Of a stretch of DNA of 36,530 nucleotides, positions 1-36,530 are shown one piece after another. The translations under genes and the position numbers were made by a program. The stretch comes from Verrucomicrobiota bacterium (GTDB taxonomy: Bacteria > Verrucomicrobiota > Lentisphaeria > Victivallales > UBA1829). Position 1 is the stretch's first letter. The number at the start of each line of letters is the position of its first letter. The stretch covers positions 1 to 36,530 of the forward strand of contig JAKJHH010000003.1 in assembly GCA_022703965.1 (NCBI GenBank), in the 5' to 3' direction. Under the pieces are notes generated by a model. That model made no database searches, was not told the DNA's origin, and saw only the letters and a list, made by a program, of their open reading frames with translations.

Positions 1-2
1 AT

Positions 3-1022
3 GTCTTTAAAATGTACTTCATGGTGATTTTTCTTGTGCTGCTCGCGGGCTTGATTTTTGTGGCAAGGCTCAAGCCTATTGCTGACTGGAAAGTCGGAGA
101 AGTTCTAGGACTCACTTTCGCTCCCCGCGATATCATGGTTCTTTTCAGTTTGTACTCAATTAAGACAACTGCTTCGCCTGACGAGGAGCAGGAGAATGTT
201 GACCGTCTTCTTGAGCTGAAATCAGGGCTTTCCGAAAAAATCCTACGCACATATCTTGATTCTCCGCGTTTTCTTGTGCGCAGTCGCGCTCTTAACGCGC
301 TCGGTGAAATTCCCTTCGGGCCTGAAACTGAAAAACTTATTCTGCGTGAGCTGGAGGAGGGCGAATACACCACTGCCAGCATGGCAGCAAAAATCGCCGG
401 AGACAGAAAGATCAGAAGTGCTATTCCCATGCTTAGGAAATACATTCATTCCGATGATTTTTATCTTCAGGGCAAAGTGATTTTCTCGCTTGCCGCAATG
501 AAGGATGAAGTCTCGTATTCAGAAATCAAGAAAATCTTCAAGGAGACCTCGAATCCACGTCTTGTCACCCATGGAGCCGCCGCTCTTGCAGCAATAGGCG
601 ATGATGAATCCTTCCATATCCTTCTGGAGAAAACTTCTTCACCCATGCCGCCTAAGGTTCTTTATGAAATTCTTTATTCCATGGCGGAGCTCACGGGGCA
701 GGGGGATCAGGTTTATAATTTCCTGAAGCTTTATTGCTCAGACAGACATAACGCGCTCGTTTCTCTGGCTGAGGCTGATGCTCTCCATGAGGACAGAATA
801 GGACGTGAGATGATTTTGAGCATGCAGGAGCCATCTCTTGAGGCGGAAAAAAAGCTGGCTGCTGAACTGCTTGGCTTCTATTCAAAATATTATTTTGTCA
901 GAGCTCAGTACGTCGCATGGTATCTGAGAACTGTTCCCGTTAAGGAGACTCCGCCGGAACTCCTTCTCTGCCTCATCATCCTTAAAGGAAGCTTTGAAAT
1001 CAGGCCTCAAGTCCAAGACTAG
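3..1022 (+). CDS. C-terminal part of a membrane protein with HEAT-like repeats (probably an MFS-HEAT fusion), 5' end outside window
   Basis: The frame is open to the first bases of the window, so the gene probably starts upstream; the first visible ATG is at 12. The visible protein begins with a hydrophobic segment of about 18 residues (MVIFLVLLAGLIFVA), followed by a soluble region of alpha-helical pairs of about 30-40 residues resembling HEAT repeats (for example RFLVRSRALNALGEI and MAAKIAGDRKIRSAIPML). A final membrane helix running into an RDIMVLFSLYSI segment and then HEAT-like repeats resembles MFS transporters of PVC bacteria that carry C-terminal HEAT repeats; that assignment is from memory of the family, not from a search. 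The 3' end overlaps the end of the convergent sugar kinase gene by 23 bp. It could instead be a standalone single-pass HEAT protein starting at 12. Confidence 0.55.
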   Translation, partial: VFKMYFMVIFLVLLAGLIFVARLKPIADWKVGEVLGLTFAPRDIMVLFSLYSIKTTASPDEEQENVDRLLELKSGLSEKILRTYLDSPRFLVRSRALNALGEIPFGPETEKLILRELEEGEYTTASMAAKIAGDRKIRSAIPMLRKYIHSDDFYLQGKVIFSLAAMKDEVSYSEIKKIFKETSNPRLVTHGAAALAAIGDDESFHILLEKTSSPMPPKVLYEILYSMAELTGQGDQVYNFLKLYCSDRHNALVSLAEADALHEDRIGREMILSMQEPSLEAEKKLAAELLGFYSKYYFVRAQYVAWYLRTVPVKETPPELLLCLIILKGSFEIRPQVQD

Positions 1023-1899
1023 TTTTTATCTCTGCGCTGTATTCAGGGACGGCTCCTTTTTTCGAGGCTACAAATGAGCCGAGCTGCATTCCTTCCGAAG
1101 CCGCTTTTTTGTAATCGGCTCCAGACGCTAAGGCTCTCAGAAAGGCTGCGCTGAAGGAGTCTCCGGCTCCGACGGTGTCTTCCACTTTGACCTCGGGGCA
1201 GGGCATGTCGAAGTTCTCGTCCGCTGAATAAACAGATGCTCCATTGGCCCCTCTGGTTACGCAGACAGCTTTGACCGGACTTTCCGAGCTGAGTTTGAGG
1301 AAGAACTCGTGTCCTTCCATCTTTCTGCCGTAAAGACGTTCTGAGACCAGCGGCAGTTCGTCCTCGTTGAGCTTGACGATCGTAGCGTATCTCAAGGATT
1401 CCTGAAGAACGTCGAGCGGATAGAAATTGAGCCTGATATTCACATCGAAGAAGATGTGTTTTGCCGGTTTTGTTTCAAGAATCTGATACAGCGTTTCGCG
1501 TGAAGCTTCGCCGGACTGAACCATGCTGCCGAAACAGAAGATGTCGAATTCCTCCATCTTGATCGCCTTTATCATGCCGGGGATTTCTGATATGTAATTG
1601 TAGGCTGGTTTTTCGGGGAACTGATAGGAGGCTACTCCTTTTTCGTCAAGCGTCACTTTCGCGTAACCTGTTTCATGTCCCATGTCGATCTGGATGTATT
1701 CAGGGATGACTCCGTTTTTTTTAAGCTCGCCGAAAACAGCTTTGCCTCTGGCATCGTGTCCGGTGCGGCTGATCAGATAGGAGGAGCAGCCAAGTTTTGA
1801 AAGATGGGCTGCTACATTGAAAGGCGCTCCGCCAATGTGTTCGTTTTCGCCGAAAATATCCCAGAGAACTTCCCCGAAGCAAAGAGTCTTTATCATCAT
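1000..1899 (-). CDS. PfkB/ribokinase-family carbohydrate kinase (fructokinase-like)
   Basis: The 299-residue protein has the family's usual length. Near the N-terminus it has GEVLWDIF and the substrate-binding GGAPFNVAAHLSKLG, typical of fructokinases. Near the C-terminus it has the signature DTVGAGDSFSAAF, which holds the catalytic Asp and the anion-hole glycines, so all catalytic elements are present. It is expected to be a cytoplasmic ATP-dependent sugar kinase, most likely for fructose; the substrate is an inference from the N-terminal motif. The gene starts 7 bp after the stop of the upstream YeeE/YedE gene, with an AAAGG ribosome-binding site overlapping that stop, so it is cotranscribed with the two transport genes. 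A second Met codon directly follows the first and could also be the start. No sulfur-related feature explains the pairing. Confidence 0.88.
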   Translation of the reverse strand: MMIKTLCFGEVLWDIFGENEHIGGAPFNVAAHLSKLGCSSYLISRTGHDARGKAVFGELKKNGVIPEYIQIDMGHETGYAKVTLDEKGVASYQFPEKPAYNYISEIPGMIKAIKMEEFDIFCFGSMVQSGEASRETLYQILETKPAKHIFFDVNIRLNFYPLDVLQESLRYATIVKLNEDELPLVSERLYGRKMEGHEFFLKLSSESPVKAVCVTRGANGASVYSADENFDMPCPEVKVEDTVGAGDSFSAAFLRALASGADYKKAASEGMQLGSFVASKKGAVPEYSAEIKTSLGLEA

Positions 1900-1906
1900 T
1901 TAACCT

Positions 1907-2437
1907 TTAGATTTTGCGTTTTTCAAATATTATGAACATGATTAAAGATATGAAGGTAAAAGCCGCCATCACAATCCAGTGATTGACTCCGATGAGCTCC
2001 GGCAGCGATACTTTTCCCATATCATGCACAGCTAAAATAGTTCTTTTATAAAAAGGATAGAGCTCCGCATAGAGAGCCGCGCCGACAAGCATTCCGGCTA
2101 TAACCCAAATTGCGTGCCAGCGTCCTTCTGCGACTGCCCCGACAGCCGTGCCCGGACAATATCCCGCAACTGCCCAGCCTATGCCGAAAAGAATCCCGCC
2201 TGCGACAAGTCCTCCGATATTCATTGTTTTGTGACTCAATGTGATGAGGCCGAAGTCGTGCATCGCGTAGATTCCCGTCATGCCGACAATTATCGCTGAT
2301 AACATGAATTTGAATATAGTCATGTCGTTGAAGAGCATTGCACCAACCTGCTTGTCGAAACGAAGAACGCTCCCCTTTTGAAGGAGAAATCCGAAGATTA
2401 TTCCCGTGGCGAGTCCCAGAATCTGCTCGTTATTCAT
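1907..2437 (-). CDS. YeeE/YedE-family membrane protein, second half-size copy (sulfur compound transport)
   Basis: The protein has 176 residues and about five hydrophobic segments, with the family hallmark GGLVAGGILFGIGWAVAGYCPGTAVGA, whose conserved Cys lies in the transport path of this family (known for YeeE thiosulfate uptake in E. coli). At about half the length of full YeeE, it probably pairs with the neighbouring half-size protein to make one functional unit. The gene overlaps the end of the upstream yedE-like gene by 8 bp, suggesting translational coupling and a 1:1 product ratio. It probably moves thiosulfate or another reduced sulfur species across the inner membrane; the substrate cannot be read from the sequence. 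Confidence 0.82.
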   Translation of the reverse strand: MNNEQILGLATGIIFGFLLQKGSVLRFDKQVGAMLFNDMTIFKFMLSAIIVGMTGIYAMHDFGLITLSHKTMNIGGLVAGGILFGIGWAVAGYCPGTAVGAVAEGRWHAIWVIAGMLVGAALYAELYPFYKRTILAVHDMGKVSLPELIGVNHWIVMAAFTFISLIMFIIFEKRKI

Positions 2438-3002
2438 CGTCGGAGCCTCCTTTTTTCTTGCCGCCGCCTTTTCCTGTATAAAGGAAGTGAGCTGTCACGA
2501 CACCGGCACCGTAAAACATCGCCAGAGCCAGAAATCCGGATGCCGACAGCTGCATGAGTCCGCTTAGTCCGTTGCCGGAAGGACATCCATCCGCCAGACG
2601 CGCCCCCATCATTGCGATGACTCCGCCGAGAAATGCCCATGCCGCTCTCTTTAATATGGATGAGCCGAAGCTTGAACTCCATGTGGGCGGTACAGATTCC
2701 AGCTTGAATGATTTCCCTGTCAGAGCCCCGATGAGAGCACCTCCGAAAATCCCGATAACAAGCATGAACTGCCAGTCCATCTTTACTTTTTCTTTTTTGA
2801 AATATTCATTGGAACTGACATGCGACGGCGCAAAAGTATTTTCGATCATCCCCGCCGCGCGCACAAAAGTTGTCGATGTGCCGAGGTAAGCGCTTTTCCC
2901 CATGACAAGAGTCGTCGCATAAACTGAAACTATCGCCAGAAGTCCGGCCAGACCGCCTGCAAGGTAGGGGCTCCACGAGCCTCCCTCTGATCCTTTTGCC
3001 AT
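2430..3002 (-). CDS. YeeE/YedE-family membrane protein, first half-size copy (sulfur compound transport)
   Basis: The 190-residue membrane protein has an N-terminal hydrophobic segment (LAGGLAGLLAIVSVYATTLVMG), at least three further membrane segments and the family motif GARLADGCPSGNGLSG, in which the Cys is the expected sulfur-relay residue. It ends in a short Lys/Gly-rich cytoplasmic tail (GKGGGKKKGGSDDE). A GGAGG ribosome-binding site lies about 6 bases before the ATG. It is the first gene of a three-gene minus-strand operon with the second half-YedE and a PfkB kinase. The two halves carry different Cys motifs (YCPGT and GCPSGNG), as expected of the two pseudo-symmetric halves of a full-length YeeE. 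Confidence 0.82.
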   Translation of the reverse strand: MAKGSEGGSWSPYLAGGLAGLLAIVSVYATTLVMGKSAYLGTSTTFVRAAGMIENTFAPSHVSSNEYFKKEKVKMDWQFMLVIGIFGGALIGALTGKSFKLESVPPTWSSSFGSSILKRAAWAFLGGVIAMMGARLADGCPSGNGLSGLMQLSASGFLALAMFYGAGVVTAHFLYTGKGGGKKKGGSDDE

Positions 3003-3164
3003 AAAAAGCCTCCATTCAAAATGTATACGGTAAGTTACATTCCTATTGCCTGTATTTCCAGAATGAAATTGCTTTCAGAAAAATTCCTGAATTTACATAA
3101 ATGTCGTTCTGGACAATTCGGATAACATAGATATATTATTCTTGAATATACATTGCAGAGAGAC

Positions 3165-3944
3165 ATGATTGAAGCATTAAGGCCGTTGATAAGTCATATT
3201 TTCCTGAAGGAGGTGGATTCCACCAACAGGTATGCGTCTGAGCATTTTGACTCACTGCCAGACTTCACTCTGGTCAGCGCCGCCAGACAGACAGGCGGAC
3301 GAGGACGATCCGGAAAAACTTGGATATCGACAGGTGAGAATTTTTACGGCTCTTTGATAATCAAGGATATGCGCTTTCATCCGCACACATGCGGCAGGAT
3401 TCTTTCGCTCGCCTGTCTTGAACTTCTCCGTCATTACGCACCCTCTTCAAAGTTCTGGATCAAATGGCCTAATGACATTTTCGCGGGCGAAAAAAAGATA
3501 TGCGGAATTCTTTGCGAGATTAAAACCGACATCACAAACAATCCTTGCGGTCTTGTTGCAGGTTTCGGAATAAATGTCAATTCCAGTGCCGATGAAATGC
3601 AGTCAATCGACAATCCCGCCAGTTCCGTTTATATCGAATCGGGACGCCTTTCGGACATCAAGAAATTCAGCTTCGATGCTGGAATTTTCTTCTCCGAGAT
3701 GTATTGTAATGCGTTTGCCTCCGGAACTGACTGGATTTTCTCACGCTGGAAAGAAGAAAATCTTTTGGCAGGGCGGGATGTGAAACTTGTCACAGAACAA
3801 GGGCTTACGGTGGAAGGCAGGGTAATTGATATCCTTCCAGGCGGCCAGCTCCTCTTCAGGCCGGACGGCGGAGAAGATACCGTTCTAAACAGCGGAACCG
3901 TATCAATAAAAAGCGCAGAAGGACTATTCGAGAAAAAGATTTGA
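3165..3944 (+). CDS. birA: Biotin--protein ligase, monofunctional (no DNA-binding domain)
   Basis: The enzyme joins biotin to the Lys of biotin carboxyl carrier domains through biotinyl-AMP. The catalytic core is visible: EVDSTNRYA near the N-terminus, the nucleotide-binding loop GGRGRSGKTW, the KWPNDI motif, the catalytic/biotin-binding segment KKICGILCEI, and GFGINVN. A small C-terminal domain follows, with the VEGRVIDILPGGQLLF pattern. No N-terminal winged helix is present, so unlike E. coli BirA it should not act as a repressor. The ATG at 3165 is preferred over the TTG at 3153 because the family core starts directly after it. It sits upstream of the oxaloacetate decarboxylase genes, whose alpha subunit carries a biotin domain and is the obvious substrate. 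Confidence 0.92.
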   Translation: MIEALRPLISHIFLKEVDSTNRYASEHFDSLPDFTLVSAARQTGGRGRSGKTWISTGENFYGSLIIKDMRFHPHTCGRILSLACLELLRHYAPSSKFWIKWPNDIFAGEKKICGILCEIKTDITNNPCGLVAGFGINVNSSADEMQSIDNPASSVYIESGRLSDIKKFSFDAGIFFSEMYCNAFASGTDWIFSRWKEENLLAGRDVKLVTEQGLTVEGRVIDILPGGQLLFRPDGGEDTVLNSGTVSIKSAEGLFEKKI

Positions 3945-4026
3945 ATGTCTGAATCGGAAAGTTTTATCACAGTAAAATAAATATAGTATTAAAAATAGTA
4001 ACCCAAAAAACAAAAAAGGACAAAGT

Positions 4027-5265
4027 ATGGACTTGAAATTTCTGGACTTGTTCCAGGGTGTAGGCGTGATGCTTCATACCTTTGAGCATGATCCTAAAGT
4101 CGCAATTGGCAGAATATGTCTTATTCTGGTCGGCTTCCTCCTCATGTATCTCGGCAAGAAGGGTATTCTTGAGCCCTTGCTCATGATTCCTATGGGACTC
4201 GGCATGAGTACCATCAACGCTTCCGTAATGTTCTTCGACCCCATCAATATGCTCAAGAAGGCAACCGATCCGAACAAGGTCGGAAACCTTTTCCTTGATC
4301 CCAATGAAACAGTTAACGACAACCTCATCACTTTGATGCAGATTGACTGGCTCCAGCCCGTCTATACCTTCACCTTCGGAAACGGTCTTGTGGCCTGTCT
4401 GATGTTCGTAGGTATTGGTTCACTGCTTGACGTCGGCTTCATTATTGCAAGACCCTACTCAAGTATGTTCATCGCTCTCTGCGCAGAACTCGGAACAATC
4501 TTCACTCTCCCGATTGCTCACGCTCTCGGCTTCAGTCTGAAGGACTCCGCTTCAATCGCTCTCGTCGGCGGCGCTGACGGACCGATGGTTCTTTTCACAT
4601 CACTCAAGCTTTCTCCGGAACTCTTCGTTCCGATCACCGTTGTGGCTTACCTCTATCTCGGTCTTGCTTACGGCGGATATCCTTACCTGATCAAGTTCAT
4701 GATTCCTGAGAAGCTCAGAGGACTTCCGATGCCTGCGACTTCAGGAGGCAAGGAAGTTACGGCCGGTCAGAAGCTGACTTTCGCAGTTATCTGCTGTGTT
4801 GCTCTCTGCTTCCTCTTCCCGGTCGCTTCTCCGCTTGTATTCTCTCTCTTCCTTGGTATTTCAATCAGAGAGTCGGGAATCAAGGCCTTCCAAGATCTTG
4901 TAAGCAATACTGTTCTCTACAGCGCGACATTGACACTCGGAACTCTTCTCGGCATTCTCTGCGAAGCCGGAACGATTTTCAGCCCCGCAGTGTTGCCGCT
5001 TCTTCTCCTCGGCATGCTCGCTCTGCTTATTTCCGGTATCGGCGGTTATATAATGTACTTCATTACAGGCGGCAAGTTCAATCCGGTTATCGGTATTGCC
5101 GGTGTAAGTTGCGTGCCCAGCACAGCCAAGGTGGCTCAGAAGGTTGTATCAAGCGCTAACCCGAGTTCGATCGTTCTTCAGTATGCGCTCGGTGCCAACA
5201 TAAGCGGCGTTATTACGACAGCTATTATCGCTGCCATATACGTCAGTCTCTTCTTCAACAAGTAA
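4027..5265 (+). CDS. oadB: Oxaloacetate decarboxylase-type beta subunit, Na+-pumping carboxybiotin decarboxylase
   Basis: The 412-residue integral membrane protein has roughly ten hydrophobic segments and the family's hallmark sequences: LLMIPMGLG, GVGSLLD-like GIGSLLDVGFIIARP, the highly conserved SIALVGGADGPM with the Asp used in Na+ transport, and the late GVSCVPSTAKVAQK. In the OAD/MMD/GCD family this subunit decarboxylates carboxybiotin and exports about two Na+ per turn. The ATG is preceded by AAAGGA. It is first in a B-G-A gene order, with gaps of 62 bp and 21 bp to the next genes. Codon use is strongly biased to C-ending codons and AAG, like the following two large genes, suggesting high expression. 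The N-terminus is longer than in the enterobacterial protein, with an insert around residues 75-105. Confidence 0.93.
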   Translation: MDLKFLDLFQGVGVMLHTFEHDPKVAIGRICLILVGFLLMYLGKKGILEPLLMIPMGLGMSTINASVMFFDPINMLKKATDPNKVGNLFLDPNETVNDNLITLMQIDWLQPVYTFTFGNGLVACLMFVGIGSLLDVGFIIARPYSSMFIALCAELGTIFTLPIAHALGFSLKDSASIALVGGADGPMVLFTSLKLSPELFVPITVVAYLYLGLAYGGYPYLIKFMIPEKLRGLPMPATSGGKEVTAGQKLTFAVICCVALCFLFPVASPLVFSLFLGISIRESGIKAFQDLVSNTVLYSATLTLGTLLGILCEAGTIFSPAVLPLLLLGMLALLISGIGGYIMYFITGGKFNPVIGIAGVSCVPSTAKVAQKVVSSANPSSIVLQYALGANISGVITTAIIAAIYVSLFFNK

Positions 5266-5327
5266 CACGGCGGCCGGACTTCGATCCGGCACACTGAAAT
5301 AAAATATAAAATAAGGATTAATATAAT

Positions 5328-5540
5328 ATGGAAAGCATAAAAATATGCTTCTTTGTATATGGCCTTACCGCCGTAATAGCTTTTGCGGTGGCGGTTGTAA
5401 TACACCTGATGATGACTCTGATTCATAAGTTCGCTCCGGCTCATGTCGAAGAAGCCCCTGTAGAAGCGGCTCCACAGCAGGACGAAACCGAAGCAATAGC
5501 AGTTGCTATTGCAGTTGCTAAAGCAAGCTCAGAAAAATAA
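5328..5540 (+). CDS. oadG: Small single-pass gamma subunit of the OAD-type decarboxylase
   Basis: The 70-residue protein has one N-terminal membrane segment (residues about 8-32), an Ala/Glu/Pro-rich linker, and a C-terminal helix with the repeated pattern EAIAVAIAVAKA. Similar Ala-rich C-terminal helices occur in OadG/MmdD-type subunits, where the C-terminal tail contacts the alpha subunit. Its place between the beta and alpha genes supports this role: it assembles the soluble alpha subunit onto the membrane pump. An AAGGA ribosome-binding site precedes the ATG. The 3' coding end holds a 20-bp inverted repeat at 5493-5512, which I attribute to the AIAVA repeat rather than to regulation. Sequence similarity in gamma subunits is low, so the call rests mainly on topology and context. 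Confidence 0.78.
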   Translation: MESIKICFFVYGLTAVIAFAVAVVIHLMMTLIHKFAPAHVEEAPVEAAPQQDETEAIAVAIAVAKASSEK

Positions 5541-5561
5541 ACTTAAATTTAAGGATAAAAA

Positions 5562-7376
5562 ATGAAAAAAGTCAATTTCATGCTTACAGCTTTCAGAGAC
5601 GGTTTCCAGTCCGTCTTCGGAGCCAGAGTTTTCTCAAAGGATTATCTTCCCGTAGTCAAACTTGCTGCTGAAGCAGGAATTCATCACATTGAAGCAGGCG
5701 GCGGCGCTATGTTCCAGTCCCCCTTCTTCTACTCAAACGAAAACTCTTTCGAAGTGATGGATGCCTTCCGTAAGGCCGCAGGCCCGGATGCCAACCTTCA
5801 GACACTCGCACGCGGCATCAACGTAGTCGCTCTCGATTCTCAGCCCAGAGACATCATCAAGCTGCATGCTCAGATGTTCAAGAAGCACGGCATGACAACT
5901 ATCCGTAACTTCGACGCTCTCAATGACGTCAACAACCTTATCTACAGCGGTAAGTGCATCGTTGAAGCCGGCCTCAAGCACGAAGTCGTCGTCACAATGA
6001 TGGAACTTCCTCCCGGATGCACAGGCGCACATACAGCCGAGTTCTATGCTGAAACTCTCAAGAAGATTCTTGCTTCCGATATTCCGTATGACTCAGTCTG
6101 CTTCAAGGACGCTTCAGGAACATCTACTCCGAGCAAGGTCTACAATACAATCAAGGAAGCCAGAAAGCTTCTCGGCGACAAGGTCAAGATTGTATTCCAC
6201 TCACACGAAACAGCCGGTACATGCGTAACAGCATACAAGGCAGCTATCGAAGCCGGTGCCGATCAGGTCGACCTTTCAATGGCTCCTGTTTCAGGCGGTA
6301 CATGTCAGCCCGACATCCTCACAATGTGGCACGCTCTCCGCGGCACAGACTACACCCTTGATATCGACGTCAACAAGATCATCAAGCTTGAAGACGCCTT
6401 CAAGGAAGCTCTCAAGGATTACTTCATGCCTCCGGAAGCTACAAAGGTTGAACCGCTCATCCCGTTCTTCCCGATGCCCGGCGGTGCTCTCACAGCCAAT
6501 ACACAGATGCTCCGCGACAACGGTCTCATGGACAAGTATCCGGAAGTTATCGCAGCCATGGGCGAATCAGTTGCCAAGGGCGGTTTCGGTTCTTCCGTTA
6601 CTCCCGTATCCCAGTTCTACTTCCAGCAGGCCTTCAATAACGTCATGTTCGGTCCCTGGAAAAAGATCGCAGAAGGTTACGGCAAGATGGTTCTCGGTTA
6701 TTTCGGCAAGACTCCTGTAGCTCCCGATGCTGAAGTCGTAAAGATTGCTGCTGAACAGCTCAAGCTTGAGCCGACAACTGAAAATCCGCTCGACATCAAC
6801 GACAGAAGCCCGAAGAAGGGTGTTGCTGTTGCCAAGAAGCTTCTCGAAGACAACAGTCTTCCTGTCACAGACGAAAATATCTTCATCGCTTCTTCCTGCC
6901 AGGATAAGGGTATCCTCTTCCTTAAGGGCGGCGCAACAATCGGCGTCCGTAAGAATGAGAAGAAGGCGGAAGCTCCTGCCGCAGCCGCAAAGCCTGCCGA
7001 GAAATCAGCAGACGGCGCATATACCGTTTCAGTCAACGGCAAAGCTTACGAAATCAAGCTTGCAGGCGACAAGGCCGAAGTTAACGGCACAAGTTACAAT
7101 GTCTCCGTCAAGGCCGGCATTGCTTCAGCAGCCGCTGCTCCTGCCGCTGCTTCCGGAGAAGGAGTCAACGTCGTATCTCCGCTTCCGGGTCTTGTTCTCA
7201 GAGTCAACAAGAAAGTCGGCGACAAGGTTGCTTCAGGCGAAATAGTTCTTGTTCTTGAGTCCATGAAGATGGAAAACCCGATTGCCGCACCGGCAGCTGG
7301 TGTTCTTACAGCTATCAATGTAAAACAGGGCGAGCAGGTTCAGGCCGGTAAGGCTCTGGCTGTAGTCAGCAAGTAA
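5562..7376 (+). CDS. oadA: Biotin-dependent carboxyltransferase, OadA-like alpha subunit (oxaloacetate decarboxylase / pyruvate carboxylase subunit B type)
   Basis: The 604-residue protein has a carboxyltransferase TIM barrel (about 1-300), a conserved helical domain (to about 460), an Ala/Pro/Lys linker (465-490), and a C-terminal biotinyl domain with ESMKMEN, biotinyl Lys at 569, 35 residues before the end. The active-site Lys is K182 in VCFKDASG. Metal ligands are D13 in FRDGFQS and H213/H215 in FHSHETAG. These differ from the common forms RDAHQS and HxHDTxG, so it belongs to a distinct subfamily, which I recall being annotated as biotin-attachment protein or pyruvate carboxylase subunit B. 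With the upstream beta and gamma genes it should decarboxylate oxaloacetate to pyruvate, moving CO2 to biotin for the Na+ pump. No biotin carboxylase gene is nearby. Codon bias suggests very high expression. A clear terminator follows. Confidence 0.87.
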   Translation: MKKVNFMLTAFRDGFQSVFGARVFSKDYLPVVKLAAEAGIHHIEAGGGAMFQSPFFYSNENSFEVMDAFRKAAGPDANLQTLARGINVVALDSQPRDIIKLHAQMFKKHGMTTIRNFDALNDVNNLIYSGKCIVEAGLKHEVVVTMMELPPGCTGAHTAEFYAETLKKILASDIPYDSVCFKDASGTSTPSKVYNTIKEARKLLGDKVKIVFHSHETAGTCVTAYKAAIEAGADQVDLSMAPVSGGTCQPDILTMWHALRGTDYTLDIDVNKIIKLEDAFKEALKDYFMPPEATKVEPLIPFFPMPGGALTANTQMLRDNGLMDKYPEVIAAMGESVAKGGFGSSVTPVSQFYFQQAFNNVMFGPWKKIAEGYGKMVLGYFGKTPVAPDAEVVKIAAEQLKLEPTTENPLDINDRSPKKGVAVAKKLLEDNSLPVTDENIFIASSCQDKGILFLKGGATIGVRKNEKKAEAPAAAAKPAEKSADGAYTVSVNGKAYEIKLAGDKAEVNGTSYNVSVKAGIASAAAAPAAASGEGVNVVSPLPGLVLRVNKKVGDKVASGEIVLVLESMKMENPIAAPAAGVLTAINVKQGEQVQAGKALAVVSK

Positions 7377-7387
7377 TCTCGACACCG

Positions 7388-7418
7388 AGAGCTCTCCGGT
7401 GAAACGGAGGGCTCTTTT
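7388..7418 (+). terminator. Rho-independent terminator after the OAD operon
   Basis: An 11-bp stem (AGAGCTCTCCG with CGGAGGGCTCT, one G-U pair) and a 6-base loop lead directly into TTTT. It lies 12 bp after the oadA stop and separates oadBGA from pckG, so pckG must have its own promoter or depend on readthrough. Confidence 0.85.
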
Positions 7419-7450
7419 GCGGCACTGCATAAAGGCCGACTTTTAAACGC

Positions 7451-7534
7451 ATTTCCAGTGATGCAGTAAAAAATACTGCTGGAAGACAAGCTCTGGAAAT
7501 CCGTTCGGAAGTTCCCGGGAGGAGGCATCCGGGA
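7451..7534 (+). promoter_or_regulatory. Structured leader before pckG with competing hairpins
   Basis: Arm 7451-7458 (ATTTCCAG) can pair perfectly with 7493-7500 (CTGGAAAT). Inside it, 7463-7468 (GCAGTA) pairs with 7474-7479 (TACTGC) over a loop of five A, and TGGAA at 7480-7484 can compete for the same left arm. A third hairpin, TCCCGG/CCGGGA, lies at 7513-7518 and 7529-7534. I recognise no known riboswitch. This may be a cis-acting leader of the carboxykinase mRNA or chance structure. Confidence 0.3.
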
Positions 7535-7584
7535 CGAAAAAAACAGGAAACTTTTCAACAACAATAAAGAGAAAAGGAAAAAAA

Positions 7585-9378
7585 ATGTCAACAGCTCCAA
7601 CAACTCACAAGGCCCTGCTCTCATGGGTACAGTCAGTCGTAGACCTCTGTACTCCCGACGCCGTTCGCTGGTGCGACGGTTCAGCCGCAGAATACAATGA
7701 AATGGCTAACCTCATGGTTGACGCCGGCACATTCATCAGACTGAATGAGCGCCTTCGTCCCAACAGCTTCTTCTGCCGTTCAAGCCCGGCCGACGTTGCC
7801 CGCGTAGAAGAATTCACCTTCATCTGCTCCGAGAAGAAGGAAGATGCTGGACCGACAAACAACTGGAAAGATCCTAAGGAAATGAAGGAAACCCTCAACG
7901 GCTTTTTCAAAGGCTGCATGAAGGGTCGTACTCTCTTCGTTATTCCGTTCAGCATGGGACCTATCGGCTCACACATCTCCAAGATCGGTATTGAGCTCAC
8001 AGACTCCCCCTATGTTGTTTGCAGCATGCACATCATGACAAGAGTCAGCTCCAAGATCTATGATCTTCTCGGCGACAACGGCGAGTTCGTAAAGTGCCTG
8101 CACTCAGTCGGCGCTCCTCTCGAAGCTGCCGCGGCTGATACTCCGTGGCCGTGCAACGCCCAGAACAAGTACATCACACACTTCCCCGAAAGCAACGAAA
8201 TCATTTCTTTCGGTTCCGGTTACGGAGGAAACGCCCTCCTCGGAAAGAAGTGCTTCGCTCTCCGTATCGCTTCCACACTCGCAAAGAAGGAAGGCTGGCT
8301 TGCCGAGCACATGCTCATCCTCAAGCTGACATCTCCCGAGAAGGAAGTCAAGTATGTTGCAGCTGCATTCCCGAGCGCTTGCGGCAAGACAAACCTTGCT
8401 ATGCTTGAGCCCACAGTTCCCGGCTGGAAGGTCGACTGCATCGGCGATGATATCGCATGGATGAAGATCGGCAAAGACGGCAGACTCTATGCCATCAATC
8501 CTGAAGCCGGTTTCTTCGGTGTTGCTCCGGGTACATCCATGAGCTCCAACCCGAACGCAATGCGCACACTGAACGCCAACATCATCTTCACAAACTGCGC
8601 TCTCACTCCCGAAGGCGACGTCTGGTGGGAAGATATGACCAAGGAAAAACCCGCAAAGCTCGTCGACTGGATGCGTCGTCCCTGGACTCCGGAATGCGGC
8701 CGCAAGGCAGCTCACCCGAACGCCAGATTCGCTGCTCCTGCACGTCAGTGCCCGGTTATCGCTCCTGAATGGGAAGATCCGAGCGGCGTTCCGATCTCTG
8801 CATTCCTCTTCGGCGGTCGCAGAGCTTCTGTAGTTCCGCTTGTCAACGAAGCTCTCAGCTGGAACCACGGTGTATTCCTCGGCTCCATCATGGCTTCTGA
8901 AATGACTGCTGCTGCTGCCGGTACTGTTGGTACCCTCCGCAGAGACCCCTTCGCCATGCTTCCGTTCTGCGGATACAACATGGGCGATTATTTCGGTCAC
9001 TGGGTCAGCATGGGCAAGAAGAGCGACAAGCTCCCGAAAATCTTCTACGTCAACTGGTTCAAGAAGTCCCCTGAAGGCAAGTGGCTCTGGCCCGGATTCG
9101 GCGACAACAGCCGCGTTCTCAAGTGGATCTTCGAACGTTGCGCAGGAAAAGTCAGTGCTATTGCTACTCCTATCGGCAACCTGCCTGAAGCTAAAGATCT
9201 TGACCTCACTGGTCTCAAAGGCGTTACAGCCGATGATCTCAAGCTTCTCCTCGAAGTCGACAAGGAAGGCTGGAAGAAGGAAATTCCGCTTGTCAAGGAA
9301 CACTTTGCCAAGTTCGGAACTCACCTTCCGAAGGAACTCAACGACGAGCTCGATGCTCTCGCTGCACGCCTGAACTAA
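7585..9378 (+). CDS. pckG: Phosphoenolpyruvate carboxykinase (GTP)
   Basis: The enzyme interconverts oxaloacetate + GTP with PEP + CO2 + GDP in the cytoplasm. The 597-residue length fits the GTP-dependent family. Residues 263-272 carry the P-loop [10 protein letters not shown], with the hyper-reactive Cys C266 and K268 typical of GTP-PEPCK, followed by the second metal-binding stretch around [10 protein letters not shown] and [15 protein letters not shown]. Also present are [22 protein letters not shown] and the nucleotide-binding [10 protein letters not shown] region. An AAGGA site lies 6 bases before the ATG. Its place after oadBGA suggests linked flux at the PEP-oxaloacetate-pyruvate node: PEP carboxylation conserving GTP during fermentation, and oxaloacetate decarboxylation conserving energy as a Na+ gradient. 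Codon bias is extreme, consistent with a very abundant enzyme. Confidence 0.96.
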
Positions 9379-9402
9379 TCAGGTCAGTTTCTGAATTACT
9401 CC

Positions 9403-9433
9403 GGGACAGGATTGCAAAATCCTGTCCCTTTTT
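9403..9433 (+). terminator. Rho-independent terminator after pckG
   Basis: A perfect 11-bp stem (GGGACAGGATT with AATCCTGTCCC) and a 4-base GCAA loop are followed by TTTTT. It begins 24 bp after the pckG stop. This is a textbook intrinsic terminator. Confidence 0.92.
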
Positions 9434-9465
9434 GTTTTTTATATTTGCGCTTCCACGTGGATTTG

Positions 9466-9501
9466 ATGGACTGTATGGACATCATGGACACAATGGACAA
9501 T
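9466..9501 (+). repeat. Four tandem 9-bp units, ATGGAC plus three variable bases
   Basis: ATGGAC occurs at 9466, 9475, 9484 and 9493, exactly 9 bp apart, each followed by a different trinucleotide. It lies in the 375-bp gap between pckG and the next gene. The 9-bp period keeps reading frame (Met-Asp-X), but the frame stops 34 codons after the first ATG with no ribosome-binding site, so I treat it as a non-coding minisatellite. Confidence 0.6.
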
Positions 9502-9534
9502 AATTCTCCTCTAAATCCCATTCCTTTGAAATTC

Positions 9535-9549
9535 TTCGTGTCCTTCGTG
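9535..9549 (+). repeat. Paired TTCGTG element with 9-bp period
   Basis: TTCGTG occurs at 9535-9540 and 9544-9549 and is followed by an A-rich run. I recall similar CTTCGTGTCCTTCGTG stretches as recurring intergenic elements in unrelated environmental genomes, but cannot verify that here. The rest of the 9434-9753 gap holds only the 9-bp tandem repeat and a putative promoter. Confidence 0.4.
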
Positions 9550-9623
9550 ATTAAAAATCTCTTACGATAAAGCTGGGGGTATTTTTTTATGCAATGCCTT
9601 GTGTGGAAAGTTGTTTTATTATC

Positions 9624-9651
9624 TTGACATCTTTTTCTAATATGTTATTAG
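9624..9651 (+). promoter_or_regulatory. Putative sigma-70 promoter for the small secreted protein gene
   Basis: A perfect -35 TTGACA (9624-9629) is followed after 16 bp by TATTAG (9646-9651, 4 of 6 match). This would give a leader of about 95 bases before the ATG at 9754. Confidence 0.4.
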
Positions 9652-9753
9652 TACAAATGTTATTTTATCCTTTGTGAGTTCGGCGGATCTTGTTGCTTAT
9701 GTGAGAATGGTTCGCTTTATTAGTGAGTAAAACGAAAAAGAAAGGACAGACAA

Positions 9754-10275
9754 ATGAACGTAGTGAAAATGACAGTCGCGGCTGTCTTTGCCGCATCCTT
9801 CGCCCTCAACGCAGAGAACCTTCTGAAAGCCGATTCCTTCTCCAAGGAAAACGGATGGAATGTTTTCATTAATAAGCCTGTTGCCGAGATCGGTGCCACT
9901 GTAAAATTTGATGGAGGCAAAGCTGTAATAAATCTTCCTGCGACAACAGAAAACAAGCAGCATTTTATTCAGGTCTATGCGCCGCTCGAACTTGTTCAGG
10001 GAAAAAGCTACAAGATGACCTTTACAGCTGATTCCACAAAAGAAGGCAATATTCACATCAGCTATCTTCTGAGCAAAGCTCCTTATACTTCCTATGCGAA
10101 TGGAAACGTCAAGCTTGCCGTAGGTTCCAAGGATTATGAAATTACTTTGACTCCCAAAGCTGACAGCAAGGGAGGATATGATTCTCCGCGCTCCATCCGC
10201 TTTATGACAGGTGCTCTTGCCGAATCCACAATCACTCTTTCAAAGGTTGTGATCGAAGAAGTCCCCGCAAAATAA
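9754..10275 (+). CDS. Small secreted protein, carbohydrate-binding-module-like beta-sandwich
   Basis: The 173-residue protein has a signal peptide (MNVVKMTVAAVFAASFALNA, cleavage near residue 20) and one domain patterned like CBM family 4/9 modules: an NLLKADSFSKENGWNVF opening, a YAPLELVQGKSYKMTFTAD strand pair in the middle, and a C-terminal STITLSKVVIEEV strand. The same kind of module forms the C-terminus of the large glycosidase encoded at 14828-17560. The pattern is one I know from CBM4/9 domains fused to glycosidases, but here it stands alone with no catalytic domain. An AAAGGA site precedes the ATG. It lies alone between two terminators, so it is monocistronic. It may bind sugars in the periplasm or at the cell surface; the ligand is unknown. 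Confidence 0.6.
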   Translation: MNVVKMTVAAVFAASFALNAENLLKADSFSKENGWNVFINKPVAEIGATVKFDGGKAVINLPATTENKQHFIQVYAPLELVQGKSYKMTFTADSTKEGNIHISYLLSKAPYTSYANGNVKLAVGSKDYEITLTPKADSKGGYDSPRSIRFMTGALAESTITLSKVVIEEVPAK

Positions 10276-10299
10276 TTGATCCTGATATTTTCTGAACAG

Positions 10300-10333
10300 A
10301 GAGAGAATGGAGAAATCTGTTCTCTCTTTTTTT
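10300..10333 (+). terminator. Rho-independent terminator after the small secreted protein gene
   Basis: An 8-bp stem (AGAGAGAA with TTCTCTCT), extendable by a G-U and an A-U pair, with a 12-base loop, runs into seven T. It lies between two convergent genes. Confidence 0.75.
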
Positions 10334-10343
10334 GTCCGGACTT

Positions 10344-11123
10344 TCAGATTGAAAGCAGTTTGATGTCGGAGATTTTGAGTCCGGCGCTTTCGAGGCAGGA
10401 GGCGTGATAAGTGAAGTCGCAGATCTCGGAAGGCCTGTGCGAGTCAGTCGAGAACGCGAATAAAGCGCCTTTTTCAGCGCCGTATTTTAACATTTCGATG
10501 TCAGCCGGGATTTTGTAGTGGGAGTTCAGTTCCAGCGCTACATTGCTGCGGATTGCGGCATCTACGGTTTTCTTTATGAGTTCCGGAGGGATTTGTCCGT
10601 CAATCTGATAATGCAGCCAGCGGAAGGGATGTCCGAGTACGTCAATATCTTTGTCCAGGAGCCTCATAGTGTGGGATTCCCATGCTTCGAGAATCTGTAT
10701 GGGCGAGGAGCCGTTTTTCTGAGAACAGTGCAGATAATGTATGCTGCCGATAAGTACTTTGAAGCTTTTTCTGAACTCGGGATCAAGAGTGAAACGTCCG
10801 TCGTCCATCATCTCCACTTCGATGCCGGGAAAAATACCGCAATCCTTATACTTTCCGAGTATCCGCAAGTGTTTTTCGATAATTGCGTTGCCGCGCGGGC
10901 GGTGAGCGTCGAAAATGGAGGAATCCGCCATATACTGCCATGCCCAGGCGATTTCTTTTGGAAAGTATATCGCCATACCGTGGTCGGTGATGAAAACTTT
11001 GTCTATTTCAAACGGGTTTTTACGGCGCAAGGGATCCGAAAGAATCTCTTTGTAGAGCTCCGGAGTCATAGTCTCTTCGGCGCAATAACTTAAATTGCTG
11101 TGAGTATGAAAGTCGCTTATCAT
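10344..11123 (-). CDS. PHP-domain metal-dependent phosphoesterase (histidinol-phosphatase-like)
   Basis: The 259-residue protein has the PHP-family metal ligands in order: DFHTHSNLS at the start (H6, H8), ITDHG near residue 47, PGIEVE near 100, IGSIHYLH near 127, LGHPFRW near 163, and a C-terminal FSTDSHRP. It lacks polymerase or other fused domains and is close in length to HisK-type histidinol phosphatases. No histidine genes are nearby, so the substrate is unassigned; the family also includes sugar-phosphate and nucleotide phosphoesterases. It is expected to be cytoplasmic. It follows rpsT on the minus strand but is separated from it by a strong terminator, so it probably has its own promoter in the short gap or depends on readthrough. 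Confidence 0.82.
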   Translation of the reverse strand: MISDFHTHSNLSYCAEETMTPELYKEILSDPLRRKNPFEIDKVFITDHGMAIYFPKEIAWAWQYMADSSIFDAHRPRGNAIIEKHLRILGKYKDCGIFPGIEVEMMDDGRFTLDPEFRKSFKVLIGSIHYLHCSQKNGSSPIQILEAWESHTMRLLDKDIDVLGHPFRWLHYQIDGQIPPELIKKTVDAAIRSNVALELNSHYKIPADIEMLKYGAEKGALFAFSTDSHRPSEICDFTYHASCLESAGLKISDIKLLSI

Positions 11124-11143
11124 TTGGTTTTAGACTGTAGAAA

Positions 11144-11180
11144 AGAGAAAAAGCCATTCCGGAAAAAGACCGGAATGGCT
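11144..11180 (-). terminator. Rho-independent terminator after rpsT
   Basis: A perfect 11-bp stem (AGCCATTCCGG at 11152-11162 with CCGGAATGGCT at 11170-11180) and a 7-base loop lie after the rpsT stop. On the minus strand it is followed by a T/C-rich tract (TTTTTCTCTTTT). Confidence 0.85.
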
Positions 11181-11205
11181 GAAAGACAATCGCTTTACAG
11201 AAAGA

Positions 11206-11481
11206 TTATTTCTTGCTTGCCTTAGCAGTGTTAAGGGCAAGAGTCAGGCGTGACTTCTTTCTGGAAGCCTTGTTGCCGTGAATTGTTCCGGCTTTGACAG
11301 CTTTGTCGAACTTTGCGACGAGGCTGTTGTAGAGCTCTTCAGCAAGTGTGAGCTCAGATGATTCGATGGCAGCGCGGAATTTCTTCTCGACTGTTGAGAG
11401 TTCGCTGTTTCTTGACTTGTGTCTGAGACGTGCCTTTGTGCTTGTCTTCAAGCGCTTGAGTGCTGATTTTGTGTGGGCCAT
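11206..11481 (-). CDS. rpsT: 30S ribosomal protein S20
   Basis: The 91-residue basic protein begins MAHTKSALKRLKTSTKARLRHK and continues with the typical S20 pattern of a Lys/Arg-rich helix, a middle EELYNSLVAKFDKAVKAGTIHGNKASRKKSRL and an Ala-rich end. S20 binds the 5' and 3' minor domains of 16S rRNA. The ATG at 11481 is chosen over a longer upstream reading because it gives the conserved N-terminus and has AAGGA 10 bases upstream. It is transcribed alone, divergently from parE, and ends in a strong terminator. S20 is often autoregulated in its leader; nothing specific is visible here. Confidence 0.96.
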   Translation of the reverse strand: MAHTKSALKRLKTSTKARLRHKSRNSELSTVEKKFRAAIESSELTLAEELYNSLVAKFDKAVKAGTIHGNKASRKKSRLTLALNTAKASKK

Positions 11482-11521
11482 TATGCCAATCCTTCTTTTT
11501 AACTTTAAATTCTGAACGGTT

Positions 11522-11550
11522 AATATAGACGGCATCAGCAACTAATGCAA
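11522..11550 (-). promoter_or_regulatory. Putative sigma-70 promoter of rpsT
   Basis: On the minus strand, TTGCAT (plus 11545-11550), a 17-bp spacer and TATATT (plus 11522-11527, 5 of 6 match) lie about 40 bases before the rpsT start. Confidence 0.4.
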
Positions 11551-11678
11551 ATTTTTATAATACACAGAATCACAAAAAAATAAGGACAGCGTTCTTCACT
11601 GCAATATTCCGTTGGAGTTTCAGAGTTTTTGAGCTATATTCCGCTATTCCTATTTTTGATTACTCGGAGCATTTACAT

Positions 11679-13502
11679 ATGAGCGACGCAGCAAAACAGA
11701 CACATCTTTATGATGAAAGTAAAATTAAGACACTCAGTTCTCTTGAACACATAAGAACACGTCCCGGCATGTACATCGGACGTCTTGGCGACGGATCAAA
11801 TCCCGACGACGGCATTTACGTGCTTGTCAAGGAAATCATCGACAACAGTATCGACGAATATATAATGGGCTTCGGCCGCAGAATTGATGTCGAGCTCAAG
11901 GATGATCTCGTAACTGTCAGAGACTTCGGACGAGGCATTCCGCTTGGAAAACTCGCCGAATGCGTGTCTCAGATCAATACCGGCGCAAAATACAATTCAG
12001 ATGTCTTTCAGTTCTCTGTCGGATTGAACGGCGTAGGAACAAAAGCCGTAAACGCTCTTGCCGAGAAATTCGTCGCCACATCGTTCCGCGAGGGAAAATT
12101 CCGCAAGGTCAGCTTTGAAAAGGGTATAATCGTAAAGGATGAAACCGGCAGTTCCGAGGAAAAAGACGGGACAATGATTGCCTTTGTTCCTGACCACTCT
12201 GCCACGGTTTTCGGTGATTACACCTTCAAACAGGAATATATTGAAAAGCGCATATGGATGTATGCATTCCTTAACAGCGGTCTCAATATCTACCTTAACG
12301 GCACCCGCTATTACTCCAAGAACGGCTTGCGCGATCTCATCGAAAGCGAAGTACAGGAAGACCGTCATTACGACATCATTCACTACTGCGACAAAACTCT
12401 TGAGTTCGCTTTCTGTCATACCTCGAATTACGGGGAAACATATTTCTCATTCGTAAACGGACAGTACACCAATGACGGCGGTACTCATCTTTCGGCCTTC
12501 AAGGAAGGTATTCTGCGCGGGATCAACGACTTTTCAGGACGCTCTTTCCAGGGAGCCGATGTGCGTGACGGTATCGCCGGAGCTATTGCCATTAAACTTC
12601 AGGATCCCGTTTTTGAATCACAAACAAAAAACAAGCTCGGAAATGCCGATATTAAAGGCTGGATTGTCAGCACTGTCCAGCAGGCTGTTGCCGACTATAT
12701 GCACCGCCACAGCGACGAAGCTGCCAAAATCATCGAAAAAATCGAGCACAACGAAGCTGTTCGCAAGGAAATTCAGTCCGTTCAGAAGCAGTCCAGAGAA
12801 AAAGCCAAGAAGATGAGTCTTAAGATTCCCAAACTTAAAGACTGCAAAATTCACTTCGGAGACCGTTCTGAACGTGCTTCCGAGACAATGATATTCCTGA
12901 CGGAAGGACAATCTGCCGCAGGCTCAATGGTCAGTTGCCGTGATGTCATGACTCAGGCGATTTTCTCGCTCAAGGGTAAACCGCTGAACTGCCATTGCAA
13001 GAAAATAAACAAGGTCTATGAAAACGAAGAGCTTTATTACATCATGAAGGCTCTGGATATTGAAAACGACATTGAAGACCTGCGTTATGCGAAAGTCGTT
13101 ATAGCGACTGACTCGGACGTGGACGGACTCCATATCAGAAACCTGCTCATAACCTTCTTCCTGACCTACTTTGAGCAGCTGGTGAAAGCCGGACATCTCT
13201 TTATTCTTGAAACTCCTCTTTTCCGAGTCAGGAACAAGAAACAGACTATATATTGCTATTCCGAAAAGGAACGCGACGCGGCTGTAATTCAGCTGGGCGG
13301 AGCGAGAGGCGGAGTCGAGATCACACGATTCAAGGGACTCGGAGAAATTTCTCCCTCGGAATTCGGCCAGTTCATCGGTGAAAACATACGTCTTGTGAAG
13401 GTGTCCATCGACAACAGCTACGGCATCCCCAAGATGCTGGAATTCTACATGGGCGACAACACGCCCGAGCGTCGCGAACACATCATGACAAACCTTGTCT
13501 GA
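11679..13502 (+). CDS. parE: Type IIA DNA topoisomerase subunit B, ParE-like (topoisomerase IV / gyrase B)
   Basis: The ATPase and DNA-gate subunit has 607 residues. The GHKL ATPase domain shows IRTRPGMYIG, EIIDNSIDEY (catalytic Glu and Asn), VRDFGRGIP and GLNGVGTKAVNAL. The transducer domain has the QTKNKLGN switch-Lys loop. The TOPRIM domain has FLTEGQSAAGS, KGKPLN, the metal ligands ATDSDVDGLHIR, and ITRFKGLGE. The overall pattern resembles Bacteroidetes/PVC ParE more than GyrB, and no long GyrB insertion is present. The usual EGDSA is EGQSA; the catalytic Glu is kept. No parC follows: the next gene is convergent. GGAG lies about 10 bases before the ATG. Whether it pairs with a distant ParC or GyrA cannot be told here. 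Confidence 0.92.
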   Translation: MSDAAKQTHLYDESKIKTLSSLEHIRTRPGMYIGRLGDGSNPDDGIYVLVKEIIDNSIDEYIMGFGRRIDVELKDDLVTVRDFGRGIPLGKLAECVSQINTGAKYNSDVFQFSVGLNGVGTKAVNALAEKFVATSFREGKFRKVSFEKGIIVKDETGSSEEKDGTMIAFVPDHSATVFGDYTFKQEYIEKRIWMYAFLNSGLNIYLNGTRYYSKNGLRDLIESEVQEDRHYDIIHYCDKTLEFAFCHTSNYGETYFSFVNGQYTNDGGTHLSAFKEGILRGINDFSGRSFQGADVRDGIAGAIAIKLQDPVFESQTKNKLGNADIKGWIVSTVQQAVADYMHRHSDEAAKIIEKIEHNEAVRKEIQSVQKQSREKAKKMSLKIPKLKDCKIHFGDRSERASETMIFLTEGQSAAGSMVSCRDVMTQAIFSLKGKPLNCHCKKINKVYENEELYYIMKALDIENDIEDLRYAKVVIATDSDVDGLHIRNLLITFFLTYFEQLVKAGHLFILETPLFRVRNKKQTIYCYSEKERDAAVIQLGGARGGVEITRFKGLGEISPSEFGQFIGENIRLVKVSIDNSYGIPKMLEFYMGDNTPERREHIMTNLV

Positions 13503-13517
13503 AGAGGTAAACAAAAA

Positions 13518-13588
13518 TCGACCCGAGCGGGATGATTTATTTTTGCTGGCTTGCCTTGAATATTTATTCGACCCGAACGGGGCGATTT
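13518..13588 (+). repeat. Pair of imperfect 21-bp direct repeats after parE
   Basis: Copies lie at 13518-13538 and 13568-13588, 50 bp apart, each opening TCGACCCGA and centred on a small CCCG/CGGG inverted repeat; they differ at three positions. They lie between the convergent parE and GH99-like genes, upstream of the terminator. They may be an intergenic repeat family of this genome. Confidence 0.5.
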
Positions 13589-13603
13589 TGCAGATAAATA
13601 TAA

Positions 13604-13636
13604 AGATCCGAACTCAAGCGAGTCCGGATCTTTTTT
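13604..13636 (+). terminator. Terminator between convergent parE and the GH99-like gene
   Basis: Stem AGATCCG/CGGATCT, then one A-C mismatch, then ACTC/GAGT with an AAGC loop, followed by six T on the plus strand. The minus-strand flank is also T/A-rich, so it may serve both genes. Confidence 0.82.
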
Positions 13637-13651
13637 AATCTGTAGCCAGAA

Positions 13652-14770
13652 TCAGTTTTGCTTGCCGAAGACTTTCTTTACAGCTTCAAGAAATTTGAAG
13701 CCGTATTTTGTGTCAGGTTCAAGATAACTGCCTTCAGTCCATTCGTTCCAGTAGCTTAAGTGGACGATTGAACCTGTTGAATCCTCGCTTTGCATGAAAT
13801 CGGAAATTGAGCGTAAGGCTTTCTCGAAAAGTTCCGGAGTATTGTTCGTGATTACCGTGCCGAAGGGATAGTCCCTTTTGTCGTACATGTCGGACTGCAC
13901 TGTGCGGGGGGAACTGTCCCAGCCTGTGGAAACTACGGGATTGTAGGGGATTGAGAATTTTTTTGTCATTTCGGCGGCAACTCCCTTATTCCGCTCAAAC
14001 CATTCGGAATATTCGAGAGCAGGGAAATCATCTCTGTATTCGCCCCAGCCGTATCTTCCTGTGGAATCGAAGCCGACTTCCTTTAAAAGCGTATCTTCGG
14101 ATGCATAATTTTCCCAGCCCATATCAGAAAGACAGGCTTCTAGATTCAATCTGCCGAGTCCCGCTTTTTCGACTCTGTAGCGGAAGTCTTTAAAGAGCAG
14201 TTTGGCTACATCTGCTCCGCCGAGATCTTGAATCAGAGCTTTGGGTCTGAAAAACGAGAAGAAAAGTCCATCGTTAACTCTCAGATAATTCGGCTGATTA
14301 AGATAGTTTTTTATGCAGTGATCTGTACATTTTACAAAAGTTTCCGGGCTGACGGAGCCGTCCCAGAGAGGCTCGGCCGGTTTTCTGTAGCTGCCGGGAT
14401 GCGCATATATGGGATTGTGATTAGCCCACATGAAAGCGAATTTGAGCGCGTTTCTGTTTTCCGCTTTAAGGAAGCCGTCACGGACGCAGCGCTCGCGGTA
14501 GGAGCCGTCAAAAAAGTAGTACCAGTCAAAAATAAAAGCATCGATGCCATGCTCTGAGGCCGCTTTGATCTTTTTCCACATTGCCTTAGGATCGGCCTCA
14601 TCCTCATAGCCCCAGAGCGGGACTTTCGGCTGTTCATGTCCTGAGAATCTTGGTGTAGCGTATTGAGCGACGCGCCACTCAGTCCAGTTTTTGCCGTGAA
14701 TGACTTCATTTCTCGGATCGACGTGCCAGTTCGGGAAATAATAAGTGCAGACGCAAGGTCTCTTTTTCAT
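13652..14770 (-). CDS. GH99-like / WbsX-family protein, predicted (alpha/beta)8 carbohydrate-active enzyme
   Basis: The 372-residue protein opens with VCTYYFPNWHVDPRNE and GKNWTEWRVAQ, the hallmark of the Glyco_tran_WbsX / GH99-like family, and has ISFDWYYF-like (AFIFDWYYFFDG), FMWANHNP and a C-terminal HLSYWNEWTEGSYLEPD, the conserved WNEW...E segment. It has no signal peptide. Family members are found in polysaccharide biosynthesis and degradation loci, and few have been assayed. It is the last gene of a minus-strand operon after the pseudopilin and the large secreted glycosidase, with AAGGA 8 bases before its ATG. Its place suggests action on the same glycan, in the cytoplasm unless exported by an unrecognised route. 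Confidence 0.75.
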   Translation of the reverse strand: MKKRPCVCTYYFPNWHVDPRNEVIHGKNWTEWRVAQYATPRFSGHEQPKVPLWGYEDEADPKAMWKKIKAASEHGIDAFIFDWYYFFDGSYRERCVRDGFLKAENRNALKFAFMWANHNPIYAHPGSYRKPAEPLWDGSVSPETFVKCTDHCIKNYLNQPNYLRVNDGLFFSFFRPKALIQDLGGADVAKLLFKDFRYRVEKAGLGRLNLEACLSDMGWENYASEDTLLKEVGFDSTGRYGWGEYRDDFPALEYSEWFERNKGVAAEMTKKFSIPYNPVVSTGWDSSPRTVQSDMYDKRDYPFGTVITNNTPELFEKALRSISDFMQSEDSTGSIVHLSYWNEWTEGSYLEPDTKYGFKFLEAVKKVFGKQN

Positions 14771-14827
14771 TGTGAATTCCTTGATTTTTCGTATGTATTA
14801 TCTTTTTTGAAGATATTGGTTATTGCT

Positions 14828-17560
14828 TCATTTTGTGATTTTGAAGTCACGGATCTGCATTTCAGCTTGCGGCTGCTGCCAAAAGAAAATACTTGGCGCG
14901 GCCGAAACAGCATTGGACGGAGCAAAAAATACAAGATCATAGCGTTTGAATTCTCCGTTTAGCGGCGTAGGCAGCAACAAATCTGTGCGAGGAACTCCTT
15001 TACCTGCCATCATCAACTGAAAATTGCCGCTGCCGCGGATTTCAAAACTGATGCGGTAGCGACCGCCGGGAGTCAACGGAAACTCTTTGCTTGTCAGCCC
15101 ACTGTTTGCGGCTCCATTTGCCTTGAGGCTGATGATATCGTTTTCAAAACTCCATTCGTAGGGCAGTTGCCAGGATTTATACTTGATATCGGCGGAGCTG
15201 AGGTACGTTTTATCCTCTATTTGAGGAGTCAGGCGTCCATAAACGACCGGGTTTTTAGCACTGCCGATTCCGGATGCCCATTCAAGATATCCAGTTCGTC
15301 CTGCGCCGTCATTGTTGTTGATGAGTATAGAAAAGCGCGGTCTTGCTCCTTTGCTTATTGCATATGGATAGAGTTCTGAACTTGGCAAATGCAGTTTGTA
15401 TATGGTTTTTCCTTCAGACTGCTCCGTAGCGACGAGGGCATTTGTGACAATATTGCCGGCAAAGACATAGTCGTTAGGCAGATCGCCGGAAGGAGGAGGG
15501 GCAATTTGTTTGAACAAAAAGCTTTTACCGCTTTGGTCTCGATAAAGCGAAAATTCCAGAATGTCAGCGCCATGTCCGTGCTCATTGGTGTCAATGGCAA
15601 ACTGCACCGAATCTCCCTTCCACGATTCCACGCCCGGGTTGGGGACATGAATCTTGTCAACAAGTTCCACCATAAGGTCAAGTCCTGTCTGAGAACATCC
15701 TACTGCGAAGCGTGCAGGAGACATTTGAGCCGCCTCTGATTTGAGTGCAGGATTGGCGATGAAACGTGACATTGTCTGCCACGGGATAATTTGATTCGGT
15801 AGAACTTGGAGCTGAGAATCAAATAAAGCTCCCGGAAAATATTCGCCTGTTACGCTTTCATCAAGAGTCAGGACTTCTCCGCCCGGAATCAAAACCTCGC
15901 TAGGATTTTTCCAGTTTTTGGTCACTTCGATATCAGGGTTTGCAGTCAGATAATATTCTTCAGGCTCGAGAAGAAATTGATCGTTGACTGTTATCGGACG
16001 ACCGTCTGCTGCAACTATTCTGCTGTTTTGCAGGGCAGCAAGGAGTTCCGGGGCGATTTTGACGGGCTCGGAGCCGTAGTTCCAAAACGCCAGACATGTT
16101 CCAGCTTCGCTAGAGAAAAGGATAGCAGACTGTCGTTTGCCGAACTCATAGCCGTTTCCAATTTTAAGCTCTCCCTTGGTCATGGCAATAAACACATGCC
16201 AGGCGGCACCCACATAGCGAGGCTGGAAGTAGGGACGGCGGCGGAATGCTCCTGCCGTATGTCCGACCAGCTGGTGTTTTTGCAGTACCGCAAGTTCTTC
16301 TTTTTCTTCATTGTTGGTGATGCAGAAGTAATCAACTGCCTGTGCCCCCTTTCTGATCAGCTGCATGAAACTGAGCAACTGGGTGCGTGCAAGCATACGC
16401 TCCGAAGGATAGGGCGTCATGTGTGGATTAAGCAGATTGGCGTGCCATTCGGTTACGTGCCATGGACGCACCGGTACATTGTTTGCTTGATCAAGTTTCG
16501 CGAAAACTTCGCGGTTGAAGAGCCGACGGCTGGCTGCATGAACTCCGAAAATATCATAGTATTTACCGCCTCCTTTCTCCAGAAATTCTTTGTAGAACGG
16601 CAAATAACGCATTCCTATTCCGCCCATGATAACGACGTTGTCCGGATTCTCCGCTTTGACTGTTTCATATCCCGCCTTGAGCAGCTGAATGAAATTCTCC
16701 GTGGAATCTGCCCAGAAACAGCTGAAGCCGATCAGGTGCGGTTCGTTCCAGAGTTCCCAGTTGCGGATATTTGGATATCGGCGCATAGTAGTTTGCAGAA
16801 AATTGCGCCAGTCCTGCATGTCACGCGGGATTACGGTGGCGTACTCGCGCATGCAAATATTTATCCAGTCTGCCTCGGGACGGCTTGACGCCCACTGTGG
16901 AACTCCGAAAACATTCAGGATTATCCGGTCATCTGTGTAGCCGAGTTCATGTGCCTTCTGAAAGAAATCATCAAGTTCCGTGAATTTGTATTGTCCTTTA
17001 ACTTTTTCTACTTCATCCCAGTGAACCGCATGATAACGGATTGATCCGAAGCCAATCAGTCGGGATAGCGGCAAAATTGTTTTGTAACGGTCTCCGTGAG
17101 GGGACATTCCGAATTGCGGGGAAATTTCTGATACAGGGCGGGTGGCTTTTGCCGCCACCACGAAGTTGTGACGTGTAATCGGCAATTTTGTGTCTTCCAC
17201 CAGATAATAACGGCGCTTGTCATTGATGTCCTGTTTATGTCTTTTGAGGAGAAGATAGTCAGTAACGGGTTCTGAGTTGACGCTGAATTCGACGTCATAA
17301 AATCCCGGTGAACTGCTATGCCAGCGCCATCCCTGAGCGTTGAAGGATTCTGCACTTATCACTTCAGTGTGGATTACTTTGTCACTGATGTCGCGCACTA
17401 CGGCAGTGACTGGACTTGTGATTGTTTTTTCGCCTTTGAAACAGACTTCCTCATTGACTAGCCACCAGTTGCCGAAAGAGCTGCCGCGTATTTTCAAATC
17501 CTCGGCACTTTGAGCAATCGCAGCCGCAAAAACGGATAAGATGATCAATATTGTTTTCAT
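14828..17560 (-). CDS. Large secreted clan GH-A glycoside hydrolase (GH39/GH5-like) with C-terminal CBM9- and CBM4-like modules
   Basis: The ATG at 17560 gives a 910-residue protein with a good signal peptide (MKTILIILSVFAAAIAQSA); the longer reading starts at TTG without a ribosome-binding site. After an N-terminal beta-rich domain comes a TIM barrel with NWELWNEPH (probable acid/base E273) and HVTEWHAN (probable nucleophile E371), the 98-residue spacing usual in clan GH-A. The barrel ends near residue 470. Around 590-780 lies a CBM9-like domain (ADILEFSLYRD, GKTIYKLHLP, GRTGYLEW), and the last about 130 residues form a CBM4/9-like sandwich ending in MQIRDFKITK. It should act outside the inner membrane on a complex polysaccharide. 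It lies 43 bp after the pseudopilin gene. The substrate and exact family need a search; GH39 is my best guess. Confidence 0.75.
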   Translation of the reverse strand: MKTILIILSVFAAAIAQSAEDLKIRGSSFGNWWLVNEEVCFKGEKTITSPVTAVVRDISDKVIHTEVISAESFNAQGWRWHSSSPGFYDVEFSVNSEPVTDYLLLKRHKQDINDKRRYYLVEDTKLPITRHNFVVAAKATRPVSEISPQFGMSPHGDRYKTILPLSRLIGFGSIRYHAVHWDEVEKVKGQYKFTELDDFFQKAHELGYTDDRIILNVFGVPQWASSRPEADWINICMREYATVIPRDMQDWRNFLQTTMRRYPNIRNWELWNEPHLIGFSCFWADSTENFIQLLKAGYETVKAENPDNVVIMGGIGMRYLPFYKEFLEKGGGKYYDIFGVHAASRRLFNREVFAKLDQANNVPVRPWHVTEWHANLLNPHMTPYPSERMLARTQLLSFMQLIRKGAQAVDYFCITNNEEKEELAVLQKHQLVGHTAGAFRRRPYFQPRYVGAAWHVFIAMTKGELKIGNGYEFGKRQSAILFSSEAGTCLAFWNYGSEPVKIAPELLAALQNSRIVAADGRPITVNDQFLLEPEEYYLTANPDIEVTKNWKNPSEVLIPGGEVLTLDESVTGEYFPGALFDSQLQVLPNQIIPWQTMSRFIANPALKSEAAQMSPARFAVGCSQTGLDLMVELVDKIHVPNPGVESWKGDSVQFAIDTNEHGHGADILEFSLYRDQSGKSFLFKQIAPPPSGDLPNDYVFAGNIVTNALVATEQSEGKTIYKLHLPSSELYPYAISKGARPRFSILINNNDGAGRTGYLEWASGIGSAKNPVVYGRLTPQIEDKTYLSSADIKYKSWQLPYEWSFENDIISLKANGAANSGLTSKEFPLTPGGRYRISFEIRGSGNFQLMMAGKGVPRTDLLLPTPLNGEFKRYDLVFFAPSNAVSAAPSIFFWQQPQAEMQIRDFKITK

Positions 17561-17603
17561 ACAGAAATAACCTTCTATTTTCAATTATTTTAAGTTTCAG
17601 ATT

Positions 17604-18365
17604 TTATCGTCCTGTCCAGAAAGTACCTGTATAATCCGGGAGTTGCAATTCAGGAGCGGATATTCCCTTGGCATGTCCGTCGAGGTACAATATATTGATG
17701 TTTTGGCCATTTGAATGTCGCATTTGCAGGTCGGTTTCAGCATAAGACGAGTTGACTTTTGCTAAAAGTCTCTGGGATTGATTGAGCAATGATCCCATTT
17801 GGCCTCGATATGCATTGGCGCTTCTGCCTGCATTTTTGCCTGTGTCTGTGATGAATAATGTCGCGGATGGGCTACGGAAAAAACTCATTTTCCTTTGCTC
17901 GATATTAGCGCCTGAAAAAGTTGCCGTTGCCGGATTTATCAGGTGAATGAATCCGTTGACTGCGTATGAGGCGAATCCACCTGTGTAAGGCGTGTCCGTA
18001 CTGGTATCTGCCGGACAATGCAAGGCTGTTCCCCTGTAAGGGCTGAGATCGGATAATTGAATAGGACTTCCATTTTTATTCATAAAATTCTGCAAAAAAA
18101 TATAAATCCAGGTTCCTGTAAATGTTTCTATATTACCGTTCATCTGCGACAGAATAACATAGCCGTTGTAACTGTCCATATAGCAGTTTGCCATTGTGTT
18201 GAGTTGTCTTAGATTATTGATGCAGCTTATGTTTTTCGCGAAATCTCTGTTTCGCCCGAGGCTCGGGAGCAGAAGGCTTGCCAGTATTGCAATGATAGCA
18301 ATAACGACTAGAAGCTCAATCAAAGTGAATGCCTGCAAGTTCTGTTTTTTTGAATATATTCGCAT
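17604..18365 (-). CDS. Pseudopilin-like protein (prepilin N-terminal methylation domain, C-terminal DGH motif)
   Basis: The 253-residue protein has the type IV prepilin/pseudopilin signature [25 protein letters not shown]: a short basic leader, Phe+1, Glu+5 and a hydrophobic helix. Residue -1 is Ala rather than the usual Gly. The C-terminal part has [16 protein letters not shown], resembling the 'H-X9-DG' prepilin-processing-associated domain of PVC bacteria, but with 11 residues between His and Asp-Gly. The middle is a secreted globular domain with two Cys. It is first in an operon with a large glycosidase and a GH99-like gene and divergent from an AraC regulator. Expected role: an inner-membrane-anchored pseudopilin associated with a type II secretion or pilus-like apparatus; its job in glycan use is unknown. 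Confidence 0.85.
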
Positions 18366-18386
18366 TGTCAGCCTGTCTTTATAGTA

Positions 18387-18427
18387 ATTATAATCCTGAA
18401 AAACTTTTTCTGTTTAGGTGAAACAGA
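18387..18427 (-). promoter_or_regulatory. Putative promoter and palindromic operator of the pseudopilin-glycosidase operon
   Basis: On the minus strand TATAAT occurs at plus 18387-18392. The region 17 bp upstream, where the -35 should be (18410-18415), is covered by an inverted repeat of 7-bp arms, TCTGTTT (18409-18415) and AAACAGA (18421-18427), with a 5-base spacer. The -35 itself matches poorly, as expected of an activator-dependent promoter. The divergent AraC protein is the obvious candidate to bind here. Confidence 0.35.
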
Positions 18428-18511
18428 CAGAGTTTGTTCATAAATAAAAAATATCACTATTTACCAAATATGAGTATTGGATAATGAATTCCATACTGCT
18501 ATCTTTCTACC

Positions 18512-19384
18512 ATGACGAAAATACATGTCTTCAAAAAATCTGAATATTTCAAGGACGAACTGCCTGTCGTCATTCAGCACCATACCCATAGCGCAAAGGA
18601 TTTTTGCCATTTGGACGGGGGAAACAGGAGGCAGTTCTGGAAAATTTTCTATGTCGTTTCCGGTAAAGGACTTTTTAAGCTTAACGGCAAAACTTATCCT
18701 CTTAATGCCGGATTCATCTGTCTCAACCATCCAGATGATCTTACGAATGCGGCGCTTGAGGAAGATATTGAGATTTACAATATTCTATTTTTGAAAGAAA
18801 GCATAGACAGTGATCTTAGAAAACTTTACAGTGCTTACAATTTCTTCAGAATTTTCAATCTTGAGTTTCTCCCTGAGAACACTGGGGATCATGGATTCCT
18901 GCATCTGCTTGATGCCAACAGAACTGCCTATTCGCTGATTCGCAGGATGTACCACGAATATACTCATTGCGATGCGAACACCCGTGAAATGCTGCGTTAT
19001 ATGCTTCTGGAATTGCTTGTGGAGCTTTCCCGTCTGAGCTCAAGACGTTTTCCGGGGAAAAGACGTGATGAGATAATTTCATTTATCGAAACGTATCTGC
19101 ATGAAAACTATAGACGTCCTTTGGATGTCAGAAAGCTGGCTGCCGAGGCCGGGATATCCAGAGAGTATCTTATTCGTTCATTTCGGGCTGCGACGGGAAC
19201 AAGTATAGGGCAGGCTCTTCTTGAAATACGACTTGCAAAAGCCTCGAAACTTTTGCGGACAACGGAGCTGAGCGTAACTGAAATTTGTTTTGAATGCGGT
19301 TTTTCCGATCTCAGCAACTTTTATAAGTTTTTCCGGCGTAAGTTCAAATGTGCTCCTGGCGAGTTCAGAAATATCGGATTTTGA
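18512..19384 (+). CDS. AraC-family transcriptional regulator
   Basis: The 290-residue protein has an N-terminal cupin-like effector domain (IFYVVSGKGLFKLNGKTYPLNAGFICLNHPDD at about 45-76) and a C-terminal AraC/XylS DNA-binding domain from about 185, with two helix-turn-helix motifs: VRKLAAEAGISREYLIRSFR and the signature ELSVTEICFECGFSDLSNFYKFFRRKF. This is the layout of sugar-responsive activators such as AraC and RhaS. It is divergent from the pseudopilin-glycosidase operon across 146 bp and most likely controls it in response to a sugar released from the target glycan. The stop is followed at once by a terminator that serves mainly the opposite strand. Confidence 0.92.
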   Translation: MTKIHVFKKSEYFKDELPVVIQHHTHSAKDFCHLDGGNRRQFWKIFYVVSGKGLFKLNGKTYPLNAGFICLNHPDDLTNAALEEDIEIYNILFLKESIDSDLRKLYSAYNFFRIFNLEFLPENTGDHGFLHLLDANRTAYSLIRRMYHEYTHCDANTREMLRYMLLELLVELSRLSSRRFPGKRRDEIISFIETYLHENYRRPLDVRKLAAEAGISREYLIRSFRAATGTSIGQALLEIRLAKASKLLRTTELSVTEICFECGFSDLSNFYKFFRRKFKCAPGEFRNIGF

Positions 19385-19386
19385 GC

Positions 19387-19418
19387 AAAAAAACGGCGGC
19401 TCTGAAAAAGCCGCCGTT
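19387..19418 (-). terminator. Strong terminator of the GntR/GH2/GH13/esterase operon
   Basis: A perfect 10-bp stem (AACGGCGGCT at 19392-19401 with AGCCGCCGTT at 19409-19418) and a 7-base loop. On the minus strand it is followed by a run of seven T. It lies between the convergent AraC and esterase genes. Confidence 0.9.
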
Positions 19419-19440
19419 AAGAAGAAGCGTATTGAGCAGT

Positions 19441-20730
19441 TTACTTTGTTGCCGGCTGATTATCCTTGATAGTGAACTTGGGATAATTCTTCATTGCAAA
19501 GCCGTGTTCGCAACCCTGACGTATTTCCATTTCCTTGGGGCCGGGGAAATTGTTATAGGCAATCCAGACACCGGAAGGCGGACATACGTAATCGCCGAGA
19601 TTGGAAATTATGAAGAGCTTGCAGTTTTTGTTTGCGCGTTTGGCGTGGTTGATTACGTCGAAGTAGTTGAGGGCAGGGCTGTAGGCGATGTACCAGCCGC
19701 CGACAAGACGTTTCAGCTCAGTGCGTCCGAAATCGCAGCTCCAAGGAGACCATGCGAAACAGCTTGTGACGTCCTTGTCGAGACCTGCGGCAACGATGGA
19801 CTGCTGTCCACCCTGACTTCCGCCTGTTGCTGCAAGGTCTTTGCCGTTCCATTCAGGGAGTGATTTTACGAACTCAAGAGCACGCATGACTCTGAGATAC
19901 ATGCCGTTGAAATAGCATGTTTCGGTCTTTTCGTTTTCTTCCTTTTTAAATGCATAACCTTTGAGCGTAGTTGCGTTGAGATTGTCGTAATATTCTTTCG
20001 GCTGGAGATTTTCGATTCCGTGAGCGTTGATCTGGAAGTAAATCTTGTTTTCTCCTGCGCCGAGATTCTTATCTGCACCTGTGACCCCGTAGCCTCGGAA
20101 AGCGACTTCAGCAGGAAGGGATTTGGGCTTGGCATTTTTAGGCATGGTAAGAATGCCTGAGACCGGCATTCCGCCTGCGCATGCGACTTTGACGTCGAAA
20201 GCTTTTACCTTGTCATTGCCTTGGATTTCCTTCATTTCAAGAACCTTGAGCGGAACTTTAGCGAGTTCCTCCTTCTGCTTCTTCCAGTATTCATCGAAGT
20301 CAGCAGGTTCAGGGAGCCCCTTGAGAGTTTCGGGTGCTACACATGCGCCGCCGTCGAAGAATATCGCTTTCTTGTCATTGGGATTGTTATTGATTCTACC
20401 AATGATTTCCTTGCCGTCTGCATCAAAAGCTTTTGCATAGATTCTGACAAAACCTGGCTTATCTGTGGAGGCTGTGATCTGGATTCCGTCTTCAGTGCTG
20501 ACGGCTTCGCCCTTTTCAGTTATGCCGTCGTCGCCTGTGCGTGTCCACTGAATTTTTTTACCTGCGACGGGCTTATCGCCGTCGAGCAGTTTTACGTTGA
20601 AGATCATTTTTTCGCCCGGCTGATATATCGGCGATGGCTTGTTGTGGTTGCCGAAAAGCGAATAGTCCTGGGCGAATACCGGAAGCGCTGAAAAAAGAAG
20701 CGCCGCCGCCAATGAGATTTGTTTCAACAT
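19441..20730 (-). CDS. Secreted acetyl xylan esterase-type hydrolase (AXE1, CE7-like)
   Basis: The 429-residue protein has a signal peptide (MLKQISLAAALLFSALPVFA), an N-terminal beta-sandwich (about 25-125), and an alpha/beta-hydrolase domain of the AXE1/CE7 type: FDEYWKKQKEEL near 145, a GYGVTGADKN segment, the nucleophile elbow GGSQGG with S305, D380 in SNLGDYVCPP and H409 in CEHGF, giving a full catalytic triad. CE7 enzymes remove acetyl groups from xylooligosaccharides and related molecules; the N-terminal sandwich is an addition to the basic family. It is last in the operon, 48 bp after the GH13 gene, and AGAGGAA precedes the ATG. It should de-acetylate the glycan so that the glycosidases can work. 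Confidence 0.86.
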   Translation of the reverse strand: MLKQISLAAALLFSALPVFAQDYSLFGNHNKPSPIYQPGEKMIFNVKLLDGDKPVAGKKIQWTRTGDDGITEKGEAVSTEDGIQITASTDKPGFVRIYAKAFDADGKEIIGRINNNPNDKKAIFFDGGACVAPETLKGLPEPADFDEYWKKQKEELAKVPLKVLEMKEIQGNDKVKAFDVKVACAGGMPVSGILTMPKNAKPKSLPAEVAFRGYGVTGADKNLGAGENKIYFQINAHGIENLQPKEYYDNLNATTLKGYAFKKEENEKTETCYFNGMYLRVMRALEFVKSLPEWNGKDLAATGGSQGGQQSIVAAGLDKDVTSCFAWSPWSCDFGRTELKRLVGGWYIAYSPALNYFDVINHAKRANKNCKLFIISNLGDYVCPPSGVWIAYNNFPGPKEMEIRQGCEHGFAMKNYPKFTIKDNQPATK

Positions 20731-20778
20731 TGTCGTTCCTCTTTGGTGTTTATTGCTTGGAGAGACTCTTTTGTTTGC

Positions 20779-22125
20779 TTAACGAGTAAGTTCCGCAAAA
20801 CAGTAAGAGAACGGTTCCAAGTTGAAAATCAAGGAGTTCCCGCAAGAAAATCCTTCATTTGTAATACCCGAATTCAGTATGAAATGTATTGCATTTCCCT
20901 GACTGTCAACAACGACTTGATTTTGCTTGTTGTCGAAATTGATGAGAATCAGGATTTCTTTGCCTTGATGATGTCTTATGAAGCTTATGATCTTATCTGG
21001 CTTATTGTTTTCAATCCATTGGAGCGAACCCTTTGTCAGGGCTTTTTCAGTATGACGGAGCTTGATGAGTTCCTGACATAATTTGAAACGTTCTTTTGCT
21101 TCGCGTGTTTCCGCTTTTGTCCAGTCTATGGGCATTTTTGCGTATATATTGTGCTTTGTGCGATCTGTGATTTCCTGCCCGTTGTATATGTAAGGGACTC
21201 CATCCATGGCGAAGATCATGGCAAAAGCCGCATTGACGGACTTGAATCCCCATTCAGCTTCAATTCGTCCTGTTTCGCTTTTATCGTGCGCAATGTCATG
21301 GTTGTCAAGAAATCTTGCGAAGCGTGCTCCTGATGCAAATTTCTGATTTACATACTCCCAGGCTTCACGGATTTTTATGGCTGATTCTTTGTTCAGTATG
21401 GCGTTGCCTGCGTTATAATAAAGATAGCTGTAGTTCAGATCAAACGCATAGTCCTGATCTTCAGGTCGGCCGCCTTCAGAGAAGAGAATTGTATCAGGCT
21501 TATATTTTTCAAAAGACTTGCGTGCTTCTTCCCAGAAATCAAGAGGGGTATGTTCCGCCGCGTCACAGCGGAAGCCGTCAATACTGAATTCCTTTACCCA
21601 GAACTCCATATTGCGGATCAGATATCTGCGCAATTCTCTGGACTCAAAGTTGAGGTGAGGGAAATTCCATTCTCCTGTGATAAGCCTCCCGTTCTCATCG
21701 CGTTTGACAAAATCGGGATTGTCTTTCAGGAATATTGCGCTCGGCCCGCAGTGCAGATAGACCATGTCGAGCAGAATCTTGATTTTTCTTTTATGAGCTT
21801 CCTCGACAAAATCACGAAGATCCTGTTCTGTTCCATATTCCGGATCAATTTTAAAATAGTCTTTGATTCTGTAGGGATTTTTCGGGTTATTCAGACCGGA
21901 GGCGATTTGACGCTTGCTCCAGTATTCCTGACGCATGTCATCGTCCTGAAGGCAGATTGGACAGAGATACACTATATCTATTCCGAGATTTTCGAGCCAT
22001 TCCAGCTTTTTTTGAGCTGATTTTAATGTGCCTTCCGGAGTGAAAGCTCTGAGAAATATCTGGTAAATCACGGAACTTTTCAGCCATTCCGGAGAGCGGT
22101 GCGCAATCCTTTTTGCAGAAGACAT
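20779..22125 (-). CDS. GH13 alpha-amylase-family enzyme, cytoplasmic
   Basis: The 448-residue protein has the GH13 conserved regions: IKILLDMVYLH, DGFRCDAAEH (nucleophile D188), ILFSEGG (acid/base E217) and FLDNHD (D277). It is short, with a small C-terminal beta domain (ILILINFDNKQNQVVVD...), and has no signal peptide, so it should act on imported oligosaccharides. The exact specificity (alpha-glucosidase, maltogenic amylase or other) cannot be read. Region-II His is absent from DMVYLH (usually DxVxNH, here Leu before His is a family variant). It lies 107 bp after the unknown secreted gene, has a strong GAGGAG ribosome-binding site, and may have its own promoter. Confidence 0.88.
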   Translation of the reverse strand: MSSAKRIAHRSPEWLKSSVIYQIFLRAFTPEGTLKSAQKKLEWLENLGIDIVYLCPICLQDDDMRQEYWSKRQIASGLNNPKNPYRIKDYFKIDPEYGTEQDLRDFVEEAHKRKIKILLDMVYLHCGPSAIFLKDNPDFVKRDENGRLITGEWNFPHLNFESRELRRYLIRNMEFWVKEFSIDGFRCDAAEHTPLDFWEEARKSFEKYKPDTILFSEGGRPEDQDYAFDLNYSYLYYNAGNAILNKESAIKIREAWEYVNQKFASGARFARFLDNHDIAHDKSETGRIEAEWGFKSVNAAFAMIFAMDGVPYIYNGQEITDRTKHNIYAKMPIDWTKAETREAKERFKLCQELIKLRHTEKALTKGSLQWIENNKPDKIISFIRHHQGKEILILINFDNKQNQVVVDSQGNAIHFILNSGITNEGFSCGNSLIFNLEPFSYCFAELTR

Positions 22126-22162
22126 AAATTCTCCTCAAGTCGCAGTTTGATGTTATCCTATA

Positions 22163-22191
22163 GTTATAAGCAGTAAAGCCGATCGTAACAA
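22163..22191 (-). promoter_or_regulatory. Putative internal promoter before the GH13 gene
   Basis: On the minus strand TTGTTA (plus 22186-22191, 4 of 6 match), a 17-bp spacer and TATAAC (plus 22163-22168, 5 of 6 match) lie about 40 bases before the start. It would allow the GH13 and esterase genes to be expressed apart from the rest of the operon. Confidence 0.4.
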
Positions 22192-22232
22192 GATGCAATA
22201 ATGCTCAATAATTTAACAAAAACGATTATTTT

Positions 22233-22991
22233 TTAGTCCGGGATTATTGTAATTTTTGATTCCCATTCAAAAACTGTACCTGACGGGTAGCTGACGAGCT
22301 CCGGAGTCCATTTCATAGAGTAGTTGACAGTGATTAATATACTTTTTTCATTCCATGCTCTGCAATCGGAGAAATATACAGTTCCCTTTTGATCCGCTGA
22401 AAAACTGAGTATGTAATCCTGAATTGATATGGATATGTTTTTGGACGGAGGAACTTTGAAGTTTTTACTGTAAGTTGCAGGGATGAGAAGGAAAGAATCC
22501 AGTCCGTCGGTTCCTGTCGCCTTCAATCCCCGCCCGCTGATATTTTCTTCAGGGATGACGAAGTCGTGTCTGAAAAGATGCATCTGAGTTTTCAGGTCGA
22601 CCAGAGTGGTGATTTTACTTTTTATAACGAGTTCATTAGGACTCAGAAAAATGCTTGATTCGTACTCAGCTCCTTTTTTTATTTTGCTGTTTCCAAGGAA
22701 GGATTTTGTATGTATTTGCATTTCCCTGCCGTTTTCAGTGATATCCGCTTTTCCTTCGTAGTCCCAAGCCTGAAAGAAACGTGCATCATGTTTCTCCTCT
22801 TCCTGATTCAAGGAATATGACGCTTCGATTTGAATGTTTTTGAGCAGAACTTTATTTTTGTAAGAGAGTTCGGTTATATAGCCGTTCTTTGCTATTTTAG
22901 CGCTGATTCCATCGCTCTTATATTCCGCACTGTGGGCGGATGAACATACAAATAATGCTCCGAGACATGCCGCAAGAAATTTAAGATTCAT
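22233..22991 (-). CDS. Secreted protein of unknown function in a glycosidase operon
   Basis: I do not recognise this 252-residue protein. It has a signal peptide (MNLKFLAACLGALFVCSSAHS) and is otherwise almost all predicted beta strands with alternating hydrophobic residues (GISAKIAKNGYITELSYKNKVLL, NELVIKSKITTL, GTVYFSDCRAWNEKSILITVNYS), which suggests a beta-sandwich of the galactose-mutarotase or lyase-C-domain kind. A single mature Cys is present. The gene starts 10 bp after the GH2 stop, so the two are cotranscribed and perhaps coupled. It could be a sugar-binding or accessory protein for the GH2 enzyme, or an uncharacterised lyase/epimerase; no catalytic motif is clear. Confidence 0.65.
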   Translation of the reverse strand: MNLKFLAACLGALFVCSSAHSAEYKSDGISAKIAKNGYITELSYKNKVLLKNIQIEASYSLNQEEEKHDARFFQAWDYEGKADITENGREMQIHTKSFLGNSKIKKGAEYESSIFLSPNELVIKSKITTLVDLKTQMHLFRHDFVIPEENISGRGLKATGTDGLDSFLLIPATYSKNFKVPPSKNISISIQDYILSFSADQKGTVYFSDCRAWNEKSILITVNYSMKWTPELVSYPSGTVFEWESKITIIPD

Positions 22992-23001
22992 GTTTATGTC
23001 C

Positions 23002-26000
23002 TTATCTATTTATTTCAGCAGTTATTCCTGCGAGTCCGATTACTGCATTTCCCGAAGCTGAAAGGCTTATGCTTGTTACTTCATCGAAATCAGCTCTTGG
23101 ATTTTTCCATTCATACGCAAAGAGTCCGACGACTCCGGATGCGTTGCTTAGGCTCCAGGCGCAGTCTGCTTCTGAAAGCTTTTGCGTGGGGGCGTTCCAC
23201 CAGTCTCCTATGTTGACATTATTTATAAGCGGAATGACTGTTGTCTGGCCTGATTTGAAGGTGATTTTATATTCTCCTACATTTTTTCCGCTCATCCATG
23301 CGCCAGCATGGAGGAAAATTATTCTCTTAAGTTTCTTGTTGACGGGAATTGGAGGGCTGCTCTGAGGAAACGCAAATGCTTTATTCGCCGATACCACGAC
23401 GCATGATTTTCCTCCATTTTTCATGGGATCAGTAATATCAAATTTGCTGCCGGCAAATCTCTGAACTCCGAGCGGGAATCCGGCTAGATCGTTTTTAGGG
23501 CCTTGATCTGTCCAGCCGCCCTGCTTGTCGCCTGCAACAGGATCCGCGAAAGCCATGTTGGCAGCCGGAGCTATTGATATCGGAAAAACAGACGCATCGC
23601 TTATTGCTTTGACATGTGAGTCAGGATGTCCTTTATAATTGGCGGCATTTGCTCTTGTCCTGTCGTCAAGCATTGTTTCAATCATGTTGCGAGCCAATTG
23701 AGCTGCCGCCGCGTCATTTTTATAAGACTGCGTTGTTTCGGCTTGAGAAAACATTAGATCGCCTTTGCCTAGTTTCAGGTGGGCGTTTATCATTCCGAAA
23801 TGATCCGCGCCCCATTGTGTTGTATCGCCTCCGGTCGTGATCGCAGCTTCCGACACAGGGGTTATATAGGTTCTGTATATGCACCAGTCATTTTGATTCC
23901 AGCAGAAGAAATCCTTCTGATCCATGTCCCGCATCATTGGATGTTTGAAGCGCAGAATTTCAGTGAATTGTCCGGGGCCTGCAAGTGCATAGGCCAGTTC
24001 CTGAAGGAACGGAATGCGTCCGGTGTAAGTCTGGTCAAAGACGAGGATTCTTCCGCCTTCTTCTGCATATTTTCGTATCAGCTCCGCTTCCGCCTGAATT
24101 TCCGGAGCATCTACAGAGTTGTTTCCTATGATAAGCAGATCATAGTTTTTGAGCTGTTTGAAGTCCTTGATACTTTCAAAATTCACCTTGAAATGTTTCA
24201 GAAGTTTTGCGGTACTGAAGGGTTTGAGTGAACCGAACGCAGCGGAGGAATCGAAGAGAGCGATTTTCTTGTCGCTACTGAGGGGCTTGAAAAGATTTTC
24301 TGCATTTCTGAGTCTCAGTGATATTGAGCGGTTATTCAGAATCTGATTTTCTGAATATACTGTGTAATCAAGAGTATAGTCTCCTGTTTTATCAGGCAGT
24401 TCAAGAGTGAACGGAATTTTCTTTTTTTCCGCTCTCTCAAGTTTGCCGAAAGAGATTTGACGGGAGAGAAGCGTCTGTTTGTTTTGTTTGAGCTCAATAA
24501 TCATTGATACGGCATTTTTATCGCTCTCGGAATTATTGATGACATAGGCATTTGAATTTACTGTTGTATTCGTGAATCTGTTCGGAGCTATATAGTCAAG
24601 AATTCCTATTACTGGCGAGCAGACTTTCTGCAAATACGGATATGATTCTGTCTTCTCAAAGCTTACTTTATCAAACGGAAATGCGCTTTTGGGAATAATG
24701 AAGAACGGTTCACTCAGCGCCTCAAACCCGTCCATATCCGGCCAGAGTTTACGTTGAATTTCCAGAATTTTTTCGGTGTATACTCCGCGTCCGAGATCTC
24801 TATGATATTTATAGTTTTTACTTCCCCAGTTTCTTACCCAGTAGAGGCCGAGGAATGAGTTGTCAGGATCTTTTTCCTTCCATTCGTTCAGCATATACAG
24901 CATTTTCGGCCAGTTTGGCTCCACCGCGTCTTCTGAAGCCCAGAGAGGATCCATGACTCCTTTGTGGTAGTGTGGAGAAAAATATACCGTTTCGCCGTTG
25001 ACTAACGGAGGCGCATTTTCTCCGTATACAGATTTTACTTTTTTTACGAATGCCTCTGCGACAGGCTGGCAGTAGGGGAGGGGAAAGTTATTGATGCTGC
25101 CGGTGTAGTCATGAGTATCAATATATGTGAGTTTGTCAGCCTTGAAAAGTTCCTCAACATTACTTCCGTCTTTCCAGAAGCGTCCTGATGAGGTTGTCTT
25201 GGGGCGATTCTGCTTATCCAGACTCGTGTAGAGATCATAGATGTTGTTGAGCATAGCGCCGATCTGTCCTGTGTAGGTTCTTATCTCGTTTCCGAAGCTG
25301 TAGGTGCATATGCAGGGATGTGAATAGAGTCTGCGGATGCGGTTTTCGCTTTTTATGATAAATTGAGGAAGAAGTTTTCCGTTCTTATCACACACGTTAT
25401 CTACATTCTTAATGTCAATTTCATCTGCTTTTTCAGGATTCAGGAGTCGTACAGTAGGATAACCAATTTCATCGGTTATGATGAAGCCGAGTTCATCGAA
25501 TATGTCATATACGGAAGGAGGCTGTTCATGGCTGTGGAGTCTTACATGATTTATATTCAGATCCTTGTATTGCTGCCAGTATTTTCTGTTGAAATCGTCA
25601 GGATTTGCCGCTGTGGCGAATGAATAGCTATGGTTCTTCTGGTTGATAAAGTGTTCCATTGTGATGCCGCGCAGCATGACTGGCTTTCCATTTAGGAGAA
25701 AATTTCCATTCTTTGCTATGAACGTGCGCATTCCGAAACGCTGTATACCGCAGAGTTCTCCTTTTGCATTAAGTATTTTTACTCCATAAAGGAAAGGAGA
25801 TTCGCATGACCACAATTTCGCATCCGGTATTGAGGCGGATGCCGATATGCTGACAACTCCATTTTTTGCAGAAGGAGTGCTGAATTTTGCTGTTGCGACT
25901 TTTTTACCGCTTTTCCATTCAAAGATTTCAGAAGTCCAGTTGTTCGTATCATTGCTTTTATCTGAGCCGCTGAGAATACATTCAAATTCGACGTCCTTCA

Positions 26001-26670
26001 GATTTTCCTGCGGGGTTACAAGTATCCTGTCAGTCCATGCCAACGGTTTTATGTCGAGATATACGAGTCCGTTTATTCCAAGGATAGCTCCATATCCCCA
26101 CTGTACAGGATTCCCGTCGTGGAAAAGACGAATTGCAATAAGATTGTCTTTTCCTGCTTTCAGGTATTGAGTTATATCAATGTCATGTTGTTCCACAGGT
26201 CCGTGATAGTTGGCGAAAATGAAAGGTTTTTCAGATACTGCATTTCCGTTTATGAAAAGCTTGAAGGCTCCTACTACTTCATTGAAATGGAGTATTGCTC
26301 TTTCTCCCGCTTTCATCTGCGGGGCAGTGAAATCCTTTCTATACCATATTACTCCGCCCCATGTTCTCTCTTCTTTTGTCGGAGCAGGAGACCGAAACGG
26401 TGCATTAATATTGCCAGGAACAAGATCTTTTGTCCATGCTGAATCATCAAATGAAGGACTGTAATACTTTTCGGCAGTTCCCTTATCATCTGAAGTATCC
26501 TTTCTGTCCGACGATACTTTATTGATTTTCCACCAGCCTGACAAAGGGGTTCTTTTAAGGTAAGACATATAAATGTCCGACTTGGACAGATCGGGAACGT
26601 AATCTGAGGTTATCTGAGCTGATACGATTGTGCAGAGACTCAGGAAAATAGCTGCAAGAACTTTCTTCAT
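23002..26670 (-). CDS. Secreted GH2-family glycosidase (beta-galactosidase/glucuronidase-like) with extra C-terminal domains
   Basis: The ATG at 26670 (GAGGA about 10 bases upstream) gives 1222 residues with a signal peptide (MKKVLAAIFLSLCTIVSAQ); the ATG at 26685 lacks a ribosome-binding site. The order is a jelly-roll sugar-binding domain (about 45-215, WYRKDF, FKLFINGNAV), an immunoglobulin-like domain (to about 325), then a TIM barrel from GNFLLNGKPVMLRGITMEH, with TYSFGNE (probable acid/base E462) and LVNGETVYF (probable nucleophile E560). The usual order is WSxGNE, here SFGNE. C-terminal to the barrel are a beta domain, a Rossmann-like segment resembling glutamine-amidotransferase domains (LLIIGNNSVD, EEGGRILVFDQ, about 840-920), and a final jelly-roll (about 1060-1222). 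It should act on exported or extracellular beta-linked glycan. Confidence 0.82.
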   Translation of the reverse strand: MKKVLAAIFLSLCTIVSAQITSDYVPDLSKSDIYMSYLKRTPLSGWWKINKVSSDRKDTSDDKGTAEKYYSPSFDDSAWTKDLVPGNINAPFRSPAPTKEERTWGGVIWYRKDFTAPQMKAGERAILHFNEVVGAFKLFINGNAVSEKPFIFANYHGPVEQHDIDITQYLKAGKDNLIAIRLFHDGNPVQWGYGAILGINGLVYLDIKPLAWTDRILVTPQENLKDVEFECILSGSDKSNDTNNWTSEIFEWKSGKKVATAKFSTPSAKNGVVSISASASIPDAKLWSCESPFLYGVKILNAKGELCGIQRFGMRTFIAKNGNFLLNGKPVMLRGITMEHFINQKNHSYSFATAANPDDFNRKYWQQYKDLNINHVRLHSHEQPPSVYDIFDELGFIITDEIGYPTVRLLNPEKADEIDIKNVDNVCDKNGKLLPQFIIKSENRIRRLYSHPCICTYSFGNEIRTYTGQIGAMLNNIYDLYTSLDKQNRPKTTSSGRFWKDGSNVEELFKADKLTYIDTHDYTGSINNFPLPYCQPVAEAFVKKVKSVYGENAPPLVNGETVYFSPHYHKGVMDPLWASEDAVEPNWPKMLYMLNEWKEKDPDNSFLGLYWVRNWGSKNYKYHRDLGRGVYTEKILEIQRKLWPDMDGFEALSEPFFIIPKSAFPFDKVSFEKTESYPYLQKVCSPVIGILDYIAPNRFTNTTVNSNAYVINNSESDKNAVSMIIELKQNKQTLLSRQISFGKLERAEKKKIPFTLELPDKTGDYTLDYTVYSENQILNNRSISLRLRNAENLFKPLSSDKKIALFDSSAAFGSLKPFSTAKLLKHFKVNFESIKDFKQLKNYDLLIIGNNSVDAPEIQAEAELIRKYAEEGGRILVFDQTYTGRIPFLQELAYALAGPGQFTEILRFKHPMMRDMDQKDFFCWNQNDWCIYRTYITPVSEAAITTGGDTTQWGADHFGMINAHLKLGKGDLMFSQAETTQSYKNDAAAAQLARNMIETMLDDRTRANAANYKGHPDSHVKAISDASVFPISIAPAANMAFADPVAGDKQGGWTDQGPKNDLAGFPLGVQRFAGSKFDITDPMKNGGKSCVVVSANKAFAFPQSSPPIPVNKKLKRIIFLHAGAWMSGKNVGEYKITFKSGQTTVIPLINNVNIGDWWNAPTQKLSEADCAWSLSNASGVVGLFAYEWKNPRADFDEVTSISLSASGNAVIGLAGITAEINR

Positions 26671-26684
26671 TGGCGGAATCCTCA

Positions 26685-27431
26685 TTATTTGTATGGATTG
26701 TGCTGATCTGCGCTGCTGATACTAGAGAACGTACTGCTTGTCAAAGTGGAAACGTGACCGTCAAAGAATATTGCATTTGTTCCGTTATCGTTATTATGAC
26801 GGTATGCGATATAATTGCCGTATGCTCCATATGGTTCGTAATCATTTCCGTATGTGCGCCAGAGTTTATTAGTCCAGAGGCCACTTGAGTAGTAAGGAGT
26901 CTGCGTATCTGCTACAACTTCCATAATGGCTATTTGAGCTGAAGGACTTTTTATTTGAGTAAGTTTATGATAAGTTGCGATCGTTGTTCCGGAAGCGTCC
27001 AGAACGTTTTTCTTGTTATAGTTTATCCCGTATGCGTCCCATGAGAATTTATGAACAGGCCAGGTTCCCTGACGTGCGAATTTGCAGACATAGGCATTTC
27101 TCCAGTGAGCCGTATAATAAGGATCTGCTTTTATGCCTGCAAGTTCCTGAAATTCTGTATTACCTGTCCACCGCCAGCCTGTATAAGGATTTGTGTTCAT
27201 ATTGCCGTATCCGTACACATCATTATTCTGAGACGCATAGGCGAGTTGTCCCATGCTCATTTGCTTCATCTGATTCAGACATTGCATTGTATATGCCCTT
27301 GCTCTGGCAGTCCCGAGCGACGGCAGCAGTATTGACGCGAGAATCGAGATGATCGCTATCACGACCAGAAGCTCAATCAACGTGAAGCTCTTTGTCGAAA
27401 ATCTGCGAGTGTACAGATTTTTGTTTCTCAT
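26685..27431 (-). CDS. Pseudopilin-like protein (prepilin N-terminal methylation domain, C-terminal DGH motif)
   Basis: The 248-residue protein has the prepilin signature [25 protein letters not shown] after a basic leader, with Ser rather than Gly at -1, Phe+1 and Glu+5. It is followed by a helix (ARAYTMQCLNQMKQMSMGQLAYASQNND) typical of these pseudopilins, a Tyr/Trp-rich globular domain (many YTGWRWTG, YGNDYEPYGAYGNY stretches) and a C-terminal YRHNNDNGTNAIFFDGHV motif, with 11 residues between His and Asp-Gly. It lies 14 bp from both the GntR regulator and the GH2 gene, so it is plainly part of that operon. Aromatic-rich surfaces often bind sugars, so a glycan-capturing role is possible, but that is speculation. 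Confidence 0.86.
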   Translation of the reverse strand: MRNKNLYTRRFSTKSFTLIELLVVIAIISILASILLPSLGTARARAYTMQCLNQMKQMSMGQLAYASQNNDVYGYGNMNTNPYTGWRWTGNTEFQELAGIKADPYYTAHWRNAYVCKFARQGTWPVHKFSWDAYGINYNKKNVLDASGTTIATYHKLTQIKSPSAQIAIMEVVADTQTPYYSSGLWTNKLWRTYGNDYEPYGAYGNYIAYRHNNDNGTNAIFFDGHVSTLTSSTFSSISSADQHNPYK

Positions 27432-27445
27432 GGATTCAACTCCAT

Positions 27446-28480
27446 TTAGTCTATATATTTTATTGGAACCGGGATCAGTTCGGATTTACACGATACAGTT
27501 TCGCCGGACAGTTTCGCTATGAGCATCTTTCTGACGGATTTTGCCTGTTCGTTAAAGGGATACTCAAAAACGATGTCTCCTGAACGGTTTTCGTTGCCGA
27601 TGCTGCTGTGCAGTATTCTGCAAAGCTTGCCGTCGTTCATAGCGTGCTTAGCGAGTATCAGTCTCAGCTCATCCGTTCCGGCTACCGGACTATATACGGC
27701 ATCGACGGGGATGCCCAGAGAAAGCAGTTTATCCAGATCATCCAGACCGCTTGAGAAATCCTGAAAGAAAAGTTTTTCGTTGAGGCTTATTTCTGATTCC
27801 CTGTAAGACTTGCGTATTCCTTCAAGAGGTGCGTTCCAAGGAGGACGATTCATCAGGAAGACCGGGTTTTTGCGCCCTTCTCTGATCAGCAGTTTTGCGC
27901 ATTCATAGCCGAGCTTTTCGTAGTCGAAGGAGACATCATTGTTTTTCAACTCCGGGTGATCTGTTCTCACGATTTTCAGCCCTTTTTTCTCCATTTCAAG
28001 CAGGAGAGGCAGCTTTTCCTCTTTGGCTCCGTGTGAAATGAGAGCGTCAAGATTTTCATTCTCAATGTCTCTTATAAAGTTTTCCGGAGATCCGGAAGAC
28101 AGGCTTACAAGGTGAACTATTGCCGGCATTGATGTGATCTCAATCAAAAGATTGCCAAGTGAGCTGCCAAGGAATTGTTCGTAATGCACAAGCATCCCGT
28201 CGCCCATCAGGATTCCGACAACAGGCAGATTTTTCAATTGAGCCGAAACTTTGTGTATTGCCGGGTTGGTAAATGAACCGATTCCAGGCTTTCCCAGAAC
28301 ATAGCCCTCATCTGTCAAGGTTTTCAATGCCTTGCTGACTGTCGGACGGCTTACGTTGAATTTTTCCGAGAGCTCCAGAATTGTCGGGAGCTGTATCATT
28401 TCCCCGTTCGCTTTTTGCGTCAGATTCATGACATAGCGTCTTATCTTCATGTATTCAGATGTCAATGATGTATTGGACAT
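27446..28480 (-). CDS. GntR-type regulator with LacI-like sugar-binding domain (AraR-like architecture)
   Basis: The 344-residue protein has an N-terminal GntR winged helix (about 8-72: LPTILELSEKFNVSRPTVSKALKTLTDEGYVLGKPGIGSF) joined to a periplasmic-binding-protein/LacI-like effector domain (about 85-344) with VVGILMGD, ENLDALISHG, DYEKLGYECAKLLIREGRKNPVFL and SLGIPVDAVYSPV. This layout is known from AraR-type repressors that release DNA on binding a sugar. It is the first gene of its operon, followed after 14 bp by the pseudopilin gene. The gene has a consensus promoter with three direct repeats just after the -10 box, so it probably represses itself and the whole operon until a sugar is present. 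Confidence 0.9.
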   Translation of the reverse strand: MSNTSLTSEYMKIRRYVMNLTQKANGEMIQLPTILELSEKFNVSRPTVSKALKTLTDEGYVLGKPGIGSFTNPAIHKVSAQLKNLPVVGILMGDGMLVHYEQFLGSSLGNLLIEITSMPAIVHLVSLSSGSPENFIRDIENENLDALISHGAKEEKLPLLLEMEKKGLKIVRTDHPELKNNDVSFDYEKLGYECAKLLIREGRKNPVFLMNRPPWNAPLEGIRKSYRESEISLNEKLFFQDFSSGLDDLDKLLSLGIPVDAVYSPVAGTDELRLILAKHAMNDGKLCRILHSSIGNENRSGDIVFEYPFNEQAKSVRKMLIAKLSGETVSCKSELIPVPIKYID

Positions 28481-28493
28481 GAATATTTTCCAT

Positions 28494-28519
28494 TAGCATT
28501 AGTTAGCATTATGTGGCAT
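28494..28519 (-). promoter_or_regulatory. Putative GntR operator: three direct repeats at 10-bp spacing
   Basis: On the minus strand ATGCCA, ATGCTA and ATGCTA lie exactly 10 bp apart (plus 28514-28519, 28504-28509, 28494-28499), starting 8 bp after the -10 box, where the transcript begins. A further copy in the opposite orientation lies in the -35/-10 spacer (plus 28543-28548). One-turn spacing places each on the same face of the helix, as for cooperative binding of a repressor. Confidence 0.55.
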
Positions 28520-28527
28520 TTGTTTGT

Positions 28528-28556
28528 ATTATACGATATTCCAATGCTTTTGTCAA
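28528..28556 (-). promoter_or_regulatory. Consensus sigma-70 promoter of the GntR/pseudopilin/GH2 operon
   Basis: On the minus strand, a perfect -35 TTGACA (plus 28551-28556), exactly 17 bp of spacer and a perfect -10 TATAAT (plus 28528-28533). The gntR ATG lies about 40 bases after the expected start site. Such a strong promoter implies that repression is the main control. Confidence 0.85.
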
Positions 28557-28680
28557 TAGCTTAAACGTTATGTGTTTTGTGCTTTTTCTTCTTGAATTCT
28601 TTAAGTCTTGCGGAAAGCGCTGCGGAATGCTATATTTATATGTTGCATTTTCTAACTAAAACATTAAGCGGATAAAACTT

Positions 28681-29514
28681 ATGGGCAAGCCTGATATATT
28701 TGACGACATCCTCGACTGCATGAGAAGGGATGCCGCATCGTATCCCGGCATTTTTGTTGAGAAAGAGGCTCTCGATGAGCTCTTTGCCGATATGCCAGCC
28801 GTTCGCAAATATCAGCCGGTGCCGAAGAAAAATCCCGATCCTCAAATTGTAGAGTCCGCGGCATCACCGGCTCCCGCAAAACTTGAGAAAAGCAAGGCTC
28901 CGGCGGCAGCCCCGATTCCTTCCGGCAAGCGCATTGAAGAGATGGACTTGGAGGAACTGCGCAATGCAGTCGCTCACTGCTCAAAGTGCGGACTGCATTC
29001 TACTCGACTCAATACAGTGTTTTCGGACGGAGATAGCAAAGCCAGACTCATGTTTATCGGCGAAGGCCCCGGACGCGATGAAGACGAACAGGGACTTCCC
29101 TTTGTCGGCAAGGCAGGCCAGCTGCTTACAAAGATGATTCAGGCTATGCAGTTCACCCGCGAAGAAGTTTATATAGCTAATATAGTGAAATGCCGTCCTC
29201 CGGACAACCGTGTGCCGCTGCCCGATGAGGCTGAGGCTTGCATGCCTTATCTCAGACGTCAGATTGAGCTGGTTAAGCCTGAAGTCATAGTGCTTCTCGG
29301 CGCGACGCCGCTTCTCTGGCTGATGAACATGAAGGGTATCAGCGCGGTGAGGGGTAAGTGGCTGGATTATAACGGATCGGCGGTGATGGCGACATATCAC
29401 CCTGCTTATTTGCTGAGAAATCCGCCCGCGAAGAAGGATGTCTGGGTTGACCTTCAGATTGTAATGAAGAGATTCGGCAAGGTTTATCCCGGCAAAACGC
29501 AGGCGGGAAGCTGA
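28681..29514 (+). CDS. Family-4 uracil-DNA glycosylase (Fe-S type) with N-terminal extension
   Basis: The enzyme removes uracil from DNA as the first step of base-excision repair. From about residue 85 the 277-residue protein has the family-4 pattern: four Cys for the [4Fe-4S] cluster (C100, C103 in HCSKCGLH, C171 in IVKCRPPDNR, C187 in EACMPYL), the GEGPGRDEDEQGLPFVGKAGQLL uracil-binding/catalytic region, and the C-terminal TYHPAYLLR motif. The first about 85 residues are an acidic and then Pro/Ala/Lys-rich stretch not needed for activity. It resembles UDGa-type enzymes and the phage SPO1 DNA-polymerase-associated family. It is monocistronic. Confidence 0.9.
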   Translation: MGKPDIFDDILDCMRRDAASYPGIFVEKEALDELFADMPAVRKYQPVPKKNPDPQIVESAASPAPAKLEKSKAPAAAPIPSGKRIEEMDLEELRNAVAHCSKCGLHSTRLNTVFSDGDSKARLMFIGEGPGRDEDEQGLPFVGKAGQLLTKMIQAMQFTREEVYIANIVKCRPPDNRVPLPDEAEACMPYLRRQIELVKPEVIVLLGATPLLWLMNMKGISAVRGKWLDYNGSAVMATYHPAYLLRNPPAKKDVWVDLQIVMKRFGKVYPGKTQAGS

Positions 29515-29593
29515 AAGAAGGGCTCTTTGAAGATCGGCACTTGCCAAATCAAATCCCGGCAGTAAATTTGAATCAGAGTTTCAGGAGTATTTT

Positions 29594-30304
29594 TTGAGTA
29601 CATCATATAACAGCGGAGTCCTTGAAAGGGTCAAACTGACCTTCCAGAAAATGACTGGAAGTTCGGAATCCGACAAGGCCAAGGAAAATCTTGCGGCAAT
29701 CAACAATTCGCCGATGCTTGCAAGACGCGATGCCGCCTATGCCCGCATGATGGAGCTTCTCCGTCAGAATATCTTTTCCCTCTCTGAAAAAGACCGCTAT
29801 ACGGTTTATGACGCCTGTATCAAACTGGTCGATGAGGTATTTGACATAACTTCATATACTATAAAATACCCTGTCGGTGTTTCGCCGCGCAAGGCCAGAC
29901 AGGCTGTTCAGCAGACAGTCAGCGACCCTTTTCTGAATTATCTTGATCTCCTGAGAGACATGCTCAAGACCATACTGGATATAGTAAATGTATCCGGACG
30001 TCTTGGCGGAGACGAAAAGAAGCTTCTGCCTTTTCTTGGCAAGCCGCTTCCGACTTTCCTGCGTACGACAGAAGAGATTCTGGGCGAAAACGAGATCAAT
30101 TTTTATCATTGCATCACTGAATTCATAGACTTTTCCGAGACTTCCGTGCATCGCTATCTGGATCACAGACGCCGTGCCTTGCAGAAAGAAGAGCTTGAGC
30201 GTTACAATCGAGCCATGTTTGAGTTCAAAAATTACTTTGCCAAGTTTGGTGCGACCTCGAAGAACGACACTCCCCTAGAGATTCAGGACAAAAAGAACTC
30301 CTGA
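29594..30304 (+). CDS. Conserved-looking helical cytoplasmic protein of unknown function
   Basis: I do not recognise this 236-residue protein. It starts with TTG at 29594, supported by AGGAG 7 bases upstream; the first in-frame ATG is 19 codons later and lacks such a site. It has no signal peptide or membrane segment. It is almost entirely predicted helix, with charged/hydrophobic heptad-like stretches (DRYTVYDACIKLVDEVFDITSYTI, YLDLLRDMLKTILDIVN, VHRYLDHRRRALQKEELERYNRAMFEFKNYF) and one central Pro/Gly-containing turn. It lies 79 bp after the glycosylase gene and 261 bp before fliW, and the fliW promoter separates it from the flagellar genes. Nothing in context gives its role. Confidence 0.7.
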   Translation: MSTSYNSGVLERVKLTFQKMTGSSESDKAKENLAAINNSPMLARRDAAYARMMELLRQNIFSLSEKDRYTVYDACIKLVDEVFDITSYTIKYPVGVSPRKARQAVQQTVSDPFLNYLDLLRDMLKTILDIVNVSGRLGGDEKKLLPFLGKPLPTFLRTTEEILGENEINFYHCITEFIDFSETSVHRYLDHRRRALQKEELERYNRAMFEFKNYFAKFGATSKNDTPLEIQDKKNS

Positions 30305-30511
30305 TTCCACCTCTTGTTCCTCTTTGTCTTTTTTCCGACTGTGAAGAAAATGCCGTGAAAAAGGGGATAGATTTTCCTTCTGCGGAAATTTTTTCCCTTC
30401 CTAAAGACTGGCATATATCTTGGTATGGATTTCTTTTCTTTGTTTGCAATATCTTTGTTGTTAGTGGGTTATATGTATTGATTTTGCCTTTTTTAAGTGG
30501 TTTTCAGACGC

Positions 30512-30527
30512 TGGCACGTGCTTTGCA
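30512..30527 (+). promoter_or_regulatory. Sigma-54 promoter before fliW
   Basis: TGGCACG (30512-30518), four bases and TTGCA (30523-30527) match the -24/-12 consensus exactly, with GG and GC ten bases apart. The expected start is near 30538, about 28 bases before the fliW ATG, which has an AAGGAG ribosome-binding site. Sigma-54 control of flagellar genes is well known in other bacteria. Confidence 0.82.
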
Positions 30528-30565
30528 TATATGGGACTCGAACAACTTAAAAAAGGAGAGTTCCC

Positions 30566-31063
30566 ATGAGTAAGGTCATAGATTTCTCAAGAGCGCCGGC
30601 AATGTCAGTCGATACAGATACACATTGCGAAATCAAGGCAGTGAAGCCCGAAAACATTTTCACATTCCCTGAAGGCATCCTCGGCTTCAGCAATATCAAG
30701 GAATATGTATTCCTCCTTAATGAAAAAGTGAAGCCCTTCATGTTCATGCAGTCACTGCATCCCTCGGGAGTAAGCTTTGTCTGTGTTGAGACATTCAAGA
30801 TCTGCAAGGATTACTCAATCGTGATCCCGGAAGAAAGCGTCAAGGCTCTTGATCTTCAGAGTCCGCAGGACGCCTGGCTTCTCAGCATAGTCACAGTAAG
30901 AAAGAATGTCGAAGACATCACCGCCAACCTGATGAGCCCTGTTGTTGTCAACATCAAGAACTCAAGAGCCCGTCAGGTCATACTCGAAGAATCCGTATAT
31001 CCGGTAAGATTCAAAATCTGGGAATCACTGGATGCAGGAAAGTTCATGACGAAAGTTGGCTGA
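30566..31063 (+). CDS. fliW: Flagellar assembly factor FliW
   Basis: The 165-residue protein has the FliW pattern: FTFPEGILGFSNIKEYVFLL, PFMFMQSLHPSGVSFVCVETF, a DAWLLSIVTVRKNVEDITANLMSPVVVNIKNSRARQVIL segment and a YPVRF end. FliW binds flagellin in the cytoplasm and antagonises the RNA-binding regulator CsrA, linking flagellin level to its translation. The protein is slightly longer at the N-terminus than usual. No csrA lies next to it here, although fliW-csrA pairs are common. It is first of a flagellar cluster that continues with flgB, flgC and fliE, and is driven by the sigma-54 promoter. Confidence 0.88.
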   Translation: MSKVIDFSRAPAMSVDTDTHCEIKAVKPENIFTFPEGILGFSNIKEYVFLLNEKVKPFMFMQSLHPSGVSFVCVETFKICKDYSIVIPEESVKALDLQSPQDAWLLSIVTVRKNVEDITANLMSPVVVNIKNSRARQVILEESVYPVRFKIWESLDAGKFMTKVG

Positions 31064-31075
31064 TGATAAAAAGTC

Positions 31076-31090
31076 TGGCATGCTAAATGC
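31076..31090 (+). promoter_or_regulatory. Probable second sigma-54 promoter, before flgB
   Basis: TGGCATG (31076-31082), four bases and ATGC (31087-31090) keep the essential GG and GC exactly ten bases apart, though with two mismatches to the consensus. It lies 12 bp after the fliW stop and gives a leader of about 50 bases before flgB. Confidence 0.55.
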
Positions 31091-31150
31091 GACATATTCC
31101 GGGCAGAGACAAACAAAGAAATGTAAACAGCTCAACCCGGAGATGGAAAT

Positions 31151-31522
31151 ATGGCGATACAAGGATTGCTCAATGATGATGCCATCGTCATAAGTAACAA
31201 GATGATGGAAATTGCGACAGAGAGGCAGAAAGTCATAGCTAACAATATGGCCAATGCCAATACTCCGGGTTATACGAGAATGGAGCTCGACTTCCAGCAG
31301 AGGTTGACCGACATCGTAAGATCCGGTGATCTGGAGGATCTGAGTTCCTTCCATGCGAAAGCGGTAGAGGATAAGAGGAACTCTCCAAGTGCCGACGGAA
31401 ACAATGTTCTGATAGCCAATGAAATGAATGAAATGGCACAGAACAGTGTGATGTTCTCACTGCTTTCAAAAGCATTCAGCACCAGACTTGGAATCATCAA
31501 AGCTGCGATGAAGAGCAGCTGA
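31151..31522 (+). CDS. flgB: Flagellar basal-body rod protein FlgB
   Basis: The 123-residue protein is the proximal rod subunit. It has the N-terminal rod/hook signature ATERQKVIANNMANANTPGYTRMELDF (ANNxANxNTPGYxR), the Asp/Asn-rich middle and the C-terminal helix (NEMNEMAQNSVMFSLLSKAFSTRLGIIKAAM) of rod proteins. It is typical in length. It is exported by the flagellar type III system without a cleaved signal. It follows fliW by 87 bp and precedes flgC by 18 bp in the classic flgB-flgC-fliE order, with a GGAGATGGA ribosome-binding region. Confidence 0.94.
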   Translation: MAIQGLLNDDAIVISNKMMEIATERQKVIANNMANANTPGYTRMELDFQQRLTDIVRSGDLEDLSSFHAKAVEDKRNSPSADGNNVLIANEMNEMAQNSVMFSLLSKAFSTRLGIIKAAMKSS

Positions 31523-31540
31523 TAAGGAAGGAGCCGTCCT

Positions 31541-31975
31541 ATGTCATTCGAACTTATACCGGCAGCAAAAATAAGCAGTTCAGGACTTGAAGCTGAAAGA
31601 ATCCGTATGGAACTTACAGCAAACAACCTGGCAAACGTGAATTCGACAGACAAGAACGGCAATGTGTACAGAAAGCACATGGCCATTTTCGAAGCCTCGT
31701 ATAACGATGATGCAAGAGGAGGTTCGACAGCAGAACTTGAGGGCGTAAAGGTGTCGGAAATCGCAACCGACAAGAGAAAGCCGCTCGAAGTTTATGCTCC
31801 TTATCACCCGTATGCGGACGATAAAGGCATGCTTGCCATGCCGAACATATCGCCGATTGAAGAAATGATGGATATGATTACCGCTACAAGAGCCTATGAG
31901 GCAAACCTCTCGGCTCTGAAGCAGAGCAGAGAAATTGCAGATAAGACGATAGCTCTCTCTCGCGGCGGCAATTAA
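31541..31975 (+). CDS. flgC: Flagellar basal-body rod protein FlgC
   Basis: The 144-residue protein is a rod subunit next to FlgB in the basal body. It begins with ISSSGLEAERIRMELTANNLANVNST (rod signature) and ends in the conserved PNISPIEEMMDMITATRAYEANLSALKQSREIADKTIAL helix. Length is as expected for the family. It starts 18 bp after flgB, with AAGGAGG nearby. It is plainly cotranscribed with flgB. Confidence 0.95.
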   Translation: MSFELIPAAKISSSGLEAERIRMELTANNLANVNSTDKNGNVYRKHMAIFEASYNDDARGGSTAELEGVKVSEIATDKRKPLEVYAPYHPYADDKGMLAMPNISPIEEMMDMITATRAYEANLSALKQSREIADKTIALSRGGN

Positions 31976-32040
31976 TGTGATATAATATATACATGTAAAT
32001 GGACGTATATGTATAATTTAACGACAGTGGAGAACCGAAA

Positions 32041-32361
32041 ATGATTGACAAAATTTCACCTGATATGCTGCTGAAGAATATTGATCAGCTCAAAAGCAGT
32101 GTCAATCAGCAGGCTGAAGCTCCGGAAACGACTTCGGGTGCGGATTTTAAATCGGTCCTCGGCAATTTGATTGAAGATGTCGACAACGCTCAGAAAGAGG
32201 CTGACGTATCTCTCAAGAAACTTGCCACCGGTGAGACAAACAGTATTCAGGAAGTCGTAATGAAGATGGAGCAGGCCGACGTATCATTCAAGATGATGCT
32301 TGAAATACGTAACAAACTGCTTCAGGCTTATAAAGACATTATGTCTTCGTCACAGTCTTAA
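32041..32361 (+). CDS. fliE: Flagellar hook-basal body protein FliE
   Basis: The 106-residue protein joins the MS ring to the rod. It has the FliE pattern ADFKSVLGNLIEDVDNAQKEADVSLKKLATGETNSIQEVVMKMEQADVSFKMMLEIRNKLLQAYKDIM with the C-terminal EIRNKLLQAY motif. It follows flgC after 65 bp, a gap that holds two TATAAT strings and a weak inverted repeat (31988-31994 and 32009-32015). fliF, which usually comes next, is absent: a short ORF and a terminator follow instead, so the cluster is split from the rest of the flagellar genes. Confidence 0.94.
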   Translation: MIDKISPDMLLKNIDQLKSSVNQQAEAPETTSGADFKSVLGNLIEDVDNAQKEADVSLKKLATGETNSIQEVVMKMEQADVSFKMMLEIRNKLLQAYKDIMSSSQS

Positions 32362-32406
32362 GTTATTTCCGCGGCTGCTGCACTCCCTTGTTGCAGCTGA
32401 GGAAAT

Positions 32407-32580
32407 ATGAAGAGAAATAAAAATAAACAAAATAGGAGTCCAAACGCTGAAAGCAACTTGGTAAACAAATCCTCTGGTCGGGTAAACCTTCCAAAAAAAT
32501 ACCGCCGGAGCAGTTCATACTCCCAATATGCGACTGTTTCAGACCTTGAGGAGAATGCCCTGAAAAAGTTTATTTTATGA
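32407..32580 (+). CDS. Small basic protein of 57 residues at the end of the flagellar operon (unrecognised)
   Basis: An open frame of 57 codons runs from ATG 32407 to TGA 32580. A GAGGA sequence lies just before the ATG. It starts 45 bp after fliE and its stop codon touches the strong terminator, so it fills the otherwise unexplained end of the operon. The product is strongly basic at the N-terminus (MKRNKNKQNRSP), with a Tyr/Ser-rich middle (KKYRRSSSYSQYATV) and an amphipathic end (SDLEENALKKFIL). It resembles no flagellar protein or CsrA that I know. It could be a real accessory protein or a chance frame; length alone is not significant, but position and ribosome-binding site favour a gene. 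Confidence 0.5.
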   Translation: MKRNKNKQNRSPNAESNLVNKSSGRVNLPKKYRRSSSYSQYATVSDLEENALKKFIL

Positions 32581-32625
32581 CGCGCGACTTGTCACTCCCT
32601 AGACAAGTCGCGCGTTCCCTTTTTT
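32580..32625 (+). terminator. Strong Rho-independent terminator of the flagellar operon
   Basis: A perfect 14-bp stem (ACGCGCGACTTGTC at 32580-32593 with GACAAGTCGCGCGT at 32602-32615) and an 8-base loop are followed by CCC and six T. It is the longest perfect stem seen in the window. Confidence 0.93.
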
Positions 32626-32666
32626 ACAGTTCTGCATTTTGAATGTTCCTCTGGAGATTTTCTTGT

Positions 32667-32688
32667 ATAATATCGAATGAGATATTAT
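32667..32688 (+). promoter_or_regulatory. Palindromic operator overlapping the -10 box of the ROK gene
   Basis: Arms ATAATATC (32667-32674) and GATATTAT (32681-32688) are perfect inverted repeats around a 6-base spacer. A TATAAT string at 32666-32671 is embedded in the left arm. The core ATATC-N6-GATAT recurs in the operator before the next operon (33954-33977), so the ROK protein probably represses both. Confidence 0.6.
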
Positions 32689-32717
32689 TTTGTTGTCTTG
32701 CAGGAGGAGGCTGGAAT

Positions 32718-33854
32718 ATGGCAGGGAGCAGAGCCAGAATAATTGACTCGATACGTCAGGGGAAAAATGAGTTTTCCAAAAAAGATATATGCGCTCATTC
32801 CGGCGTGTCCTGGGGAGCCATGTACAAAGTTGTGGAGTCCTTGCTTGAGGAAGGCTATGTTTTTTGCCGCAGCGTGGAATCCGGCAGGCGCGGACGCCCC
32901 AATGTCCCAATATGTCTGAATGCAGACGCAGCTTTCTGGTGCGGAATAGATCTCGGAGCATCCCAAAGCAAACTTGTGTTTCTTGATCTTGATTTCAAAG
33001 TGCTTTATTCAGAAAAAGTTCCAACTCCGCTTTATACAAATGAAGAAGAGCTTTTCAATTTTCTGTCCGCTTTTTATGCAAACTCCCGCAATGCTGCCGG
33101 AATTTCCGACAGCAAAATAAAGGCGATTGGCCTTGCCGTTTCAGGTCTTGTTGATTCAGAGAACAATCTCTTGGTCTCAGGGGGAAACTGGGGACTTCCA
33201 AGGGGTTCTGCGCTGAAAATAAGCAAACTTGCTGATTTGACCGGGCATTCTGTGTGTTCCTGCACGACGGCTGTGGCGGCGGTACTGGCTGAATATCATT
33301 TGGGACGTCAGGCCGGAGTCGGGAATCTTGTGAGCATCGGAATTGGCGTTGGGGTAGGTTCCGGAGTGGTTGCAAACCATTCTCTGCTGATCAGTCATCC
33401 GGACAGGCCGGTAGGATATATAGGGCACATACTTATTCCGGGCAATGAGCGTAGTTGTGTTTGCGGTTGGCAGGGATGTCTGGAGGCATATTCCGGAGGA
33501 AAGAGTTTGGAAAAGATAGTTCTGGAAAAGCTGCCAGACCGCTCTGATATTCGTAGTGCAGCAGATCTGGATCGTGCGGCTTCTTCCGACTCTGCTGCAA
33601 GAAAAATTCTGGATACCGCCGCATATTACAACGCTATCGGTGTGGCAAATATGATTCAGCTTTATTCTCCGTCGGCAGTTATATTTTCCGGCGGGCAGAT
33701 ACATCGGGACGGCTATCTCTACACGCAGACAATTGCAGAGCTTGGCAAGCTCCTGCCTGAGCAGAGGCGGAACTGCATTTTCGAGATTTCCAGACTTGGC
33801 GAATTTCAATCTGCTCTTGGTGCTGCACGTATGGCTTTTGAAAAATTTATTTGA
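32718..33854 (+). CDS. ROK-family transcriptional regulator (catalytically degenerate kinase fold)
   Basis: The ATG at 32718 follows GGAGGAGG and gives 378 residues: an N-terminal winged helix (about 5-65, FSKKDICAHSGVSWGAMYKVVESLLEEGYV) and a ROK domain with FWCGIDLGASQSKLVFLDL, AVSGLVDSENNLL, IGVGVGSGVV and the zinc-binding CVCGWQGCLE (C247, C249, C254). The ROK kinase catalytic Asp of ENDAN is Thr here (SCTTAVAAVLAE, T184), and Glu of GExGH is Tyr (GYIGH, Y234). So it is a regulator, not a sugar kinase, and its sugar ligand may be unusual. It precedes a glycosidase-like gene and a membrane protein on the same strand and probably controls them. Confidence 0.88.
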   Translation: MAGSRARIIDSIRQGKNEFSKKDICAHSGVSWGAMYKVVESLLEEGYVFCRSVESGRRGRPNVPICLNADAAFWCGIDLGASQSKLVFLDLDFKVLYSEKVPTPLYTNEEELFNFLSAFYANSRNAAGISDSKIKAIGLAVSGLVDSENNLLVSGGNWGLPRGSALKISKLADLTGHSVCSCTTAVAAVLAEYHLGRQAGVGNLVSIGIGVGVGSGVVANHSLLISHPDRPVGYIGHILIPGNERSCVCGWQGCLEAYSGGKSLEKIVLEKLPDRSDIRSAADLDRAASSDSAARKILDTAAYYNAIGVANMIQLYSPSAVIFSGGQIHRDGYLYTQTIAELGKLLPEQRRNCIFEISRLGEFQSALGAARMAFEKFI

Positions 33855-33927
33855 ACCGTTTTTGTCGTTTGATCGCCTTGTTTTCACTTCATAAAATCAC
33901 TTTTTTCAAATTTATTTGAAGAGACAA

Positions 33928-33956
33928 TTGCTTTATCGTGATTTGTTTTGTATAAT
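33928..33956 (+). promoter_or_regulatory. Promoter of the glycosidase/transporter operon
   Basis: TTGCTT (33928-33933), 17 bp and a perfect TATAAT (33951-33956). The -10 box overlaps the adjoining palindrome. The leader to the ATG at 34076 is about 110 bases. Confidence 0.55.
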
Positions 33957-33977
33957 TATATCTACATAGATATAATT
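33954..33977 (+). promoter_or_regulatory. 24-bp palindromic operator of the glycosidase/transporter operon
   Basis: Arms AATTATATCTA (33954-33964) and TAGATATAATT (33967-33977) are perfect inverted repeats around CA. The left arm overlaps the TATAAT box. The core ATATC-N6-GATAT is the same as before the ROK gene. The other sequence in this gap is a 13-bp direct repeat AAATTTATTTGAA (33843-33855 and 33908-33920). Confidence 0.7.
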
Positions 33978-34075
33978 ACTGATCTCATAGCTTCCAGATC
34001 TATGAAGAGGTGAAATAACGGAACCGAATTGAAGTTTGATTTCTCTACATAAATATTAAGAAGAAGGTGTGCAAT

Positions 34076-35794
34076 ATGTCGAAAATTCGGATTGTTTTTA
34101 AAAGCGGACTTGTCGAATTCCGCAAGATGGAAATCTGTTGCGGAAAACTGTCCTTGCCCAGGAAAGATATCCCTCTCGGCGTCGATTATATCGACTTTGT
34201 AAATGATGAGTTTTCAGCTGGGAGCGGTTCTGAAGGATTTTATCTTGTTCCAAGCATAGAAAACAACGGACACGCGGCATTATGTTTTTTTAGAGAAAGA
34301 TCTGATACCGAATCTATTTTCGAATCTAACGACATGCCTGTTTTTGCTGTCAGAAAAAATGGAACAGCTACCCTTGCCGTAGTCAGCGGTATGAGTCTGG
34401 ATTATTCTCTTTGCGTTGGTGTAAGAGATGGAAATTACTACGTTTATCCGCGCTTTCTGCTGAATGGAGAGCCTGCTCCGGAGGATATTGAGATATCATT
34501 TTTAAGCTTGCATGGAGATGATGCCTCTTACTCTGGAATCGCACGCAGATATCGCCGCTATCAGCTTGAGCGCGGAGCCTGTATTCCTTTACGTAAAAGA
34601 ATGGAAGAATATCCGGTACTTAAGAAGGCTCTGAAAGGTCCGATGGTGCGGATACGTCAGGCATGGAAACCGGTTCCGTCTCCGGTTCCGGATCAGACGG
34701 AGGAAACAGAACCGCCGATTCATGTCGCGGTGACGTTTGAACGAGTCGGAGAAATTATAGAGGAGTTCCATCGTCAGGGAATTGAAAATGCTGAGTTCTG
34801 TCTGGTCGGATGGAATAAATCAGGACACGACGGACGTTTTCCGGACATCTTTCCTGTTGAGCCTCTGCTCGGCGGAGAAGAGGGACTCTTGCAGGTAATA
34901 GCAAAAGCAAAAAAATACGGTTACTTGATTTGCGCTCATACGAATGTTCTGGACTCATATAAAATCGCAAAGCGCTGGCGTGAAGAGTATATGCTGAGAG
35001 ATCGGAACGGCAGTCTGCATCAGCAGGGAAACTGGGGCGGTGGAAATTCATACTTTGTATGTCCTGAAATGGCATACGAAAAATATGCGGTGCAGGATAT
35101 GGAAGATATGGCTCGTCTCGGTTTTTACGGGACTCATTACCTTGATGTAATGACTATACTGCGTCCTGACGCATGCTATCATCCTGAGCATCCGCTCAGC
35201 AGGAAAGAGGCTGGTGAGTGGAGGGGAAAGACTCTTGAGCTTGCCCGCAAAAAAGTCGGAGCGAGTGCTTCTGAAGGCTCATGGGATTTCTGTATAGGCA
35301 GCATTGATTACGTGCTTTATACGATTTTTCATGATAATATTTCCCTTCCGCCGATATGCGATAAAGTCATTCCTTTCTGGCATCTGGTCTATCACGGGAT
35401 TGTGCTTTATAACAGCTGCTGCGATACGGTGAATTCCGCAATAAAAAAAGACAAAAAGCTTTTCCTGAGAAACAGTGAATTCGGGGGACGTCCTTTGGCA
35501 TATTTCTATGCGAAATTCCTGTCTTCAGGCACTAACTGGATGGGGGATGATGATTTGATTTGTGCTACTGATGAGCAGTTACGCCAAGCTGTGAAAGCGA
35601 TAAAAAAGGAGTGTGACGAGTACTCCAGACTGAGCGATCTGCAGATGGAATTCATGGAGGAGCATGAAGAACTTGCCCCCGGCGTTTACAGGACAGTCTA
35701 TTCAAGCGGAGACACTGTCATAGTCAATTATACGGGCACTGTCTTTGAATATCGCTCCCGTGAAGTTCAGCCTCAATCGTATTTACGCTTTTAA
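34076..35794 (+). CDS. Uncharacterised glycoside-hydrolase-like protein (possibly GH101/GH129/DUF5696-related)
   Basis: The ATG at 34076 has AGAAGG 8 bases upstream and gives 572 residues; a GTG at 34067 is less likely. There is no signal peptide, so it should be cytoplasmic. The N-terminal about 190 residues are beta-rich; from about 215 comes a predicted TIM barrel (IHVAVTFERVGEIIEEFHRQGIENAEFCLVGW, LICAHTNVLDSYKI). Strand ends carry acidic candidates: HYLDVMTILRPD (D357) and SEGSWDF (E400). The mixture (HPEHPLSRKEAGEW, VIPFWHLVYHGIVLYN, LRNSEFGGRPLAYF) resembles proteins labelled DUF5696 or distant GH101/GH129 alpha-N-acetylgalactosaminidases, as I recall them. No family is certain. It is followed by an overlapping transporter-like gene and controlled by a probable ROK operator. 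Confidence 0.65.
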   Translation: MSKIRIVFKSGLVEFRKMEICCGKLSLPRKDIPLGVDYIDFVNDEFSAGSGSEGFYLVPSIENNGHAALCFFRERSDTESIFESNDMPVFAVRKNGTATLAVVSGMSLDYSLCVGVRDGNYYVYPRFLLNGEPAPEDIEISFLSLHGDDASYSGIARRYRRYQLERGACIPLRKRMEEYPVLKKALKGPMVRIRQAWKPVPSPVPDQTEETEPPIHVAVTFERVGEIIEEFHRQGIENAEFCLVGWNKSGHDGRFPDIFPVEPLLGGEEGLLQVIAKAKKYGYLICAHTNVLDSYKIAKRWREEYMLRDRNGSLHQQGNWGGGNSYFVCPEMAYEKYAVQDMEDMARLGFYGTHYLDVMTILRPDACYHPEHPLSRKEAGEWRGKTLELARKKVGASASEGSWDFCIGSIDYVLYTIFHDNISLPPICDKVIPFWHLVYHGIVLYNSCCDTVNSAIKKDKKLFLRNSEFGGRPLAYFYAKFLSSGTNWMGDDDLICATDEQLRQAVKAIKKECDEYSRLSDLQMEFMEEHEELAPGVYRTVYSSGDTVIVNYTGTVFEYRSREVQPQSYLRF

Positions 35795-36530
35795 TGAATA
35801 TCGAGTTTTTGAGTGTTTTGTTGCTTGCCATGTTGTGGGTGGGAATCGGAGTAACAGTTGCCAAGGCAAGGCAGGACGATTGTTCAATCAGAAAATTCTA
35901 TTTTACAGGTTCTCTGTGCGCCTCCTTTCTGCTCGGAATGTTTTTATTGATCAGTGGGGAAGCTATTGATTTTGACAGGACAAAGCTGTCGGCTTTGCTT
36001 GCGTTTTCAACAGCTTCGCTTCTGAACGGGATAGGACAGGCGCTGACAATGCTGAACCTGAAAGGCGGAGCAAGTGCGCTGGCTTATGCAATTCCGCTCC
36101 TCGGCTTTGCGGTTCCTTTCATCTGGAGCGGAATATTCTGGGGTGAACATATAACTGAGATGAATATAGCAGGAATTATCGTGACTGCTTTTGCTGTTAT
36201 ACTTGCAATTCCTCAAACGCAGAAAGCTTCTCAATGCGCTGAGCCGACGGGGATGGAGATAATGCGTCTTTTTACGGCTCTGGCAGCCATGTTTATTCTT
36301 GGATTCAGTCAGATTTTCATGATCTATCCGACGCTGCCACGGAATGCTCATATGCAGATTCCTTCCAGTATCGCTGCGTTTGTCGTACTGTTTACCAGCA
36401 CTGTCGTTTTTGGTATAGCCATATTGCTTCGTGAAAGCAGTCACCGTGCTCCGTTCCGAAGAGTTTTTACTTACGGACTATGCTGGGGTGTCTTGGCGGT
36501 TTTTTCATATCTTGTTCTTTTTATGGCATT
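35794..36530 (+). CDS. Multi-pass membrane protein, DMT/RhaT-like sugar transporter candidate (3' end outside window)
   Basis: The frame opens at ATG 35794, overlapping the TAA of the previous gene (TAATG), and stays open to the window end with at least 245 codons. The protein is very hydrophobic, with about seven or eight membrane segments (for example EFLSVLLLAMLWVGIGVTVA, FTGSLCASFLLGMFLLI, LAYAIPLLGFAVPFIWSGIFWG, NIAGIIVTAFAVILAI, RLFTALAAMFILGFSQIF), and repeats a pattern like drug/metabolite-transporter superfamily proteins such as RhaT (alternating helix pairs, GIGQALTMLNLKGGASALAYAIP). With a cytoplasmic glycosidase and a ROK regulator as neighbours, import of an oligosaccharide or sugar is likely. 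Translational coupling to the glycosidase supports joint action. The family call is tentative. Confidence 0.7.
   Translation, partial: MNIEFLSVLLLAMLWVGIGVTVAKARQDDCSIRKFYFTGSLCASFLLGMFLLISGEAIDFDRTKLSALLAFSTASLLNGIGQALTMLNLKGGASALAYAIPLLGFAVPFIWSGIFWGEHITEMNIAGIIVTAFAVILAIPQTQKASQCAEPTGMEIMRLFTALAAMFILGFSQIFMIYPTLPRNAHMQIPSSIAAFVVLFTSTVVFGIAILLRESSHRAPFRRVFTYGLCWGVLAVFSYLVLFMA

Follow-up and report, generated by a model that had tools for sequence, protein, structure and literature searches.

Matched palindromes flanking a ROK regulator gene in a Victivallales bacterium as predicted operators of its own promoter and of a GH129-like glycosidase operon

The window analysed here is a 36,530-nucleotide stretch of DNA from a Victivallales (Lentisphaerota) bacterium, and the features of the locus are collected in Table 1. 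A strong terminator lies between flgB-flgC-fliE-like flagellar genes and the ROK-family regulator gene, and isolates the ROK transcription unit from these upstream genes. Behind the regulator gene, the start codon of an EamA gene overlaps the stop codon of a DUF5696 gene by 1 nt; the EamA gene extends past the end of the window to position 36717 of the contig, and it is the full 307-aa protein that exceeds the EamA cut-off. The PF00480, DUF5696 and EamA matches bear out the initial annotation, which had read these genes as a ROK regulator and a glycosidase-like gene coupled to a membrane protein, and "glycosidase-like" can now be refined to GH129-related.

Table 1. Predicted and annotated features of the ROK locus (window coordinates)
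Feature	Coordinates	Strand	Basis
Rho-independent terminator	32579..32616	+	15-bp GC-rich stem and T run; -27.8 kcal/mol, z -7.5
Operator O1 (predicted)	32667-32688	.	ATAATATC-GAATGA-GATATTAT; perfect 8-bp arms, N6
Shine-Dalgarno of ROK gene	32702..32710	+	AGGAGGAGG; sequence, strong
ROK-family regulator gene	32718..33854	+	378 aa; PF00480, E=7e-41
Sigma-70 promoter of glycosidase operon (predicted)	33928..33956	+	TTGCTT-17-TATAAT; sequence and relatives' alignment
Operator O2 (predicted)	33953-33978	.	TAATTATATC-TACATA-GATATAATTA; perfect palindrome
DUF5696 protein gene, GH129-related putative alpha-glycosidase	34076..35794	+	572 aa; PF18952, E=7e-46
EamA/DMT-type membrane transporter gene	35794..36530	+	EamA, 38.4 bits vs cut-off 28.2

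Two inverted repeats, here called O1 and O2, had been singled out in this region for a common ATATC-N6-GATAT core and for left arms overlapping TATAAT. Both are present and perfect, at coordinates that were correct to within 1 nt, and the overlapped TATAAT boxes are seen at 32666-32671 for O1 and 33951-33956 for O2. O1 starts 51 bp 5' of the ROK start codon, and O2 lies 98 bp 3' of the ROK stop codon, upstream of the DUF5696 gene in the 221-nt gap between the two genes; pairing in O2 runs on inward, giving 12-bp arms with a 2-nt gap (TAATTATATCTA-CA-TAGATATAATTA). Two copies of the core occur in the window against 0.03 expected from dinucleotide shuffles, none of 100 of which reached two. When all 36,503 window positions were ranked by a matrix made from relatives' sites alone, with the window left out, O2 came first (26.0 bits) and O1 second (23.4 bits), the third position scoring 9.0 bits; 4.4 Mb of random sequence held two positions of at least 18 bits with the matrix.

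Orthologs of the ROK protein, 41-64% identical to it, occur in Lentisphaerota and Verrucomicrobiota, and also in a bin that carries the label Clostridia; one of the orthologous loci, L127, is from the named strain Oligosphaera ethanolica DSM 24202. They form a single clade of 17 members with 100/100 support, within which the window protein groups with those of L116 and L117, again at 100/100. A palindrome stands upstream of the ROK gene or the ROK-containing operon at 15 of the 17 loci (the window and 14 others), and a second one, +15 to +300 nt past the ROK stop codon and before the next operon, at 12 (the window and 11 others). The clade consensus is WnAWTTATATCAnnnnTGATATAAWTnW, with TTATATCA-N4-TGATATAA as the consensus around the ATATC-N6-GATAT core. 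Each clade site ranks between 1 and 3 within its own locus under a leave-one-locus-out matrix, and L134, a locus outside the matrix set, scores 26.6 and 28.2 bits at its two sites. The flanks of L130, whose ROK protein is 41% identical, were read and contain no site; those of L124, L126, L127 and L129 have no downstream site, and the downstream sites of L128 and L131 are weak (12.9 and 15.5 bits).

The spacing is specific to this clade. In 24 kb of clade flanks the N6 form is matched 26 times, as against once each for N4 and N5 and never for N7, and almost all of the 15 matches to N8 are the N6 sites read in a shifted register. In contrast, 88 kb around 24 other ROK loci of the same order give 5 matches for N6 and 3-9 at other spacings, which is background. 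These spacing controls and paralog loci were preferred to a reversed-pattern control (CTA..TAG) because the latter is probably biased by stop-codon avoidance. Identity is 64-82% within the sites and 28-52% in the flanking sequence, and this conservation inside poorly conserved flanks indicates that the palindromes are under selection. The initial annotation had named a lack of conservation in related genomes as the finding that would count against its reading; the opposite holds, as the pair tracks this ROK clade and is absent at other ROK genes. Since the paired sites are conserved with this clade and missing from other ROK loci, one ROK protein probably binds both.

Both sites overlap promoter elements. 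O2 promoter boxes can be aligned in the window, L116 and L118-L123, with a -35 of TTGACA/T or TTGCxT, a -10 of TATATT/TATAAT and a spacing of 16-17 nt, and O2 covers the -10 box and expected start region of the glycosidase operon promoter. That promoter was not among the calls of a generic promoter scan. The TATAAT that the left arm of O1 overlaps in the window is not preceded by a clear -35. Many O1 sites carry a TTGnAT at their left edge, which suggests an alternative register: this element could serve as the -35, and the operator would then occupy the spacer. O1 overlaps the promoter in either register, and thus fits repression.

The regulator itself has the parts expected of a DNA-binding ROK protein. 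Its ROK domain spans residues 75-373 (E=7.1e-41), it aligns to Mlc of Vibrio cholerae and Escherichia coli and to Lmo0178, and residues 14-65 align with the helix-turn-helix of Mlc, placing a winged helix-turn-helix at the N terminus, where a low-confidence model (pLDDT 61) has three helices and a wing. The Arg/Gly-rich GRP linker (residues 59-61) is invariant in 17/17 clade members, and the zinc motif CxCGxxGCxE (C247, C249, C254, E256) is invariant throughout the clade as well as in 24 ROK proteins from outside it. The WGxxxK of the recognition helix (W32, G33, K37) is also invariant in the clade and is not common to other ROK regulators. The ligand site is altered: residue 234, the Glu of ExGH in 24/24 other ROK proteins, is Tyr in 17/17 clade members, and residue 184, the position of the ROK catalytic Asp, is T, S or A in all 17. 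The catalytic Asp and sugar-binding Glu looked for in a ROK sugar kinase are therefore both missing, which argues that the clade protein is not a kinase, and these pocket residues hint that its ligand may be an unusual inducer and not a plain hexose. The palindromic operators at own and target promoter that go with a ROK regulator are seen here by phylogenetic footprint only.

The reading that best accounts for the locus, and which we hold with considerable confidence from sequence comparison, is that O1 and O2 are operators of the ROK repressor encoded between them, and that this repressor, until released by a ligand, would repress its own gene and the GH129-like/EamA operon. A ROK dimer would bind each 22-28 bp inverted repeat and, lying over the -10 region, would block RNA polymerase. 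At O1 this would close the regulator's own promoter, giving negative autoregulation, and at O2 the promoter of the glycosidase/EamA operon. A sugar-derived ligand would release the protein from both operators, and the glycosidase and transporter would presumably share one sugar as their substrate. We infer that the protein binds the sites, that it represses and does not activate, and that an inducer of this kind exists. The initial annotation had likewise proposed one ROK repressor at both promoters, and this remains the best-supported reading, given that the pair tracks the ROK clade and that the relatives-only matrix places the two sites first and second in the window.

The same protein could act on the same sites as an activator or dual regulator instead of a simple repressor: the sequence is compatible with either sign of regulation, and in relatives of the MBL type O1 is flanked by divergently transcribed genes, so that a single bound protein could affect both. 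We nevertheless regard this as unlikely, because O2 lies over the -10 box and the start region and not at an upstream position, and because most of the sugar-linked ROK regulators covered by the cited work act as repressors (PMC4856308, PMC9104551). It is more improbable still that the palindromes belong to another regulator that co-occurs with the ROK gene. The link between ROK and the sites does rest on sequence comparison, and AraC- and GntR-type regulators are encoded elsewhere in the window, but no gene other than ROK is present at every locus with sites, ROK always adjoins them, targets and neighbours vary, and other ROK loci of the same order lack the motif. It is hardly credible that the palindromes act as RNA hairpins, either as terminator or as attenuator, or that they are AT-rich repeats that formed by chance at TATAAT boxes. 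AT-rich palindromes originate easily, and both sequences can be folded as RNA (-8.3 and -6.1 kcal/mol, z about -2). What is conserved, however, is the motif as DNA: its spacing stays constant, its centre varies and the genes behind it differ. Chance is excluded by ranks 1 and 2 under a matrix made without the window, and as terminators or attenuators the palindromes were rejected for having no T run and almost no GC in the stem, and for not being called as such.

The enzyme behind O2, as judged from its sequence and a model, is a putative GH129-related alpha-glycosidase. It matches the GH129 alpha-N-acetylgalactosaminidase NagBb (5wzn) with E=4e-32 over 415 residues. Foldseek with a medium-confidence model (pLDDT 66) likewise gives GH129 as the top matches (E=7.5e-19). 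In the alignment with NagBb, Asp357 falls on the catalytic Asp435 and Glu400 on Glu478, which we take to be the catalytic residue paired with Asp435; Asp357 and Glu400 are both invariant in five homologs. Sequence, fold and catalytic carboxylate pair thus all agree with GH129, although identity to the known enzymes in the fold alignment is only 18-20% and the family entry is DUF5696. No signal peptide is evident in the protein, and the name DUF5696 (PF18952) did not occur in the literature searched. The GH129-like DagB of Zobellia is an alpha-1,3-(3,6-anhydro)-D-galactosidase that frees 3,6-anhydro-D-galactose in carrageenan breakdown, and it keeps the Asp alone of the GH129 catalytic pair (PMC5698469). 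Because DagB differs both in activity and in this pair, the substrate of the DUF5696 protein is not readable from GH129 similarity. Homologs 48-64% identical to it lie within the ROK operons of L121, L123, L126 and L128, which makes ROK and DUF5696 a conserved association.

In relatives, the operators are predicted to control a sugar-acid pathway, comprising an MBL hydrolase, an SDR, an IlvD/Edd dehydratase, a flavoprotein, AllG/FdrA proteins and sometimes the DUF5696 glycosidase. The usual order is MBL-fold hydrolase, ROK, O2, SDR, (DUF5696), IlvD/Edd dehydratase and FAD protein, and the genes facing O1 are either AllG with an aldose epimerase-like gene or FdrA/AllG/acetokinase/AllH. At a distance of 6 kb from ROK in L123, the AllG-epimerase pair has a 32.7-bit site of its own, which argues that the pair is part of the regulon. 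Three loci (L122:383-5363, L125:5164-9019, L131:5163-9003) encode FdrA/AllF-, AllG- and AllH-like oxamate transcarbamylase subunits divergently from the MBL-ROK operon with a common O1, and L122 has an acetokinase-family kinase where a carbamate kinase is expected. This arrangement suggests an acyl-phosphate-forming step in the sugar-acid pathway. The Clostridia-labelled bin (L129) has a ROK-SDR-IlvD-FAD-FdrA-AllG cluster like those of Lentisphaerota, with a single operator upstream of the whole cluster and, additionally, a PfkB kinase and a KDPG/KHG aldolase; horizontal transfer or misbinning would explain its presence there. Behind O2 of L116 and L117, which have the closest ROK proteins, stand yet other genes. 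Across the clade, the operators have been kept while the enzymes behind them have been exchanged.

Against this background the operon in the window appears to be a reduced form of the one in relatives. The best match to their IlvD/Edd dehydratase in the source genome, a 78%-complete assembly of 4.22 Mb, is only 40% identical, so an orthologue appears to be absent from this assembly. A scan of the assembly by consensus pattern gave 16 matches to ATATC-N6-GATAT and 8 to WWWWWATC-N6-GATWWWWW. Apart from O1 and O2, the strict matches either overlap a start codon or are located inside coding sequence or at its edge. One weak intergenic core match of 18.2 bits (G000:C123:704, L006:701) lies about 60 bp before a rodA/ftsW-like gene; it is at chance level, a score of 18.2 bits being expected about once per 2 Mb. 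A wider regulon in the source genome was rejected on these counts, and in the available 78% the regulon looks local. The "self-contained regulon" of the initial annotation accordingly describes the reduced version in the window, and does not extend to relatives, where the regulon is the larger predicted sugar-acid pathway. As a side observation, the end of contig G000:C325 and the start of G000:C333 (L088:3917, L089:62) share a short sequence close to the beginning of a gene for a secreted protein, PstS-like by eye, and the two contigs may be joined at those ends.

Sites away from the ROK locus also occur in relatives. In G027, matches of 27.1 and 26.3 bits (C56; L095:104 and 218) stand upstream of genes for a prepilin-like protein and a GH50 beta-agarase-like enzyme (E=7e-80), on a contig other than that of ROK, and a 23.9-bit match (L128:2347) precedes the gene for a secreted 1023-aa protein; judging from these sites, the ROK regulon of G027 seems to extend to secreted enzymes. 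G009 has intergenic matches of 24.9 bits before an ADP-ribosylglycohydrolase-family gene (C54; L094:3524) and of 21.1 bits before the gene for a 362-aa protein that follows, by eye, an IclR-like gene (C44; L093:3528), and these are possible distal members.

A broader proposal, which we put forward tentatively and consider rather less probable than not, is that the clade is a distinct repressor subfamily sensing a sugar acid, lactone or 2-keto-3-deoxy acid from its own pathway and not free hexose. Jointly with this, the route would consist of an MBL lactonase, an SDR, IlvD/Edd, a flavoprotein, and an AllFGH-like acyltransferase with an acetokinase-family kinase, with GH129-like enzymes feeding it and, in one member, GH50 agarase-like ones as well; the operators would have stayed fixed as enzymes were exchanged.

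We found no paper on a ROK regulon in Lentisphaerota in a limited literature search, and the present analysis yields an operator motif, tested by comparison, for a ROK clade of this phylum. Sites and regulator together give a handle to delimit a carbohydrate pathway and the substrate of DUF5696/GH129-like glycosidases, and the clade-wide change of ligand residues makes the question of the inducer directly testable. Repression from local operators is the standard mechanism for ROK regulators (PMC9104551, PMC4856308, PMC3750489), and known ROK repressors bind inverted repeats whose minor grooves are read by Arg/Gly-rich linkers (PMC9104551, PMC4856308). NagC/Mlc, XylR-type and Thermotoga ROK regulators govern local, autoregulated sugar regulons, and the locus resembles theirs in having the regulator gene beside its target operon. 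The solved relatives of the protein are Mlc, Lmo0178 and XylR, and it shares with the NagC/Mlc and XylR-type repressors the winged helix-turn-helix and ROK domain, the GRP linker, the zinc motif and a palindromic promoter operator. Its clade differs from known ROK repressors in the WGxxxK recognition helix, the Tyr replacing Glu in the ligand site and the clade-wide loss of the catalytic Asp, and the ATATC-N6-GATAT core is unlike the operators of XylR (GTTT-N7-AAAC; PMC9104551) and RokB (TTTGTTC-N11-GAACAAA; PMC4856308). The mechanism itself is ordinary, as largely is the regulon; what is new here is the operator sequence and family, the altered ligand site and the predicted pathway.
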